From the NCBI RefSeq assembly GCF_900128415.1, contig NZ_LT635772.1, positions 1,178,001-1,242,000 on the forward strand: a DNA stretch of 64,000 nucleotides. The letters run 5' to 3'. The notes below the pieces were generated by a model, which saw nothing but the letters and a program-made list of their open reading frames with translations, was not told the origin of the DNA and made no database searches. Made by a program: the position numbers and the translations under genes. The stretch is from Anaerococcus mediterraneensis. GTDB taxonomy: Bacteria; Bacillota; Clostridia; Tissierellales; Peptoniphilaceae. Shown here piece after piece: positions 1 to 64,000 of this stretch (its first letter is position 1; every line of letters starts with the position of its first letter).

Positions 1-203
1 CAGTTTACCTATACAAACAAGCAGTAGAAGAAGCTGGTAGCACAGATACAAAGGCAGTTTGCCAGGCTTTAAAAAATATAAAATTTGATGGTTTAACTGG
101 ATCATTTACCTATGATGAGAATAACAATCCTGTAAAATCAGCAAAAATGATAAAAATAGAAAATGGCAAGTATAAATTTGATTCTGAGGTAGATCCTAAT
201 TAA
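1..203 (+). CDS. Branched-chain amino-acid ABC transporter substrate-binding protein, C-terminal end (partial)
   Basis: The reading frame is open from base 3 and stops with TAA at 201-203; the 5' part lies outside the window. The 66 visible residues contain LTGSFTYDENNNPVKSAKM and end in KYKFDSEVDPN. This is almost the same as the C-termini of the two following binding proteins (DENNNP followed by an Ile/Val-rich strand and a final basic or acidic tail), so it is a third tandem paralogue of the LivJ type. By family it would be an extracellular lipoprotein delivering Leu/Ile/Val to the LivHMGF transporter encoded downstream. Its own leader is not visible. Confidence 0.9.
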   Translation, partial: VYLYKQAVEEAGSTDTKAVCQALKNIKFDGLTGSFTYDENNNPVKSAKMIKIENGKYKFDSEVDPN

Positions 204-208
204 AAAAT

Positions 209-237
209 TTGACAAAAATCAAATATGAGTATAAAAT
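209..237 (+). promoter_or_regulatory. Promoter of the first T-box leader
   Basis: A consensus -35 TTGACA (209-214) is followed after 17 bases by TAAAAT (232-237); TATAAA at 230-235 is an alternative with 15-base spacing. Transcription would start at about 244, just before the T-box stem I. The promoter lies directly after the stop of the preceding gene, so the next gene has its own transcription unit. Confidence 0.7.
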
Positions 238-243
238 GACTGC

Positions 244-515
244 ATAAAGATAAAGACTAAGAAGTGGAAAAGACCCCATTATAGTTTTATCAGAGAGTTG
301 CTGGTTGGTGAGAAGCAATAAAGCATAAAGGGTCGGTTCGCCACGGAGTTGTTCACTGAAATTTTAGTATGTGGTACCGTAAGCTCACGTTATAGAGATA
401 TTCATTAGATTGAAGCTGAGTGCATCAAAAGGATGAAGAAGAGTGGTACCGCGGGGCTAATTGTAATTTCAAACCTCGTCTCTTTGCATATTATGTAGAA
501 GAGACGAGGTTTTTT
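244..515 (+). promoter_or_regulatory. T-box riboswitch leader, probable isoleucine (ATT) specifier
   Basis: The block TAAGAAGTGG (258-267) marks the lower part of stem I. TGAA (357-360) is followed by ATT (361-363), the likely specifier codon. A short stem III lies near 374-392, then AGTGCATCAA (419-428) and the T-box core TGGTACCGCGG (444-454). A terminator with 11 paired bases and a T-run follows. Every block except the codon recurs at matching spacing in the second leader. T-boxes let transcription continue when uncharged cognate tRNA binds, so this leader should raise expression of the downstream binding protein when tRNA-Ile is uncharged. The specifier is assigned by alignment of the two leaders, not by a computed fold. 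Confidence 0.9.
474..515 (+). terminator. T-box-controlled terminator
   Basis: CCTCGTCTCTT (474-484) pairs perfectly with AAGAGACGAGG (499-509), followed by TTTTTT. It is the OFF-state hairpin of the first T-box and ends about 20 bases before the start codon at 535. Confidence 0.92.
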
Positions 516-534
516 CTACGTTTAGGAGGAAAAT

Positions 535-1701
535 ATGAACACAAAAAGAAAATTATTAGCAGTCGCAACAAGTTTAGCCTTGATATTAGCAGGATGCAAT
601 GGCAAGGCTGGTACTAATGAAAATGTTGAAAACAAAGATAATGATACGGTTAAACTTGGAGTAATAACTCCACAAACAGGTCCTGTATCAATATATGGCA
701 AGGCTAATGAAAATGGGATCAAACTTGCCGCAAAAGAGATAAATGAAAAAGGCGGCATAGATGGTAAAAAAATCGAACTAATAATCATGGATGATAAGGG
801 AGAATTAACAGAAGCTGTCACTTCATATAATAAATTATTAGAAGAAAATGTTGACCTAGTCATAGGAGCCTTTACATCCAAACCATCCTTGGCCGTAGCT
901 GAAACAGCTGTGAATTATGACCTACCAGTTATAACACCAGGTGGTACCCAAGAAGAAATCACCCAAGGAAAGGAAAATGTTTTTAGGCAGACTTTTACAA
1001 ATTCTTACCAAGGATCACTTCTTGCAATTTTTGCCAAGGACAATCTAAAAGCAAAAACCGCAGCTATTCTAAAAAACAGTTCTGACGATTATTCTACTGG
1101 TATAGCCAAAGCCTTTTCAGATAAGGCCAAGGAATTGGGCATAGAAATTGTAGCAGAGGAATCTTATGGAGCTAATGATACGGATTTCAAAGCCCAGCTT
1201 ACAAGTATTAGAAAAGAGAATCCTGATATCTTATTATTGCCAGATTATTATGAAAAGCTCACACTGATAATGCCACAGGCTAGAGAAGTTGGAATACAAT
1301 CAACCTTTATAGGTCCTGATGGCTGGGCTGGATTCTTACAAGCCCTTGATAAGTCTTCTTATGAGGATGTAAACAATTCTTACTATAATGATCATTTTGC
1401 TATAGATTCTACAGAAGATATAGTAGCAGATTTTGTAAAAAACTATAGAGAGGAATACAAAGAAGATCCAATATCACCATCGGCCCTAGGCTATGATAGT
1501 GTATATTTAGCAAAACAGGCTCTAGAAGAAGCAAAAACAACTGATCATAAAGAGGTCACAAAAGCTTTGAAAAATATAGATTTCAAAGGAGTCACTGGAA
1601 GTTTTAAATTTGATGAAAATAATAATCCAGTCAAATCTTCGACAATGATAAAAATCGAAGACGGGAAATACAAATTTGAAACTGTAGTCAAACCAAGATA
1701 A
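535..1701 (+). CDS. Branched-chain amino-acid ABC transporter substrate-binding lipoprotein (LivJ-like)
   Basis: This 388-residue periplasmic-binding-protein type I protein of the Leu/Ile/Val family would capture branched-chain amino acids outside the membrane and hand them to LivHM. It has a basic N-terminus, a hydrophobic stretch and a lipobox ILAGC with Cys21 as the lipidation site. The family opening VKLGVITPQTGPVSIYGKA follows, then DDKGELTEAVTSY and the C-terminal DENNNP block shared with its neighbours. The ATG has a good AGGAGG site (523-528). It is close in sequence to the protein at 2077-3222 and to the partial gene at 1-203. It lies behind its own T-box, apparently Ile-specific. 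Actual ligand preference cannot be read from sequence. Confidence 0.93.
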   Translation: MNTKRKLLAVATSLALILAGCNGKAGTNENVENKDNDTVKLGVITPQTGPVSIYGKANENGIKLAAKEINEKGGIDGKKIELIIMDDKGELTEAVTSYNKLLEENVDLVIGAFTSKPSLAVAETAVNYDLPVITPGGTQEEITQGKENVFRQTFTNSYQGSLLAIFAKDNLKAKTAAILKNSSDDYSTGIAKAFSDKAKELGIEIVAEESYGANDTDFKAQLTSIRKENPDILLLPDYYEKLTLIMPQAREVGIQSTFIGPDGWAGFLQALDKSSYEDVNNSYYNDHFAIDSTEDIVADFVKNYREEYKEDPISPSALGYDSVYLAKQALEEAKTTDHKEVTKALKNIDFKGVTGSFKFDENNNPVKSSTMIKIEDGKYKFETVVKPR

Positions 1702-1740
1702 TTAAATATTCAAAAAAAAGTATTATTATTTAAAAAATGA

Positions 1741-1768
1741 TTGACAAATAGATTTATGAACATATAAT
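1741..1768 (+). promoter_or_regulatory. Promoter of the second T-box leader
   Basis: Consensus TTGACA (1741-1746) and consensus TATAAT (1763-1768) are separated by 16 bases. It lies about 40 bases after the stop of the first complete binding-protein gene and just upstream of the second T-box stem I. Confidence 0.85.
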
Positions 1769-1774
1769 ATCTTC

Positions 1775-2052
1775 ATACAAATCTAAAAGCTAAGAAGTGG
1801 AATATTATAAGTCATTCATTTTTATAGAGAGGTATTGTTTGGTGCAAAATACCAAAATGAACCTTAGAACTAGCCACCAAGCCACACATTGAACTAATAG
1901 TAGGTGTTGTCGGGAACTCCCGTTACAGAGTTATTCATTAAAATGATCAAAGTGCATCAATTGATGAAGAAGAGTGGCACCGCGGAGTTGGTTAATAAAT
2001 AATAATACCCTTCGTCTCTTCTACCATAGGTAGGAAAGACGAAGGGTTTTTT
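1775..2052 (+). promoter_or_regulatory. T-box riboswitch leader, probable leucine (CTA) specifier
   Basis: It has the same architecture as the first leader: TAAGAAGTGG (1791-1800), TGAA (1890-1893) followed by CTA (1894-1896), the stem III hairpin GGGAACTCCCG with TTACAGAG after it, AGTGCATCAA near 1950-1960 and the T-box core TGGCACCGCGG (1975-1985). The codon lies 103 bases after the TAAGAAGTGG block in both leaders. CTA is a leucine codon. Because livHMGF follow the second binding protein with no further terminator, this leader should control the whole transporter. No protein gene lies in this stretch. Confidence 0.9.
2007..2052 (+). terminator. T-box-controlled terminator
   Basis: A 19-base arm (2007-2025) pairs with 2029-2047 across a 3-base loop, with one mismatch and one wobble, and is followed by TTTTTT. 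It is the OFF-state hairpin of the second T-box leader. Confidence 0.92.
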
Positions 2053-2076
2053 CCTACCAAAAACTTAGGAGGAAAA

Positions 2077-3222
2077 ATGAAAAAGAAATTATTTGGTATT
2101 TTGGCAATAGGAGCAATTATATTTGCTGGATGTGGAAAAAATGAAAAAGAAGCTAAAAATGACAACGTAGTCAATATTGGAGCTATATTTCCACTTACAG
2201 GTCAGTATTCTAATTATGGCCTATCTACTGTAAATGGTATAAACATGGCAATAGATGAAATAAATAAAAACGGTGGGATAAATGGCAAAGAGATTGTTTT
2301 AGAATCTTTAGATGATAAGGGCGAGTTAACAGATTCTGTAACTAGCTATAGTAAACTAGTAGCCAAAGGTGTATCAGCAATTATTGGTACAAACACATCT
2401 ACACCTTCACAAGCCATAGCAGAAGCATCTGTAGAAGATGGATTGCCAGTTATAACACCAACTGGTACTGAGGTGTCAATCACAGAGGGAAAAGCAAATG
2501 TATTTAGGACTTGCTTCACAAACCCTTATCAAGGAGAATTGCTTGCAATATTTGCAAATGATAGCCTAAAAGCAAAGACAGCTGCTATAATGGTAAATTC
2601 GTCCAGTGATTACTCTACAGGAATAGCTGAATCATTTGAGAAAAAAGCTAATGAGCTTGGTATAAAGATAGTAGCCAAGGAGTCATATGGGGATAATGAT
2701 ACAGACTTCAAGGCTCAGCTAACAACAATAGCAAACAAAAACCCAGATGTATTGCTATTACCAGAATATTATGAGAAATTATCACTAATCACACCTCAAG
2801 CCAGGTCTGCTGGGATCAAAGCATCATTTTTAGGTGGTGATGGCTGGGATGGGATACTTAAAACAATGGATCCATCAAGTTATGACATTATCCAGGATTC
2901 ATATTTTACAAATCACTTTAGTATAGAAGATAAAAATCCTAAGGTTCAAGATTTTATTGAAAAATATAGAAATCTTTATAATGAAGATCCAACAGCATTT
3001 TCAGCCTTGGGATATGATACAGTTTATATAATAAAAAATGGATTTGAAGCTGCTAAATCAGATTCAAATGAAGATAGGAATGCTGCTATAAAAGCTTTAA
3101 ATTTTGATGGGATAACAGGATCATTTACCTTTGATGAGAACAATAATCCACAAAAAGCGGCATCAATTATGAAGGTAGATAAGGGAGAATATAGGTTTGA
3201 TTCAATAGTCAACCATAGATAG
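2077..3222 (+). CDS. Branched-chain amino-acid ABC transporter substrate-binding lipoprotein (LivJ-like)
   Basis: This 381-residue paralogue of the preceding binding protein has a lysine-rich start, a hydrophobic core and lipobox IFAGC (Cys19). The family opening VNIGAIFPLTGQYSNYGLS, DDKGELTDSVTSY and the C-terminal FTFDENNNPQKA are conserved. It should bind Leu/Ile/Val-type ligands at the cell surface. It is separated from livH by only 15 bases with no terminator, so it is the first gene of the transporter operon and lies under the apparently Leu-specific T-box. Retention of a second or third binding protein for one permease suggests different affinities or specificities, which is inference. 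Confidence 0.93.
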   Translation: MKKKLFGILAIGAIIFAGCGKNEKEAKNDNVVNIGAIFPLTGQYSNYGLSTVNGINMAIDEINKNGGINGKEIVLESLDDKGELTDSVTSYSKLVAKGVSAIIGTNTSTPSQAIAEASVEDGLPVITPTGTEVSITEGKANVFRTCFTNPYQGELLAIFANDSLKAKTAAIMVNSSSDYSTGIAESFEKKANELGIKIVAKESYGDNDTDFKAQLTTIANKNPDVLLLPEYYEKLSLITPQARSAGIKASFLGGDGWDGILKTMDPSSYDIIQDSYFTNHFSIEDKNPKVQDFIEKYRNLYNEDPTAFSALGYDTVYIIKNGFEAAKSDSNEDRNAAIKALNFDGITGSFTFDENNNPQKAASIMKVDKGEYRFDSIVNHR

Positions 3223-3237
3223 GAAAAGGAGAAATTA

Positions 3238-4125
3238 ATGGATTTTATAACCCAATTATTCAATGGGCTACAATTAGGTTCTATATACGCCCTAGTAGCC
3301 CTAGGATATACCATGGTTTATGGAATAGCAAAGTTAATAAACTTTGCCCATGGTGATATCATAATGGTAGGAGGATATACAGTTTTCCTTGCCATACAAA
3401 TGCCAATGTTTAAGGCAGGCTTGCCACTTTGGCTAACAATTGTACCAACAGTTATACTATGTACAATTTTAGGTGTTGTTATTGAGAGAGTAGCTTATAG
3501 GCCTTTGAGAAATTCATCGAGGATATCTCTTCTAATAACAACTATAGGTGTGTCACTATTTTTACAAAACTTGTTTGTAAAGATCTTTACATCTTCAGCT
3601 AAACCTATACCAGCCTTGTTTCCACAAAAATCAGTAAGTTTTGGTGGAGTTCACCTATCACTAGCAACAATTATTACCATAGTTTCAACAATCATTTTGA
3701 CTTATTTGTTAAATCTATTTGTAAACAAAACTAAACATGGTAAATCAATGCTAGCTGTAAGCGAAGATTACGGAGCTGCTGAGCTTGTAGGTATAAATGT
3801 AAATAAGGTTATGACAATGACCTTTGCTATAGGATCAGCCTTAGCAGGTGTTGCTTCAGTATTATATGTATCAAGCTATCCACAAATCCAACCGTTTATG
3901 GGTTCTATGCTTGGTATAAAAGCATTTACAGCGGCAGTACTCGGTGGTATTGGAAATATACCAGGAGCGGTAATAGGTGGTTTGATTCTTGGAATAATAG
4001 AAGTATTGACCAGGGCTTATTTATCAAGTGCCTATGCTGATGCTATCGTATTTGTTGTTTTGATAATTGTTTTATTAGTTCAACCAAATGGTTTGTTTGG
4101 TAAACTAGAGAAAGAAAAGGTGTGA
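3238..4125 (+). CDS. livH: Branched-chain amino-acid ABC transporter permease LivH
   Basis: The protein has 295 residues, the usual LivH length, and is hydrophobic throughout with about eight membrane segments. It opens with the family-typical NGLQLGSIYALVALGYTMVY and GIAKLINFAHGDIIMVG, and carries the permease-ATPase coupling region with GIGNIPGAVIGGLILG near the C-terminus. It forms the membrane channel with LivM and receives substrate from the lipid-anchored binding proteins. An AGGAG site (3223-3232 area) precedes the ATG. It is followed after three bases by livM. Confidence 0.95.
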   Translation: MDFITQLFNGLQLGSIYALVALGYTMVYGIAKLINFAHGDIIMVGGYTVFLAIQMPMFKAGLPLWLTIVPTVILCTILGVVIERVAYRPLRNSSRISLLITTIGVSLFLQNLFVKIFTSSAKPIPALFPQKSVSFGGVHLSLATIITIVSTIILTYLLNLFVNKTKHGKSMLAVSEDYGAAELVGINVNKVMTMTFAIGSALAGVASVLYVSSYPQIQPFMGSMLGIKAFTAAVLGGIGNIPGAVIGGLILGIIEVLTRAYLSSAYADAIVFVVLIIVLLVQPNGLFGKLEKEKV

Positions 4126-4128
4126 TAT

Positions 4129-5106
4129 ATGTCTAAAAATAGAAGAAAAACTTATATTGTCACAACTGTTTTAGTATTACTTTTATATATATTATGTCAA
4201 GGTCTAATTAGTGCGGGACTTATAGATAGGTATTGGCAAAATATATTGACCCTAATTTGCATAAATATGATCATGGCTACAAGCCTTAACCTAACCGTAG
4301 GTGTTCTCGGGCAAATAAATCTAGGACACGCTGGTTTTATGGCAGTAGGTGCTTATTCAGCAGCACTCTTCCTAAAAAGTGGTCTAGTTGGTGGCTTTGC
4401 AGGTTTTATAATTAGCCTTTTAATAGCAGGTGTTGTATCAGCTATATTCGGAGTTTTGATAGGCCTACCTGTACTTAGACTCACTGGTGATTACCTAGCT
4501 ATAGTTACACTTGCATTTGGTGAGATAATTAGGGTTTTGATAGAAAATCTTTCCTTTACTGGTGGAGCCCAAGGACTTGCCGGCATACCAACAACAAATG
4601 ATTTTGGAAAATATTATTTTTTGGCAGTTTTTGTTATTGCAATGATTTTTACTTATGCTGGATGTAGGCATGGAAGGGCAGTTTTATCAATTAGGGATAA
4701 TGAACTAGCTAGCCAGTCATGTGGTATAAATATAACAAAATATAAGACTTTTGCTTTTGCTTTATCTGCTGTATTTGCAGGTATTGCTGGAGCCTTATAT
4801 GCACAGAGTTTTGGAGTTTTGGCAGCAAATATATTCAACTATAACAAGTCTTTTGACTATCTAGTTATGGTTGTATTAGGAGGAATGGGTTCTATAACAG
4901 GAGCTATTTTCTCATCAATAGGCCTTACAATATTACCAGAAATCCTAAGGCCTCTTGCTGATTGGAGAATGGTAATATATGCTCTGATATTGATTATAGT
5001 TATGATATTTAGACCACAGGGACTTTTGGGTAGGAAAGAATTTTCTATAAGAAGTTTCTTGAAGATAGATAAGTATGACAAAGGAGATGTAGAGTGTGAA
5101 CAGTAA
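4129..5106 (+). CDS. livM: Branched-chain amino-acid ABC transporter permease LivM
   Basis: This second inner-membrane permease has 325 residues with an N-terminal hydrophobic segment (about 9-30) and LivM-type blocks: NLTVGVLGQINLGHAGFMAV, GLPVLRLTGDYLAIVTLAFG and the coupling-region VVLGGMGSITGAIFSS. It pairs with LivH to form the translocation pore. The C-terminus runs into livG, overlapping it by 11 bases, which suggests coupled translation. Confidence 0.95.
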   Translation: MSKNRRKTYIVTTVLVLLLYILCQGLISAGLIDRYWQNILTLICINMIMATSLNLTVGVLGQINLGHAGFMAVGAYSAALFLKSGLVGGFAGFIISLLIAGVVSAIFGVLIGLPVLRLTGDYLAIVTLAFGEIIRVLIENLSFTGGAQGLAGIPTTNDFGKYYFLAVFVIAMIFTYAGCRHGRAVLSIRDNELASQSCGINITKYKTFAFALSAVFAGIAGALYAQSFGVLAANIFNYNKSFDYLVMVVLGGMGSITGAIFSSIGLTILPEILRPLADWRMVIYALILIIVMIFRPQGLLGRKEFSIRSFLKIDKYDKGDVECEQ

Positions 5107-5878
5107 AGAAGTATTAAATGAAAATGTGCTTGAAGTTAAAGACCTAAGTATTTCCTTTGGAGGACTTAAAGCAGTACAAAATGTAAGTTTCAACCTAAAA
5201 AGAGGCGAGCTTCTAGGTCTTATTGGTCCAAATGGAGCAGGAAAAACCACTCTTTTTAATATGCTATCAGGAGTATATACTCCAACTAGCGGAGAGATTT
5301 TGTTAGATGGTGAAAAAATAAATGGTTTATCCCCTGACAATCTCTCAAAATTAGGAGTAGCCAGGACCTTTCAAAATATAAGATTATTTGATAACCTAAC
5401 TGTGCTAGACAATGTAAAACTAGCCATGAACCAATATATGGAATATGGAGTATTGACAGGTATGCTTAGACTTCCAAAATATTGGAAAGAGGAAAATGAA
5501 GCTACAGAAAAAGCAAAAGAAATCCTAAGACTATTTGATCTTGAAAGATATTTTAGGGCCTTTGCAGGTAACTTGCCATATGGAGCCCAAAGGAAACTAG
5601 AGATAGCAAGGGCTATGGCAACTAGACCAAAACTATTGCTACTTGACGAACCTGCAGCAGGTATGAATGAATCTGAAACTCAGGATTTGATGGATTCTAT
5701 AAAAATTATTAGAGAAAAAACTGGTGTTTCTATCCTACTTATAGAGCATGATATGAATTTGGTTTTAGGTATATCAGAAAGACTTGTCGTTTTAAACTAT
5801 GGAGAAATTCTAGCATCTGGAGATCCTAGAGAAGTAATAGAAAACGAAGAAGTAGTAAAGGCCTATCTAGGTAGCTAG
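5096..5878 (+). CDS. livG: Branched-chain amino-acid ABC transporter ATP-binding protein LivG
   Basis: This 260-residue cytoplasmic ATPase energises the Liv transporter. Walker A is GPNGAGKTT (residues 44-52), the Q-loop glutamine is at 93, the ABC signature has the LivG-type form LPYGAQ (160-165) instead of LSGGQ, and Walker B is LLLLDEP (180-186), with an H-loop in LIEHDMNLV. Translation starts at GTG within the end of livM. It is larger than LivF, as usual, and precedes it by 12 bases. Confidence 0.95.
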   Translation: MNSKEVLNENVLEVKDLSISFGGLKAVQNVSFNLKRGELLGLIGPNGAGKTTLFNMLSGVYTPTSGEILLDGEKINGLSPDNLSKLGVARTFQNIRLFDNLTVLDNVKLAMNQYMEYGVLTGMLRLPKYWKEENEATEKAKEILRLFDLERYFRAFAGNLPYGAQRKLEIARAMATRPKLLLLDEPAAGMNESETQDLMDSIKIIREKTGVSILLIEHDMNLVLGISERLVVLNYGEILASGDPREVIENEEVVKAYLGS

Positions 5879-5890
5879 AGAGAGGATATT

Positions 5891-6604
5891 ATGACTATAT
5901 TAAGAATAGAAAATTTGAGTGTATTTTATGGAAATATCCAAGCTTTGAAGGGTATAAGCCTAAAAGTAGAAGAAGGTGAAGTAGTTTCCCTAATAGGGGC
6001 CAATGGTGCAGGAAAAACTACGACCTTGCAGACTATATCAGGACTACTAAAACCAAAAACTGGCGATATCTTTTTTAGGGAAAAATCCATTATAAAAGAA
6101 AAAACCTATCAGATAACAAGAGAAGGCATAGCCCAAGTTCCAGAGGGTAGGCGAGTTTTTAGTGGTCTATCAGTAGAAGACAACCTTTTGATGGGAGCTA
6201 TCTCAGTTGATAGGAGTGATGAAGAAAATAAAAAAGAATTAGAAAAAATTTACAGCTTGTTTCCGGTTTTGAAAGAAAGAAAAAAACAAAAGGCAGGGAC
6301 CTTATCTGGTGGAGAACAACAAATGCTAGCAATGGGTAGGGCACTTCTGACAAATCCAGATGTTCTCTTGCTAGATGAGCCATCTATGGGGCTTTCACCA
6401 CTTTTTGTAGACAAGATATTTGATACAATTAGGATCTTAAAAGACCAGGGTAGGACCATACTTATGGTGGAACAAAATGCTAATTTAGCCTTAGATGTAG
6501 CAGATAGGGCCTATGTACTTGAGACAGGCAAGATTGTAAAAGAAGGTAAGGCAAATGATTTAAAATCAGATCCAGATGTAAAAGCTGCTTATTTAGGTAT
6601 ATAA
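5891..6604 (+). CDS. livF: Branched-chain amino-acid ABC transporter ATP-binding protein LivF
   Basis: This second ATPase of the transporter has 237 residues. Walker A is GANGAGKTT (36-44), the signature LSGGE is at 138-142, Walker B VLLLDEP is at 158-164, and the LivF-typical QVPEGRRVF (82-90) follows the Q-loop. It is expected to form a heterodimer with LivG on the cytoplasmic face of LivHM. It is the last gene of the operon and is followed at once by a strong terminator. Confidence 0.95.
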   Translation: MTILRIENLSVFYGNIQALKGISLKVEEGEVVSLIGANGAGKTTTLQTISGLLKPKTGDIFFREKSIIKEKTYQITREGIAQVPEGRRVFSGLSVEDNLLMGAISVDRSDEENKKELEKIYSLFPVLKERKKQKAGTLSGGEQQMLAMGRALLTNPDVLLLDEPSMGLSPLFVDKIFDTIRILKDQGRTILMVEQNANLALDVADRAYVLETGKIVKEGKANDLKSDPDVKAAYLGI

Positions 6605-6650
6605 AAAAAGCCTCTCTTTGCTGAAAATACCAGCAAGGAGGGCTTTTTTT
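6604..6650. terminator. Bidirectional terminator between livF and pepA
   Basis: GCCTCTCTTTGCTG pairs with CAGCAAGGAGGGC, with a run of A on the left and seven T on the right. It can therefore stop transcription from both convergent genes. Confidence 0.9.
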
Positions 6651-6660
6651 AGTAGCAAAT

Positions 6661-8028
6661 TTAGAAATCCTTAGCTAATTGATAAAGGGTTTTAACATGA
6701 ACTCCTGTTGCACCCTTGCCATTTATGCCCTGTGGGGCAGATAGGTAGGCAGTACCAGCTATATCCAAGTGGACCCAAGGATAAGCTTCTACAAAGTTTT
6801 CAATAAATTGACCAGCTGTTATTGAACCAGCCATTGGCCCGCCAGAATTTTTCACATCTCCGTTTTCTGATTCATTATAAGTTTTGTAGAATGGATCATT
6901 TGGTAATAGCCAAATTTTCTCATCCATTTTTTTGCTTGCATCAAGAACTTTGGAAAAAGCTTTTTCGTCATTCGTAATTGATGCAGTATAGGTCTCACCA
7001 AGAGCACCAACAGCAGCTCCTGTCAATGTAGCAAGGTCTACTAATAGGCTTGGTTTATATTCTGTTGCAGCAAAGTTAACTGCATCAGCAAGTGTAATCC
7101 TGCCTTCTGCATCAGTATTATCTACATCGATTGTCATACCATTTCTAGCCTTTATTATATCACCTGGTTTGTATGATCTTCCAGAAATGAGGTTTTCACA
7201 AGCTGCTACTATAGCTACAACATTTACCTTAAGTTTATTTAGGGCTATAGCTCTCATGGCTCCTATCACACTAGCAGATCCACCCATGTCTGAGTGCATA
7301 GTTTTCATTCCATTTGATGTTTTTATAGAATAACCGCCTGCATCATAGGTTAGACCCTTGCCTACAAGGGCAATTGGCGCTTTTTTAGGATCTGCCTTTA
7401 GGTATTCCATAACAATAAACTTAGGGTCTTTGTCAGAGCCCTTTGCTACCTCATAAAAAGCACTTAGACCCATAGCGAGGATCTCATCTCTGTCATATAC
7501 TTTTACATTTACTCCAAGATCTGATAGGTTTTCACAAGCTTTCTTTGCCAAGGTTTCTGGATATATATCATTTGATCTTAGGTTTACCAAATTTCTAGCC
7601 AAAAACTGACCATCTAGTACATTTCTTAGCTCATCTATATCTTCTTTGTATGAAGCAAATCTCTCATCAAAACTTACTTGAACAAAGTGGTTTTCTTTCT
7701 TCTCAGACTTATAATAATCAAAATCATAAGAAGAAACCAAAATGGCTTCTGCTAGACTAAGGACAAAAGTTTTATCATCCAAATTTGTAGGATTCTCTTT
7801 AATCGATAAACTTTCTATATCCTTATCTTTAGCAAATTTCCCTAAGCTACAAATAGCTTGTTTGAAAACTTCCTTATCAAACTTTTCTTCATCCCCAAGA
7901 CCTAAAAGGATCTTGCCTTGAAAAGCAGAAATCTCAGCTTTTTCACCTTTGAAATATTCATCTTCAATTTCATTTTTAAAGGCAAATTTAACTAGGTTTT
8001 TATCATTTATACTATAATTAAATTCCAT
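6661..8028 (-). CDS. pepA: Leucyl aminopeptidase, M17 family
   Basis: This 455-residue cytosolic di-metal aminopeptidase removes N-terminal residues, especially Leu, from peptides. The catalytic C-terminal domain shows GKGLTYDAGG (Lys224, Asp229), HSDMGG (Asp247) and NTDAEGR (304-310; Asp306 and Glu308 as metal ligands), all standard for M17. The N-terminal 150 residues are the less conserved macro-like domain. An AGGAGG site lies just before the ATG. It is convergent with the Liv operon, and the two could cooperate in generating and importing branched-chain amino acids, which is inference from context. Confidence 0.95.
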   Translation of the reverse strand: MEFNYSINDKNLVKFAFKNEIEDEYFKGEKAEISAFQGKILLGLGDEEKFDKEVFKQAICSLGKFAKDKDIESLSIKENPTNLDDKTFVLSLAEAILVSSYDFDYYKSEKKENHFVQVSFDERFASYKEDIDELRNVLDGQFLARNLVNLRSNDIYPETLAKKACENLSDLGVNVKVYDRDEILAMGLSAFYEVAKGSDKDPKFIVMEYLKADPKKAPIALVGKGLTYDAGGYSIKTSNGMKTMHSDMGGSASVIGAMRAIALNKLKVNVVAIVAACENLISGRSYKPGDIIKARNGMTIDVDNTDAEGRITLADAVNFAATEYKPSLLVDLATLTGAAVGALGETYTASITNDEKAFSKVLDASKKMDEKIWLLPNDPFYKTYNESENGDVKNSGGPMAGSITAGQFIENFVEAYPWVHLDIAGTAYLSAPQGINGKGATGVHVKTLYQLAKDF

Positions 8029-8123
8029 CTAATCCTCCTAATATTATCATACAATATAAAATATTATCTTCACATATTTATCCAGATTTTGATAAAGGGA
8101 TATAATATCTATAAGGAGCTATT

Positions 8124-8822
8124 ATGAAAAATCAAATCATTTTAGAAGATAAGACAAAAATATATTACGAAGAATATGGAAGTGGTGAAGACTTATTTCT
8201 CCTTCACGGTAATGATGGAGATATGACGTATTTTGAGTATCAGATAGGGTATTTGTCAAAATATTTTCACCTAATTTTGATAGACTTCAGAGATCACGGA
8301 TTTTCAACTAATAATTCTAAAAACCTAACTTTTGAAATAATGGCTAATGACCTAAAGCAAGTTTTTGATTATCTAGGTATAAAGACAGCGTCAATATTAG
8401 GATTTTCTGATGGAGCCAATTTATGCCTGATTTTTTATAAACTCTATGGCGAGAGAATAAATAAAATGATCCTAAATGCGCCAAATGCAAGGTTTGATGG
8501 GATAACACTTTGGGGAAAAGTTTTGATAATTTGTGAGAATATATTTTGGAAAATATTACCATTTTTCAAGAGAAATAAAAGGGTTGCAAGACTTCTTTTG
8601 ACTGATCTAAAAATTGATAAAGAAGATTTAAGAAAAATCGATAAACCAACATTAATTATAGTTGGATCTAATGATATAATTAGGTTAACTCATATAAGGG
8701 GAATAGCAGAAAATATTTCTAATTCAAAATTATACATTATAAAAAACCAAGGACACAAATTGGCTAGGAAAGCGCCAGATATTTTTAACAAACTTGTTTA
8801 TGATTTTATGAAAGGAGCCTAG
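8124..8822 (+). CDS. Alpha/beta-hydrolase fold protein
   Basis: This 232-residue serine hydrolase has an oxyanion-hole HGN (28-30), nucleophile elbow GFSDG with Ser95, acid residue Asp184 in VGSNDI and catalytic His211 in NQGHK. The complete triad argues for an active esterase, lipase or related enzyme; the substrate is unknown. There is no signal peptide, so it is probably cytoplasmic. An AGGAG site precedes the ATG. It ends directly against the start of the MprF-like gene (TAG then ATG), so the two are translated from one message and may act on related lipids. That functional link is a guess from adjacency. Confidence 0.85.
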   Translation: MKNQIILEDKTKIYYEEYGSGEDLFLLHGNDGDMTYFEYQIGYLSKYFHLILIDFRDHGFSTNNSKNLTFEIMANDLKQVFDYLGIKTASILGFSDGANLCLIFYKLYGERINKMILNAPNARFDGITLWGKVLIICENIFWKILPFFKRNKRVARLLLTDLKIDKEDLRKIDKPTLIIVGSNDIIRLTHIRGIAENISNSKLYIIKNQGHKLARKAPDIFNKLVYDFMKGA

Positions 8823-10625
8823 ATGAAATTATTAAAAAAATATAAATATCTAATAAAAAAATTTATTATTTACTTTTTATTAGTGTGGACTATATATTAT
8901 ATAGGAAAAACAACTACTGGTCTTAGGACAAGCTTAATATTAGGCATACTTTTACTAATAAGCATGGCCTACTTATTTTATAAATCCAAATCTCATATTA
9001 TAAAATTAAAAGAAAAGTATGGGGACTTAGCCCTTAGGTTAAGCAAAGAGGTTTTGCAAAAAATCAACTCCTTATTTATAGGTATATATGGACTTACATT
9101 TATACTTGGTGCAAATTTGACTGGCTACTTAAACTATTTTCCTTTTAATGAACTATCTTATATAAGCTTGGGCATTTTGAGGGGATATATAGAATATTTG
9201 ATAGGTTTTACCTTTATCATATGTGCCAGGTTGTCTTTTGATAGGAATAAAAATTTCCCTAAAATCTTATATCCCCTACTAGGTCTTAGTGGCTTATATT
9301 TGATATTTGTAAATGAAAGTCTTTTTACCCTTTTCCCTTTAATTTTTATAGGGTTTTTAAGCTATAATACAAGAGATGTATTAGTTAGGGAGAGTTTTAT
9401 TTATAGCAGTGAAGAGTCAGTCCTTGGACTAGGATTTGCTCTTTTTTCTACAAGTATCTACATTGAAAATGCATCAAATTATCAGATTTTCTCATTAGTG
9501 CCACCAGTCTATAAGATTGTATATTTTATAATCCTATTGGTATCACTCTTTGTTCTTTTTTATTTTGTTTTAAGATTTGTTAAGAAATCAGAAACGATGA
9601 TGGAAAATCCAAACTTAGAAGAATATAGATTATTTTTAGAAAATAATAGTCCAACAGGATCTACAACTGCTGCCCTAGGTCTATTAAATGATAAGTATAT
9701 TTATTATTATAAAAATAAAGAAGGAGAAAAACTCTTAGCATTTTTATATCAGATCGTTAATAACAAGATTATTGTGATGGGCGAGCCCATTGGCCAAAAA
9801 GAATATTTTGATGAGGGATTAAATGAGTTTTTGATAAAATGTGAGAAACTCTCCCTTAATCCTGTTTTTTATGAGGTAGGGGAAAAATTCACCCTTAGTC
9901 TCCATGATTATGGATTTGATTTTATAAAATATGGAGAAAATGCCTTTGTAGATTTGGACGAATTTAGCTTGGTGGGTAGAAAAAAATCTAGTCTTAGAAA
10001 TATATTAAATAGGTTTGAGAAGGATGGATATAGGTTTGAAATATTAGACCCACCTTATGATGATGATTTATTAGAAAGGTTAAAAACTATATCTGATAAA
10101 TGGCTTAAAAACAGAGAAGAAAAGGGATTTTCCATGGGTTTTTTTGATAAATATTATCTAAATAGTTCACGATTAGCTCTTGTATATGATAGGGATAATG
10201 AAGTCACAGCCTTTACAAACATTATGCCAAACTCTAATCCATCTACTGTCACAATAGATTTAATGCGCTATGATGTGGATATGAATGTAAACTCTATGAT
10301 GGATTATCTGTTTTTAAATTTATTTATAAAAGCAAAGGAAGATGGATGCAAATTTTTTAATCTAGGTATGGCTCCTCTGGCGAATGTTGGAATATACAAG
10401 TCATCGTATTTATCAGAGAGAATTGCCTATATGGTTTACAAACACGCAGATAGCCTATATCCATTCAAAGGACTTAGAAACTACAAATCTAAATATGCAA
10501 GCCACTGGCTACCTGTTTATACAGCTTTTGCCAAAGGTAATATGATTCTGCCATCAATGATTTCTATACTCGCAGCTGACAAGGGACAGTTAATTGAGGA
10601 AAAAGACTATATTGATTATAAATAA
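8823..10625 (+). CDS. MprF-like membrane protein with phosphatidylglycerol lysyltransferase domain (DUF2156)
   Basis: The protein has 600 residues. The first 255 form roughly seven or eight membrane segments (for example 12-30, 37-54, 82-100, 118-135, 229-252). From about 265 a soluble GNAT-like DUF2156 domain starts with PTGSTTAALGLLNDKYIYYY and includes KIIVMGEPIG and FFNLGMAPLA. In MprF this domain transfers an amino acid from aminoacyl-tRNA to phosphatidylglycerol, lowering the negative surface charge and sensitivity to cationic peptides. Canonical MprF has about 840 residues and more membrane helices, so this is a short form whose flippase part is reduced. The amino acid and acceptor lipid are unknown. 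Confidence 0.85.
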   Translation: MKLLKKYKYLIKKFIIYFLLVWTIYYIGKTTTGLRTSLILGILLLISMAYLFYKSKSHIIKLKEKYGDLALRLSKEVLQKINSLFIGIYGLTFILGANLTGYLNYFPFNELSYISLGILRGYIEYLIGFTFIICARLSFDRNKNFPKILYPLLGLSGLYLIFVNESLFTLFPLIFIGFLSYNTRDVLVRESFIYSSEESVLGLGFALFSTSIYIENASNYQIFSLVPPVYKIVYFIILLVSLFVLFYFVLRFVKKSETMMENPNLEEYRLFLENNSPTGSTTAALGLLNDKYIYYYKNKEGEKLLAFLYQIVNNKIIVMGEPIGQKEYFDEGLNEFLIKCEKLSLNPVFYEVGEKFTLSLHDYGFDFIKYGENAFVDLDEFSLVGRKKSSLRNILNRFEKDGYRFEILDPPYDDDLLERLKTISDKWLKNREEKGFSMGFFDKYYLNSSRLALVYDRDNEVTAFTNIMPNSNPSTVTIDLMRYDVDMNVNSMMDYLFLNLFIKAKEDGCKFFNLGMAPLANVGIYKSSYLSERIAYMVYKHADSLYPFKGLRNYKSKYASHWLPVYTAFAKGNMILPSMISILAADKGQLIEEKDYIDYK

Positions 10626-10644
10626 TGGTAAGATATATAAGGAA

Positions 10645-10693
10645 GAGTATTATCTTTAAGCTTTAATTAAAAATATATTTAAAGATAATGCTT
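10645..10693 (+). terminator. Possible terminator hairpin after the MprF-like gene
   Basis: ATTATCTTTAA (10649-10659) is the exact reverse complement of TTAAAGATAAT (10679-10689), and the pairing can be extended with wobbles. T-rich sequence follows but not as an immediate pure T-run, so termination efficiency is uncertain. Confidence 0.45.
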
Positions 10694-10722
10694 ACAAATT
10701 TTAATTTTTTAAGGAGGAAAAA

Positions 10723-11073
10723 ATGAAAATATTATGTTATAAAAATTGTTCAACCTGCAAAGCAGTTTTGAAGACTATGGATGAGAAGAATATTAAATAT
10801 GATTTAAGGGATATAAAGGATGAGAATCCTAGTAAAGAAGAAATTAAAAAGTGGCATGAAGCTAGCGACTACGATATCAAGAAATTTTTTAATACTTCTG
10901 GCAAGATTTATAGAGATAATAATCTTAAAGATAAATTACCAGAAATGGACCTTGATGCAAAATATGATTTACTATCAACAGACGGCATGCTTGTCAAAAG
11001 GCCAATACTAATAAAAGATGATGGAGAAATCCTAGTAGGACCAGACGTAAGAAAATATGTTGAAAGTTTATAA
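10723..11073 (+). CDS. ArsC/Spx-family thioredoxin-fold protein
   Basis: This 116-residue protein matches the ArsC/Spx/YffB family in length and pattern. It begins MKILCYKNCSTCKA, with a CxxC pair at Cys9 and Cys12, continues with YDLRDIKDENPS, and ends with the family-typical MLVKRPILIKDDGEILVG. Members are either thiol reductases or Spx-type RNA-polymerase-binding regulators. The CxxC motif fits both, and the sequence alone does not decide between them. It has an AAGGAGG site and appears to be a single-gene unit. Confidence 0.85.
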   Translation: MKILCYKNCSTCKAVLKTMDEKNIKYDLRDIKDENPSKEEIKKWHEASDYDIKKFFNTSGKIYRDNNLKDKLPEMDLDAKYDLLSTDGMLVKRPILIKDDGEILVGPDVRKYVESL

Positions 11074-11077
11074 AAAA

Positions 11078-11106
11078 TTGAAATTCTTATCACTTTGCTG
11101 TATTAT
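11078..11106 (+). promoter_or_regulatory. Promoter of brnQ
   Basis: TTGAAA (11078-11083), 17 bases, then TATTAT (11101-11106). It starts just after the previous stop codon. There is no T-box between it and brnQ, unlike the Liv genes. Confidence 0.65.
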
Positions 11107-11129
11107 ATAAAAAAAGTGAGAGGTTAAGA

Positions 11130-12473
11130 ATGAAAAAAACATTAAAAATTTCAGAAAATATACTAATCGGCTCCCTATTATTTGGCCTGTTTTTTGGGGC
11201 GGGTAACTTAATATTCCCATTAGAACTTGGCCAAAAATCTGGGGCCAATTTACTACCAGTTACTATAGGGTTTCTATTGTCGGCAGTAAGCTTACCAATC
11301 CTAGCTGTAGCTGCAACTGCAGCTAGTGATAGTGAAAGTCTATTTGATTTATCAAAAACTGCTGGAAAAAAATTTGCGTATTTCTTTACAACTTTATTAT
11401 ATTTGACGATAGGACCTGGCTTTGCCATACCTAGAACAGCAACTACTTCTTATGAAGTGGCCTTTGAAGGCTTCAAAAATTTACATAATAATTTAGCCTT
11501 GTTTTTATTTTCATTAGTATTTTTTGGCCTCGTCTTATTTTTTTCTATAAGAAAAGCTAGTTTAATTAATACTATCGGAAAATACATGACACCTATATTT
11601 TTGATACTTTTATCTATTCTTTTGATTTTATCAATTTTTAAACCAATGGGGGATATTGGTGTTGGTCAAGCTGATCCAAAGTATATGAGATTTCCGCTTG
11701 CCACAGGCTTTATAGATGGATATAACACCTTGGATGCTCCAGCTGGTTTGGCCTTTGCTATAATTATAATTTCTAATATAAAAGATTTGGGTGTAAGTGA
11801 TAAAAAATATATGGCTAAAGAAACTTTAAAGTCAGGAATTGTATGCCTTATAGCAATGTCAATTATATATGCTGGTCTTGCCTTTATGGGCGCTGGATCA
11901 GTTAATATAATGGATGAATTTGCTAATGGAGCAGTTATTTTATCTGCAATATCTAACTATTACCTAGGATCGGTTGGCCATTTGTTATTAGGGCTTATTG
12001 TTTTTTTAGCATGTATAAAAACAGCAATTGGTCTAGTTTCGGCTTGTTCAGAGATGTTTGAAGAGATGTTTGATTTTAATATTTCTTATAAAGGATATTG
12101 TCTCATTTTCACAATTGTCTCATTTCTGATAGCTAATTTGGGCCTTGAGAAAATCATAGCTTTGTCATTGCCTGTACTCTTATTTATTTATCCTCTATCA
12201 ATTGCATTGATTGTTTTGTCAATCCTATCAATTTTTATGGGAAAAAGAGAGATAGTATATAAGGTTAGTTTATTATTTACTGGTATTTTTGCATTTTTAG
12301 ATTTTCTAAAAGCCCTACCAGAAATATTAAGATCAAATGTATTTGTAGAATCAATACTTGCTTTTTCTAAGAATTACTTACCAGGTTTTAAACTTGGTTT
12401 TGCTTGGGTATTGCCTGCAATTATAGGATTTTTTATAGGATTAATTATTGACAGAATTATATATAACAATTGA
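11130..12473 (+). CDS. brnQ: Branched-chain amino-acid:cation symporter BrnQ
   Basis: This 447-residue LIVCS-family carrier imports Leu, Ile and Val with Na+ or H+. It has about 12 hydrophobic segments and the family N-terminus NILIGSLLFGLFFGAGNLIF, followed by PIFLILLSILLI and GYNTLDAPAGLAFAIII. Length is normal. It has its own promoter and no attenuator, so it may give basal uptake alongside the T-box-controlled ABC system. Its stop codon overlaps the -35 box of the next gene. Confidence 0.95.
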   Translation: MKKTLKISENILIGSLLFGLFFGAGNLIFPLELGQKSGANLLPVTIGFLLSAVSLPILAVAATAASDSESLFDLSKTAGKKFAYFFTTLLYLTIGPGFAIPRTATTSYEVAFEGFKNLHNNLALFLFSLVFFGLVLFFSIRKASLINTIGKYMTPIFLILLSILLILSIFKPMGDIGVGQADPKYMRFPLATGFIDGYNTLDAPAGLAFAIIIISNIKDLGVSDKKYMAKETLKSGIVCLIAMSIIYAGLAFMGAGSVNIMDEFANGAVILSAISNYYLGSVGHLLLGLIVFLACIKTAIGLVSACSEMFEEMFDFNISYKGYCLIFTIVSFLIANLGLEKIIALSLPVLLFIYPLSIALIVLSILSIFMGKREIVYKVSLLFTGIFAFLDFLKALPEILRSNVFVESILAFSKNYLPGFKLGFAWVLPAIIGFFIGLIIDRIIYNN

Positions 12474-12498
12474 TTATATTATTTGCCAAAGGTATAAT
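12470..12498 (+). promoter_or_regulatory. Promoter of the degV gene
   Basis: TTGATT (12470-12475) overlaps the brnQ stop codon, followed after exactly 17 bases by consensus TATAAT (12493-12498). This supports the downstream ATG at 12524 as the true degV start, because an upstream start in the same frame would lie within the promoter. Confidence 0.75.
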
Positions 12499-12523
12499 AA
12501 CACTTAAATATGAAGAGGTAAAT

Positions 12524-13411
12524 ATGAGTGATTTTATACTAAGTACATCGTCGACAGTCGATATAGATAAGAAACTTTTAGATAAAGAAGATATCAAATG
12601 GATAGCTTATAATTATCAAATTGATGATAAAGAATATAAAGAAGATTTTGGAAAAACTATATCTTTTAACAAATTTTATAAAAAAATGATAAATGGTTCT
12701 ATAACAAGGACAAGTCAGATAAGTTATAAGTCTTATATGGAATATTTTGAGTCTTTTCTAAGAGAAGACCTAGATATTATCCACCTATGCTTATCATCTG
12801 GTATTTCTGGGGGCTATAACCAAGCTTTGATGGCAAAAAATGATTTAGAGGAAAAATATCCGGACAGAAAGATATATGTTATAGATTCTCTAACAGCTAC
12901 ATCTTGCCAATCTCTTTTGCTTTTAGCAATGAACGAACAAAAAAAGGCTGGGAAAACTATAGATCAAATTTATGACTGGTCAATAAAAAATAGACTACAT
13001 ACTCACGCCTGGTTTTTCACATCTGATCTTACATACTTGGTAAGGGGAGGTAGGCTATCAAAATTGGAAGGCTCTTTTGGCAACCTTCTCAATATATGTC
13101 CCTTGATAGAAGTTAATGCTGAGGGTAAACTTATTTTAAGGAAGAAAATTAGAACTAAGAAAAAAGCTGTAAAAAGTCTGCTTTCAAAAATAGAAGAATT
13201 GAGAGTGGAAGACCCATCTTACAGCAATGATATTTTGATTGTCCACACTCATAATATTGATGAGGCTAAAGAACTAAAAGTATTAATAAAAGAAACTTTT
13301 CCTGATTTTACAGGAGAGATTAAGATTTGTGAAATAGGAGCGACCATTGGTGCACATTTGGGGCCAGGTGCCTTAGGTGTATGCTTTTGGGGAAAAGAGA
13401 AAATTGTATAA
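12524..13411 (+). CDS. DegV family fatty-acid-binding protein
   Basis: The start at ATG 12524 gives 295 residues beginning MSDFILSTSSTVD, the usual DegV opening; a longer frame back to 12470 would run through the promoter. Family blocks are CLSSGISGGYNQA, the DSLTAT strand, RGGRLSK and the C-terminal GALGVCFWG. DegV/FakB proteins bind a fatty acid and present it to the kinase FakA, which is encoded at 31393-32961 in this window, so a FakB role is likely. Many genomes carry several DegV paralogues with different fatty-acid preferences. A hairpin terminator follows. Confidence 0.92.
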   Translation: MSDFILSTSSTVDIDKKLLDKEDIKWIAYNYQIDDKEYKEDFGKTISFNKFYKKMINGSITRTSQISYKSYMEYFESFLREDLDIIHLCLSSGISGGYNQALMAKNDLEEKYPDRKIYVIDSLTATSCQSLLLLAMNEQKKAGKTIDQIYDWSIKNRLHTHAWFFTSDLTYLVRGGRLSKLEGSFGNLLNICPLIEVNAEGKLILRKKIRTKKKAVKSLLSKIEELRVEDPSYSNDILIVHTHNIDEAKELKVLIKETFPDFTGEIKICEIGATIGAHLGPGALGVCFWGKEKIV

Positions 13412-13445
13412 AAGGATGCTGCTTCCGTCAGCAGCCTTTTTTTTG
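13410..13445 (+). terminator. Terminator after degV
   Basis: AAAAGGATGCTG pairs with CAGCAGCCTTTT (one mismatch) around a 7-base loop, followed by a T-run of eight. Confidence 0.85.
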
Positions 13446-13456
13446 TGAGGAGATTT

Positions 13457-14083
13457 ATGAGATTAAGACATAAGGCTAATGCCATACCAGAGATGAAAGA
13501 AAGTCAAAAGATTATTTTTGATCCAGAAGAATACAAGGGAAAATGGAGAGAATTATTTGGGAATGATAGAAAAATAGAATTAGAAATAGGAGCGGGCAAG
13601 GGAGAGTTTATCAGTCAAAAAGCCATAATAAATAAAGACATAAACTACTTAGCATTGGAAATGAACACAAATGCCTTTGTAGCAGCCTGTAGAAAAATAT
13701 TAGAAAATGATCTTGAGAATGTGTATGGAATAGTAGGCAAGGCTGAAAATTTGTTAGATTATTTTGATGATGGTGAGATTTCAAAATTATATCTAAATTT
13801 TTCTACACCATGGCCCAAAAAACGTCACAATAAAAGAAGACTTTCTCATGAGAATTTTTTAAAACTATATGAAGTTATCTTAGAAAAAAGTTCTGAAATA
13901 GAATTAAAAACTGATAATGAAGATTTTTTTGAAGATTCTATTTTATATTTTGAGGAATTCGGATTAGAAATTTTAGAAATAAATAGGGACTTAGATGAAA
14001 GTGACTCAATAGTAAGTGAATATGAAGAAAAATTTAGGAATAAAAATATGCCTATTTATTTTTTAAGGGCAAAATTCAAATAG
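13457..14083 (+). CDS. trmB: tRNA (guanine-N7-)-methyltransferase
   Basis: This 208-residue SAM-dependent enzyme makes m7G46 in tRNA. The SAM-binding motif LEIGAGKGEF, the following LALEMN, and LNFSTPWPKKRHNKRRL (the TrmB PDPWPKKRH-type block, here STPWPKKRH) identify it. An open frame starts at GTG 13445, but GAGGAG at 13446-13452 is a ribosome site for ATG 13457, which gives the normal start MRLRHK. It lies shortly after the degV terminator; whether it has its own promoter is not clear. Confidence 0.93.
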   Translation: MRLRHKANAIPEMKESQKIIFDPEEYKGKWRELFGNDRKIELEIGAGKGEFISQKAIINKDINYLALEMNTNAFVAACRKILENDLENVYGIVGKAENLLDYFDDGEISKLYLNFSTPWPKKRHNKRRLSHENFLKLYEVILEKSSEIELKTDNEDFFEDSILYFEEFGLEILEINRDLDESDSIVSEYEEKFRNKNMPIYFLRAKFK

Positions 14084-14137
14084 ACTATCAATTAAATTGA
14101 AGTATAGTTTATTAAAATTAATATCTAAGGAGGTATA

Positions 14138-14734
14138 ATGAAAAAAACCAAAAGACTTATTTTTTCGCTTTTTGGAGTGCTTATACTAGTATTTGCTTCT
14201 TACTTTTTTGGAATGAAGGCAAATTTATTTAACAAAGAGACTGTTACTAATTCAGATACGATAAAAAATCAAATATTATCGGTCAAAGAGCTTACAACAC
14301 TAAAATATAAATATACTAATGTGGGAAGTTTTGAAAATCAAGCTGAATTTTATGGGGTAAAACTTCCATTTACACAGAAGAAATTTGTGATATCCTATGA
14401 TGGAGAGCTAAATGCAGGTATAGATTTAGAAAATTGTAATGTTGAAATTGATAATAAAGAAAAAATTGTAAGTATAAATCTGCCAAAAGCGAAGATCTTA
14501 AACCACTTTATAGATGAAAATTCCCTAACAATATTTGATGAAAAAAATTCTATATTTAACCAACTTGAGATAAAAGATTTTTCTGATTTTAGAAAAGATG
14601 AGATGAAAAAGGTAGAAGAAAAGCTATTGTCTCAAGGATTTTTAGACCAAGCGAACCAAAAAACAAGGCAAGCTATAAGTGAAATCCTAAAAATAAATCC
14701 ATTTTTAGAAGATTATAAAATTGAATTTAAGTAA
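14138..14734 (+). CDS. DUF4230 family exported or membrane-anchored protein
   Basis: The 198-residue protein has a basic N-terminus and one hydrophobic segment (about 7-26), which could be a signal anchor. The rest resembles the DUF4230 family: ELTTLKYKYTNVGSF, an Asn/Asp-rich beta region (GIDLENCNVEID, VSINLPKAKI) and a C-terminal helix that ends the domain. No catalytic motif is evident and its function is unknown. It has an AAGGAGG site and is followed by a terminator, so it may be expressed alone or with trmB. Confidence 0.75.
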   Translation: MKKTKRLIFSLFGVLILVFASYFFGMKANLFNKETVTNSDTIKNQILSVKELTTLKYKYTNVGSFENQAEFYGVKLPFTQKKFVISYDGELNAGIDLENCNVEIDNKEKIVSINLPKAKILNHFIDENSLTIFDEKNSIFNQLEIKDFSDFRKDEMKKVEEKLLSQGFLDQANQKTRQAISEILKINPFLEDYKIEFK

Positions 14735-14738
14735 AACG

Positions 14739-14776
14739 AAAACCACCCGAGTCAAATGTTGACTGAGTGGTTTTTT
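14739..14776. terminator. Bidirectional terminator
   Basis: AAAACCACCCGAGTCAA pairs with TTGACTGAGTGGTTTT across a short loop, flanked by A-rich and T-rich runs. It lies between the convergent DUF4230 gene and the acyltransferase-like gene. Confidence 0.85.
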
Positions 14777-15473
14777 ATTTAAAAATAAAGCTAACCAGAG
14801 GGTAGAGGATTATCTGATGGGCTAAATAAATTGTCATCGAGTGCCTACCGATTTTGCTGATTAGGTTTTCTTTGCCCCTATAAGAGAAAAAATCTCTTTT
14901 TATTAGATACTTGCCCAAACTTATACCAGCTAAATAAGGAAAAATCCAAGGTATTAGTGGAAAATAATCTGTAGATGAAAATATTTGACTAGGAAAACCT
15001 AAAGGGAAGATATTTTTATCATATAGACTTTTGAAAAAACTTATGCTATAAAGATTCCCTGCTGGTATTTTATATGTAAGTACAAAAAAAATCATAAGTA
15101 TTGGCCAATGATAGATTTTTATATATTTTTTTAGAAATTCTCCAAAAATTATTGATAATCCAATACCATTAAGGACTCCCCATAAAATAAGTTGGTCTTT
15201 GGCAAATAAAAATGTAAAAAGACTAATAGAAAAACCTATTATCGATATATAGATACCTCTTTTTATATTCTTATTTTTTGATAAAAAATTTGAAGTTATT
15301 CCAGAAATTACAAAAAAAGATATGGCTATCGAGAGTTGCCAACACCTATTAAAAACTGTTCCATCATAAAAATTTAGCCTATGATAGTAATTTATATTAT
15401 AAAATAAATGAAATAATACCATAGAAATAATAGTCAAACCTCTTATGGTATCAAGTATATGAATTCTTTTCAT
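14775..15473 (-). CDS. Membrane protein with heparan-alpha-glucosaminide N-acetyltransferase-like domain (DUF1624)
   Basis: This 232-residue, very hydrophobic protein has about seven membrane helices. It begins RIHILDTIRGLTIISMVLFH, the characteristic start of the HGSNAT/YeiB-related acyltransferase superfamily (an Asp-x-x-Arg-Gly motif and a membrane histidine), and ends with GRHSMTIYLAHQ, another family block. Relatives move acetyl or other acyl groups across the membrane onto sugars. The substrate here is unknown. It is convergent with the previous gene and divergent from folC. Confidence 0.8.
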   Translation of the reverse strand: MKRIHILDTIRGLTIISMVLFHLFYNINYYHRLNFYDGTVFNRCWQLSIAISFFVISGITSNFLSKNKNIKRGIYISIIGFSISLFTFLFAKDQLILWGVLNGIGLSIIFGEFLKKYIKIYHWPILMIFFVLTYKIPAGNLYSISFFKSLYDKNIFPLGFPSQIFSSTDYFPLIPWIFPYLAGISLGKYLIKRDFFSYRGKENLISKIGRHSMTIYLAHQIILYPLVSFIFK

Positions 15474-15534
15474 AAAAACACCTCAATTTATTATAACATA
15501 TGGTAAAATAATTTATAAGTATTAGGAGGGTATT

Positions 15535-16815
15535 ATGGAAAATTTTGATCAAAGTTTAGAATATGTTTACTCCAGAGGAGCATCAAATGGTGATCATAAT
15601 CTTGAAAAAATTAAGAGGATGTTAGAATTTTTTGACAATCCCCAAGATAAGATAAAGACAATCCATATAGCAGGGACAAATGGAAAAGGATCTACAGCAA
15701 AGATGCTAGCAAACGTCCTGGGCAAAAAAGTAAAATGTGGAATTTTCACATCACCTTTTATGGAAAAAATAAATGAAGAGATATCTATAAATGGTGTGGA
15801 TATATCAGATGAAGATTTTATAAATCTTGTAAATAGGCTTAGGCCTTTTGCTGAAAAGCTTGATGATGATGGCTACCATATAACATATTTTGAATTTCTA
15901 ACAGCAATGATGTATTTATATTTTTATGAAAAAGAAGTTGATGTTGCTGTTATAGAAGTAGGATTGGGTGGGACACTTGATTCTACAAATATAATAAAAA
16001 AACCTCTTGCATCTGTCATCACATCAATCTCTATGGACCATACAAATATTTTGGGATCTAGCTTGGAGGAAATAGCAGAAAATAAGGCTGGGATTATAAA
16101 GGAAAATATAGATGTGTTTTCATATCCGCAAAAAGATCAAGCCTTTAAGGTTATAGAAAAAGTAGCTAAGGAAAAAAAATCCAATCTATATACTTTTGAT
16201 AAAGATGAGATTAAGATTATAAGTGAGGATGAAAATGGAAATACTTTCGATTTCAGGACCTACAAAAATATAAAAACTAAAATTATTGGTGACCATCAGA
16301 TCTATAATGCATGCCTGACCTTAATGGTTTTAGATTCTATAAAAAATGAATTTGGTTTAGAAGAGAAAGATATAAGGGATGGGATATATGAAACCTATAA
16401 TCCAGCAAGGTTAGACATTATTTGCAAAAATCCTAGAATCATCCTAGATGGTAGTCATAACAAAGAATCAATAGATGCCCTAGTTGATAGTTTAAAATTA
16501 TTTGATTATGAAAAACTAATAGTCGGATTTTCTGTACTCAAAGACAAAGACCATAAATACATTATAGAAAAAATTGCAAACAAGGCTGATAAATTAATAG
16601 TAACACAAATTGATGACAATCCGAGAGCTATGGATGCCTATGATATACAAAAAGAAGCGAAAATTTTTATGGATGATGTAGAGGTCATAAAAGACAATGA
16701 AGAGGCTTTTGTATATAGTAAAAGCCAGGCAGGAAAAAATGACCTTATAATTTGGTGTGGGTCCTTGTATCTGGTAGGTAGATTATTAGCTTTCAAAGAT
16801 GAGAGAGATGATTGA
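15535..16815 (+). CDS. folC: Bifunctional folylpolyglutamate synthase/dihydrofolate synthase
   Basis: The 426-residue Mur-ligase-fold enzyme adds glutamate to dihydropteroate and to folates in the cytoplasm. The P-loop is GTNGKGS (47-53), in IHIAGTNGKGSTAKML. The second family block is VIEVGLGGTLDSTN, followed by SISMDHTNILG and the ATP-binding LDGSHN. The ATG has an AGGAGGG site. An extended -10-like TGGTAAAAT (15501-15509) precedes it. The gene stands alone between terminators. Confidence 0.95.
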   Translation: MENFDQSLEYVYSRGASNGDHNLEKIKRMLEFFDNPQDKIKTIHIAGTNGKGSTAKMLANVLGKKVKCGIFTSPFMEKINEEISINGVDISDEDFINLVNRLRPFAEKLDDDGYHITYFEFLTAMMYLYFYEKEVDVAVIEVGLGGTLDSTNIIKKPLASVITSISMDHTNILGSSLEEIAENKAGIIKENIDVFSYPQKDQAFKVIEKVAKEKKSNLYTFDKDEIKIISEDENGNTFDFRTYKNIKTKIIGDHQIYNACLTLMVLDSIKNEFGLEEKDIRDGIYETYNPARLDIICKNPRIILDGSHNKESIDALVDSLKLFDYEKLIVGFSVLKDKDHKYIIEKIANKADKLIVTQIDDNPRAMDAYDIQKEAKIFMDDVEVIKDNEEAFVYSKSQAGKNDLIIWCGSLYLVGRLLAFKDERDD

Positions 16816-16849
16816 TATAAAAATAAAATTTTTATATTATAATTGAGAT

Positions 16850-16887
16850 AAAAAATCCGGATGGTCTGTAAAATATCCGGATTTTTG
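16850..16887. terminator. Bidirectional terminator between folC and the helicase gene
   Basis: AAAAATCCGGA and TCCGGATTTTT form an 11-base perfect stem around a 14-base loop, with A and T runs inside the stem ends. Confidence 0.85.
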
Positions 16888-16909
16888 TTTAATTATTTTT
16901 TATCAAAAA

Positions 16910-18694
16910 TTAGTTGAAAAAAGAGAAGAACTCAGAAGGCTGGGTTTTTTTATTATTTCTCTTTTTTATTGATAATAAATAGAGCTTTTCTTTAGCTCTA
17001 GTCATCCCTACATACATTATTCGCCTTTCTTCTTCTAGGTGTTTTTCTGGATCCTCGTCATAATCTATAACAGGGAACTCGTTTTTTATTAAGTCTATTA
17101 TGAAGACATTTTCATATTCTAAGCCTTTTGACCTGTGAATAGTAGATAAAATAAGATTTGAGTCGAAATTTAAAGAAATTTGTTTTTTTAGACTCATAAG
17201 CTTGTTATCAAAATCATTTATAGTTTTTAGACCCTTGGTAAAGTTTATGAGACTTTCTACAAAAAGATCTTTATTCATGATTTCTTCGCCAAATTTATTT
17301 GATCTTAATCTTGTATAGTCCATATATCCCATATATTTGTAAATATAATTGATTTGTTTGTCCAGGTCTAATCTTTTTATGTGGTTCAATTTTTTTTCTA
17401 TATCATAAAGGGTGTTTGTTTGATCGTAATCAAGTTTATCATAAAAATAATCAAAAACATCCATATTATCAGGCTTTAGCTCTAGACTTTCTATATCAGA
17501 TTTTTTTAGATAAGTTTTTATCTTGTAGTAAATATTGCTAAAGGATTCCGTATCATAAAAGTCATTTGCAAATTTTATTATGTCAAAAAAATCATCTACT
17601 ATTTGAGACTTGAAGTATTCTAAGAAGTCTGGACTAATTGTAAAATTGATCTTATCTTCTAGAAGAAAAGTCACAATATTTATAGCTGAAATATTATTTC
17701 TAAAAAGGATTGCGTTGGTTTGATTAGGATTTATATGCTTTTTTATAAAGCCATATTGAGCATTTGTATCTTTTAGGACTTTGATTATTACTTGACCTTC
17801 TAGACTAGGAATAGGGATAATATCTTTTTTGTAACGAAAATTATTTTGTTCGATAAATTCATTGGCATTTTTAGAAATTTCTTTTCCTGACCTGTGGTTT
17901 TCATTCATTATTATTATTTTAGGATTCTTATAATAGTTTGAAAAGTTGAGCAGATATGAGGGATTTGCAGCTCTAAAGGAGTATATTGACTGGTCATCAT
18001 CAGTTACTACAATGAGATTATTATTTTTGCTTACAATTTTTTTTAGGATTTCAAATTGAATAACAGATGTGTCTTGGCCCTCATCTAGTTGAAAATAATC
18101 GTATTTATTTTGTATGGCTCTAAGAAGTTTTGGATCTTTCTCTAAGATTTTCAAAGCTAAGACCTGCATATCATCAAAGTCTATTAGAAAATGTGATTTT
18201 TTGAAATTTTCGTAATTATGATAGAGTTTTTCTACATTTTTAATCCTTATTTTTTCAAGGTAGGACTCATCCAACATAGCATTTTTCATGTAGGAAGTCT
18301 GCGTGAAAAAAGTTTGTATATCTTCCCTGGATATATTTTTATTGTTTATATCAAAATATATATCCCTTATCAAATCATACTTATTGTAGCTATCATCAGA
18401 TTCTATCAATCTTAGGTTTTTATTATAATTTTTCAAATAGTTTCTGATGATAAGATAACAAAAAGCGTGGATTGTCATGAAATTGCTATCATCTAGTCCA
18501 TATCTATTTTTCATATCTATAGATTGGCTTTTTGAAAAAGTAAGAGTTAATATTTTCTTTGGATTTGTAAGTTTTTTTAGGTTTTTTATTCGCTCAAGAA
18601 GCATTGTAGTCTTGCCAGCGCCTGGAACAGCAAGGACTAGGCATGGTCCATCAATATGGCTTGCAGCTTGATTTTGTATTTTAGTTAACTTCAT
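16910..18694 (-). CDS. UvrD/Rep-type superfamily 1 DNA helicase
   Basis: With start ATG at 18694 (MKLTKIQNQAASHIDG) the protein has 594 residues. Motifs in order: Q-motif TKIQNQA, Walker A AVPGAGKTT (about 22-30), motif II DEGQDTS, motif III VTDDDQSIYSFRAA, motif V STIHRSKGLEYENVFI and motif VI MYVGMTRAKEKLYLL. It would unwind DNA 3'-5' in repair or restart. It is shorter than PcrA/UvrD (about 720-740), mainly lacking extra insertions and a C-terminal tail. An open frame 55 residues longer exists but overlaps the divergent nitroreductase gene and lacks homology. The exact subfamily is not certain. Confidence 0.9.
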   Translation of the reverse strand: MKLTKIQNQAASHIDGPCLVLAVPGAGKTTMLLERIKNLKKLTNPKKILTLTFSKSQSIDMKNRYGLDDSNFMTIHAFCYLIIRNYLKNYNKNLRLIESDDSYNKYDLIRDIYFDINNKNISREDIQTFFTQTSYMKNAMLDESYLEKIRIKNVEKLYHNYENFKKSHFLIDFDDMQVLALKILEKDPKLLRAIQNKYDYFQLDEGQDTSVIQFEILKKIVSKNNNLIVVTDDDQSIYSFRAANPSYLLNFSNYYKNPKIIIMNENHRSGKEISKNANEFIEQNNFRYKKDIIPIPSLEGQVIIKVLKDTNAQYGFIKKHINPNQTNAILFRNNISAINIVTFLLEDKINFTISPDFLEYFKSQIVDDFFDIIKFANDFYDTESFSNIYYKIKTYLKKSDIESLELKPDNMDVFDYFYDKLDYDQTNTLYDIEKKLNHIKRLDLDKQINYIYKYMGYMDYTRLRSNKFGEEIMNKDLFVESLINFTKGLKTINDFDNKLMSLKKQISLNFDSNLILSTIHRSKGLEYENVFIIDLIKNEFPVIDYDEDPEKHLEEERRIMYVGMTRAKEKLYLLSIKKRNNKKTQPSEFFSFFN

Positions 18695-18767
18695 ATTATA
18701 ATCATACCTTAATATTTTATTTAAAATATGGTAGAATAAGAGTAAGATATAATTAATGGGGGATATT

Positions 18768-19565
18768 ATGCTTACAACACAATTTTTAAAATCAAGAACA
18801 TCAACAAGAGATTTCATTGAAACAACTCTTGATGATAAGACACTAGCAAAAGTTAACAAAATCGTAGAAGAAGAAGCTATAAAACTCGGTAAGGAAGACC
18901 TAAGATTTATAGTTAGAAATGATGGAGCAGATGTTTATCAAGCCCTATCTGGTATAGCTGGTTATAGGGGAGTAATGATAGATGCTCCATGCTATCTTGC
19001 ACTAAATACTTTAAATGATGATCCGGCTTCTTTAGTAAAAGGCGCTTATGGTATAGAAGATCTAATAACAAAACTAGATGAAATAGGTCTTGGAAGCTGC
19101 TGGATAACTCTAAATGATTTAAGTGAAGATATAAAAAAATCATTATTCAACTATGATCACGGTGATATAGAAGTACTTCTAGCTATAGGTCACCCTGTAG
19201 ATCAAACTGTTAGAGAACACAAGTTTGATGATAGAAAAGGCATTGGCGAATTCGTTTATTTAAACGATTTTTCAAAGCTTGCTACAAGTGAAGACCTAGA
19301 ACACAGAGGACTTGAAGACATTTTTTCTTATGCTAGATTTGCACCATCAGCTTACAACAACCAACCTTGGAGATTTGTAATAGTAGATGATATTATAAAA
19401 CTATATATCAAAGACTACAAGGGAAGTGTCAACCTTTTAGATGCTGGAATTATGATGTACTATATCGATAAACTTGGTGAATCTATCTCTATGAACTCAG
19501 ACTGGGATATCAAACCTGAGATAAACTCTGATGAGTATGTTTATATAGCAAGCAAACAGCTATAA
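18768..19565 (+). CDS. Nitroreductase-family protein (putative TM1586-type)
   Basis: The 265-residue protein has two nitroreductase half-domains. The first begins QFLKSRTSTRDF, the second YARFAPSAYNNQPWRFVI, a classic FMN-binding nitroreductase block. This single-chain duplicated form resembles the TM1586-type putative nitroreductases. It is likely an FMN-dependent reductase of unknown substrate. The ATG at 18768 follows a GGGGGAT ribosome site; an in-frame ATG at 18756 overlaps that site and is less likely. Codons are biased to those seen in highly expressed genes such as por. It is divergent from the helicase. Confidence 0.85.
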   Translation: MLTTQFLKSRTSTRDFIETTLDDKTLAKVNKIVEEEAIKLGKEDLRFIVRNDGADVYQALSGIAGYRGVMIDAPCYLALNTLNDDPASLVKGAYGIEDLITKLDEIGLGSCWITLNDLSEDIKKSLFNYDHGDIEVLLAIGHPVDQTVREHKFDDRKGIGEFVYLNDFSKLATSEDLEHRGLEDIFSYARFAPSAYNNQPWRFVIVDDIIKLYIKDYKGSVNLLDAGIMMYYIDKLGESISMNSDWDIKPEINSDEYVYIASKQL

Positions 19566-19578
19566 GATTAGTAGAAAA

Positions 19579-19602
19579 TGGGACGCTTAGGCGTCCTTTT
19601 TT
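19579..19602 (+). terminator. Terminator after the nitroreductase gene
   Basis: GGACGC and GCGTCC flank a TTAG loop, followed by TTTTTT. Confidence 0.85.
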
Positions 19603-19613
19603 AGGAGTAAAAT

Positions 19614-20420
19614 TTGATAAGAATATATAGTAAAAAAGATTTTGAAAAAATGAGAGCAGCTGCTGAAATATTATGTCAGACTCATTTGGCCCTTAAAGAA
19701 GTAATAAGAGAAGGACTTACGACCTTAGACCTAGATAAATTTGCAAATAAATTTATCGTTGATCATAAAAAAGCTATTCCGGCTCAGCTTGGTTATAGTG
19801 GATTTCCTTTCACACTTTGTACATCAGTCAATGATGAGATATGTCATGGCTATCCAAATAATAGACCACTACAAGAAGGAGATATCCTATCTATAGACAA
19901 TGTTGTCAATTTGGATGGGGGTCTTGCTGATTCTTGTTGGACATATACTATTGGACAAATGTCTGAAGTGGATCAAAAATTGGTAGATGTAAACTTAGAG
20001 GCCCTAAATAGAGCTGTTAAAAAAGCTATACCTGGAAATAGAATTGGGGATATTGGTGCTGAAATCCAAGCCTATGTCGAGGAAGAAAACGGATTTTCTG
20101 TCATCAGAGATTTCATCGGCCACGGTATAGGAAAGGAAATGCACGAAGATCCTCAGGTACCACATTACGGAATAGCAGGTAGAGGACCAAGGATCCAAGC
20201 AGGTATGGTCTTTACAATAGAGCCGATGATAGCTATAGGCGATTGGCATATGAAGTTAGATGACAATGGCTGGACAGCTAGAACAGTTGATGGATCAAAG
20301 GTTAGCCAGTTTGAACACCAGCTTATAATTCATGAAGATGGTCCTGAAATAATAACAGACCAATCAAAATATAGGTTGACAAAAGAAGATATGGAATTCA
20401 TAAAAAATTATAAATTCTAA
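19614..20420 (+). CDS. map: Methionine aminopeptidase, type I
   Basis: The 268-residue cytosolic metalloprotease removes the initiator Met from nascent proteins. The pita-bread-fold residues are present: CTSVNDEICHGYP, the metal-binding Asp pair in SIDNVVNLDGGLADSCW, HGIGKEMHEDP (metal His), FTIEPM (Glu) and SQFEHQLII (Glu). Translation starts at TTG (19614) eight bases after a TAGGAG site. It is followed by a strong terminator, so it is monocistronic. It is not in the ribosomal-protein cluster where many Firmicutes keep map, so a second copy may exist elsewhere. Confidence 0.95.
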   Translation: MIRIYSKKDFEKMRAAAEILCQTHLALKEVIREGLTTLDLDKFANKFIVDHKKAIPAQLGYSGFPFTLCTSVNDEICHGYPNNRPLQEGDILSIDNVVNLDGGLADSCWTYTIGQMSEVDQKLVDVNLEALNRAVKKAIPGNRIGDIGAEIQAYVEEENGFSVIRDFIGHGIGKEMHEDPQVPHYGIAGRGPRIQAGMVFTIEPMIAIGDWHMKLDDNGWTARTVDGSKVSQFEHQLIIHEDGPEIITDQSKYRLTKEDMEFIKNYKF

Positions 20421-20465
20421 AAAAACTCCTAGTTCCTTTCAAATAGGAACTAGGAGTTTTTATTT
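20420..20465. terminator. Bidirectional terminator between map and tdk
   Basis: AAAACTCCTAGTTCCT and AGGAACTAGGAGTTTT form a perfect 16-base stem with a short loop, flanked by A and T runs. The right arm runs into the tdk stop codon. Confidence 0.9.
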
Positions 20466-21068
20466 TTCTAAATCAATTTTCATCTGATTTTTAGTTTTTT
20501 CTCTTTCATTCATTTTTTCTGTGTAGCAAGCCCTGCAAAGTGGTTCGTAGAGATCTTTAGATCCTATTTGTATCCTTGAATCATCACTTGATTTTCTATA
20601 GGATGCCCAGGCATCTTCCCCACAAGAAGCACAGATGGCGTGGTGTTTTATAAGCTCATCGGCTAGGGGCATTATTTCTTTTATAATCTCAAATGGCTGA
20701 GTTTTATAGTCCATATCAAGGCCTGATACTACAATTGTAATATTTTTTTGCATGAGTTTATTAAAGATATCGACAACTTGCTTTGGTTCATTTGGGAAAA
20801 ATTGTAGTTCGTCAATTCCTATGGCATCTACCTCGTGATTATTTACATAGGATAAAATTTCCTCGAGATTGTCAATTTTTATAGCATCCAAGGATAAATT
20901 ATCATGAGATACGATTTTTTTCTCATCGTCCCTACTATCTACGGAGGGTTTAAAGGCGACAGTTTTATAATTTGCTATAGTCATCCTATAAAGCTCTCTC
21001 CATAGAGATGTTGTTTTTCCAGAAAACATTGAGCCAGTGTGGACGATTAGCTTTGCTTGTTTTTTCAT
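20460..21068 (-). CDS. tdk: Thymidine kinase
   Basis: The 202-residue TK1-type enzyme phosphorylates thymidine for salvage. Walker A is GSMFSGKTT (12-20), the catalytic/Walker B region is GIDELQFF, and a zinc ribbon is formed by HHAICASCGE and LCRACYTEKM. The start MKKQAKLIVHTGSM (ATG at 21068) places it seven bases after the ychF stop, with AGG upstream; a longer frame back to 21110 would overlap ychF. It is co-transcribed with ychF. Confidence 0.93.
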   Translation of the reverse strand: MKKQAKLIVHTGSMFSGKTTSLWRELYRMTIANYKTVAFKPSVDSRDDEKKIVSHDNLSLDAIKIDNLEEILSYVNNHEVDAIGIDELQFFPNEPKQVVDIFNKLMQKNITIVVSGLDMDYKTQPFEIIKEIMPLADELIKHHAICASCGEDAWASYRKSSDDSRIQIGSKDLYEPLCRACYTEKMNEREKTKNQMKIDLEK

Positions 21069-21075
21069 TTTCAAC

Positions 21076-22173
21076 CTATACATTGAATTTGAAATTAACC
21101 ACATCGCCATCTTGCATGATGTAGTCCTTGCCTTCCATACGTAGTTTGCCTAGCTCTTTAGCATGGTTCATAGTACCTGCCTTAACTAAATCATCATAGG
21201 AAACAATATCAGCCATGATAAAACCACGGGCTATATCAGAGTGGATCTTGCCAGCAGCATCTTGGGCCCTGGTGCCTTTTGTAATTGTCCAAGCCCTGGT
21301 TTCCATTTCACCTGTTGTCAGATAAGAAATAAGATTCAGGGTCTTGTAAGAGTCTTTTATAACCCTATCTGTTCCAGATTCTTCTAGGCCAATCATCTCC
21401 AAGAATTCTAATCTTTCCTCTTCTGTTTCAAGCTCTGAAATCTCTTGTTCTATTTTAGCGGACACTACAGAAACTTCTGCACCTTCGCTTTTAGCAAATT
21501 CTCTTACAATTTCTACGTACTTGTTGCCAGCACCATCGTCTGCAGCGTCTTCTTCGTTGACATTGCATACATAGATTATTGGTTTTGTAGATAGGAGCTG
21601 ATAAGACCTTAATAATTTTTTCTCTTCTTCTTTTAGATCAAGAATTCTTGCAGATTTTCCTTCTTCTAGGACACTTATGATTTTTTCTAAAACTTCAACT
21701 TCTGCCCTAGCACTCTTATCAGCTTTAGCAACTTTTCTTTTCTTTTCTAAGACCTTATCAACAAGCTCTAGGTCTGAAAGGATTAGTTCAAGGTTTATAG
21801 TTTCTATATCCCTAAGAGGATCAACGCTACCATCAACGTGGGTTACATTTGGGTCATCAAAGCATCTTAAAACCTCGACAATTGCATCTGTTTCTCTTAT
21901 GTTTGATAAAAATTTATTACCGAGACCTTCGCCTTTGGATGCGCCTTTTACCAGTCCAGCTATATCATAAAATTCAACAACAGCTGGTACAATTTTTTTA
22001 GAAGAAGAGATCTTAGATAGTACATTAAGTCTCTCATCAGGTACATTTACAAGTCCGACATTAGGATCGATTGTAGCAAATGGATAGTTTGCTACCAAAG
22101 CTCCTGCTTTTGTAATGGCATTAAATAATGTAGATTTTCCGACATTTGGTAAGCCGACAATTCCTAGTTTCAT
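21076..22173 (-). CDS. ychF: Redox-regulated ATPase YchF (Obg family)
   Basis: The 365-residue Obg-family P-loop NTPase has Walker [10 protein letters not shown] (7-15) and the switch [17 protein letters not shown]. The base-recognition motif reads CNVNEED, the NxxE form that gives YchF proteins preference for ATP over GTP. A C-terminal TGS domain ends with [19 protein letters not shown] and VNFKFNV. YchF binds ribosomes and modulates oxidative stress responses. ATG 22173 is preferred to an in-frame GTG at 22182 because GAGAGAG upstream fits it better. Divergent from the aminopeptidase P gene. Confidence 0.95.
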
Positions 22174-22297
22174 CTTTTTCACTCTCTCTTTTTTAATATT
22201 TCTATAACGTTTATATTATAATGGTTTTATTTTAAAAATCAATCACCATAAATCTTATTATTAGGTCCAATTTATAGGAGATTTTAATAGAAAAATT

Positions 22298-22326
22298 TTG
22301 AAAATATGATAAGATACTAATAATAG
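22298..22326 (+). promoter_or_regulatory. Possible promoter of the aminopeptidase P gene
   Basis: TTGAAA (22298-22303), 17 bases, TAATAG (22321-22326). The -10 box is imperfect, but the spacing and position before an AAGGAGG site fit. Confidence 0.4.
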
Positions 22327-22363
22327 TTATTATGATATTTAGTATTAGTTTTAAGGAGGAAAT

Positions 22364-24133
22364 ATGGATATAAATACTAGAATTGAGAAATTAAGATCTT
22401 TAATGAGAGATAGAAAAATAGATGCTTATGTAATACCAACATCAGATCCTCATCAGTCAGAGTATATATCAGATTATTATAAAACAAGGGAATTTATAAG
22501 TGGATTTGATGGATCAGCCGGAACCGCCCTTATAACCTTAGATCAAGCAAAATTATGGACTGACTCAAGGTATTTTTTGCAAGCAAAAAAGCAATTAGCT
22601 AATTCTGAATTTGAGTTAATGAAAATGGGAGATGAATCTTATCCAACTTTGGTAGAATATCTTGATGAAAATATAAATGAATTTGGAAAAATCGCCTTTG
22701 ATGGACAGTGTTATTCACTTGCGGATTATAAAAATTTATCAGAAAATTTAGGATCAAGAATGTTAATTTCTGACCTTGACTATATCTCACAAATTTGGTT
22801 AGATAGGCCAGAAAAACCAAAAGATAAGGTTTGGATCCATGATGAGAAATATTGTGGACAAAGCTTGCCAGAAAAACTTGCTATACTTAGAGAAAAAATG
22901 GCAAATGCTGGATATGACTATAATTTTATTGGCTCACCTGAAGATATTTGTTATCTTCTAAACATCAGGGGAAATGATGTTGATTACAATCCTGTAGTCT
23001 TATCATATATGCTTATAAGTGAGGATAGGGCCTACCTATGTATAGATGAAGAAAAAATCGATGATAATGTCAGATCTTATTTAGAATCAAATGGCATAGA
23101 TATTTGTAGATATGATTATATTTATACTTTATTAAAAGATATAGCTGGCAAAAAAAGAATATACCTAGATCCTGCGAGGACAAATGTAGCAGTTTTTGAT
23201 GCTATAAATTCAAATGTCAAAATCAGCCAAGGTCGCAACCTAACAACAGATATGAAGGCTGTAAAAACTGATAGAGAAATAGAAAGTATAAAAAAAGCAT
23301 ACATCTACGATGGGGTTAGCCTGGTGAAATTCTTTAATTGGCTAGAAATTGGAGCTAAAACAGGATCCCTAAATGAAATGGTAGCAAGTAACAAACTACA
23401 TGATATTAGAAAAGAAAACCCAAGTTTTATAGAAGATTCTTTTGAAACAATTGCAGGATATAAAGAAAATGCGGCAATAGTTCACTATGCTCCAGGAAAA
23501 ACTGGTTCTAAAACAATAGCCACAGAGGGCATGATTTTAGTAGATTCAGGTGGACACTATCAAGAAGGAACAACAGATATTACAAGAACAATAGCCTTGG
23601 GTAGCCTAAAAGAAGATGAAAAAATAGATTATACTCTTGTCCTAAAATCATTTTTGTCATTGTTTTTAGCTAAATTCAAAAACAAGACAAGTGGTCAAAG
23701 GCTAGATGCTATAGCAAAATATCCTCTATGGAAGGCTGGCAAGGACTTTTTCCACGGAACAGGTCACGGAGTAGGGTTTGTCCTTACAGTTCATGAAGGT
23801 CCTCAATCTATTTCACAAGTAAATAATATTGGATTTGTAGAAAACATGACAACATCTATAGAACCAGGATTATATATCGAAGATAGCCATGGAATAAGGA
23901 TTGAAAATGAAGCTTACGTAAAAAAAGCATTTGAAAACGAATTTGGTAACTTCTTAGAATTTGAAACTTTGACCTATGTGCCAATTGATACTAGACCTAT
24001 AAAAATAGAAATGTTAAGCACCGAAGAGATAGAATGGCTAAATTCATATAACAAAGCTTGCTATGATAAACTTAGTCCATACCTAGAAGGGGATGATTTA
24101 GAATATTTGAAGGAAAGATGTAAAGAAATTTGA
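22364..24133 (+). CDS. Xaa-Pro aminopeptidase (M24B, long aminopeptidase P type)
   Basis: The 589-residue protein carries two creatinase-like N-terminal domains (about 1-300) and a C-terminal M24 catalytic domain. Metal and catalytic residues lie in VHYAPG, LVDSGGHYQEGTTDITRT (two metal Asp), FHGTGHGVGFVLTVHEGPQ, SIEPGLYIED and GIRIENE. It cleaves the first residue before proline in peptides in the cytoplasm. The three-domain length matches eukaryotic-type APP1, a form also common in Clostridia. It has an AAGGAGG site and overlaps uvrC by four bases. Confidence 0.93.
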   Translation: MDINTRIEKLRSLMRDRKIDAYVIPTSDPHQSEYISDYYKTREFISGFDGSAGTALITLDQAKLWTDSRYFLQAKKQLANSEFELMKMGDESYPTLVEYLDENINEFGKIAFDGQCYSLADYKNLSENLGSRMLISDLDYISQIWLDRPEKPKDKVWIHDEKYCGQSLPEKLAILREKMANAGYDYNFIGSPEDICYLLNIRGNDVDYNPVVLSYMLISEDRAYLCIDEEKIDDNVRSYLESNGIDICRYDYIYTLLKDIAGKKRIYLDPARTNVAVFDAINSNVKISQGRNLTTDMKAVKTDREIESIKKAYIYDGVSLVKFFNWLEIGAKTGSLNEMVASNKLHDIRKENPSFIEDSFETIAGYKENAAIVHYAPGKTGSKTIATEGMILVDSGGHYQEGTTDITRTIALGSLKEDEKIDYTLVLKSFLSLFLAKFKNKTSGQRLDAIAKYPLWKAGKDFFHGTGHGVGFVLTVHEGPQSISQVNNIGFVENMTTSIEPGLYIEDSHGIRIENEAYVKKAFENEFGNFLEFETLTYVPIDTRPIKIEMLSTEEIEWLNSYNKACYDKLSPYLEGDDLEYLKERCKEI

Positions 24134-25980
24134 GCAAAATCCAAATAAAAGATAAATTAAAAGACTTACCTGATAAACCAGGCGTTTATATAATGAGAGA
24201 TAAAAATGGTCAAATAATATATGTTGGCAAAGCCATCTCTCTAAAAAATAGGGTCAAACAATATTTCGATAAAAGTAAAAATAAGGGCGCCAAAGTCATG
24301 GCTATGGTAAGCCATATTGTTGACTTTGAATACATCATTGTACAAAACGAAGTAGAAGCCTTGGTTTTGGAATCAAACCTTATAAAAAAGAATAGACCTA
24401 AATACAATATAGTCCTTAGGGATGATAAACAGTACCCATATATAAAAATCACTAGGGAAAAATTCCCGAGGATACAAAAAGTTAGGCAAGTAAAAAAAGA
24501 TGGGGCCAATTATTTTGGGCCCTATCCTGACGCCTATGCAGTAAATGATGCTATAGACTTTTTTCATTCTTATTATAGGTTTAGAACTTGTAATCTAAAT
24601 TTTGACAAGGGACAAAGTCTAGAAAGACCCTGCTTAAATTATTTTATCAAAAGATGCAATGGTCCGTGTATTGGCAAAGAAGATGAAAAAAGATACATGG
24701 AAAAAATAGATGAGGTAAAGAAGTTTTTAGAAAAAAAAGACAGACTTATTCCAGATCAAGTATTAGACAAGATGAACCAAGCATCTAAAATTTTAGACTT
24801 CGAACAGGCAGCCAAATATAGAGATTATTATAGGGCCTTATCAGTGATATCAGAAAAGCAAAATATTACAGAGACAACTGGAGACGATGTTGATATCATA
24901 GCTATGAGCAAGGGTTTATCTGTAATAGTTATGCAGGTGTTTTTTATGAGAAAGGGAAAAATTGTAGACAGGGAACATTTTATAATAAAAAATGATTTTG
25001 CTGAAAAAGATGCAGACATTATTGGATCCTTTTTAAAGCAATTCTATCTAGATCTATTATTCATCCCTAAGGAAATATATCTCCAAACTATGCCCAGCGA
25101 ACTAGAGTCAATAAATGCCTATCTTGATAAGAAAAAGGGATCTAAGGTTAGTCTGCACCAGCCAAAACTTGGAAAAAAACATGAACTTGTAAGGATGGCT
25201 GCAAGCAATGCTTACGACATGAGAATAAAATATGAAAGAAGGCTAAACAAAAAAGAGCGAAATAAATCAAGTGGTCTTAGTCAGCTAAAGGATATCCTCA
25301 ATTTATCAAAAATAAATAGAATAGAAGCTTATGATATTTCTAATACCTCTGGAGTCCAATCTGTTGGGTCTATGGTAGTATTTGAAAATGGTATTGCATC
25401 TCCAAAAGAATATAGGAAATTTAAAATACGATCGGTAGAAGGACCAGATGACTATGCTTCCCTTAGAGAAGTTTTGATGCGTAGATTTGATAATGCAAAA
25501 AAAGAAATTCTAAAGGGAAATACAATTACAGGATTTGGGAAACTTCCAGACTTGATCCTCATGGATGGTGGCAAGGGACAGGTAAGCATTGCGAAAGAAG
25601 TATTAGATAGTCTCGGAATGAATATAGAAGTGGCAGGTCTTGTAAAAGATGATAAGCACACAACCAGGGGAATAATATACGAAAAAGAGGAGATCTTTAT
25701 AAAAAAATCAGATCCTGTTTATAGACTAATATATGAAATTCAGGAAGAAGCTCACAGGTTTGCTATAAATTACCACAGATCACTGATGAGAAAGACGATG
25801 AAAAAGTCTGACCTAGATAATATCAAGGGTGTAGGAGAAAAAACAAAGGCAAATTTATATGAACATTTCAAAACTATTTCTAATATAAAGAAAGCAAGTG
25901 TTGAAGAATTGATGGAAGTCCCTCTAGTTGGAAAAACAGCGGCTCTTGAGATATACAAATATTTTAGGTTGAAAGGATAA
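24130..25980 (+). CDS. uvrC: Excinuclease ABC subunit C
   Basis: The 616-residue nuclease makes both incisions in nucleotide excision repair. The N-terminal GIY-YIG domain starts LPDKPGVYIMRDKNG and IIYVGKA; the Cys-rich RPCLNYFIKRCNGPCIG follows, then a UVR domain near residue 215, the RNaseH-like domain with EAYDISNTSGVQSVGSMVVF and LILMDGGKGQV, and two C-terminal helix-hairpin-helix units (NIKGVGEKT, VPLVGKTAA). Translation starts at TTG overlapping the previous stop (TTGA). It is in one operon with aminopeptidase P and hprK. Confidence 0.96.
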   Translation: MSKIQIKDKLKDLPDKPGVYIMRDKNGQIIYVGKAISLKNRVKQYFDKSKNKGAKVMAMVSHIVDFEYIIVQNEVEALVLESNLIKKNRPKYNIVLRDDKQYPYIKITREKFPRIQKVRQVKKDGANYFGPYPDAYAVNDAIDFFHSYYRFRTCNLNFDKGQSLERPCLNYFIKRCNGPCIGKEDEKRYMEKIDEVKKFLEKKDRLIPDQVLDKMNQASKILDFEQAAKYRDYYRALSVISEKQNITETTGDDVDIIAMSKGLSVIVMQVFFMRKGKIVDREHFIIKNDFAEKDADIIGSFLKQFYLDLLFIPKEIYLQTMPSELESINAYLDKKKGSKVSLHQPKLGKKHELVRMAASNAYDMRIKYERRLNKKERNKSSGLSQLKDILNLSKINRIEAYDISNTSGVQSVGSMVVFENGIASPKEYRKFKIRSVEGPDDYASLREVLMRRFDNAKKEILKGNTITGFGKLPDLILMDGGKGQVSIAKEVLDSLGMNIEVAGLVKDDKHTTRGIIYEKEEIFIKKSDPVYRLIYEIQEEAHRFAINYHRSLMRKTMKKSDLDNIKGVGEKTKANLYEHFKTISNIKKASVEELMEVPLVGKTAALEIYKYFRLKG

Positions 25981-25983
25981 GAT

Positions 25984-26991
25984 ATGACCGAAGGATATGA
26001 GATCGATGATAAAAGTGAACATATAGAAAAAGAAGTAACTGCAGGTGAGAGTACAAAAACTATTCACCTGCACAAAGTAGTAGAAAATTTAGGCCTAGAG
26101 ATTGTAAGTGCATCATCTGATTATAAGGAAATAGAACTTGAAAATGCCGATGTCAATAGACCTGGATTACAATTAACCGGCTATATGGAAGAGTTTCCCT
26201 ATAAAAGACTACAAGTCATAGGTACAGTTGAGTACACATACTTGACAAGCCTAGATAGTAAGATGCAATATGAGAGATTTAGAGGAATTCTATCTTACGA
26301 CATACCTGCAGTGATATTTTCCTACAATAGAGAGATTAACCAAGACATTATCGATCTTGCTATGTATTATGATGTCACCCTCTTGAGATCCCCAGCAAAA
26401 ACTACAAAGCTTATATCAGATATATCTGACCAACTTGAATATCAACTAGCCCCATCAACCAATGTTCATGGTGAACTTTTAGAGGTATATGGTGTTGGTG
26501 TTTTGATAATGGGAAAATCATCAGTTGGTAAGTCAGAAACTGCTCTCGAACTGGTCAATAGGGGCCATAGGCTTATAGCAGATGATATGGTTGATATATC
26601 TGCAATTGATAAGAGATTAGTTGGTGCAGCACCAGAAAATATTAGACACTTTATGGAAATTAGAGGACTTGGTATAATCAATGTTAGAAGATTATATGGA
26701 TCTGGTTCTGTCAAATTAAGAAAGGCAATTGATTTAGTTATTGAATTAGAACAATGGAAAGATGATTACGAATATGACAGGCTAGGTATTGATGAACATC
26801 ATATAGATCTTTTGGGTGTGAAAGTCCCACACCTAGTCGTGCCAGTAAGGGCAGGTAGGAACCTAGCACTTATAGTAGAAGTAGCTGCTATGAACCAAAG
26901 GGAGAAAAACTTTGGATATAATGCGGCAAGGGTTTTGACTAATAATATTTTTCACCCGGAATCAAATACTCTAGCAGATGGTGATTTATAA
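25984..26991 (+). CDS. hprK: HPr kinase/phosphorylase
   Basis: The 335-residue bifunctional enzyme phosphorylates and dephosphorylates HPr at Ser46, controlling carbon catabolite repression. Walker A is GKSSVGKS (177-184) preceded by VHGELLEVYG, with DMVDI and the HprK signature EIRGLGIINVRRLYG after it. The N-terminal domain (about 25-155) is longer at its start than usual because of some 25 charged residues. It follows uvrC by three bases, a usual association in Firmicutes. PTS genes are not in the window. Confidence 0.95.
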   Translation: MTEGYEIDDKSEHIEKEVTAGESTKTIHLHKVVENLGLEIVSASSDYKEIELENADVNRPGLQLTGYMEEFPYKRLQVIGTVEYTYLTSLDSKMQYERFRGILSYDIPAVIFSYNREINQDIIDLAMYYDVTLLRSPAKTTKLISDISDQLEYQLAPSTNVHGELLEVYGVGVLIMGKSSVGKSETALELVNRGHRLIADDMVDISAIDKRLVGAAPENIRHFMEIRGLGIINVRRLYGSGSVKLRKAIDLVIELEQWKDDYEYDRLGIDEHHIDLLGVKVPHLVVPVRAGRNLALIVEVAAMNQREKNFGYNAARVLTNNIFHPESNTLADGDL

Positions 26992-27001
26992 TTAAAATTA
27001 A

Positions 27002-27031
27002 AAGTCCATTACATAAGTAGTGGATTTTTTT
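27002..27031 (+). terminator. Probable terminator after hprK
   Basis: TCCATTA pairs with TAGTGGA (one wobble) and is followed by TTTTTTT. Short stem but a good T-run. Confidence 0.6.
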
Positions 27032-27179
27032 ATGTGAATAATTATTTTTTTTAAAACCCAATCATAATTTTATTTATATAATTTGCAATGATTTTTACTC
27101 ATGAAAGTATAAATCTATATTTGGCTGTAAATACAGGAAATGTGCAAAAAATAGTAAAATTGTTTGGAAATTATGAAAA

Positions 27180-27222
27180 AAAGTCTGATCGACTTGACAT
27201 TTTTTTTGAAAAACTTTATACT
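27180..27222 (+). promoter_or_regulatory. Near-consensus promoter of por with an upstream inverted repeat
   Basis: Consensus TTGACA (27194-27199), exactly 17 bases, TATACT (27217-27222). Just upstream, AAGTC-TGATC-GACTT forms a 5-5-5 inverted repeat that touches the -35 box and could be an operator or chance. The rest of 27032-27190 holds no gene. Confidence 0.85.
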
Positions 27223-27271
27223 AAAAGTAAGTGTTAACGATAATTGCTTATAATTATTTTAGGAGGTCTAG

Positions 27272-30200
27272 ATGACAATTACTAGAGCAATGAAGACAAT
27301 GGATGGTAACACAGCAGCAGCGCACGTATCATACGCATTTACTGATGTAGCTACTATATATCCAATCACACCTTCTTCACCAATGCCAGAAGCTGTGGAC
27401 GTTTGGGCAGCAAATGGACGTAAAAACTTATTTGGTCAAGAAGTAAAAGTAAAAGAAATGCAATCCGAAGCAGGCGCAGCAGCAGCTATGCACGGTTCTT
27501 TAGCAGCAGGAGCACTTACTACTACATACACAGCAAGTCAGGGTCTACTACTAATGATTCCTAACATGTACAAGATTGCTGGAGAAAGATTACCAGGTGT
27601 ATTCCACGTTTCTGCTAGAACAGTAGCAACACACGCCCTATCTATCTATGGAGACCATTCTGACGTTATGGCAGCAAGACAAACTGGTTGTGCTATGCTT
27701 GTTTCAAACTCAGTACAAGAAGTTATGGATATCGCTCCAATAGCTCACTTATCAAGTATAGAAGGAAGAATCCCATTTGTACATTTCTTTGATGGATTTA
27801 GAACAAGTCACGAAATCCAAAAAATAGCTGTTTGGGATTATAAAGACCTTGCTCCAATGCTTGATTTTGAAGCAGTAGAAGAATTTAAAAATCATTCACT
27901 CAACCCAGAAAGACCAAAACATATGGGTACAGCTGAAAAGAATATCTTCTTCCAAAGAACAGAAGCAAGCAACACTGCTTATACAGATATAGTTGGCATA
28001 GTTGAAAAATATATGGGCAAAGTAAATGAATTACTAGGCACAAACTATGATCTATTTACTTACTACGGTGCAGATGATGCAGAAGAAATTATCGTAGCTA
28101 TGGGATCTGTATGTCAAGCAGCTAGAGAAACTATTGATGTTCTTCTAAAAGAAGGCAGAAAAGTTGGTATGGTAGAAGTTCACCTTTACAGACCATTCTC
28201 AAAAAATCATTTACTAAAAGCTATTCCAAAATCAGTTAAGAAGATAGCTGTTCTTGATAGAACAAAAGAAAAGGGAGCAGTTGGTAGCCCACTTTACTTA
28301 GATGTAAAATCTAGCTACTATGATGAAGAAGAAAGACCACTTATAATTGGTGGTATATACGGACTTTCATCAAAAGATACTATCCCAGCTGACGTAAAAG
28401 CAGTATTTGACAATCTTGCAAAAGATGAACCAAAACATGACTTCACATTATCAATTACAGATGATGTTACAAACAAATCACTACCAAGAGATGACTTCAA
28501 AGTTAGACACGAAGGTACAAGCAGATGTAAATTCTGGGGATTCGGTTCTGACGGTACAGTAGGTGCTAATAAACAAGCTATCAAAATCATCGGTGATAAT
28601 ACAGACATGTATGCACAAGGTTATTTTGACTATGACTCTAAAAAATCTGGTGGTTTGACAGTATCTCACTTGAGATTTGGTGTTGAGCCAATCCTATCAA
28701 CATACCTACTAGACGAAGCAGACTTTATTTCATGCTCTAAACAAGCATATGTTAACCAATATGACTTGTTAGCAGGTATCAAAGAAGGCGGTACATTCTT
28801 ACTAAATACAGTTTGGTCTGAAGAAGAATTAGAAGAACACCTACCAGCTAAAATGAAGAGAACACTTGCAGAGAAAAATATTGATTTCTATATACTTGAT
28901 GCAAGCCATATAGCACAAAATATTGGTCTTGGTGGAAGAACAAACATGATAATGCAATCAGCATTCTTTAACTTAACAAAAGTTATACCAGTAGAAGATG
29001 CTGTTAAATTCCTAAAAGATTCTATAGTTAAATCATACGGACACAAAGGTGAAGATATAGTTAACATGAACTACAAAGCTGTAGATAGTGGACTTGACGC
29101 ACCTATCAAAGTAGAAGTACCTGCATCATGGAAAGACGCTGTTGATGAAGTTAAAGAAGAAAAAGAACTTCCAGAATTCATCAAAAATATCGTTAAACCA
29201 ATGCTTGAACAAAAAGAAGATGAAATCCCAGTTTCTGCCTTCACAGGTATAGAAAACGGTGAATTCGAATCAGGTACAACAGCATATGAAAAGAGAGGTA
29301 TAGCTCTTAACGTTCCTGAATGGAAAATAGACAACTGTATCCAATGTAACCAATGTTCATATGTATGTCCACATGCTGTTATAAGACCATTCTTAGTAAC
29401 AGAAGATGAAAAAGCAAAGGCACCAGAAGGTTTTGAAACTAAAAAAGCCATTGGTAAAGGAATGGATGGATACGACTTTAGAATTCAAGTATCTCCATTA
29501 GACTGTACAGGTTGTGGTAACTGTGCTGATGTTTGTCCAGCTCCTAAGAAAGCTCTAGAAATGAAACCTTTCGAAGAAGAAGTTGTAAAAGAAAAAGACA
29601 ACTGGACTTATGCACACGAAGTTGTTGGCTACAAAGAAGATGTTATGGATGACATGACTCTAAAAGGAAGCCAATTCAAACAACCACTTCTAGAATTCTC
29701 TGGCGCATGTGCTGGCTGTGGTGAAACTCCATATGCAAAACTTATTACACAATTATTTGGTGATAGAATGTATATAGCTAACGCTACAGGATGTTCTTCA
29801 ATTTGGGGAGCAAGTGCACCAGCTATGTCATATACAAAGAACCTATCTAGTGGTAGAGGTCCAGCTTGGGGTAACTCTTTATTTGAAGATGCAGCAGAAT
29901 ACGGTTATGGTATGAAACTTGCTGCAGAAGCAAATACACACCTACTAGAAGATAATATGAATAAATTCCTAGAACTAGGTCTAGATTCAGCATATAATGA
30001 AGCATTTAAAGCTTGGTTAGAAGGAAAAGATGATGTAAAAGCTTCTAAAGAAGCAACAGCTGCAATCCTAAATGTTAAAGAAGATATTCAAGGTGAAGAC
30101 GCTAATAAATATCTAAATAATATTCTAAAACTAAAAGATTACATGATCAAAAAATCTGTATGGATCTTTGGTGGTGACGGATGGAGCTATGACATCGGAT

Positions 30201-30799
30201 TTGGTGGTGTAGACCATGTACTAGCAAGCGGTGAAAACATCAACATATTCGTATTCGATACAGAAGTTTACTCTAACACAGGTGGACAAAGTTCTAAATC
30301 TACACCATTATCAGCGGTAGCACAATTTGCTGCATCTGGTAAAAAAGTTAGAAAGAAAGACCTTGGCCTAATGATGACTTCCTATGGATATATATATGTA
30401 GCTCAAGTAGCTATGGGTGCAAACCAAAATCAAACTCTAAAAGCTATAAGAGAAGCTGAAAGCTACAATGGTCCATCAATCATTATAGCTTATGCACCAT
30501 GTATCAACCACGGAATCAGAATTGGTATGGGTAAATCACAATATAGAGAAAAACAAGCAGTTGCTGCTGGTTACTGGCACCTATGGAGATTTGACCCAAG
30601 ACTTGCTGACGAGGGCAAAAATCCATTCCAGTTAGACTCTAAGGAACCAACCGAGTCATTCCAAGAATTCATCCAAGGCGAAGTTAGATACTCTTCACTA
30701 AAGAGATCCTTCCCAGAAACAGCTGATGAATTGTATCAAGAAGCAGAAAAAGCAGCTAAAGAAAGATATGAATCATATAAGAAATTAGCTGGTAAATAA
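27272..30799 (+). CDS. nifJ: Pyruvate:ferredoxin (flavodoxin) oxidoreductase, single chain
   Basis: The 1175-residue enzyme oxidises pyruvate to acetyl-CoA and CO2 and reduces ferredoxin, the central step of anaerobic pyruvate metabolism. Domains in order: thiamine-pyrophosphate pyrimidine-binding domain I (MTITRAMKTMDGNTAAAHV, ATIYPITPSSPMPE), transketolase C-like and gamma domains, a 2[4Fe-4S] ferredoxin domain near 688-760 (CIQCNQCSYVCP and CTGCGNCADVCP), then the TPP-binding domain with the third-cluster cysteines beginning CAGCGETPY and FGGDGWSYDIGFGG (Mg/TPP motif). The length is standard. Codon use is more biased (frequent AAC, TTC, GGT) than in neighbours, which fits high expression. 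AGGAGG ribosome site, own promoter and terminator. Confidence 0.98.
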   Translation: MTITRAMKTMDGNTAAAHVSYAFTDVATIYPITPSSPMPEAVDVWAANGRKNLFGQEVKVKEMQSEAGAAAAMHGSLAAGALTTTYTASQGLLLMIPNMYKIAGERLPGVFHVSARTVATHALSIYGDHSDVMAARQTGCAMLVSNSVQEVMDIAPIAHLSSIEGRIPFVHFFDGFRTSHEIQKIAVWDYKDLAPMLDFEAVEEFKNHSLNPERPKHMGTAEKNIFFQRTEASNTAYTDIVGIVEKYMGKVNELLGTNYDLFTYYGADDAEEIIVAMGSVCQAARETIDVLLKEGRKVGMVEVHLYRPFSKNHLLKAIPKSVKKIAVLDRTKEKGAVGSPLYLDVKSSYYDEEERPLIIGGIYGLSSKDTIPADVKAVFDNLAKDEPKHDFTLSITDDVTNKSLPRDDFKVRHEGTSRCKFWGFGSDGTVGANKQAIKIIGDNTDMYAQGYFDYDSKKSGGLTVSHLRFGVEPILSTYLLDEADFISCSKQAYVNQYDLLAGIKEGGTFLLNTVWSEEELEEHLPAKMKRTLAEKNIDFYILDASHIAQNIGLGGRTNMIMQSAFFNLTKVIPVEDAVKFLKDSIVKSYGHKGEDIVNMNYKAVDSGLDAPIKVEVPASWKDAVDEVKEEKELPEFIKNIVKPMLEQKEDEIPVSAFTGIENGEFESGTTAYEKRGIALNVPEWKIDNCIQCNQCSYVCPHAVIRPFLVTEDEKAKAPEGFETKKAIGKGMDGYDFRIQVSPLDCTGCGNCADVCPAPKKALEMKPFEEEVVKEKDNWTYAHEVVGYKEDVMDDMTLKGSQFKQPLLEFSGACAGCGETPYAKLITQLFGDRMYIANATGCSSIWGASAPAMSYTKNLSSGRGPAWGNSLFEDAAEYGYGMKLAAEANTHLLEDNMNKFLELGLDSAYNEAFKAWLEGKDDVKASKEATAAILNVKEDIQGEDANKYLNNILKLKDYMIKKSVWIFGGDGWSYDIGFGGVDHVLASGENINIFVFDTEVYSNTGGQSSKSTPLSAVAQFAASGKKVRKKDLGLMMTSYGYIYVAQVAMGANQNQTLKAIREAESYNGPSIIIAYAPCINHGIRIGMGKSQYREKQAVAAGYWHLWRFDPRLADEGKNPFQLDSKEPTESFQEFIQGEVRYSSLKRSFPETADELYQEAEKAAKERYESYKKLAGK

Positions 30800-30812
30800 A
30801 TAGCAAATCATT

Positions 30813-30846
30813 AAAAGCACAGGATTAAATCCTGTGCTTTTTTATA
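30813..30846 (+). terminator. Terminator after nifJ/por
   Basis: AAAAGCACAGGA and TCCTGTGCTTTT form a 12-base perfect stem (short loop), followed by T. Confidence 0.92.
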
Positions 30847-30980
30847 TAGATTTGTGATATTATAAAAATAATAAAAAAATAAGAAAAAGACAAATACTAA
30901 GTGAAATCAGCAAAAGAATATAGAAAACCGTACAAGACATTTATTTATACTCATTATATTTTTTATTGATTCAAAAAATA

Positions 30981-30989
30981 TGGTATAAT
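30981..30989 (+). promoter_or_regulatory. Extended -10 promoter before asp23
   Basis: TGGTATAAT (TGn plus consensus TATAAT) lies 42 bases before the start codon. There is no good -35 at 17 bases, which is acceptable for extended -10 promoters. The same nine bases occur before efp. Confidence 0.7.
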
Positions 30990-31031
30990 AAAGTAAAATA
31001 GACTATAAACTTATAATACATTGGAGGTATT

Positions 31032-31385
31032 ATGACGATTAGATATGTAAATAATTTAGGAAAAGTAACAATTGATGATTCAGTTATAGCAAATATAGCA
31101 GTAGCTTCTGTTATGCAATCTTATGGAGTAGTTGGGCTTGCAAGTAGGTCTGCTAAAGATGGCATATATAAACTTCTTGGTGTTAATAATATGCAAAGAG
31201 GAGTTAAGGTTATAAGAAATGATAATGGAACAGTATCTATCTTTATTTCTTTATTTTTAGAATATGGAATCAGAATACCTGTTGTATCGCAAAATATAAT
31301 TGAGAATGTTAAATATAATATTGAGAACTCCTTGAATGTAAAAGTAGCAGAAGTGAATATTTTTGTTCAAGGTATCAATAGATAG
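31032..31385 (+). CDS. Asp23/Gls24 family protein (YloU-like)
   Basis: This 117-residue cytoplasmic protein belongs to the Asp23 envelope-stress family. It has a typical small alpha/beta layout: VTIDDSVIANIAVASVMQSYGVVGL at the start, GVKVIRNDNGTVSIFISL in the middle, and a C-terminal helix followed by VKVAEVNIFVQGI. It sits immediately upstream of the FakA-like gene, the standard yloU-yloV arrangement in Firmicutes. It has a GGAGG site and an extended -10 promoter. It is one of two Asp23 genes in the window (the other is at 38357). Confidence 0.92.
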   Translation: MTIRYVNNLGKVTIDDSVIANIAVASVMQSYGVVGLASRSAKDGIYKLLGVNNMQRGVKVIRNDNGTVSIFISLFLEYGIRIPVVSQNIIENVKYNIENSLNVKVAEVNIFVQGINR

Positions 31386-31392
31386 GAGTAGT

Positions 31393-32961
31393 ATGAAAGT
31401 AATAGATGCAAATAAGCTCCAACAGATGATAGTTGGAGCATTTAAGTATTTAGAAGAAAATAAATCTTTGGTCGATGAACTCAATGTTTTCCCTGTTCCA
31501 GATGGGGATACAGGTACTAATATGACCATGACAATGAAATCTGGTGTTGATAAGGTTAGTCAATTAGCTGGAGCAAGCGTTGGCGAACTCAGCAAGGCCC
31601 TTAGTCAAGGAACCCTAATGGGGGCAAGAGGTAATTCTGGTGTTATCTTATCCCAACTTGTCAGAGGTATGTCAAAAACTCTAAAAGATAAAGATGTAAT
31701 AGAAGCAGCAGAAGTCAAAGAAATTTTTGTTAATGCCTCAAAAACTGCCTATAAAGCTGTTATGCAACCCACTGAAGGAACAATACTTACAGTGGCTAGA
31801 AAAATGGCTGAAAAAGCAGAAGAAGCTTTTGATGATTCTTTAGAGCTTGATGATTATTTATTTGAAATAATATCTGAAGGTCAGATAGCCCTCGATAATA
31901 CACCAAAGCAATTACCTGTTCTTAAAGAAGCTGGAGTAGTAGATTCTGGGGGACAAGGTTTATTATTTCTACTGAGAGGAGCACTTAACGCTCTAAATAA
32001 TGAAATAGATAGGGACGTAGACTTATCCAGCAAAAATAGCGACTCAGAAGGGTCTTATAGTTTAAAATTTGAACTTGGACTAAATGAGAAAAATGTTGAA
32101 AAAATTGAGAACTCTTTAGATAATTTAGCAAGTAATATAAATCTTGATTTTTCTAATGATATATTAAAAGCATCATTATTTACAGACTACCCTCAACAAG
32201 TTATATCTGTTTTATTGCTTGATGGAGTACTACTTAAGGTTGAATTAGAAAATTTAAATAAAGATGTAAAAATAGAAAAAACTAGTGACGAAAAATCTAA
32301 AAAATATGGATTTATTGCTGTATCTAGAGGAGATGGCTATGATGAAATATTAAAATCTATGAATATAGACAAAATTATTTCTGGTGGCCAAACTATGAAC
32401 CCATCTACAGAGGATATATACAATAATTTAGAAGAGATAAATGCGGAGAATATTATAATTTTCCCAAATAATAAAAACATAATTATGTCTGCTAAACAAG
32501 CTTGTGAGCTTACAGAAAAAAATGCTATGGTTTTAGAGACTAGGTCAATACCAGAGTCTTTTACAGCAATGTTAGAATTTGATGAGTCAGAATCTCTAGA
32601 AGATAATATTGAAAATATGAGTGATGTTATCGAAGATATGCACACTATAGAGGTTTCGATATCCATTAGAGATACATCTGTAAATAATATTCAAATTAAA
32701 AAAGATGATTATATAGGAATATTAGATGGAAAAATAGTAGCTACAGATTCTAAGATTGAAGAAACTGCAAGGCTTGCTATTGCAAAAGCATTAGATGAAG
32801 ATGATGATATTTCCTTGGTAACTATTTATTATGGACAAGATGCTGACAAGAAAAAGGCGAATGACCTTGGCAAGAAGATATCAAAATCTTATAAAAATGT
32901 TGATGTAGAGATTATCTACGGTGGACAACCGGTTTATTATTATCAAGCTACCCTTGAATAA
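31393..32961 (+). CDS. fakA: Fatty-acid kinase catalytic subunit FakA (DAK2 domain, YloV-like)
   Basis: With ATG at 31393 (after TAGGAG) the protein has 522 residues. The N-terminal DAK2/DhaL kinase domain contains NVFPVPDGDTGTNMTMT with the Mg-binding aspartates, MGARGNSGVILSQLVRG and DSGGQGLL. The C-terminal half is the FakA-type DAK1/DegV-like domain. FakA phosphorylates fatty acids bound to FakB (DegV) for phospholipid synthesis. It is a little shorter than typical FakA (about 550). The start of an overlapping frame ten codons upstream lies inside asp23 and is not used. Confidence 0.92.
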   Translation: MKVIDANKLQQMIVGAFKYLEENKSLVDELNVFPVPDGDTGTNMTMTMKSGVDKVSQLAGASVGELSKALSQGTLMGARGNSGVILSQLVRGMSKTLKDKDVIEAAEVKEIFVNASKTAYKAVMQPTEGTILTVARKMAEKAEEAFDDSLELDDYLFEIISEGQIALDNTPKQLPVLKEAGVVDSGGQGLLFLLRGALNALNNEIDRDVDLSSKNSDSEGSYSLKFELGLNEKNVEKIENSLDNLASNINLDFSNDILKASLFTDYPQQVISVLLLDGVLLKVELENLNKDVKIEKTSDEKSKKYGFIAVSRGDGYDEILKSMNIDKIISGGQTMNPSTEDIYNNLEEINAENIIIFPNNKNIIMSAKQACELTEKNAMVLETRSIPESFTAMLEFDESESLEDNIENMSDVIEDMHTIEVSISIRDTSVNNIQIKKDDYIGILDGKIVATDSKIEETARLAIAKALDEDDDISLVTIYYGQDADKKKANDLGKKISKSYKNVDVEIIYGGQPVYYYQATLE

Positions 32962-34945
32962 AGACATAAAGACCCTCAAAGGTATAGGTCCTAAAAAAGC
33001 CCAAGCATTAAACAATTTAGGAATATATACAATAAGTGACCTATATAATTATTATCCAAGAGAGTATGAAGACAGACGTGTAAGAATGAGTCTCTCCAAA
33101 GCTAAAGAAGATAGAAAATACTTTTTTGTATGGAAATCCATCTCTAGGCCCTATGTAACTAGGGCTAAAAATATGACTGTTTCATATATGTATTTTGCTG
33201 AAGGGGATTTTAAAAAAATTAGAGTGGTTTGGTTTAATGATAAATTTTCAATAAGAAAAATTTCTTATGGACAGACTTATAAATTTTATACAAAAGTCGA
33301 ATACAAGGATGGTTATTACCAAGCTATAAATCCAGTTTTTGAAGATATGCAAGGTCATAATATTGGTGGAATTTATTCTGTATATAGACTTGGTAGGGGA
33401 ATTAGTCACAAAGATTTGAAGAAATTTATTAGTGAGAGTTTAAAAGTATTTGATAAAAATGAAGAGATTTTAGATAAATCTATGTTAGATAAATTTGAAC
33501 TATCAAGTAAAGAATATGCAATTAGTCAAGTTCACTTTCCATCTGACTTAGAAGCTTTGCTTACGGCAAAGTCTGATCTTAAGATTCTAAACCTTTTGAG
33601 AGAATTAATATATTTAGATTATCTGACTAAGTATTCTAGATTTGATCAAGAATTAAAATTAAATTATGATCTCGAAAACATACTTTCGAAAATCACTTTC
33701 AGCTTAACGAGAGATCAAAGGAAATCTCTAGAAGAAATTCTCTCAGATTGTAAACAGAATCAGACGATGAATAGACTTTTAGTTGGAGATGTAGGATCTG
33801 GAAAGACTATTGTTGCTATAATATCTATGATTGTTTTTGGCCTAAATAATTACCAATCGGCTATGATGGTGCCGACTGAAATTCTTGCAATACAACAATA
33901 TGAAAAAAACAGGGATTTAATCGAATCTTTTGGTTTAAAAGTGGCTCTATTAACAGGATCTGTAAATAATAAAAATAAAATAAAAAAAGATCTCAAAGAT
34001 GGTTCAATTGATTTAGTTATAGGCACTCATGCACTAATCCAAGAAGATGTTGACTTTAAAAATTTGCGTCTTGTTATTAATGATGAACAACATAGGTTTG
34101 GTGTAAAGCAGAGACTTGATCTTGCCCAAAAAGGCAAAGAAGTTAATTATCTCACAATGACAGCCACACCTATACCTAGAACAATGTCATTAAAATTAAA
34201 TAGAATTTTAGACTTATCTATAATAAATGAGCTACCCCAAGGTAGGGCCGATGTAATAACTCAAATAATTATGGAAAACAGAGAAAAACTCTTGTTTGAA
34301 AAAATTATAGAAAATATTTCAGATGGTAGACAAGTTTATGTGGTAACCAACAATATTGATTCTGATGATCCAAATTCTTTAGAAAATCTCTATAAGAGAT
34401 ATAAAAATAATATAAAAAATTCTAGGATTGAAAAACTTCATGGAAAATTAAATCCAGCTTTAAAGGAAGAAGTTTTGTATAAGTTTTCAAAGGGAGAAAT
34501 AGATATTTTGATATCAACAACGGTTATAGAGGTAGGTATAGATGTGGCAAATGCCAATACTATGGTAATATACAATGCATCTAATTTTGGCCTATCTCAA
34601 TTACACCAACTCAGGGGCAGAGTTGGCAGAGGACCTTACTTATCCTATTGTTTTTTGATGGATAAAGATGGAGAGATAAATCCTAAGCTTAATATTTTAG
34701 AAAAAAGTCAAGACGGATTCGAGATTTCCCAAAAGGACTATGAACTTAGGGGTGGAGGTAAAATCTTATCATTAATTCAACATGGTAACAATCTGTCGGA
34801 GATAGAAAGTCTAAATATGAGTCAGGAAGACACAGATAGGGCTTTTATGATATTTGATTATTTGAAAGAAAAAGAATTTAAAGGCGCTAACTTAGAATAT
34901 ATAAAAAAATATTTTGGAGAAGATAAGGATATAATTTTAAACTGA
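32921..34945 (+). CDS. recG: ATP-dependent DNA helicase RecG
   Basis: RecG is a branch-migration helicase that remodels stalled forks and Holliday junctions. With GTG 32921 the protein has 674 residues; TTG 32954 would give 663 and fits the usual distance to the wedge-domain start TLKGIGPKKAQALNNLGI. Neither start has a clear ribosome site, so coupling to the overlapping fakA end is likely. Motifs: Walker A LLVGDVGSGKT, DEQHRFGV (DExH box), TMTATPIPRTMSL, and the motif VI/RecG hairpin QLRGRVGRG. Length is close to typical. Confidence 0.94.
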   Translation: MDNRFIIIKLPLNKDIKTLKGIGPKKAQALNNLGIYTISDLYNYYPREYEDRRVRMSLSKAKEDRKYFFVWKSISRPYVTRAKNMTVSYMYFAEGDFKKIRVVWFNDKFSIRKISYGQTYKFYTKVEYKDGYYQAINPVFEDMQGHNIGGIYSVYRLGRGISHKDLKKFISESLKVFDKNEEILDKSMLDKFELSSKEYAISQVHFPSDLEALLTAKSDLKILNLLRELIYLDYLTKYSRFDQELKLNYDLENILSKITFSLTRDQRKSLEEILSDCKQNQTMNRLLVGDVGSGKTIVAIISMIVFGLNNYQSAMMVPTEILAIQQYEKNRDLIESFGLKVALLTGSVNNKNKIKKDLKDGSIDLVIGTHALIQEDVDFKNLRLVINDEQHRFGVKQRLDLAQKGKEVNYLTMTATPIPRTMSLKLNRILDLSIINELPQGRADVITQIIMENREKLLFEKIIENISDGRQVYVVTNNIDSDDPNSLENLYKRYKNNIKNSRIEKLHGKLNPALKEEVLYKFSKGEIDILISTTVIEVGIDVANANTMVIYNASNFGLSQLHQLRGRVGRGPYLSYCFLMDKDGEINPKLNILEKSQDGFEISQKDYELRGGGKILSLIQHGNNLSEIESLNMSQEDTDRAFMIFDYLKEKEFKGANLEYIKKYFGEDKDIILN

Positions 34946-35487
34946 TGAAAGTAGTAGCAGGAAAATATAAGGGATTTAATCTATTAAGTCCCAAATCGAA
35001 AACATCTAGACCTACTGATAATAAGGTGAAGGAAGCTATATTTGATATGTTGTATCCTTATAGGGACAAATTTACTGCCCTAGACTTATTTGCTGGAACA
35101 GGTCAAATGGGCATAGAATTTTTGTCAAGAGGAGCATTGCAGGTATATTTTAATGAGAAAAATTTTTCTAATTTTTCATTATTAAAAGAAAATATCAAAA
35201 AAATAAAGACTGAAAATGCTATACTAACAAAAGCTGACTATATCAAATGTTTAAAGGATCTAGGAGAAAAAAATGTCAAGTTTAACTATATTTTTTTAGA
35301 CCCACCTTATGAAACAGATTTTATCGATAAGTCCCTATATTGGATTATAGAATATGACTTATTAAATGAAGACGGTATAGTTATAACAGAATCAAGTATG
35401 GACTTAGATTTTTCTGAAAAATATGATTTACATATATGTAAGGATAAATCTTATGGAAGGAAATTTATAAAAATTTATTCGAAATGA
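34945..35487 (+). CDS. rsmD: 16S rRNA (guanine(966)-N2)-methyltransferase RsmD
   Basis: The 180-residue SAM methyltransferase modifies 16S rRNA G966. It starts MKVVAGKYKGFNL and RPTDNKVKEAIFDML, with SAM motif I DLFAGTGQMGIEFLSRGA and the catalytic DPPYE (motif IV, here LDPPYETDF). Its ATG overlaps the recG stop by one base (TGATG) and its end overlaps coaD by four. The recG-rsmD-coaD order is widespread in Firmicutes. Confidence 0.95.
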   Translation: MKVVAGKYKGFNLLSPKSKTSRPTDNKVKEAIFDMLYPYRDKFTALDLFAGTGQMGIEFLSRGALQVYFNEKNFSNFSLLKENIKKIKTENAILTKADYIKCLKDLGEKNVKFNYIFLDPPYETDFIDKSLYWIIEYDLLNEDGIVITESSMDLDFSEKYDLHICKDKSYGRKFIKIYSK

Positions 35488-35966
35488 AAGTTATTTACCC
35501 AGGTAGCTTCGACCCATTGACAAATGGTCATATGGATATGATCAAAAGGCTCAGCCTTATGTTTGATGAGGTAATCGTTGCTATATTAAAAAATGAAAAT
35601 AAAAATTCATTATTTACAGTCAAGGAAAGAGAAGAGATTGTAAATGATGTTATAAAAAAAGAAAAACTAAAAAATATTAAAATTAAATCTTTTGATGGAC
35701 TTTTGGTTAATTTTGCAAAGTCTGAAAATGTGAAAGTCATTGCTAGGGGCCTTAGGGCTGTAACTGACTATGAATATGAAAAAAATATTGCAAGGATAAA
35801 TTCAAAGCTATATGATGGGCTTGAAACAATTTTTTTACTTAGTAACCCAACATATTCATATGTAAGCTCCAGCGGAGTTAGAGAAATTGCTATATTTAAA
35901 GGTGATGTATCAGCTTTTGTAGACCCAAGTGTAGAAAAAAGAATTAAAGAAAAATTCAATTATTAG
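35484..35966 (+). CDS. coaD: Phosphopantetheine adenylyltransferase
   Basis: The 160-residue nucleotidyltransferase makes dephospho-CoA from 4'-phosphopantetheine and ATP. The (H/T)xGH motif is in YPGSFDPLTNGHMDMI (residues 4-19). VIARGLRAVTDYEYE and the family C-terminal nucleotide-binding YSYVSSSGVREIA (in place of the usual ISSTxxRE) are present. Length is typical. It overlaps rsmD by four bases. Confidence 0.96.
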   Translation: MKVIYPGSFDPLTNGHMDMIKRLSLMFDEVIVAILKNENKNSLFTVKEREEIVNDVIKKEKLKNIKIKSFDGLLVNFAKSENVKVIARGLRAVTDYEYEKNIARINSKLYDGLETIFLLSNPTYSYVSSSGVREIAIFKGDVSAFVDPSVEKRIKEKFNY

Positions 35967-35974
35967 GAGGAAAG

Positions 35975-36460
35975 ATGGCAAATAAAATAACTGATTTAAT
36001 CAATGAGATGGAAGACATAATGGATGAAGCTAGCTCTGTACCATTTTCAAGAAAGGTATCTGTTGATCCTGATGAGATCTATGATATCTTAAATGAAATG
36101 AAGGAATCATTGCCAGAAGAAATCAAGCAAGCACAGTGGGTTACAGATGAAAAAGATAGAATTTTATCTGAAGCTAGTAGTGAAGCTGATAGTAGACTAA
36201 GCCAAGCTGAGGGAGAAATCAAAAACTTCAAAGAGCAGGCTAAAAGTCAATTCCAAAGAATGGTTAGCGAACATGAAATAACCCAACAGGCAAGAAGCGA
36301 AGCTGATAGGATACTCCAAGAAGCTACTGCAGAAGCAAAACAAATTAGAGAACAATCATACCAATATATTGATAAATTATTCTCAGGTTCAATTGACAAT
36401 TTCAGCGCTCTTGCTCAACAATTGGAAAAAAACAGACAAAAAATACTTGAAAGCAAATAA
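35975..36460 (+). CDS. Coiled-coil protein of unknown function (often annotated ATPase/V-ATPase subunit H-like or DivIVA-like)
   Basis: The 161-residue protein has a helical N-terminus with VDPDEIYDILNEMKESLPEEI and then a long charged, Ala/Glu/Gln-rich coiled coil from about 55 to 130 (SEADSRLSQAEGEIKN, RSEADRILQEATAEAK). No enzymatic motif or membrane segment is visible. Such proteins sit downstream of coaD in many anaerobic Firmicutes; resemblance to V-ATPase H or DivIVA is mostly coiled-coil composition, so I do not assign a function. It has a strong AGGAGG site and is followed by a long perfect palindrome. Confidence 0.75.
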   Translation: MANKITDLINEMEDIMDEASSVPFSRKVSVDPDEIYDILNEMKESLPEEIKQAQWVTDEKDRILSEASSEADSRLSQAEGEIKNFKEQAKSQFQRMVSEHEITQQARSEADRILQEATAEAKQIREQSYQYIDKLFSGSIDNFSALAQQLEKNRQKILESK

Positions 36461-36494
36461 AATAATAGACCTATCAGTTGATAGGTCTATTATT
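36461..36494. terminator. Perfect 16-base inverted repeat, convergent terminator
   Basis: AATAATAGACCTATCA is followed by GT and its exact reverse complement. The arms carry AT-rich ends that can serve as U-tracts in both directions. The right arm covers the last codons and stop of tmcAL. Confidence 0.75.
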
Positions 36495-37640
36495 GTGCAA
36501 ATAATCATAGTTTATTTTTGTATTAGTAAGTAAACTATATAAATTAGAAGCGTCAATCATATTTTTATATATTAAAAGACTGTTTGATTTTAGTTTACAA
36601 GAATCAGACTTGTTTATAACAATTTGCATATTTTTGCTAATGTCAGAAAAATAATTAGTAGATTTTTTATTATAGGCGAGTATTTTTATAAAGTCTATAT
36701 CCAAATTGTTAAAATACTCTTCATTAGCAAGTATATAGTTAAGAGTTAATCTTCTAATCCTAGATTTTGTATATCTCTGGCTAGTAGCTTGGTTCAAAAA
36801 GTCCTCAAAAGATGAATTATCTTTTATAATCTTTCTAAAATAATTATCCATTCCCTCTTCAAAGGATAAAATTTGATCCATTGGTTTTTTCTCTATAAAA
36901 AGTTTATATTTTAAAATATTATAAAGGTACTTATCGTCCTTAACAGTAAATAAATCCCTATATTTATCTAGTATATTAAATGATATTTCTGGCATAAAAT
37001 TTACTATATTTTTATTTATATTATTCCTAATAGCTGTAGATGATGCAAATCTTTCATCAAGAAAATCCTTGTCTTGATTTAAAGATTTCATCCTTTTTAT
37101 GGGGTAAGGAGTTATATTAGAGCCTATTTCCCTAATTGAAGATATATATTCGAGGGCAAGGATATTATTTGAAGTCAGAAAATCTTGGTCTATAAATTTG
37201 CTTATAGCCATATTTTTAGATCTTGTAAAGGATAATCCTTGCTTCATATAAGACTTTTGTAAAGCAAGTATATTTTCTTTATTAGATAGAATAATATCAC
37301 AATTAGATAAAAATTCTTTAGGATCAATTTTTTCAATCCCAAAAACTAAATAGTCAACCTTGATTTTATCTAGGATTTCTATAGATTTTCTTGCGAAAAA
37401 CTCAGCAGCTTGTAGGCTTATAAAATTGGGCATTTCTATTACAAGATCAAATCCTAATTTTACAGCGCAATAAGCTCTCTTATATTTACCAAGGATGGAG
37501 GCATCTCCTCTTTGAACAAAGTCTCCGCTCATTAAACTTATTGATAAATCTGCATTCAGTTCTTCTTTTGCTTTGTCTAAGAGATATTTGTGTCCATTAT
37601 GAAAGGGATTAAATTCAGAAATTATTGCTAAATTATTCAT
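36474..37640 (-). CDS. tmcAL: tRNA(Met) cytidine acetate ligase TmcAL (YlbM family)
   Basis: The 388-residue nucleotidyltransferase-like protein begins NLAIISEFNPFHNGHKYLL, containing the HxGH motif (HNGH), followed by SLMSGDFVQRGDASIL and LVIEMPNF, and SSTAIRNNI later. TmcAL activates acetate with ATP to make N4-acetylcytidine at the tRNA-Met elongator wobble base, as shown for the Bacillus YlbM. The C-terminal half is the less conserved helical region. It lies near coaD/rsmD, as in Bacillus. It is divergent from efp. Confidence 0.92.
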   Translation of the reverse strand: MNNLAIISEFNPFHNGHKYLLDKAKEELNADLSISLMSGDFVQRGDASILGKYKRAYCAVKLGFDLVIEMPNFISLQAAEFFARKSIEILDKIKVDYLVFGIEKIDPKEFLSNCDIILSNKENILALQKSYMKQGLSFTRSKNMAISKFIDQDFLTSNNILALEYISSIREIGSNITPYPIKRMKSLNQDKDFLDERFASSTAIRNNINKNIVNFMPEISFNILDKYRDLFTVKDDKYLYNILKYKLFIEKKPMDQILSFEEGMDNYFRKIIKDNSSFEDFLNQATSQRYTKSRIRRLTLNYILANEEYFNNLDIDFIKILAYNKKSTNYFSDISKNMQIVINKSDSCKLKSNSLLIYKNMIDASNLYSLLTNTKINYDYLHNNRPIN

Positions 37641-37750
37641 ATAAACTCCTATAATTTATGGTTATTATACTAAAATATTGATAAATTCACAATATCTTAC
37701 TTAGAAAGAGATATTTGTAATGAATAAAATTTTTAATATTTCGATAAAAA

Positions 37751-37759
37751 TGGTATAAT
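37751..37759 (+). promoter_or_regulatory. Extended -10 promoter of efp
   Basis: TGGTATAAT, the same sequence as at 30981-30989, lies 30 bases before the efp start codon. No good -35 box is seen. Confidence 0.7.
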
Positions 37760-37788
37760 AATTAAAGAAATACCAATTAGGAGGAATT

Positions 37789-38346
37789 ATGATTTCAGCA
37801 AATGATTTAAGAAAAGGTATAACTTTTGTATATGATAACGATGTATATCAAGTGGTTGATTTTCAACACGTAAAACCAGGTAAGGGTGCAGCTTTTGTTA
37901 GGGCTAAAATCAGATCAGTAATGCAAGGCGGAGCTAAGGATGTAACCTTTAACCCAAATGAAAAATTTGAAAATGCAGTTATTTCTACAAAAGAAATGCA
38001 ATATTTATACAATGATGGTCAATTGTATTATTTTATGGATCCAGAAACTTTTGAGCAAATCGGTATAGAAGAAGAAGCAGTAAAAGAAGCCATCATATAT
38101 GTAAGAGAAAATGATACGGTAATGATAAAATTCTATGAAGGCAAACCATTCTCAATCGAACCACAAAATTTTGTTGAGCTTGCTGTAATACAAACTGAAC
38201 CTGGGGTTAAAGGGGATACAGCTACAAATGTAACAAAGCCAGCTACAGTAGAAACCGGTGCTGTAATAAACGTGCCAATTTTTGTCAATGAAGGTGATGT
38301 TATAAAAATAGATACTAGAAGTGGAGATTATCTATCAAGAGTATAG
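37789..38346 (+). CDS. efp: Elongation factor P
   Basis: The 185-residue factor helps the ribosome through polyproline stretches. Domain I contains [17 protein letters not shown]; the lysine in the PGKG loop is the residue usually modified. Domains II and III follow with the C-terminal [17 protein letters not shown]. Length is standard. It has an AGGAGG site and starts the long housekeeping operon with an extended -10 promoter. No genes for a dedicated EF-P lysyl modification system are nearby. Confidence 0.96.
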
Positions 38347-38356
38347 GAGATAAATA

Positions 38357-38686
38357 ATGGCTAATAGATTTAAAGATGGGTCAGTAAAAATTGCTGATGA
38401 AATAATAGATCAAATTGCAATTCAAGCAACAAATGAAATATATGGAGTATATGAAGAAAACTCAGACGAGGGTTTTATCGAATCTCTCCAAAATAGAACA
38501 ACTAAAACAAATGTAAGAAAAGTTGAAGGTGGACTTGTAATTGATCTAAATATTTCATTGGATAAAAATGTTAATGTGAGAAAGACAGTTAAAAAAATAC
38601 AAGAAAATGTCAAAAACGTTGTTGAAACAATGACGGGAATATATGTAAATAGAGTTAACGTGAATGTTAACAAATTAGAGATTTAA
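38357..38686 (+). CDS. Asp23/Gls24 family protein (YqhY-like)
   Basis: The 109-residue protein shows the Asp23 layout: GSVKIADEIIDQIAIQATNEIYGVY, then TNVRKVEGGLVIDLNISL and a C-terminal helix plus NRVNVNVNKL. In Firmicutes the efp-yqhY-nusB order is standard, and YqhY is linked to acetyl-CoA carboxylase control in Bacillus; function here is not proven. Its TAA shares its last base with the nusB ATG. Confidence 0.92.
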   Translation: MANRFKDGSVKIADEIIDQIAIQATNEIYGVYEENSDEGFIESLQNRTTKTNVRKVEGGLVIDLNISLDKNVNVRKTVKKIQENVKNVVETMTGIYVNRVNVNVNKLEI

Positions 38687-39072
38687 TGAATAGAGTAGAA
38701 CAAAGAGAATGGGTATTGAAACTCATTTATCAAGATACTATTAATAAAATTGATGACACAATAAGTTTGTTTGAAAATCACAACATAGATCAAAAAGAAA
38801 CATTTATTATAGATTCTATCAATTCGTATAAAAAAAATTACGATCAAATCGAAAAAAAATTAGAAGAAAATCTATTAGATAAACATACAATTATAAGCAA
38901 GATGGTAAGGTCTATATTATATTTATCAATAAATGAGATTTATTTTATGGATATACCAGTCTCAGTTTCTATAAATGAAGCAGTTAATCTAAGCAAAAAG
39001 TTTTCAGATACTGATGATTATAAATTAGTTAATTTGATACTTGGAAACATAGTAAGAAAAGATAATAAATGA
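38686..39072 (+). CDS. nusB: Transcription antitermination factor NusB
   Basis: The 128-residue all-helical RNA-binding protein works with NusE in rRNA antitermination. It starts MNRVEQREWVLKLIYQ (the NusB RR/R-xx-A-x-xxLY-type start) and ends with VSINEAVNLSKKFSDTDDYKLVNLILGNI, typical of NusB. It overlaps xseA by four bases (ATGA). Confidence 0.92.
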   Translation: MNRVEQREWVLKLIYQDTINKIDDTISLFENHNIDQKETFIIDSINSYKKNYDQIEKKLEENLLDKHTIISKMVRSILYLSINEIYFMDIPVSVSINEAVNLSKKFSDTDDYKLVNLILGNIVRKDNK

Positions 39073-40250
39073 GAAAGCCCCTAAGTGTAAAACAGTTTAA
39101 TGAGTATATAAAATCAAATATAAAACATGATCCCATTTTTCAAAGAGTCTACATAAAAGGTGAACTTGCTAATATCAGGTTTAACAATTCTCACCTCTAT
39201 TTCTCTTTGAAAGAGGATCTAGAGATAATAGATTGTGTGATATATTATTATGAAGATAAGGATATAAATTTTGAATTTAATCCAGGTCAGGAAATCATGC
39301 TTAGGGGAAATTTATATTTTAACAATTATTCTTCAAGACTTGTAATCGTAGCAAGTGAGGTCACAGATGTAGGACTTTCTGAAAAATATAAAGAATTTCT
39401 TTTGATGAAAGAAGACTTAAGATCAAATGGTTATTTTGATATAGAGAAGAAAAAAACTATAGATAGGTTAGCCAAAAGAATCGGTCTTATCACATCAAAA
39501 GATGGGGCAGCTCTTGTTGACTTTCTTGCTATGATAAATACCAAGCCAAATGATATACATATATACTTTTCTCCAGTCAAAGTCCAAGGAGAACAATCCA
39601 TAAATCAAATATCTAGGGCTATAAAAAATCTAGATGATATGAATTTAGATCTAATAGTTATAACTAGGGGAGGCGGATCTAATGAAGATCTTTCAACCTT
39701 TAATGAAAGAAAGATTCTTGATGCTTGTTTTTATGCCAAAACACCAATAGTTTCTGCAGTTGGACACAATATAGATACAAATTTAATTGATTATGTGAGT
39801 GATTTAAGCTTGCAAACACCAACAGAAGCAGGATCTTTTATTATTAGTTTATATGATGATTACAAGAAAAAAATTGATGACAAATTTAAAGAAGCTCTAT
39901 TGACCATCAATAAATCAATAGATATTAATGAAATAAAGTTGGATTCTTTGGGATCTAGAATAGGATTTCTAAATCCAAAAAATAATATTGAACAAAAGTT
40001 AAGTGACTTGGAACTGTTGATGGAGAAGATCTCAGCAAGTGTAAGTAAAAACTTGGAATACAGAAAAATAAAACTTGATTCTGTAAAACTAAAATTAGAC
40101 ATGGTTCAAAAACTCATAGAATTAAATAAAGATATTATAAGTATAAAAAAAGATGGGACAAAAGTATATTCAAAGCACTCATTGTCTAGAGGAGATTTAT
40201 TAAAAATTGGATTTTCTGATGGTGATGTTTTGGTAGAGGTAGTTGGTTGA
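39069..40250 (+). CDS. xseA: Exodeoxyribonuclease VII large subunit
   Basis: The 393-residue protein has an N-terminal OB-fold (SVKQFNEYIKSNIKHDPIFQ, VYIKGELANIR) and the catalytic region with GLITSKDGAALVDFL, VITRGGGSNEDLSTFNE, SAVGHNIDTNLIDYVSDL and TPTEAG. A coiled coil follows. It degrades single-stranded DNA with XseB. It overlaps nusB by four bases and xseB by one. Confidence 0.95.
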   Translation: MRKPLSVKQFNEYIKSNIKHDPIFQRVYIKGELANIRFNNSHLYFSLKEDLEIIDCVIYYYEDKDINFEFNPGQEIMLRGNLYFNNYSSRLVIVASEVTDVGLSEKYKEFLLMKEDLRSNGYFDIEKKKTIDRLAKRIGLITSKDGAALVDFLAMINTKPNDIHIYFSPVKVQGEQSINQISRAIKNLDDMNLDLIVITRGGGSNEDLSTFNERKILDACFYAKTPIVSAVGHNIDTNLIDYVSDLSLQTPTEAGSFIISLYDDYKKKIDDKFKEALLTINKSIDINEIKLDSLGSRIGFLNPKNNIEQKLSDLELLMEKISASVSKNLEYRKIKLDSVKLKLDMVQKLIELNKDIISIKKDGTKVYSKHSLSRGDLLKIGFSDGDVLVEVVG

Positions 40251-40435
40251 TGGATAAGACATTTGAAGAAAAATATAAGAGAATAGAAGAAATTTTACAA
40301 GAAATTGAATCTAATAAAGATAATTTGGATATGAGTATAAAATTGTATGATCAAGCAAAAGAACTATATAAAGATCTTGAAAACTCATTGACAGAATACA
40401 AAGCTAAGGTGGAAATAATTGAAAGTGACCAGTAA
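40250..40435 (+). CDS. xseB: Exodeoxyribonuclease VII small subunit
   Basis: This 61-residue helical protein matches the family pattern: TFEEKYKRIEEILQEIES, then LDMSIKLYDQAKELYKDLE. It is the second subunit of ExoVII. The ATG at 40250 overlaps the xseA stop (TGATG); an in-frame TTG three bases earlier is possible. It overlaps the next gene by 17 bases. Confidence 0.92.
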   Translation: MDKTFEEKYKRIEEILQEIESNKDNLDMSIKLYDQAKELYKDLENSLTEYKAKVEIIESDQ

Positions 40436-41255
40436 AGAAGAATTTATAAAACAATTAATTCAAAATAAGGAAATAATAGATAAAGAAGTAAATGATTATT
40501 TTTCCCCTGATATATTTATAGAAGAGCTTATGCTTTATGGATCTGATGGTGGAAAGAGGGTCAGGGCCAGTTTATATCTAGAGAGTAAGAAAATGTTTTC
40601 ACATAATTTAACTAGTCTTGATTATAGATTTGCCCTAGCTATAGAATTTATTCATGCTTATTCACTAATTCATGATGATTTACCCCCTATGGACAATGAT
40701 GACTACAGACGAGGTAGAGAAAGCTTACATAAAAAATTTGGAGAAGATTTGGGAATACTTGCTGGGGATGCTTTGCTAAATGAAGCGGCAATAATCCTAA
40801 TGTCTATATGTATGGCAGATAATTCATTTATAAAAGCTTCTAAATATTTATTAGAAAGATCATCAAAGTCGGGCATGATCAATGGTCAGATTTTAGACCT
40901 TAGACATCCAGAGTGTTATGATTTGGAATATATATTAGAAGTATATGCTAGAAAAACATCTGACCTTTTTAGGGCTAGTTGTGTTGGTGCTGCACTAAGT
41001 GCTGGTATTTGCGGTGAAGACTTAGAAAATATTGAAAATTATGCATATAATTTAGGCTTATCTTTTCAGATCCAGGATGATTTGCTTGAGGAAAATTATG
41101 AAGATGAGCTAAATATATTGAATGTTTTGAGTAGGTCCGATGCTATAAGCCTACTGAAAGAACTAAATTTTAAAGCTAAAAAAGCTATAAGTCGATTTGA
41201 TAAAAATGAATTTTTGACTTACATAGTGGATTATTTGTCTGCGAGAACTTATTAG
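40419..41255 (+). CDS. ispA: Polyprenyl (farnesyl/geranylgeranyl-type) diphosphate synthase
   Basis: The 278-residue trans-prenyltransferase condenses IPP with allylic diphosphates. The first Asp-rich motif is HDDLPPMDNDD (from residue 85), with the insertion pattern of FPP synthases. The second region reads QIQDDLLEE (219-223 DDLLE) where most enzymes have DDILD. The upstream GGKRVRA also fits. The start TTG 40419 has AAGGTGG at a good distance; GTG 40425 is the alternative. This isoprenoid step fits the IspH encoded later in the run. Confidence 0.92.
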   Translation: MKVTSKEEFIKQLIQNKEIIDKEVNDYFSPDIFIEELMLYGSDGGKRVRASLYLESKKMFSHNLTSLDYRFALAIEFIHAYSLIHDDLPPMDNDDYRRGRESLHKKFGEDLGILAGDALLNEAAIILMSICMADNSFIKASKYLLERSSKSGMINGQILDLRHPECYDLEYILEVYARKTSDLFRASCVGAALSAGICGEDLENIENYAYNLGLSFQIQDDLLEENYEDELNILNVLSRSDAISLLKELNFKAKKAISRFDKNEFLTYIVDYLSARTY

Positions 41256-41263
41256 GGGATACT

Positions 41264-41716
41264 ATGAAGAAATACACAAGACAAAGATTAATATTAGATA
41301 TAATTCAAAATAATGATGTTAGAACCCAGAGTCAATTATCTGATATACTAAAACAACAGGGAGTAGAGGCCACCCAGGCTACAATATCAAGGGATATAAA
41401 AGAATTAAGAATATCCAAAGTTCAAAGTGATGATTATGAATATAAATATACTGTTGTAGATGCTGTTTACGATACATTAACAGAAAGGATAGAAAAAATA
41501 TTTAAAGAAGCCGTCCTATCTGTTGAATTGTCAAGCCAAATGATCGTTATAAAAACAATTTCATATTGCGCGACAGTCTGCGGTCAGTACATAACAAATG
41601 CTAAATTAGATAATATTGGAGGCATGGTTACGGGAATAGATACAATATTTATAACGCCTAAAAATACAGATCAGATAGAAGATCTTTTAGAAGAACTAAG
41701 GAGCCTTGTTAGATAA
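41264..41716 (+). CDS. argR: ArgR/AhrC family arginine-responsive regulator
   Basis: The 150-residue protein has the ArgR N-terminal winged helix (RQRLILDIIQNNDVRTQSQL, then GVEATQATISRDIKEL) and the C-terminal hexamer/arginine-binding domain ending TDQIEDLLEELRSL. It usually represses arginine synthesis or activates its breakdown. The position between ispA and recN is conserved in Firmicutes. It overlaps recN by one base (TAATG). Confidence 0.94.
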   Translation: MKKYTRQRLILDIIQNNDVRTQSQLSDILKQQGVEATQATISRDIKELRISKVQSDDYEYKYTVVDAVYDTLTERIEKIFKEAVLSVELSSQMIVIKTISYCATVCGQYITNAKLDNIGGMVTGIDTIFITPKNTDQIEDLLEELRSLVR

Positions 41717-43404
41717 TGTTATCTGAGCTTTATATAGATAATTTTATTATAATTAAAAAAAATCATATTTTTTTAGAAGATGGTTTTAATGTTATAACTG
41801 GAGAGACAGGTTCAGGTAAGTCTATAATTCTAGAAGCAATCAATCTTCTGCTTGGTAAAAGAGCTAACAAAGATTCTATAGGAAAGTATAAAGATAGGAC
41901 TCTGATAGAAGGGGTTTTTATACTAGGTAAGGATTTTATTAATTTATTTGAAGAAAAAGGAATAAGTTTTGATGATGATAAGCTTATAATAAGTAGAAAT
42001 ATTGGCAAATCCTCTTCATCAATTAGGATAAACGGGAGACTTGCAAGTTTAAATATCCTAAAGGAACTAAGTCCTTATCTTATTGATATTTACAAGCAGG
42101 GAGATTCAAATATATATATGAATAGGTCTAATTATATAAAATTGATTGACTCATATAAAAATGATCAAGAAACTAAAGACCTTTTACACAAGCTTTCTGA
42201 ACTTGTTAGCAAAAGAAATGAAAATATAAAAAAATATGAAAACCTAGACCTTAGTGAAGAAGAAGTCACCAGAGAAAGAGACCTTTTAAATTATCAAATT
42301 GATGAAATAGAAGAGATTGATATATTTAATCTAGATGAAGAAAGTTTAGATGCCGAATATAAGAGATTATCAAACATTTCCAGTCTCAGAGATGCATATT
42401 ATAAATTGTTGGGTCTAATTGAATCTGATGATTATAACGCACCATCAATATCAAAAATGCTTAGTGATGCTATAGCTAGCATTGATGATTTTACATCTAT
42501 AGATCAAAAAACTTCTGAATTATATGATAGGCTTGTAGGTCTATCTGATGAACTTAACCAAATATATTCTGATGCTGATTATTATGTGGATATTTTAGCC
42601 ACAGATCCAGAAAAACTTCAAGAGCTTGAATCAATTAATAATAAATTATTTTCAATAAAAAGAAAATATGGCAACTCAATAGAAGATATAAAGTCCTATT
42701 ATGAATCTATGAAAGAAAGACTTAATGAACTTGAACAAATTGAGGATTTGAGAATAAATATAGGGGACATTATAAAAGCTTTTGATCAAGAGATTGAGCA
42801 AGTGAGTCAAAAACTTCACGAAATCAGAATTGATAAGGCAAAAAGTTTGGAAAAATCAATAAATAAAGAAATACTAGATTTAAACATAAAAAATGGTAAA
42901 TTTAAAATCGTAATCACTAAAAAAGACAATTTTGATAAGTCTGGTTGCGACGATGTTGATTTTTTGATTAGGACCAACAAGGGTGAGGATCTCACAAGTC
43001 TTGACAAGACTGCGTCAGGTGGTGAGATTTCAAGGATCATGCTTGCTTTTAAACAAGTATTTTCAAACTATGATAATATTGATACTATGATTTTTGATGA
43101 AATAGATACTGGTATCAGCGGCAGGACTGCTCAAATTGTTGGGGAAAAAATTTTAGATATATCAAAAAATAGACAGATAATAGCTATAAGTCATTTGCCT
43201 CAGATAGCATCTCTTGCAAATAATCATATACTTATTAGCAAAGAAGATAATGAAGATTCTACTATCTCTACTTCAAAAACGATTATTGGAGATGATAGAA
43301 CATTGGAGATAGCTAGGCTTATTGGTGGGGTTGACATTACAGAAACAACCAAAAAGTCAGCTAGAGAAATTTTAGAGATGGCGGAGGATTTGAGAAATGA
43401 ATAA
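41716..43404 (+). CDS. recN: DNA repair protein RecN
   Basis: The 562-residue SMC-like ATPase joins DNA ends in double-strand break repair. It has Walker A GETGSGKSIIL near residue 30, central coiled coils (about 150-400), the ABC signature DKTASGGEISRIMLAFK, Walker B MIFDEIDTGISG and ISHLPQIAS. Length is normal. It overlaps the nudix gene by eight bases. Confidence 0.95.
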   Translation: MLSELYIDNFIIIKKNHIFLEDGFNVITGETGSGKSIILEAINLLLGKRANKDSIGKYKDRTLIEGVFILGKDFINLFEEKGISFDDDKLIISRNIGKSSSSIRINGRLASLNILKELSPYLIDIYKQGDSNIYMNRSNYIKLIDSYKNDQETKDLLHKLSELVSKRNENIKKYENLDLSEEEVTRERDLLNYQIDEIEEIDIFNLDEESLDAEYKRLSNISSLRDAYYKLLGLIESDDYNAPSISKMLSDAIASIDDFTSIDQKTSELYDRLVGLSDELNQIYSDADYYVDILATDPEKLQELESINNKLFSIKRKYGNSIEDIKSYYESMKERLNELEQIEDLRINIGDIIKAFDQEIEQVSQKLHEIRIDKAKSLEKSINKEILDLNIKNGKFKIVITKKDNFDKSGCDDVDFLIRTNKGEDLTSLDKTASGGEISRIMLAFKQVFSNYDNIDTMIFDEIDTGISGRTAQIVGEKILDISKNRQIIAISHLPQIASLANNHILISKEDNEDSTISTSKTIIGDDRTLEIARLIGGVDITETTKKSAREILEMAEDLRNE

Positions 43405-43945
43405 TGATAAATTTTATGAAAAGACCATAAAATCAGATAGTATTTATGATGGTAAAATACTCAAACTTAGGGTTGAAACAGTTGAGCTTGAAAACAAGAG
43501 ATATTCTAAAAGAGAGATAGTAGACCATCAAAAAGGTGTGGGTATAATCGCCTATGATGGAGACGATAAGATTTGGATGGTTAAACAATACAGAAAAGCA
43601 CTTGATAAAATGACTCTTGAGATACCAGCAGGACTAGTGGATCCGGGAGAACTACCAATAGAAGCTGCAAAAAGAGAACTTCAAGAAGAAGTTGGATATT
43701 TGCCAAATACAATAATATATTTGTTCGATATGCACTCTTCGCCTGGATTTACCAATGATAAACTTTCATTTTTTGTCGGCAAAAACCTAGAAAGATCAAG
43801 CCTTGATCAAGATGAAGATGAAAATGTTATTGCAGAGTCTTTTTATATAAAAGAACTTTATCAGATGGTAGAAAATGGTGAGATTACTGATGCTAAATCA
43901 ATAATAGCTATATTGTATGCTTTGAAAGGTTTAGATGAAGCTTAA
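43397..43945 (+). CDS. NUDIX hydrolase, ADP-ribose pyrophosphatase type
   Basis: The 182-residue protein carries a complete Nudix box, residues 79-101: Gly79, Glu85, Arg93-Glu94, Glu97-Glu98, Gly100. The N-terminus (SIYDGKILKLRVETVEL, REIVDHQKGVGII) and the MTLEIPAGLVDPGE lead-in are those of ADP-ribose pyrophosphatases (NudF type), which hydrolyse ADP-ribose. It lies after recN, as in many Firmicutes, and overlaps scpA by 11 bases. Confidence 0.92.
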   Translation: MNNDKFYEKTIKSDSIYDGKILKLRVETVELENKRYSKREIVDHQKGVGIIAYDGDDKIWMVKQYRKALDKMTLEIPAGLVDPGELPIEAAKRELQEEVGYLPNTIIYLFDMHSSPGFTNDKLSFFVGKNLERSSLDQDEDENVIAESFYIKELYQMVENGEITDAKSIIAILYALKGLDEA

Positions 43946-44633
43946 TATAAAATTAGAGGAATTTGAGGGACCATTTGATCTTCTTTTAAAACTTATTGAT
44001 AGAGAAAAAATCGATATATATGATGTAAAGATAGAAGATATAACTACACCGTTTTTAGAAGAAGTTTCTAAGATGTCTATAGATATAGGATCATTATCTG
44101 AGTTTATATATACTTCATCTATATTATTGACAATAAAGGCGAATAAGCTTTTACCTAAAGAAGAGAATCAAAATCTAGAAGAAGACTTCTTATCATATTT
44201 GATAGAATATAAAAAAATAAAGTCTGTACAAGATGATTTTAAGCTAATGGAGAATGAAGCTAGAAAAATCCATGTGAAATATCAAGAAGATTTGACTGGT
44301 TTCTATAATGAAGAAATAATCATAAATCAGGATATAAAGATCTTATCAGAAGAATTTAAAAAACTTCTAGAAAAACTAGAAGCGGATGAAAGAACAGAAG
44401 AAAAAATCTTTGATAGAGAAAAACTGCCAGATGTCAATTCCTACTTGATAAGTCTAAGAAAAACCCTTAATTTTTCTAAAGAGCTAAATCTACATGATAT
44501 AACTCGTAGAATAAATTCTAAGGCAGAGTGTGTAGCTACTTTTTTGGCCTTATTAGAGATGGTAAAATTAAAAGAGATATATCTTAACCAAGCTGATATA
44601 AATTCTTTTAAAATTATAAAGAGGACTATATGA
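43935..44633 (+). CDS. scpA: Segregation and condensation protein A
   Basis: The 232-residue kleisin bridges the SMC heads. It begins NIKLEEFEGPFDLLLKLIDREKIDIYDVKI, the ScpA signature, and ends in a winged-helix region. It works with ScpB and SMC in chromosome segregation. It overlaps nudix by 11 bases and scpB by four. Confidence 0.95.
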   Translation: MKLNIKLEEFEGPFDLLLKLIDREKIDIYDVKIEDITTPFLEEVSKMSIDIGSLSEFIYTSSILLTIKANKLLPKEENQNLEEDFLSYLIEYKKIKSVQDDFKLMENEARKIHVKYQEDLTGFYNEEIIINQDIKILSEEFKKLLEKLEADERTEEKIFDREKLPDVNSYLISLRKTLNFSKELNLHDITRRINSKAECVATFLALLEMVKLKEIYLNQADINSFKIIKRTI

Positions 44634-45157
44634 CAAATGAGTATTTAATGGGTCTTATAGAAGAAATACTATATGTTTGGGCTGAACCACTAGATTTAGA
44701 CGACCTTTCAAAAATAATATATGATTATGACAAAAATCAAATAAAAAAAGCCTTAGATTGCCTTATAAAAGAAAAAAATGAAAAAGAAAGCGGATTATTT
44801 ATTAGGATTTATAACGGCGCTTATCAATTTACTAGTCGTAAAGAACATGACAAATATTTTGAAAAACTGGTCAGTAAAACAGAGAAAAAACTTAGCTCTT
44901 CTACACTGGAAACCCTGTCATTGATTGCATACAAGCAACCTATAACTAGGGTTGAAATTGATAAAATCAGAGGGGTAAATTCCCAGTCAACTATAGATTC
45001 ACTTTTATCTAAGGGCTTAATAAAAGAAAAAGGACGACTAGATAAGATCGGTAAACCCATTATATACGGGACTACAGATTTATTTTTGCAATATTTTGAT
45101 ATAGGATCACTAGAGGACCTACCAGAAATTAGAATAGAGAGTAAGGATGAGGATTAA
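44630..45157 (+). CDS. scpB: Segregation and condensation protein B
   Basis: The 175-residue protein has two winged-helix domains; LMGLIEEILYVWAEPLDLDDL opens it, and TLSLIAYKQPITRVEIDKIRG and STIDSLLSKGLIKEKGR are ScpB signatures. It forms the ScpA-ScpB-SMC complex. It overlaps scpA by four bases and rluB by 11. Confidence 0.95.
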   Translation: MTNEYLMGLIEEILYVWAEPLDLDDLSKIIYDYDKNQIKKALDCLIKEKNEKESGLFIRIYNGAYQFTSRKEHDKYFEKLVSKTEKKLSSSTLETLSLIAYKQPITRVEIDKIRGVNSQSTIDSLLSKGLIKEKGRLDKIGKPIIYGTTDLFLQYFDIGSLEDLPEIRIESKDED

Positions 45158-45842
45158 TAAATTTATAGCTCAAAGTGGATATACATCTAGGAGAAAAGCT
45201 GATCTTCTAATAAAAAATGGAAAAGTAAGGGTAAATGGAAAAAATATATCTGAACCAGGTATGATAGTTGATAAAAATGATCTAGTAGAAATAGAGGGGA
45301 AAAAGCTCGTTCTAGAAGATAAGTTTTATATAAAACTATATAAACCAGTATCCTTTATCACAAGCAATTATGATCCTTATAATGACAAGGACCTAAATGA
45401 TCTTGTTAACATTGAACAAAGATTTTTTGCAGCTGGTAGGCTTGATAAGGATAGTGAAGGACTCCTTATAATCACGAATGACGGAGAATTTACAAATAAT
45501 ATTATCCACCCTAGATTTAAACTTGAAAAGGAATATATAGTTAAGACGGATAAGGCATTAAGTAAGGATCAAATTAAAAAGTTTTGTCAGGGTTTGAATA
45601 TCGGCAATGGAGAAATCACCTCAGATTCAAAAATAAAACTAATAGGTAAAAATACCTATAGGGTTATAATTCACCAAGGATACAACAGACAGATTAGAAG
45701 GATGTTTGACTATTTTGGTTCTAAGGTTATAAGTCTAAAAAGAATAAGGATTGGATCTATAAAACTTGGTGACCTAAAGAAAAAAGAGTATAGATATTTT
45801 ACTAAAGAAGAAATGAAATTTGTTGAGAAAATATTAAGATAG
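45147..45842 (+). CDS. rluB: 23S rRNA pseudouridine synthase (RluB/RsuA family)
   Basis: The 231-residue enzyme has an N-terminal S4 domain (MRINKFIAQSGYTSRRKADL) and a pseudouridine synthase domain with AAGRLDKDSEGLLIITNDGE, containing the catalytic Asp of GRLDxxSxGLL, and the later GYNRQIRRMF. It would modify 23S rRNA (position 2605-type) in the usual scpB-rluB setting. Its stop codon lies in a small terminator-like hairpin. Confidence 0.92.
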   Translation: MRINKFIAQSGYTSRRKADLLIKNGKVRVNGKNISEPGMIVDKNDLVEIEGKKLVLEDKFYIKLYKPVSFITSNYDPYNDKDLNDLVNIEQRFFAAGRLDKDSEGLLIITNDGEFTNNIIHPRFKLEKEYIVKTDKALSKDQIKKFCQGLNIGNGEITSDSKIKLIGKNTYRVIIHQGYNRQIRRMFDYFGSKVISLKRIRIGSIKLGDLKKKEYRYFTKEEMKFVEKILR

Positions 45843-45858
45843 GTAACTATCTTTTTTT
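45836..45858 (+). terminator. Small terminator-like hairpin at the rluB stop codon
   Basis: AAGATAG (45836-45842), loop GTAA, CTATCTT (45847-45853) and a run of T to 45858. The stem overlaps the rluB stop codon (TAG 45840-45842). Probably a partial or weak attenuator inside the operon. Confidence 0.55.
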
Positions 45859-45870
45859 ATGAGAAAATTT

Positions 45871-47082
45871 ATGATAAATATAGGAATTATTGGTGGTGGT
45901 CCAGCAGGATTAATGGCTGCAATTACCGCAAAGTCAAAAAATAATAATATTACAATATTAGAGTCAAATCCTCAAATAGGCAAAAAACTAATGATAACTG
46001 GTGGAGGTAGGTGTAATATCACAAATGAATGCCTCTATGATCAGTTTTTGCAAAATGTTGTTAGAAATAAAAAGTTCATATATTCTTGCTTTAATAAGTT
46101 TGATAACTTTGCTCTTATGGAAAACCTTAGAAATGAAGGTATAGAGTTGATAAGTGAAGAAGATGGACGTGTTTTTCCAAAAAGTCAAGATGCAGGAGAA
46201 ATAGTTGATTTTTTCTATAAGAAGATAGTAGACTTAGGCATTGATTTAGAAACCAATTCTAAAGTGCTGGCTGTAGAAAAAAATGATAAATTTATTGTAA
46301 AAACTAAGGATAGTAAATATATTTTTGATGCATTGATAATAGCAACTGGGGGCAAATCATATAAAATAACTGGATCAGACGGTACAGGATATAAAATTGC
46401 AGAAGATCTTGGTCATAAAATAATAGAAACAAAACCAGTATTAGTTCCTATTTTTATTAAAGATAAGCTTCCTATTAAAGCTTTGTCTTTTGATAAGTTA
46501 AGCTTATATGCAAAAACCAAAACCGATGAAATCAATATCGAAGGACCACTTATGATAAATTCTAATTTTATAACTGGACCTTTAGTGCTAAAAGCAAGTT
46601 CTTTGCTTGATAGTAAAAAAATTGATCAGATGAGCATAGATTTTTTTAATGATTTATCCTATAATGACTTAGATAAACTTCTAGTAAATCAAATTGAAAA
46701 GCATTCAAAAAAGACAATTGCAAATGTCTTAAAAACTATTATTAGCGATTCTTTAGTTGATTTTATACTAGATAGGTTATTTATTGATAAGGATATTTCT
46801 GCATCTTATCTAAAAAAAGATGCCAGGAATCTCATAGTAAAATCCCTAAAAGAGTTTAAATTGACATTTGATCACTATGGGGGATTTGGAAATGCTGTCG
46901 TCACAAGAGGTGGTGTTGATGTTAAAGAGATCAATCCTACCAACATGATGTCCAAAAAAATTGAAAATTTATTTTTTGTAGGTGAAATAATCGATGTGGA
47001 TTCTTTGACTGGTGGATATAATTTACAAATCTACTTATCAACAGCTTTCGCCTGTGGTAAATATATAAAGGAGAATTTATGA
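45871..47082 (+). CDS. NAD(P)/FAD-dependent oxidoreductase, HI0933/YhiN family
   Basis: With ATG 45871 the flavoprotein has 403 residues. It starts NIGIIGGGPAGLMAAI, a GxGxxG FAD-binding motif. MITGGGRCNITNE is a family hallmark, and ATGGKSYKITGSDGTGY and a C-terminal VGEIIDVDSLTGGYNLQ (FAD-binding) follow. The substrate is unknown. ATG 45871 has GAGA upstream and gives the usual N-terminus; ATG 45859 lies against the hairpin T-run. The end overlaps cmk by four bases. Confidence 0.92.
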   Translation: MINIGIIGGGPAGLMAAITAKSKNNNITILESNPQIGKKLMITGGGRCNITNECLYDQFLQNVVRNKKFIYSCFNKFDNFALMENLRNEGIELISEEDGRVFPKSQDAGEIVDFFYKKIVDLGIDLETNSKVLAVEKNDKFIVKTKDSKYIFDALIIATGGKSYKITGSDGTGYKIAEDLGHKIIETKPVLVPIFIKDKLPIKALSFDKLSLYAKTKTDEINIEGPLMINSNFITGPLVLKASSLLDSKKIDQMSIDFFNDLSYNDLDKLLVNQIEKHSKKTIANVLKTIISDSLVDFILDRLFIDKDISASYLKKDARNLIVKSLKEFKLTFDHYGGFGNAVVTRGGVDVKEINPTNMMSKKIENLFFVGEIIDVDSLTGGYNLQIYLSTAFACGKYIKENL

Positions 47083-47732
47083 CTTATATTATAGCAATAG
47101 ACGGACCTAGTGGTTCTGGAAAATCTACAATTTCAGAAATTCTAGCAAAAAAATTAAATATTGAGTATCTAAATACTGGATTGATGTATAGGGCTGTGGC
47201 AAAATATTTTTTGGACCAGGGTTTTGATGAGGATACTGATGAAAAAATATTGAAAAAATCTTTAGACGATATAAATATAAGTTTTGTAAATAATAAGTTA
47301 TTTATTAATTGTAAAGATGTTACTGATAAACTTAGAACTGATGATGTCACAAAGAATGTATCTTGGGTTTCTGCTATAGATTTTGTTAGGGGAAAAATGG
47401 TTGATCTTCAAAGAGAAATTGCAAAAAATACTTCTTTTATATTAGACGGTAGGGATATAGGTAGTGTAGTTTTTCCTGATGCAAAATACAAGTTCTATTT
47501 GACTGCAAGCCCTTATGTAAGAGCAAAGAGAAGATTTGACCAGCATGAGTCAGATCTTGATATAAAAGACCTAGAAGAATCTATAATAAAAAGAGATGAA
47601 TATGACTCAAATAGAAAAGTTTCACCATTAAAAATGGCAGAGGATGCACATTTGATTGATAATTCTGCACTCAGTATAGATCAAACAGTAGATCTGATTC
47701 TATCTTTTATGGAGGATGAGGATGTTTTATAG
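47079..47732 (+). CDS. cmk: Cytidylate kinase
   Basis: The 217-residue nucleoside monophosphate kinase phosphorylates CMP and dCMP. Walker A is DGPSGSGKST (8-17), followed by YLNTGLMYRAVA and the LDGRDIGSVVFPDA CMP-binding/LID region. Length is usual. The cmk-plsC-ispH/rpsA order is typical of Clostridia. It overlaps plsC. Confidence 0.95.
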   Translation: MTYIIAIDGPSGSGKSTISEILAKKLNIEYLNTGLMYRAVAKYFLDQGFDEDTDEKILKKSLDDINISFVNNKLFINCKDVTDKLRTDDVTKNVSWVSAIDFVRGKMVDLQREIAKNTSFILDGRDIGSVVFPDAKYKFYLTASPYVRAKRRFDQHESDLDIKDLEESIIKRDEYDSNRKVSPLKMAEDAHLIDNSALSIDQTVDLILSFMEDEDVL

Positions 47733-48333
47733 GATTATTTTAGCCATACTAAAAGTTGTTTTCTTTCCTTTTTTTAGAATAAGGGTACACAATAAAGAAA
47801 AACTTCCTAATAGTTCTGATATTATAGTTTGTGCTAATCATTGGTCCAATTTAGATCCTATATTTTTAGGTATCGCCTTACCTTATGAATTTAATTTTAT
47901 GGCAAAAAAAGAGCTTTTTGAAAATGCTTTGCTTAATAAAATTTTGACTGGACTGAATGCTTTCCCTATTGATAGACAATCAAATGACTTAAAGGCTTTA
48001 AGATATTCAATAAAATTGATAAAAGAAGATAAGACATTGGGGATCTTTCCGGAAGGAACAAGGGTTAAATCTATAGACAGGAATAATATGAAAGAGGGGG
48101 TAGCTTTTATAGCTAGTAAGGCAAAGGCAGATATACTCCCTGTAGAAATTGTGACAACTTATAGAATATTTTCCAAAGTTGATATATATGTAAAAGATTT
48201 GATAGCGATCAACCAATATGAAGATTTGAAAAATAAAGAAGCCATGAAAATCATTAGTGATAGAGTGTTTGAAGAAATTTATGATGAGAGATTATCGTTA
48301 GAAAGTAGAGAATATGCAGATATTAATAGCTGA
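47722..48333 (+). CDS. plsC: 1-acyl-sn-glycerol-3-phosphate acyltransferase
   Basis: The 203-residue membrane-associated enzyme converts lysophosphatidic acid to phosphatidic acid. It has an N-terminal hydrophobic segment (about 2-18), the catalytic HxxxxD box NHWSNLD (His40, Asp45) and the acceptor-binding FPEGTR. ATG 47722 is chosen over ATG 47716 because GGAGG (47711-47715) lies directly against the latter but is well spaced for the former. It overlaps cmk and the ispH/S1 gene. Confidence 0.93.
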   Translation: MFYRIILAILKVVFFPFFRIRVHNKEKLPNSSDIIVCANHWSNLDPIFLGIALPYEFNFMAKKELFENALLNKILTGLNAFPIDRQSNDLKALRYSIKLIKEDKTLGIFPEGTRVKSIDRNNMKEGVAFIASKAKADILPVEIVTTYRIFSKVDIYVKDLIAINQYEDLKNKEAMKIISDRVFEEIYDERLSLESREYADINS

Positions 48334-50383
48334 AAATTCTGGATTTTGTTTTGGTGTAAAAAGAAGCGTAGACCTTGCAAAAAAAGCACTAGAGGCTGGC
48401 AAGAAAGCCTATTGCCTGGGCCCTTTGATTCATAATCCACAGTTAGTAGAAGAATTTAGCCGTAAAGGTCTAGAGGTCATTGATCATAAGAATGCACTAG
48501 AAATAAAAGATTCTTTAATTGTCATAAGAGCGCATGGAGAAGATAAAAAGTTCAAGGAACTTCTAAAAGAAAATGGAAATGAACTTTATGATGCGACATG
48601 TCCAGTTCTTAATAACATATATAAAAAAATAAAAGATAAAGAGAATGATGGATATCAAATAATAATTATTGGAGATAAAAGTCATCCAGAAATAATTGCT
48701 ATGGACTCTTTTGTAAATAATGGTATAGTTATTTCAGATGAGACTGAAGCAAAAAATATTAAGAATTATAAAAAGCTATATGTAGTAAGCCAGACTACAA
48801 ATAGACTTGAATATTTCATGAATATTGCTAACAAGTTAGAAGAAAATAATGATAGTGTAGTAATAGAAAACACAATCTGCAATGCAACTAAACTTAGACA
48901 GGATTCTGCAAGAAAATTGGCTAGTCAGGTTGATTGTATGATTGTAGTTGGTGGTTTTAATAGTTCTAATACAAACAAGTTATATAAGGTAGCTAGTTTG
49001 TTTTGTAAAAATGTTTTAAGGATTGAAACTGTTAAAGATCTACCTTTGCAAAAGCTCTCTAAATTTAAAAAAGTAGGAATAATCGCAGGTGCGTCTACGC
49101 CTGATACGATTATCGAGGAGGTAGTAAGTAGTATGGATGAATTCACAAAAGAAGAATTTATGAACAGTCTGGAAAATAGTTTAAGAAAGATTTACCCAAA
49201 AGAGGTAATCACAGGTACAGTTATCAACGTAAAAGATGATGAAGTATTTGTTGACATCCAATATCGCGCAGATGGTATTGTTAAACTAGATGAAATGACT
49301 GAAGAAGAAGCAAATGATCCTAAAAACAGTTTTGAAGTTGGTGAGGATATAGACGTTTACGTTATCAAACTAGATGATGGCGAAGGCAACGTAGCTTTAT
49401 CTACAAGAAGAGTAGAGGGCATGAAAGCTTGGACAGAATTAGCTGAAAAGTTTGAAAACGAAGAATTAGTTCACGGTAAAGTTAATGGATTTAACAAGGG
49501 CGGACTAACTGTTGAAGTTAATGGCGTTAATGGTTTTATACCAGCTAGCCAAATTGCAACATATTTTGTTAAAAATCTTAAAAAATTCGTTGGTGAAGAA
49601 TGGGATCTTAAGATCGTAAGCATCGATGAGAGAAAAAATAGACTTGTTTTATCTAGAAGAGAAGTTCTTGAAGAAGAACTTGATAGCCTATGGGAAGAAC
49701 TAGAAGAAGGTCAAGTAGTTAAAGGTAAAGTGGCTAGACTTACAGACTTTGGTGCTTTTGTAGAAGTTAATGGTCTTGATGGTTTGCTACACGTTTCTGA
49801 TATTGCTTGGACAAGAGTTGAACACCCTTCTGATGTTTTAAACGTTGGCGATGAAATCGAAGTTAAGATATTAAAACTTAATAAAGAGAAGAACAGAATT
49901 TCACTTGGACGTAAACAACTTATAGAAAAACCATTTGAAAGTTTTGCTAACAACCACCAAGTTGGCGATGTTGTAGAAGGAAAGGTAGTAAACCTACTTG
50001 ACTTTGGAGCATTTGTTGAAATAGCAGACGGAGTAGAAGGTTTAGTTCACGTATCTGAGATTTCTTGGGAACACGTAGAAAAACCATCAGATGAACTAAA
50101 CGTTGGTGACAGCGTAGAAGTTAAAATCATCTCTATCGACAAAGAAGAAGAAAAAGTTGGTCTAAGCATAAAGGCTCTTAAAGAAGCTCCAGAGAGACCT
50201 GAAAGAAAGCCAAGAAAACAAGTTAGAAATAACGATAGACCAAGAAGAAAAGTTGAAAGAGAAAACACAAACTCATTCGGTGATGACGATCTAAACAACA
50301 ACCTAGGAGATATGCTTGCACAAGCTTTATCAGAACAAGGTTCTGAAGATCTACTTGGTTCAATCGAAGAAGATGCTGAATAA
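48314..50383 (+). CDS. ispH: Fusion of 4-hydroxy-3-methylbut-2-enyl diphosphate reductase (IspH) and ribosomal protein S1-like domain
   Basis: The 689-residue protein has two parts. Residues 1 to about 280 are IspH, the last MEP-pathway enzyme, with the three [4Fe-4S] cysteines at 12 (GFCFGVKRSV), 96 (DATCPV) and 189 (NTICNAT), histidines 40, 74 and 124, and Glu126. Residues from about 296 carry four S1 RNA-binding repeats (starting near 296, 386, 466 and 551) and a charged tail of about 65 residues. The fusion is known in Clostridia and presumably also serves as ribosomal protein S1. The S1 part has more biased codon use than the IspH part. Confidence 0.96.
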   Translation: MQILIAENSGFCFGVKRSVDLAKKALEAGKKAYCLGPLIHNPQLVEEFSRKGLEVIDHKNALEIKDSLIVIRAHGEDKKFKELLKENGNELYDATCPVLNNIYKKIKDKENDGYQIIIIGDKSHPEIIAMDSFVNNGIVISDETEAKNIKNYKKLYVVSQTTNRLEYFMNIANKLEENNDSVVIENTICNATKLRQDSARKLASQVDCMIVVGGFNSSNTNKLYKVASLFCKNVLRIETVKDLPLQKLSKFKKVGIIAGASTPDTIIEEVVSSMDEFTKEEFMNSLENSLRKIYPKEVITGTVINVKDDEVFVDIQYRADGIVKLDEMTEEEANDPKNSFEVGEDIDVYVIKLDDGEGNVALSTRRVEGMKAWTELAEKFENEELVHGKVNGFNKGGLTVEVNGVNGFIPASQIATYFVKNLKKFVGEEWDLKIVSIDERKNRLVLSRREVLEEELDSLWEELEEGQVVKGKVARLTDFGAFVEVNGLDGLLHVSDIAWTRVEHPSDVLNVGDEIEVKILKLNKEKNRISLGRKQLIEKPFESFANNHQVGDVVEGKVVNLLDFGAFVEIADGVEGLVHVSEISWEHVEKPSDELNVGDSVEVKIISIDKEEEKVGLSIKALKEAPERPERKPRKQVRNNDRPRRKVERENTNSFGDDDLNNNLGDMLAQALSEQGSEDLLGSIEEDAE

Positions 50384-50394
50384 TTTTTATAATT

Positions 50395-50424
50395 AAAAGA
50401 GATGAATCTAATCATCTCTTTTTT
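50395..50424 (+). terminator. Terminator after ispH/S1
   Basis: AAAAGAGATGA and TCATCTCTTTT pair perfectly around a 6-base loop, followed by T. It sits between ispH/S1 and miaB. Confidence 0.85.
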
Positions 50425-50438
50425 CTTTAAGGAGCAAT

Positions 50439-51788
50439 ATGGCAAATATAGATAAATATAGAGATTTTTTTAAAGGAAAAACATACAATATAACAACTTT
50501 TGGTTGCCAAATGAATGAGCACGATTCAGAAAGAATTTCATTTATACTAGAGGATCTGGGTTATGTCTATGAAGAAGATAGAAAAAAAGCAGATTTTATC
50601 TTATTTAATACTTGTCTAGTCAGAGAAAATGCAGAACTAAAATTATATGGACAGGTCTCTTCTCTAAAAAAAATAAAGAAAGAAAATCCTGAAAAAATTA
50701 TCGCTGTATCAGGTTGTATGATGCAGACTGAGGTTGCCAGACAAGTTATAATCGACAAACATGATGAAGTAGATATAATTTTTGGAACTAAAAACATCAA
50801 TTCTCTTTCAGACCTTATATTTAGGTATCTAGAGACTAATGAAAGAGTTGTAGATATATCAACAGATAATGCAAAAGATGACTTTGTAAAATATAATACA
50901 CCAAATGACTTCCAAGCCTATGTTAATATAATGACAGGTTGCGATAATTTCTGTTCTTATTGTATTGTACCAGAATCAAGAGGTAGGGAAGATTCAAGAA
51001 GACCTTCTTCTATAATCCAAGAGGTAGAATATTTAGTTAACCAAGGATACAAGGAAATCACTCTTTTGGGACAAAATGTAAATTCATACGGTAATAAATC
51101 TGATTTTAAACACACATTCCCTGAATTATTGGAAAAGATAGCACAAATCCCAAATTTAAAAAGACTAAGATTTACGACAAGCCATCCAAAAGATTTGTCT
51201 GATGAATTGATCGAAGTTATAAAAAGATATGATAATATATGTAAATATTTTCACTTGCCTTTACAGTCAGGTTCAGATAAGGTTTTAAAAGATATGAATC
51301 GTAGATATGATCAAAAAAAATACCTTGAAAGAGTAAATAAACTTAGAGAAGCTATACCAGACATAGCCATATCTACAGATATCATAGTTGGGTATCCAAC
51401 AGAGACAGAAGAGGACTTTTTAGAAACTATAAAGGTATGTGAAATCGTAGAATATGATACAGCATTTACATTTAAATACTCACCAAGGCCAAAGACAAGA
51501 GCAGCAAAACTTAAACCTTTAGATGATGACATTATACAAGATAGGTTTGATAGACTATTAGATACTATCTATCCAATTTTTTATGAAAAAAACAAAAAAT
51601 ATATAGGAAAAACTGTAGAAGTTCTTTTGGAATCAGAAAGTAAAAATAATCCAGAAGTTTTGACAGGCCGTACTGATGATTATAAGTTAGTTCATGTAAA
51701 GGCAGATAAAAGTTTGATTGGTCAATTTGTAAATGTAAAAATAAAAGATAATACATCATTCACTATTAGTGGAGATTTGGTAGTATAA
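50439..51788 (+). CDS. miaB: tRNA-2-methylthio-N6-dimethylallyladenosine synthase MiaB
   Basis: The 449-residue radical-SAM methylthiotransferase modifies i6A37 in tRNA. The N-terminal MTTase domain has TFGCQMNEHDSE and two further cluster cysteines (NTCLVRE, SGCMMQ). The radical SAM triad is in CDNFCSYCIVPESRGRE. A C-terminal TRAM domain ends the protein. It has an AAGGAGC site and its own position after the terminator. A long hairpin follows. Confidence 0.95.
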   Translation: MANIDKYRDFFKGKTYNITTFGCQMNEHDSERISFILEDLGYVYEEDRKKADFILFNTCLVRENAELKLYGQVSSLKKIKKENPEKIIAVSGCMMQTEVARQVIIDKHDEVDIIFGTKNINSLSDLIFRYLETNERVVDISTDNAKDDFVKYNTPNDFQAYVNIMTGCDNFCSYCIVPESRGREDSRRPSSIIQEVEYLVNQGYKEITLLGQNVNSYGNKSDFKHTFPELLEKIAQIPNLKRLRFTTSHPKDLSDELIEVIKRYDNICKYFHLPLQSGSDKVLKDMNRRYDQKKYLERVNKLREAIPDIAISTDIIVGYPTETEEDFLETIKVCEIVEYDTAFTFKYSPRPKTRAAKLKPLDDDIIQDRFDRLLDTIYPIFYEKNKKYIGKTVEVLLESESKNNPEVLTGRTDDYKLVHVKADKSLIGQFVNVKIKDNTSFTISGDLVV

Positions 51789-51789
51789 T

Positions 51790-51850
51790 ATAAGCTTTAA
51801 TAATATTTATTATATATAAAACACAATAAATATTATTAAAGCTTTTCTTT
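51790..51850 (+). terminator. Long perfect hairpin after miaB
   Basis: AAGCTTTAATAATATTTATT (51792-51811) is the exact reverse complement of the arm ending AAAGCTT before TTCTTTT, a 20-base perfect pairing around a 13- to 15-base AT-rich loop, followed by a T-rich tract. Confidence 0.8.
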
Positions 51851-51878
51851 TGAAAAAAATTCAGGTAAAATATACCAT
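51850..51878 (+). promoter_or_regulatory. Possible promoter of the V-ATPase operon
   Basis: TTGAAA (51850-51855) with TATACC (51871-51876; 15-base spacing) or TACCAT (51873-51878; 17-base spacing). Either -10 is imperfect, but the position between the miaB terminator and an AAGGAGG site fits. Confidence 0.4.
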
Positions 51879-51895
51879 TGTGGAAAGGAGGTTAT

Positions 51896-52876
51896 ATGAA
51901 AGATGTTTGTGTAAAAGCAAAATCAAAATTATCTAGACTGCTGGATGATGATCTAGTAGAAAATTTGTTAAGAGAAGACGATGTGTATATAAAAATAGAA
52001 TATTTAAAGAATAAATATGAATTTTTATCATCTTGTGGTAAAAAATTAGATGTCGAAAATGCTCTATATAATGACTTTTATAAGCAAATAAAAAGTCTTG
52101 ATTATTTTTTAAGAGACGTAGATAATATATTTTTTCAGAAATATTTCTCGATCTTTAGGATTTATTTGATACAAGAAATCATCACTAGTATTGTAAATGG
52201 ATCATTAGAATCAAATTATTTGAATTTTATAAATAGTCCATTTTTTTATGGACTGGTTCTTAAAGAAAACTATTCAATTAAAGATTTTGTAAGATCAATA
52301 GATGATAACCATATTAGAAGAGTTCTTGAGCCATTCATGAACAAAAATATGGACCAAGAACTTTTGATATTTTTATCATCAAATTCATTGATAAAGTCTT
52401 ATTATAGAGATTTACTCAAGCTAAGTAATAAGTTTTCTAGAGAAGAAAGAAAACTCATAAAAAGATTTATATCTGAAGAAATCAACCTTGAAAATTTTCA
52501 AATGCTTTATAGGCTAAAATCTTTTTTTGAAATCAGCGATGCAGATATTTTTAACTATCTTATTGAGGGTGGATATCTATTTAATGGACAAAGACTTAGA
52601 GAGCTATCTAACCTAAATAAGAATGAATTTTTAGAGTACTTTTCATCAAGTAAATACAAAGATATTTTTAAAGATCAGGATTTGTTTTATAAAAACATAC
52701 AAGATAGAAAAACAAAACTTTACAAAGATGAAATAATCAATGAGAAATCAGATGTTTTGTATTGTATCTCGGCTATAAACCTATTGTATATAGATTTGAA
52801 AAATATTATTTGTATGATTGAGATGGGTGAAAATTATACCTATGAAGATAAGAAAGAATTAGTGATAGGAAGGTAA
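51896..52876 (+). CDS. V-type ATP synthase subunit C (V0 d-type)
   Basis: The 326-residue helical protein matches subunit C/NtpC in size and in its ending NLLYIDLKNIICMIEMG, the family's E/D-x-x-N-[IL]-x-x-[IL] segment near the C-terminus. It links the central stalk to the K ring. An AAGGAGG site precedes ATG 51896; the in-frame upstream TTG at 51878 lies in the promoter. In many operons subunit C is between E and F; here it is first. Assignment rests on pattern and context, as sequence similarity is modest. Confidence 0.8.
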   Translation: MKDVCVKAKSKLSRLLDDDLVENLLREDDVYIKIEYLKNKYEFLSSCGKKLDVENALYNDFYKQIKSLDYFLRDVDNIFFQKYFSIFRIYLIQEIITSIVNGSLESNYLNFINSPFFYGLVLKENYSIKDFVRSIDDNHIRRVLEPFMNKNMDQELLIFLSSNSLIKSYYRDLLKLSNKFSREERKLIKRFISEEINLENFQMLYRLKSFFEISDADIFNYLIEGGYLFNGQRLRELSNLNKNEFLEYFSSSKYKDIFKDQDLFYKNIQDRKTKLYKDEIINEKSDVLYCISAINLLYIDLKNIICMIEMGENYTYEDKKELVIGR

Positions 52877-52878
52877 TT

Positions 52879-53766
52879 ATGGCAGTAGAAAAAATGTACC
52901 TAGTAAATATTATATCAAGGCTAGATAATCTTACAGAGCTGTTAAAAGATGTGATAAATATAGGTCAAATTGAACCAATAGATGCCTTTAATCAAGTGGA
53001 AAGTAGGGCTTTTTCTGTAAAGGCTAGTAGCGAAAATGTTGAGCTGACCGAGGATATGAACAGTATAACAAGTTTTGAAGGATTATCAAAAGATGATTTA
53101 GAAAAGATAAATTATTTGAAAAAATTTTTAAATCTCAATAATGATGATTTTGGTAGGAATTTAAAGAACTTAAATATACTGGATAAAAAAGACCTAGGAA
53201 AGTTTTATGAAAAAATCCAACCAATGATGGAAAAACAAAAAGAGCTCAAAAATAAAAAAGAGATGCTAATGATTTATAAGGAAAACCTTGAAATACTTGA
53301 TAAGGCTAAAATAGATATAGATAAAATTAAAAATCTAAATTATTTTGATTTTAGATATGGAGAAGTGACCAAGGATGGAAGATTCATACTAAAAAATAAT
53401 TATGACAATATTCCTTCTTTGATAATACACTTGGATAATGATGCTCCAGAAAATATTGGGGCTTTAGATGACCTTATAGATTTGGATAAAAAGACAAGTA
53501 TAAGACGTGCTGATGTAGATGATATTATTGATAATGAGAGAAATGAAAGTCTAATTCTAGCAGAAAAGATCGATAAGACATACAATGACAAAATTGTAGA
53601 CAAGGTTAATCAACTAAATAGACAATATGATGCTAATATTAATAATGAATCTATAAAAATAAAGGAAGACTATAGTAAACTAAAATTAAAAATTTCAGAT
53701 ATTTATAATGAGAAGGTAGATTCTCTAATTGATCAGGCACTTGAAAAAATAACGGGGGAGATATAA
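52879..53766 (+). CDS. V-type ATP synthase subunit I, N-terminal fragment with additional helical tail
   Basis: The 295-residue protein begins MAVEKMYLVNIISRLDNL, the usual start of subunit I (NtpI, the a subunit). Residues 1-105 form the first alpha/beta lobe, 108-155 a coiled coil, and 155-190 a strand region with YFDFRYGEV and NIPSLIIHL. Residues about 208-295 are a charged helix ending VDSLIDQALEKITGEI, which does not belong to standard subunit I and resembles the helical form of peripheral-stalk subunit H/G. It stops with TAA directly followed, in the same frame, by the ATG of the membrane half. No separate subunit H gene is present. Confidence 0.75.
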   Translation: MAVEKMYLVNIISRLDNLTELLKDVINIGQIEPIDAFNQVESRAFSVKASSENVELTEDMNSITSFEGLSKDDLEKINYLKKFLNLNNDDFGRNLKNLNILDKKDLGKFYEKIQPMMEKQKELKNKKEMLMIYKENLEILDKAKIDIDKIKNLNYFDFRYGEVTKDGRFILKNNYDNIPSLIIHLDNDAPENIGALDDLIDLDKKTSIRRADVDDIIDNERNESLILAEKIDKTYNDKIVDKVNQLNRQYDANINNESIKIKEDYSKLKLKISDIYNEKVDSLIDQALEKITGEI

Positions 53767-55128
53767 ATGGCAAATAAATTAAATAACTCAAATGAAAACT
53801 ATTTGCTAGTATACCCAAAACAAGTAAATGAAGATATAAAAAGAGCTGTTAATACTATGGGATTTTTAGATAAAGATCTCCCAGAAGAAAGTTTATCATC
53901 TATAGAGAATCAAATAAGAGAAATCGAAAAAGAAATAAAGGACACTGAAATAGAAATAGATAGATTAGAAAAAGAAAATAAAGATATTATCAACGCTTTA
54001 CCAGCTACTATAGATTACTATGAAAAAAGTGAGAAAGTAATAGAAAAGATGGCAAAAGGTGATAAGTATTTATACCTTACAGGCTGGGTTCCAGAATCTA
54101 AGATAGAAGATTTTAAGTCTTTAACCAATAAGTATGATAAGACTTCAGTTAAGGTAAAAAACAAGGCGAATGAACATGTTCCAACCAAGCTTAAAAATAA
54201 TAAATTATTTAGTCCTTTTGAGTTTTTAGTAAATATGTATGGTGCTCCAAATTATAATGAGCTTGATCCGACACCGTTTTTTGCTATAACCTACATGATT
54301 TTATATGGAATGATGTTTGGAGATATTGGCCAAGGTTTGGTCTTTGTTTTATTAAGCTTTTTTGTTGATAAAAGAAATAAAACATTCGGTGCCCTTATTA
54401 GAAGAATCGGGTTTTCTGCATGTTTCTTTGGTTTGATGTATGGTTCAGTATTTGGTATTGAAAACTTAATACCTGCCTTACTGATAAAGCCATTTGATAA
54501 TATAATGAAGGTGTTAATTGCTTCAGTCGCATTTGGAATAGCTTTGTTATTTATATCTTATTGTTTAGGTATCTACAACAAAGTATATAAACAACATAAT
54601 ATTGAGGAAGGTATTTTTGGAAAGGAAGGACTTGCAGGACTAATGATGATGATTTCATTTGTTCTTTTAATATTAAATATTGTAAAAGTAAGTCCTCTTC
54701 CAAAAGAAGTTGGTTTAGTAATTCTAATTATTTCAATTGTAATGATAATTTTTTCAAAACCAATTGCAGCAAAGATCGAAAAAAGAGAAAAAGTATTTGA
54801 ATCAAGTGCCTTTGACTATTATGTAGAAAGCTCGTTTTCAATAATTGAAGCACTTCTTTCGGTGTTTTCAAACCTTGTTTCTTTCACTAGGGTAGGAGCC
54901 TTTGCTATTAACCACGTAGGTTTATATATGGCTTTTGAAGTAATGAGTAAAATAGCTGGTGGTGGAATAAAGGGATTAATTATCTTAATCTTAGGAAATA
55001 TTCTTATCATAGGTCTTGAAGGCATGATAGTGTTTATTCAAGGTTTAAGACTAGAATTTTATGAAATGTTCAGTAAATATTATCAAGGAAATGGTCGTAA
55101 ATTTAGACCAATTAGAGAAAGTAAATAA
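53767..55128 (+). CDS. V-type ATP synthase subunit I, C-terminal (membrane) part
   Basis: The 453-residue protein continues the subunit I architecture: a strand NYLLVYPKQVNEDI, a coiled coil (about 44-75), the family motif TGWVP (105-109), then FEFLVNMYGAPNYNELDPTP and MMFGDIGQG, and about seven membrane segments with SFTRVGAFAINHVG, which contains the Arg needed for proton or Na+ passage. It is therefore functional in appearance. It starts at ATG immediately after the previous TAA, with GGGGGAG upstream, and in the same frame. Whether it is an independent subunit or made by read-through is discussed in the findings. Confidence 0.88.
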   Translation: MANKLNNSNENYLLVYPKQVNEDIKRAVNTMGFLDKDLPEESLSSIENQIREIEKEIKDTEIEIDRLEKENKDIINALPATIDYYEKSEKVIEKMAKGDKYLYLTGWVPESKIEDFKSLTNKYDKTSVKVKNKANEHVPTKLKNNKLFSPFEFLVNMYGAPNYNELDPTPFFAITYMILYGMMFGDIGQGLVFVLLSFFVDKRNKTFGALIRRIGFSACFFGLMYGSVFGIENLIPALLIKPFDNIMKVLIASVAFGIALLFISYCLGIYNKVYKQHNIEEGIFGKEGLAGLMMMISFVLLILNIVKVSPLPKEVGLVILIISIVMIIFSKPIAAKIEKREKVFESSAFDYYVESSFSIIEALLSVFSNLVSFTRVGAFAINHVGLYMAFEVMSKIAGGGIKGLIILILGNILIIGLEGMIVFIQGLRLEFYEMFSKYYQGNGRKFRPIRESK

Positions 55129-55139
55129 AAGGAGATATT

Positions 55140-55571
55140 ATGATTAAATATACAGCAATGCTAGCTTTAGCAGTAGTAATAATAACAATTTATTCAGGTT
55201 TATACCTATTAAAAACCAATGAGGATTCTTCAAAATCTAAAATAAGAAAAGCACTAAAGATAAATTTATTTACCTTTGTGCCTGTTATGATGATGATAGT
55301 TGTACTTATGATACCATCTGGATCAAAAGCAGCAGAAGGTGTAGCAACAGCACAAGCAGCTTCTGATGGTCTTAAATATATAGGTGCAGCCCTTTCTACA
55401 GGTCTTGCAGCTATCGGTACAGGATATGCAGTAGGTACAGTTGGTTCTGCAGCCCTTGGTGCTATTTCTGAAGACCAATCTATCTTGGGTAGGACAATTA
55501 TATTCGTAGGTCTTGCTGAAGGTATAGCTATATTTGGTGTTATCATTTCAATAATGATTCTAAACGCATAA
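55140..55571 (+). CDS. V-type ATP synthase subunit K (rotor ring)
   Basis: The 143-residue membrane protein has an N-terminal hydrophobic part (about 5-23 and 43-60) followed by the conserved hairpin: KYIGAALSTGLAAIGTGYAV and FVGLAEGIAIFGVIISIMI with the ion-binding Glu127. It forms the ion-carrying ring. Only the second hairpin carries the usual carboxylate and Gly-rich motif. Codon use is biased, as expected for a multi-copy subunit. An AAGGAG site lies before the ATG. Confidence 0.92.
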   Translation: MIKYTAMLALAVVIITIYSGLYLLKTNEDSSKSKIRKALKINLFTFVPVMMMIVVLMIPSGSKAAEGVATAQAASDGLKYIGAALSTGLAAIGTGYAVGTVGSAALGAISEDQSILGRTIIFVGLAEGIAIFGVIISIMILNA

Positions 55572-55572
55572 A

Positions 55573-55809
55573 ATGAAAGCTAAGATTTTAACAGATTCAA
55601 ACAGCTTGTTAACGATGTTTAGACTTGGTGCAATTGAAGGTGAATTAATATCTGATAATAATTTTGAAAATACTTTTGATAAATCGGTCAATGACGAAAG
55701 TATGGCCATTTTGATAATAACTAAGTCTGTTTACATGAGAAATAATATCAAAATTGATGATTTTAGAAAAGAAAATTCTGAACCTTTGATTGTAATCATT
55801 GATGGTTGA
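55573..55809 (+). CDS. V-type ATP synthase subunit F (short)
   Basis: The 78-residue protein has the subunit F pattern: an N-terminal strand, FRLGAIEGELI (the GFRLAG-like motif), MAILIITKSVY and a final PLIVIIDG. Usual subunit F has about 100 residues with a further C-terminal helix that enters the A3B3 head; this helix is missing here. The ATG follows one base after the K stop, and E follows after 11 bases. Function as subunit F is inferred from pattern and location. Confidence 0.8.
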   Translation: MKAKILTDSNSLLTMFRLGAIEGELISDNNFENTFDKSVNDESMAILIITKSVYMRNNIKIDDFRKENSEPLIVIIDG

Positions 55810-55820
55810 AAGGATGAAAT

Positions 55821-56426
55821 ATGCTAGATATAGAAGCTAAATTATCGAGCTTTAGAAAAATGATCTGGGATGAAGAGAAAGAGAAAACCGATGAGGAATT
55901 ATTTTCATCAACAGAGAGAAATTCATCTTTTCTAGATGAGAAAAAAACTAAAAGAGAAGAAGAATTTCAAGCAAAGATTAAGGAAAGAGAAAACTTTCTA
56001 GAGCTTAGAAAAAATGAAGAAATTTCACGAATAAAAGAAGAAGAAAAAAATAATTATTATGCCTATAAAGAGGCATTACTAAATGACTTTTATAATAAAC
56101 TTGTATTAAAACTCAAAGATTATAAAAAAAGTTCAGCCTATAAGGAAAAGTTGTCATCAGAAATAAAAAAAATAGTTAATGAACTGAATTTAGATGAGGA
56201 TAAGATAATTTTTTGTCTAGTAGAAGATGACATTAATATAGTTAATTATAAAAATAAAGAAGTAATAGATAATTCTTATATAGGTGGGGTTATACTTAAA
56301 GATATAAATAATGAATTTAGATATAACTTCACTTATAGGGAGAAAATCAGAGAAAGCAAATATGAATTTGGTAAAAAAATCTACCAAATTTTTGAAAGAG
56401 AGAGTTTTAATGAATCCAATAATTAA
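55821..56426 (+). CDS. V-type ATP synthase subunit E
   Basis: The 201-residue peripheral-stalk protein has a long charged N-terminal helix (about 1-95, coiled-coil-like) and a C-terminal alpha/beta domain with IGGVILKDINNEFRYNFTY, the subunit E hallmark (GGVxLxxxxGxIxxxNTxxxR). It normally pairs with subunit H/G, which is not encoded separately here. Its 3' end overlaps the A-subunit gene by 17 bases. Confidence 0.9.
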   Translation: MLDIEAKLSSFRKMIWDEEKEKTDEELFSSTERNSSFLDEKKTKREEEFQAKIKERENFLELRKNEEISRIKEEEKNNYYAYKEALLNDFYNKLVLKLKDYKKSSAYKEKLSSEIKKIVNELNLDEDKIIFCLVEDDINIVNYKNKEVIDNSYIGGVILKDINNEFRYNFTYREKIRESKYEFGKKIYQIFERESFNESNN

Positions 56427-58152
56427 AACAATTAATGGACCTGTAGTTCATGCTAAGAATGCAAGAAATCTTAAAATTAGAGAGATGGTATCAGTTGGAA
56501 AGAAAAAACTTATTGGCGAAGTTATATCAGTCGATGGAGATATAGCTACAATCCAAGTTTATGAAGATACCTCTGGTCTTAAAGCAAGTGAAGAGATTAT
56601 ACCTACAGGCATGCCACTATCAGTAAGACTGGGACCTGGTTTATTGGGTAATATGTTTGATGGTATTGAAAGGCCTTTAAAATCTATAATGGACAAATAC
56701 GGGGCATTTATTCCATCAGGTATTGGTTTTGATAACCTTGATCTAGAAAAACAATGGGATGTTAGAATAAAATTTAAAACTGGTGATCATATAGAGAAAT
56801 CTGATATATATGCGTGTATAAAAGAGACTGAAGTTATAGAGCACAGGCTTATGAGTAGTTTTTCTGGTGAGATAATAGAAGCAAAAGAAGATGGAAAATA
56901 CAGGTTAGAGGATACGATTTTGAAGGTCAAAAATGATGAGGGTGTTTTTGACTTAAAATTATATCAATATTGGCCAGTTAGAAATCCAAGACCAGTTAAA
57001 AAGACTTTGGGTCTAAAAAATCTTTTGGTAACTGGCCAAAGGGTATTGGATGTATTTTTTCCAATAGCTAAGGGTGGTACAGTTGCTATACCAGGTGGAT
57101 TTGGTACGGGAAAAACCATGCTTCAACACCAATTAGCTCAGTATTCTGATGTAGATATAATTGTTTATATAGGATGCGGTGAAAGAGGTAACGAAATGAC
57201 TCAAGTTCTTGAGGAATTTCCAGAGCTAATAGACCCAAATACTGGCAAGGATTTGATGCAAAGAACTATACTTATAGCTAACACATCGAATATGCCAGTA
57301 GCAGCTAGGGAAGCTAGTATCTATACGGGTATAACTATAGCTGAATACTATAAGGATATGGGATATGATGTAGCCCTCATGGCCGACTCCAGCTCTAGAT
57401 GGGCAGAAGCCCTTAGGGAAATATCTGCTAGGCTAGAAGAAATCCCAGCAGAGGAAGGATATCCAGCATACCTAGCTAGTAGACTATCAAAGTTTTATGA
57501 GAGGGCTGGATATTTTGAAAATCTAAATGGAACTAAGGGATCAGTCACCCTTATAGGAGCAGTATCTCCTTCCGGTGGAGATTTTTCTGAGCCTGTGACA
57601 GAAGCCACAAGGAGAAGTGTAAATGTATTTCTAGGATTGGATAGGAAATTAGCTTATTCTAGACATTATCCTGCTATAAACTGGTTGACATCATATACAA
57701 ATTATCTAGACAAGATACAAAATTTTTATAAAGAGTCTTATAATTCGGATATTATTTCAATCAGAAATGACCTTATGAATGTTTTGATAGAAGAAGATGA
57801 AGTTAAATCAATAATGATGCTTGTAGGAAGCGATGCCTTATCTGATGAACAAAAAAATATTCTTGATGTAGCTAGTCTAATCAGAAATGGATTTTTACAA
57901 CAAAATGCCTACAATGATATTGATAAGTATGTACCAATAGAAAAACAAATTATGATGTTAGAAGTCATAAATAAATACTACAATCTCAGCAAGGATGCTA
58001 TAGATAAGGAAATATCTTATAAAGATATTTATGATCCAGACTTATTAAATGATATAAGCCAGATGAAATATAATATCGAAAATGACAAATTAGAAAAGCT
58101 TAACAAGCTAAGCTCTAAAGTTGAAAATTATTTTGCTAATTTAAGGAGGTAA
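56410..58152 (+). CDS. atpA: V-type ATP synthase subunit A (catalytic)
   Basis: With ATG 56410 the protein has 580 residues. It starts [18 protein letters not shown], the usual N-terminal barrel. Walker A is GGFGTGKT (229-236), followed by [14 protein letters not shown] (catalytic Glu), [15 protein letters not shown] and [18 protein letters not shown], all subunit A hallmarks. It hydrolyses or makes ATP. Upstream in-frame ATGs lie within subunit E and give non-homologous residues. GAGAG precedes the ATG. Confidence 0.97.
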
Positions 58153-58156
58153 GCTG

Positions 58157-59530
58157 TTGAGAAAAGAATATACAAAGATTAAAAAAATTGAATCTTCTAT
58201 TATAGAAATTGAAAAGGTTGAAGATGTTGCATACAATGCTTTGGTATCTGTTCATGCTTCAGGTATGGATTTTGTTGGATCTGTTGTAATGATAGATGAA
58301 GACACAATAACAATAGAGGTATATGCTAATACAGATACTTTTTCACTTGATGATATAGTAGTTAGTTTTTATGAAAAGCCTCTAGAGCTTGCCTTAAATG
58401 AAAAAATCTTGGGCAGGACCTTTAACGGGATCGGCCAACCTATAGATAGGGGTGGAGAGATCTACTCAGATGAAACTTACCCAGTTGAAGGCTTAGCTCT
58501 TAATCCTGTTGCAAGAGAATATCCAAGAGATTTTATTCAAACAGGAATATCTGCTATAGATACTCTTACAACCCTGATCCGTGGTCAAAAATTGCCAATA
58601 TTTTCAGGTTCTGGCATGCCACATAATGAAATTGCTGCACAAATTATAAGACAAGCTAAATTGAAGTCTGACGAAAACTTTGCCTTTGTCTTTGCGGCTA
58701 TGGGTATTAAAAAAGATGAAGCTATGTTTTTTGAAGATGCTTTCTCTAAAGCAGGTGTCAAAGATAAGCTGGTCATGTACCAAAATTTAGCCGATTCACC
58801 AATTATGGAGCGACTTCTAGCTCCTAAATGTGCCCTTACAGCAGCAGAATATTTGTCATATAAAAAAGGCTATCATGTATTGGTAATAATGACAGATATA
58901 ACCAGCTATTGTGAGGCCCTTAGAGAGGTTTCATCTATAAGAGGAGAAATACCATCTAGAAAGGGATATCCAGGATATCTTTATTCAAATCTTGCCAGCC
59001 TTTATGAGAGGGCAGGCATGATAGAAGGAGTTAAAGGATCTGTAACCTTGATCCCTATTTTAACAATGCCAAATGATGATATAACCCATCCAGTTGCTGA
59101 CCTTACAGGTTATATAACTGAGGGACAAATTGTTGTTGATAGGTCTCTTTCAAACAGGGGGATATATCCGCCAATAAATATTTTGCCATCCTTATCCAGA
59201 CTTATGAAGGATGGTATTGGTGAGGGATTTACAAGGTCAGACCATGAAGATTTAATGAATCAGCTTTATGAATCATATGCTAAGGTTATTGATGTTAGGA
59301 ATATAGCTCAGATTGTCGGTGAGGATGATTTATCAGAAACAGATAAAAAGTATCTTGAATTTGGTATAATTTTTGAAGAAAAGTTTTTATCACAAAAACA
59401 AAATGAAAATAGAGAATTAGAAAAAAGTTTAGACTTAGGCTGGGATATACTAAATATATTGCCACGTAATGAACTTCACAGGGTTTCAAAAGAAAATCTT
59501 GATAAATTCATAGGAAAAGAAAATGAATAA
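58157..59530 (+). CDS. atpB: V-type ATP synthase subunit B (regulatory)
   Basis: The 457-residue non-catalytic partner of A lacks a Walker A loop, having [17 protein letters not shown] at that place, the usual B-subunit replacement. Other hallmarks are [49 protein letters not shown] and [21 protein letters not shown]. Translation starts at TTG after an AAGGAGG site. It overlaps subunit D by eight bases. Confidence 0.97.
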
Positions 59531-60149
59531 TGATGCTATAGCAAGTAAGGCAAATCTAATTAAAGCTAAAGAAGAATTAAATCTTTTGAAAGTTGGTCTA
59601 GATATATTGGACAAAAAAAGAAAGGCTTTGATTAATGAGCGTGACAGCAGGATAGGCGAAAGAGATTTGCTAAACAAGAAAGTAAATAAAACTATGGGAG
59701 AAGTATCTCATAGCTTTAACAAGGCTATGGCAAGTCTAGGTCAAGCTAAGTTAGAAAATCTTGCAGATCTTATACCTATAGATCATTCTATAGAAATAGA
59801 AACATATAGGTTTATGCAAACAGATATGTCAAAACTTAGCTTTAAAGAAAGAAAGTTATCCCTTTCATATTCATTTTATCAAACAAATTCTTTGTTTGAT
59901 GAAGCCTTGCTTATGTTTAATAAATTAAGAGCTGATATATTTAAGCTTGCTGAGCTTGATAATATCATAAATAATTTGGAAATTCAAATCAGGAAGTCCA
60001 ATAAAAAAGTAAATTCTTTGGAGAAAATCCAAATTCCACAAAAATCAGATCTTATAAAAAATATTTCCCAAAGTATAGAGGAAAAAGAAAGAGAAGAATT
60101 TTCAAAGACAAAAATTGTAAAGAAAAATAAAGCAAAAAAATCATCGTGA
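59523..60149 (+). CDS. V-type ATP synthase subunit D (central stalk)
   Basis: The 208-residue helical protein forms the rotary axle. It has the subunit D N-terminus ([30 protein letters not shown] region, long antiparallel coiled coils at both ends) and a Lys-rich tail. The typical position at the end of A-B-D is kept. Its stop codon lies within the terminator stem. Confidence 0.93.
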
Positions 60150-60169
60150 TAGAACACGATGATTTTTTT
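60133..60169. terminator. Bidirectional terminator between the V-ATPase operon and rodA
   Basis: AAAAAAATCATCGTG and CACGATGATTTTTTT form a perfect 15-base stem around a 6-base loop. Confidence 0.92.
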
Positions 60170-60171
60170 GC

Positions 60172-61338
60172 TTATTTTCTTTTAGATGACCTAACCATGC
60201 TTACCCTTAGTGGGGTAACAGTATCATAATCTATGATCCCATCATCATATTGATTTTTTTGCATTGATGCTGATAGGGCAAGACCTATTGATGATAATAT
60301 TATCAGTTGAAAAGTACCTCCGTTTGAGAAAAATGGTAGGGGAATCCCAGTTACTGGCATAAGCCCTATTGTCATACTAATGTTTTCAAAAACGTGGATG
60401 AATATAAGTCCTGCAATACCTGTTAGAAGTAAGCTTATAAAAGTATTGTTTGAAGATTTTGCTATAAGAATTAACCTATAAATTAAAATAGCAAACAAGG
60501 CAATCATTATTATTGACCCAATAAAACCAAGCTCTTCAGCAAGAACAGAAAAAATAAAGTCAGTTTCTTTTTCCGGTATATAACCATATTGAGATTGACT
60601 TCCCTTCAAATATCCTCTACCATTCATCATACCTGATCCTATGGCTATCATACCTTGTTGTTGTTGCCAGTTTGATCCTGAAGTATCTCTGTTAGGATTC
60701 AGGAAGTTTTCTATCCTATCAGCTCTAAAACCACTTAGGTTTGTTAGTAGGAAAACTCCAATCCCTATACCTATTATAGCTAGGATACCAATCCATTTCC
60801 AGGATATACCCACAATAAAAATCATAGCAGCTATAAAAAATACATAGACCATTGATGTGCCGAAATCTGGTTGCAAAAGGATTAATCCGATAGGTATAGC
60901 AACAAATATTAAGGTAGCTAGTAGGGTCAGAGGTGAATTAATTGTATATTTATGTTTATCCAAAAAAGCAGCTAAACAAAAAATTAATATAATTTTGCCA
61001 ATTTCGGCTGGTTGGAAAGAAAATGATCCTATATAAAGCCAAGACTTTGCACCCCATTGGTCAAGACCTCTACCCAAAAATAAGGTTACTATTAAAAGTA
61101 TATTCATAAGGCCATATATATACCAGTAGGCTTTTTTTACAACATCAAGATCGATTGTACATAAAATACCTATTAGAATAAAACCTAATATTGTGGCAAA
61201 AATCTGTGTTTTTATGGCAGATAGGTTTCCCCCATAGGCTGAATATAAAACTATCAAACCATATATAGATAAAGCTATGCTAGTAAAAAGTAAGATGAAA
61301 TCAAAATCCTTCAAATTTTTTTTCTTTAAATTAAACAT
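60172..61338 (-). CDS. rodA: FtsW/RodA/SpoVE-family peptidoglycan glycosyltransferase (RodA-like)
   Basis: With ATG 61338 (GGAGTGA upstream) the protein has 388 residues and about ten membrane segments. It begins with DFDFILLFTSIALSIYGLIV; WGAKSWLYIGSFSFQPAEIGKI, LLQPDFGTSMVY and PVTGIPLPFFSNGGT are SEDS hallmarks, including the catalytic Asp of QPDFGT. RodA polymerises lipid II for wall elongation together with a class B penicillin-binding protein, not present here. Longer in-frame starts give residues unlike the family. Confidence 0.93.
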   Translation of the reverse strand: MFNLKKKNLKDFDFILLFTSIALSIYGLIVLYSAYGGNLSAIKTQIFATILGFILIGILCTIDLDVVKKAYWYIYGLMNILLIVTLFLGRGLDQWGAKSWLYIGSFSFQPAEIGKIILIFCLAAFLDKHKYTINSPLTLLATLIFVAIPIGLILLQPDFGTSMVYVFFIAAMIFIVGISWKWIGILAIIGIGIGVFLLTNLSGFRADRIENFLNPNRDTSGSNWQQQQGMIAIGSGMMNGRGYLKGSQSQYGYIPEKETDFIFSVLAEELGFIGSIIMIALFAILIYRLILIAKSSNNTFISLLLTGIAGLIFIHVFENISMTIGLMPVTGIPLPFFSNGGTFQLIILSSIGLALSASMQKNQYDDGIIDYDTVTPLRVSMVRSSKRK

Positions 61339-61441
61339 TAAATCACTCCAATTCTTATACATTATATAACAGAACTTGAGCAAATACAATTATATGCGAG
61401 TGAAAAAATATAGTATAGTATAAAATAAGGTTGGTGATATT

Positions 61442-62083
61442 ATTTTAGAGAAAAATGAGATTATAAAGGTACTGGATATATTAGATGAAACATATCCAGA
61501 TGTTGATTATTCAATGTTAGAATTTAGCACTCCATTTGAGTTGCTTGTTGCTACAATTTTATCAGCACAGGCTACAGATGTTAGTGTAAATAAGGCTACA
61601 GAAAAAATGTTTAAAAAAGCCAATACACCTGAGGATTTTGCTAGATTAGATCTAAAAACAATAGAATCTTATATAAGATCTATAGGTTTATATAAAAATA
61701 AAGCTAAGTATATACTAGCCACGAGTAAAATATTGATAAGTGATTACAACTCAGAAGTCCCTGTTGACAAAAAAGAATTGATGAAATTGCCTGGTGTTGG
61801 CAGAAAAACAGCAAATGTTGTTTTATCAAATGCCTTTGATATACCAGCGATAGCCGTTGATACTCATGTATTTAGGGTATCTAATAGGATAGGACTCGCT
61901 GAGGCTAAGAGTGTAGACCTCACAGAAAAACAATTAGAAAACAATATAGACAAATCAAGATGGAGAAAAACCCACCATCAATTAATAACTCACGGTAGGG
62001 AAATTTGTAAGGCAAGAAAGCCCTTATGTTCACAATGTCCTATCAAAGGGGTTTGCCTGTATTTTAGGAGAAAACATGATTAA
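61442..62083 (+). CDS. nth: Endonuclease III (noncanonical ATT start suspected)
   Basis: The 213-residue (if starting at 61442) base-excision repair glycosylase/AP lyase removes oxidised pyrimidines. The helix-hairpin-helix LPGVGRKTANVVLSNAF contains the catalytic Lys, with the catalytic Asp in VDTHVFR. A C-terminal [4Fe-4S] loop has Cys-x6-Cys-x2-Cys-x5-Cys (CKARKPLCSQCPIKGVC). The conserved N-terminal helix (ILDETYPDVDYSM and before) lies upstream of the first ATG at 61514; the frame is open back to 61424 with AAGG at 61427-61430 but no ATG, GTG or TTG before 61514, so ATT (61442 or 61439) is the likely start. Confidence 0.88.
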   Translation: MLEKNEIIKVLDILDETYPDVDYSMLEFSTPFELLVATILSAQATDVSVNKATEKMFKKANTPEDFARLDLKTIESYIRSIGLYKNKAKYILATSKILISDYNSEVPVDKKELMKLPGVGRKTANVVLSNAFDIPAIAVDTHVFRVSNRIGLAEAKSVDLTEKQLENNIDKSRWRKTHHQLITHGREICKARKPLCSQCPIKGVCLYFRRKHD

Positions 62084-62918
62084 ATTATTCGCCTTTGACT
62101 TAGATGGTACTTTATTAGATAAAGATAGTAGACTATCAGGAGAAAATATAGAGGCCATTAAAAAATTAAATGATGCAGGTATAAAAACTGTTCTGACAAG
62201 TGGTAGAGTTTTTGCATCTGTAGCTTATTTTCAATCAATTATAGGAGTAGAAAATCCAATTATATCCACAAATGGATCTCTTATAGGTTTAAACTCAGAA
62301 GAGATATTTAAGTCATATACCTTAGATGATGATATATTATTAGAACTATACGAATTTTGCAATAAACATAAATTAAATTTTCACTTTTATGATAAGGATA
62401 CCTACTATTCTAATAGGGTCATTCTTGATAGGATTTCACACTTAAAAAGAGATGATGACTATGGTATGAATTATCAAGTAGGTATGGTTATAAAAAATAA
62501 CCCTGTTAAATACTTATTATCAGCAGGAAACCATGCAAATAAATTTCAAATATCAATAGACGATTGCCCTGATTATTCGAAAGAGCAAGCTAAAAAACTA
62601 ATATATGATAATTTCTCAAAGGACCTGTACATAACAAGCTCTGGCGAGAGGATGTTAGAGCTTATGAGTAAAGGTGTATCAAAATGGCAGGCCATATGTG
62701 ATGTTTGCGATCTTTTGGGTATAAACTATGATGAGATTGCTGCTATTGGTGATTCTTACAACGATATGCCTATGGTAAGTCAGGCTAAATTAGGATTTGC
62801 TATGGGAAATGCTAATAAAGATCTAAAGGAAAATGCAGATTTGATTGTATCTGATAATAATAGTACAGGTATAGTAGAGGCTGTTAATTATGTTTTAGAG
62901 GCTAATAAGAATGCTTAA
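62076..62918 (+). CDS. HAD-superfamily Cof-type phosphatase
   Basis: The 280-residue HAD hydrolase has motif I KLFAFDLDGTLLDKD, motif II TSGRVFAS, the C2B cap region in the middle and motifs III/IV with SKGVSKWQA and AAIGDSYNDMPMV. Cof-type HADs dephosphorylate sugar phosphates or cofactors such as pyridoxal phosphate or FMN; the substrate cannot be assigned. An AGGAG site precedes the ATG, which overlaps nth by eight bases. Confidence 0.92.
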   Translation: MIKLFAFDLDGTLLDKDSRLSGENIEAIKKLNDAGIKTVLTSGRVFASVAYFQSIIGVENPIISTNGSLIGLNSEEIFKSYTLDDDILLELYEFCNKHKLNFHFYDKDTYYSNRVILDRISHLKRDDDYGMNYQVGMVIKNNPVKYLLSAGNHANKFQISIDDCPDYSKEQAKKLIYDNFSKDLYITSSGERMLELMSKGVSKWQAICDVCDLLGINYDEIAAIGDSYNDMPMVSQAKLGFAMGNANKDLKENADLIVSDNNSTGIVEAVNYVLEANKNA

Positions 62919-63372
62919 TATAGTTTTGATCATGCCTGAGTATCCAGGAAATGTAGGCAATATTTCAAGAACATGTGTTCAGACCAATTCTACACTTCAT
63001 TTAGTAAGACCTTTCAAATTTGATTTTTCTGATAAGGCCCTTAGAAAAGCGGGTATAGATTATTGGGAAGACGTAAAATTAGTCATACACGATAGCTTAG
63101 AAGAATTTTTAGATTTTATAAGAGATAAAAATTTTTATTTAGCAGAAACTGGCGGCAGCAAAAATCATACACAAGCAACCTATCAAAATGGAGACTATAT
63201 TATATTTGGTAGGGAAAAAGAAGGTATAGATGAACAAATTCTTAATTTATACAAGGACAGGATCATAACTATACCTATGACAAACAAAATTGATCGATCT
63301 CTAAATCTGGCAAATTCTGTATCGATTATTTTGTATGAAGCTTTGAGACAGCTAGATTTTAATTTTAATTAA
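62911..63372 (+). CDS. trmL: tRNA (cytidine(34)-2'-O)-methyltransferase
   Basis: The 153-residue SPOUT methyltransferase modifies the wobble base of tRNA-Leu isoacceptors. It begins MLNIVLIMPEYPGNVGNISR, with IIFGREKEGIDEQIL and ITIPMTNKIDRSLNLANSVS (the SPOUT knot). Length is usual for TrmL/YibK. It overlaps the HAD gene by eight bases and is followed by trxB. Confidence 0.94.
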   Translation: MLNIVLIMPEYPGNVGNISRTCVQTNSTLHLVRPFKFDFSDKALRKAGIDYWEDVKLVIHDSLEEFLDFIRDKNFYLAETGGSKNHTQATYQNGDYIIFGREKEGIDEQILNLYKDRIITIPMTNKIDRSLNLANSVSIILYEALRQLDFNFN

Positions 63373-63381
63373 GGGGTGTAT

Positions 63382-64000
63382 ATGTACGATATTATAATAA
63401 TTGGAGCAGGTCCAGCTGGACTTACAGCAGGTCTTTACGCAGGTAGGAGCAAACTAAATACTCTTATCATAGAAAAAGAAATATCTGGTGGTCAGATATC
63501 TGGGACTTCCTATGTAGAAAATTATCCAGGTTCTATCGAAGACCCAACAGGTATGGCTCTTTCTGAAAGAATGGAAGAACAAGCTAAAGAATACGCAAAA
63601 ATTGTATATGAAGATGTTGTAGAAGTAGATCTTGAGGGAGAAGTCAAGAAGGTAAAGACTGATTCAAATGAATATGAAGCAAAAGTAATTATTATTTCAA
63701 CTGGTGCTAAGCATAGACATTTGGGTGTAAAAGGCGAAGAAGAGTTTGCAAATAGGGGAGTTTCTTATTGTGCAACTTGTGATGGACCATTTTATACTGG
63801 CTTAGATATTTATGTGATAGGTGGTGGTGATAGTGCACTAGAAGAGGCAAACTACTTAACCAAATTTGGTAAATCAGTTACAATAGTTCACAGGAGAGAT
63901 GAATTTAGGGCGAGTGGTGTTGTTGTTGAAAATGTAAAAAACAATGACAAAATAAAATTTGAACTAAACTCTGTTCTCAAAGAAATCAAAGGAAATAAAG
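63382..64000 (+). CDS. trxB: Thioredoxin reductase, N-terminal part (runs off the window)
   Basis: The open frame begins at ATG 63382 after GGGGTG and continues to the window end (206 complete codons). It starts YDIIIIGAGPAGLTAGLYA (FAD GxGxxA/G), with GGQISGTSYVENYPG, the redox-active CATCDG and the NAD(P)H-binding VIGGGDSALEEA and HRRDEFRAS. It reduces thioredoxin with NADPH. It is in one operon with trmL. Confidence 0.96.
   Translation, partial: MYDIIIIGAGPAGLTAGLYAGRSKLNTLIIEKEISGGQISGTSYVENYPGSIEDPTGMALSERMEEQAKEYAKIVYEDVVEVDLEGEVKKVKTDSNEYEAKVIIISTGAKHRHLGVKGEEEFANRGVSYCATCDGPFYTGLDIYVIGGGDSALEEANYLTKFGKSVTIVHRRDEFRASGVVVENVKNNDKIKFELNSVLKEIKGNK

Follow-up and report, generated by a model that had tools for sequence, protein, structure and literature searches.

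A putative peripheral-stalk subunit G fused to the first half of a split subunit I in the V-ATPase operon of Anaerococcus

For the rotary ATPase of T. thermophilus, published accounts describe two EG stalks for each subunit I, connected to the arm of subunit I/a by a flexible and poorly resolved joint, and an angle of the distal stalk on the arm that shifts when V1 is absent (PMC5758568, PMC7367684). Fusions of stator subunits have been described for other rotary enzymes, namely a delta/b fusion in the F-ATP synthase of Gordonia and some mycobacteria and a b-delta fusion in some N-ATPases (PMC5709465, PMC11738941). The delta/b fusions of F- and N-type enzymes were the closest precedents found for the arrangement described here. 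Neither a G-I fusion nor a split bacterial subunit I was found among the matches listed by a literature search in which subscription papers and preprints were thinly covered.

The window, the whole stretch of 64,000 nucleotides analysed here, covers positions 1,178,001-1,242,000 of the single-contig, 2.08 Mb genome of Anaerococcus mediterraneensis. A V-ATPase operon is found at 51.9-60.1 kb of the window, with the gene order C / I_N-G / I_C / K / F / E / A / B / D, in which I_N-G and I_C are the two ORFs that a first-pass annotation had described as a subunit I gene split by a stop codon. The features of the operon are as follows:

51908..52876, + strand: subunit C (AC39 family), first gene of the operon (Pfam vATP-synt_AC39, 77.6 bits)
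52879..53766, + strand: fused protein I_N-G, 295 aa (ORF and profile comparisons)
52879..53433, + strand: I_N, first half of the cytosolic arm of subunit I, residues 1 to ~185 (profile match to ordinary subunit I; structure model)
53455..53763, + strand: putative complete peripheral-stalk subunit G, residues ~193-295 (hhalign, controls, genome-wide profile search, helices of the model)
53754..53760, + strand: GGGGGAG, likely ribosome-binding site of the second ORF, within the end of the first ORF (sequence)
53764..53766, + strand: TAA stop, predicted C-terminus of G (sequence)
53767..55128, + strand: I_C, second arm half (~residues 10-135) and membrane domain, 453 aa (Pfam V_ATPase_I, 98.4 bits; structure model)
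55140..55571, + strand: subunit K (proteolipid), 143 aa (Pfam ATP-synt_C, 58.4 bits)
55573..55809, + strand: subunit F, short, 78 aa (Pfam ATP-synt_F, 35.3 bits)
55821..56426, + strand: subunit E, the expected stalk partner of G (Pfam vATP-synt_E, 21.7 bits against a cut-off of 24.2; end-to-end match to subunit E of relatives)
56410..58152, + strand: subunit A, catalytic (Pfam)
58157..59530, + strand: subunit B (Pfam)
59523..60149, + strand: subunit D (Pfam ATP-synt_D, 120.4 bits)

Each gene of the operon was assigned by Pfam except the first ORF of the pair (I_N-G), with subunit E falling marginally under its cut-off. The operon set appears complete, as A, B, C, D, E, F, G, I and K are all accounted for, with G occurring solely as the putative fused tail. 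No stand-alone G gene was found before subunit C in the window, the preceding ORF being presumably miaB-like. Subunit K possesses a single ATP-synt_C repeat (residues 81-140), and its N-terminal half gave no significant Pfam match. The matching part of subunit F was found to be 78-80 aa in the other fusion-clade operons read and 95-109 aa in most relatives outside the clade. A 689-aa ORF at 48314-50383 of the window was taken, by eye, to resemble IspH fused to S1-type repeats.

Examination of the sequence confirmed the adjoining ORFs of the first-pass annotation, with ORF 52879-53766 ending in the TAA codon, ATG following at 53767 without a gap and GGGGGAG located at 53754-53760. Its proposal that both ORFs jointly account for all of subunit I was likewise borne out by profile comparison and fold. 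The product of the second ORF matched Pfam V_ATPase_I (PF01496, cut-off 30.7 bits) over the membrane domain and the second half of the arm, and the 295-aa first ORF alone gave no significant Pfam match. Comparison of a 31-member I_N profile to the N-terminal half of 25 full-length subunit I proteins using hhalign gave a match of 99.9% (E 7.8e-33). Subunit I is thus discontinuous here, a stop codon lying between its halves in the 31 genomes of the genus searched, and represents a split form rather than an ordinary subunit I.

The ordinary subunit I of relatives is ~645-670 aa in length, and the 295-aa protein matches it mostly over residues 1 to ~190, in some cases weakly on to ~280. Though conserved across the genus, the ~100 residues that follow in the 295-aa protein have no counterpart at that site in ordinary subunit I. 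In the latter, '...NILAVILHTG' leads through a short turn into 'EVYLVLYP...', whereas in the split form '...NIPSLIIHLD' of I_N is followed by ~100 more residues and the stop, with I_C restarting at 'ENYLLVYP...'. The cut site corresponds to ~residues 188-196 of E. hirae NtpI (counted on the alignment) and, on the M. ruber arm (3rrk), to residue 183 (profile position 190). It was placed in the distal lobe of the arm on the basis of T. thermophilus subunit I, for which the published report gives distal-subdomain contacts at 144 and 196-201 and kinks of the coiled coil at 119 and 246 (PMC7367684). The first-pass suggestion that the two ORFs encode separate proteins was supported, but its suggestion that they part at the boundary between the arm and the membrane half was not. 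A structure model was calculated with both halves as one chain and the stop read through (pTM 0.58). I_N was modelled as half of the proximal lobe, one coiled-coil helix and half of the distal lobe (assigned by comparison with subunit I), and the G part as two near-continuous helices (193-250 and 254-287).

The position of the stop codon is explained by the probable identity of the last ~100 residues of the first ORF, which the first-pass annotation had not recognised. On sequence grounds, residues ~193-295 appear to constitute a complete peripheral-stalk subunit G and not a part of subunit I, an identification based on their place in the operon, on profile homology inside the order and on weak matches to named families. 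Outside the clade, this type of operon was found to open with a small gene just upstream of C in 27 of the 28 operons read (in the 28th, the contig ends inside C), with a length of 96-118 aa in most and longer open frames in a few. Such a gene was absent from all nine fusion-clade loci with sequence upstream of C, at which an ORF of 189-355 aa precedes C. Profile-profile comparison of 26 stand-alone G proteins to 31 whole I_N-G proteins gave a match of 98.9% (E 3.5e-17), and that to the tails alone gave 99.3%. Eleven controls reached 0.1 to 10.3% against G. The tail as a generic coiled coil was rejected, as subunits E and D, coiled-coil parts of subunit I, the I_N head, reversed tails and column-shuffled tails served as controls and did not match G comparably. 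Furthermore, an alignment of 39 sequences showed stand-alone G to align with the I_N tails from its first methionine through the last helix, and a search of the 64-kb window with the G profile identified the tail as the one convincing match (E 4.9e-7), the next of the 417 segments being at 0.0085.

Searches of these 39 sequences against NCBIfam at E<=1 returned V-type ATP synthase subunit H for nine and V-type ATPase subunit G for six, and Pfam V-ATPase_G was listed at E<=1 for 7/31 I_N proteins and 4/26 stand-alone G proteins (best E 0.0071). The best fused member scored 23.9 bits against V-ATPase_G (PF03179, cut-off 28.6), a Pfam model that does not resolve this lineage. Unrelated families ranking similarly or lower were also listed, with Sec23_helical matching 7/31 I_N proteins (best 0.0053) and several others matching 4/26 stand-alone G proteins, the same number as V-ATPase_G. 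In searches of the PDB using the window protein or the G or tail profiles, generic helical proteins or unrelated ones ranked higher than V-ATPase G or appeared in its place, with V-ATPase G1 found at E 3.5 below unrelated helical proteins in the profile search, and so solved structures provide no proof of the identity of G. The tail of the window itself gave no V-ATPase_G match in Pfam and no NCBIfam match, and it was the lowest-scoring complete tail among those scored (25.4 bits); its assignment derives from its alignment with the tails of sister proteins.

In the leading alternative, I_N would be extended by a coiled coil unrelated to G, and G would be supplied by a second V-ATPase operon. 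Such an operon was identified in the same genome (L065:3963-12357; genome 632,462-640,856) with the order G, I, K, E, C, F, A, B, D, its G, K, E and C being labelled by size and order. It encodes an uninterrupted 641-aa subunit I preceded by a G-like gene of 107 aa, also labelled on a match to V-ATPase_G_2 of 20.4 bits, below the cut-off, and a second subunit I was found in all 31 genomes of the genus. The low score of the window's own tail (~25 bits) is also in keeping with this alternative. The hhalign match of full-length subunit I to I_N continues weakly to residue 280, and some full-length subunit I genes match the I_N-G profile past 190 and up to 284, a coiled-coil-like behaviour. Against this alternative stands the end-to-end profile match of the tails to G of the same operon type, with the eleven controls far below it. 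In addition, the G of the second operon reached only 6.5 bits against the G profile of the fused type, and among the candidates scored no further stand-alone G was found in genomes with the fusion, the second match in G014 being its own frameshifted tail. An unrelated extension was therefore considered unlikely.

To examine the distribution of the fusion, 130 genomes of the family were searched in six frames using the I_N-G profile; 87 genomes gave matches and 43 gave none. The fused ORF was identified in 33, namely all 31 of the genus and two of a second genus. In 44 genomes the G part matched in a frame of its own (103-191 aa, E 1.8e-11 to 2.2e-6), 42 of these genomes also matching I_N separately, and nine genomes gave a match to I alone. 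One genome (G040) was left unscored, its contig ending inside I_N; no convincing stand-alone G was found in it, and the ORF that precedes its C is one that we take to be miaB-like. The split ORF of G014 is frameshifted in the draft, and for G001, for which one search printed a 770-aa frame, the sequence has a TAG between both ORFs. The first-pass annotation had proposed a search of related genomes for the same split, and a separate I_N ORF was indeed present in 31/31 genus genomes searched. As for the uninterrupted gene that it had considered for close relatives, all of these genomes have the split form, and uninterrupted subunit I genes were found outside the clade, where G is separate in the operons read.

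A named collection held 25 Anaerococcus loci and two Peptoniphilaceae MAGs, one MAG being cut inside I_N. In 391 genomes of the class searched at E<=1e-25, 13 matches were obtained, with the fused form only in three of the genus; most genomes were empty at this threshold, below which rarer or more diverged fusions could fall. The nearest relatives of the window in a tree of the membrane part of subunit I were Anaerococcus degeneri and A. lactolyticus. In unrooted trees the split I proteins grouped together (100/99), as did the 16 fused G tested (99/93), which is consistent with one origin. The tree of subunit I left out L111 and the full-length relatives L078, L085 and L086 (the anchor motif was not found in those three). 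The split and fused state is conserved in one clade.

Across 32 loci of this clade, the second ORF was found to start in frame with the first in 21, out of frame in nine (one a draft frameshift) and overlapping out of frame in two. Candidate start codons of the second ORF were ATG, TTG and GTG, and spacers between the ORFs were 0-102 nt, the frameshifted draft and the overlaps excepted. The conserved feature is two ORFs rather than one chain. Read-through of the stop to give a full-length subunit I from one gene, which had been put forward in the first-pass annotation, would suit the abutting, in-frame ORFs of the window and the 21 in-frame loci, but the 11/32 loci that are out of frame, among them that of A. 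lactolyticus, a close relative of the organism of the window, make it very unlikely. Some of the second ORFs also have a strong site themselves (AGGAGG in the A. vaginalis group, for example), and in a chain made by read-through the far end of G would be tied back to the distal lobe.

Decay of the gene to a pseudogene, for which the second, uninterrupted subunit I gene of the genome could speak, is highly improbable, as the same split occurs in the 31 genus genomes searched, the operon has open genes for its remaining subunits and pooled pN/pS over thirteen close pairs was low in both parts (0.13 for I_N and 0.18 for G). I_N and G are under purifying selection, and the one close pair with a value of 1.18 for the G part has very few synonymous changes. 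That the gene is not in decay, as the first-pass annotation had argued from intact motifs and the ribosome-binding site, is supported. That the stop codon stems from faulty sequencing or assembly, for which it could be said that one genome was read here and that in two draft relatives an A-run at another place in I_C breaks the frame, has a negligible probability, given that the split recurs across separately sequenced, named Anaerococcus genomes with varying spacers and candidate start codons.

The break in those two drafts (L073:3300-3354 and L074:3340-3394, from G030 and G009, A. obesiensis and A. senegalensis) occurs at a run of nine A between the arm half and the membrane domain and is due to either a draft homopolymer error or slippage. 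Subunit E of L074 is also split.

Comparison to subunit I/a of E. hirae (NtpI, 8wci_P) and T. thermophilus (6qum_N) showed that I_N and I_C together span the whole subunit in sequence and fold. Unlike these, the Anaerococcus form is made of two polypeptides, with a cut in the distal lobe and the putative G attached to the first. The attached part resembles subunit G of V/A-ATPases (archaeal H) in being helical and ~100 aa in length, but it is not free, its N-terminus continuing from the distal lobe of subunit I. The delta/b and b-delta fusions are alike in joining peripheral-stalk subunits that are separate elsewhere; in those, two stalk proteins are joined together, whereas in Anaerococcus a stalk protein appears to be inserted in, and to split, a membrane-anchored stator subunit. 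The G-I fusion is well supported in its anatomy, and its mechanism is inferred.

It is very probable that G lies within the subunit I gene with the stop as its C-terminus, that I_N and I_C rebuild the arm, and that G extends beside E to V1. The putative G is encoded not at its usual place as the first gene of the operon but within the gene for subunit I, where two strands of the arm's distal lobe are joined by a turn, and the remainder of subunit I is a second ORF that starts at the next codon after the stop of G. I_N and I_C would then fold together without a covalent link to rebuild the arm. A helix of G, its N-terminus next to the distal lobe and its C-terminus reaching V1, would leave the lobe and run up beside subunit E, with which G is predicted to pair as the stalk. 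This would also account for the split, as the far end of the inserted G would lie at V1, ~100 Å or more (a ~95-residue helix) from the point at which subunit I restarts; with no way back into subunit I on the same chain, a stop and a restart would be required. Arm and peripheral stalk would accordingly form one polypeptide, and a peptide bond apparently now replaces at least one of the arm-stalk joints that are non-covalent elsewhere, the arm having been cut in two for it.

Two EG stalks per subunit I, as in T. thermophilus, would need two I_N-G chains, and the window encodes one arm partner only. In 9/31 genus genomes, the second ORF was 611-693 aa long (open frame) and had the I_C arm half twice in tandem before the membrane domain (including L066:2832-4895, L067:2690-4753, L068:2915-4792, L069:6297-8186 and L070:2837-4669). 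The seven duplicated-arm proteins entered in the tree formed one group (100/100). Arm copy 1 was less conserved between species than copy 2, with mean identities of 42% and 59% (4/7 proteins compared). The duplicated arm half could provide each I_N with its own partner. Alternatively, the enzyme may have just one stalk, leave an I_N without a partner, or draw G from the second V-ATPase operon, whose own G-like gene makes supply in trans possible. That the enzyme takes two I_N-G chains, each stalk having become an arm-stalk module of I_N-G and E, and that in the octavius group, whose second ORF has the two tandem arm halves, both I_N halves are partnered to give two complete arms (one for each stalk) borne by one membrane domain, is put forward tentatively and has less than an even chance of being correct.

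A different departure from one arm per operon was observed in three relatives from another family of the order (G075, G105 and G116), in which the arm of subunit I occurs again as a soluble-only protein of 344 aa, encoded directly upstream of the full-length gene (L080:3964-4998, L081:2703-3737, L082:8905-9939). Unlike Anaerococcus, these have a separate, stand-alone G gene and an unsplit subunit I, and they possibly represent a separate two-armed V-ATPase.

Where I_N-G is named at all, it is annotated as 'hypothetical protein' or 'V-type ATP synthase subunit I domain-containing protein', and operons of this type consequently seem to lack G and to possess a truncated subunit I. If two complete arms are indeed carried on one membrane domain, the pump of the octavius group would be a rotary ATPase whose stator is both doubled and covalently continuous. 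The fusion may serve as a natural experiment on how the elasticity and assembly of the stator depend on the joint between arm and stalk, and it also bears on the separation of V1 from Vo and on the supply of two stalks.
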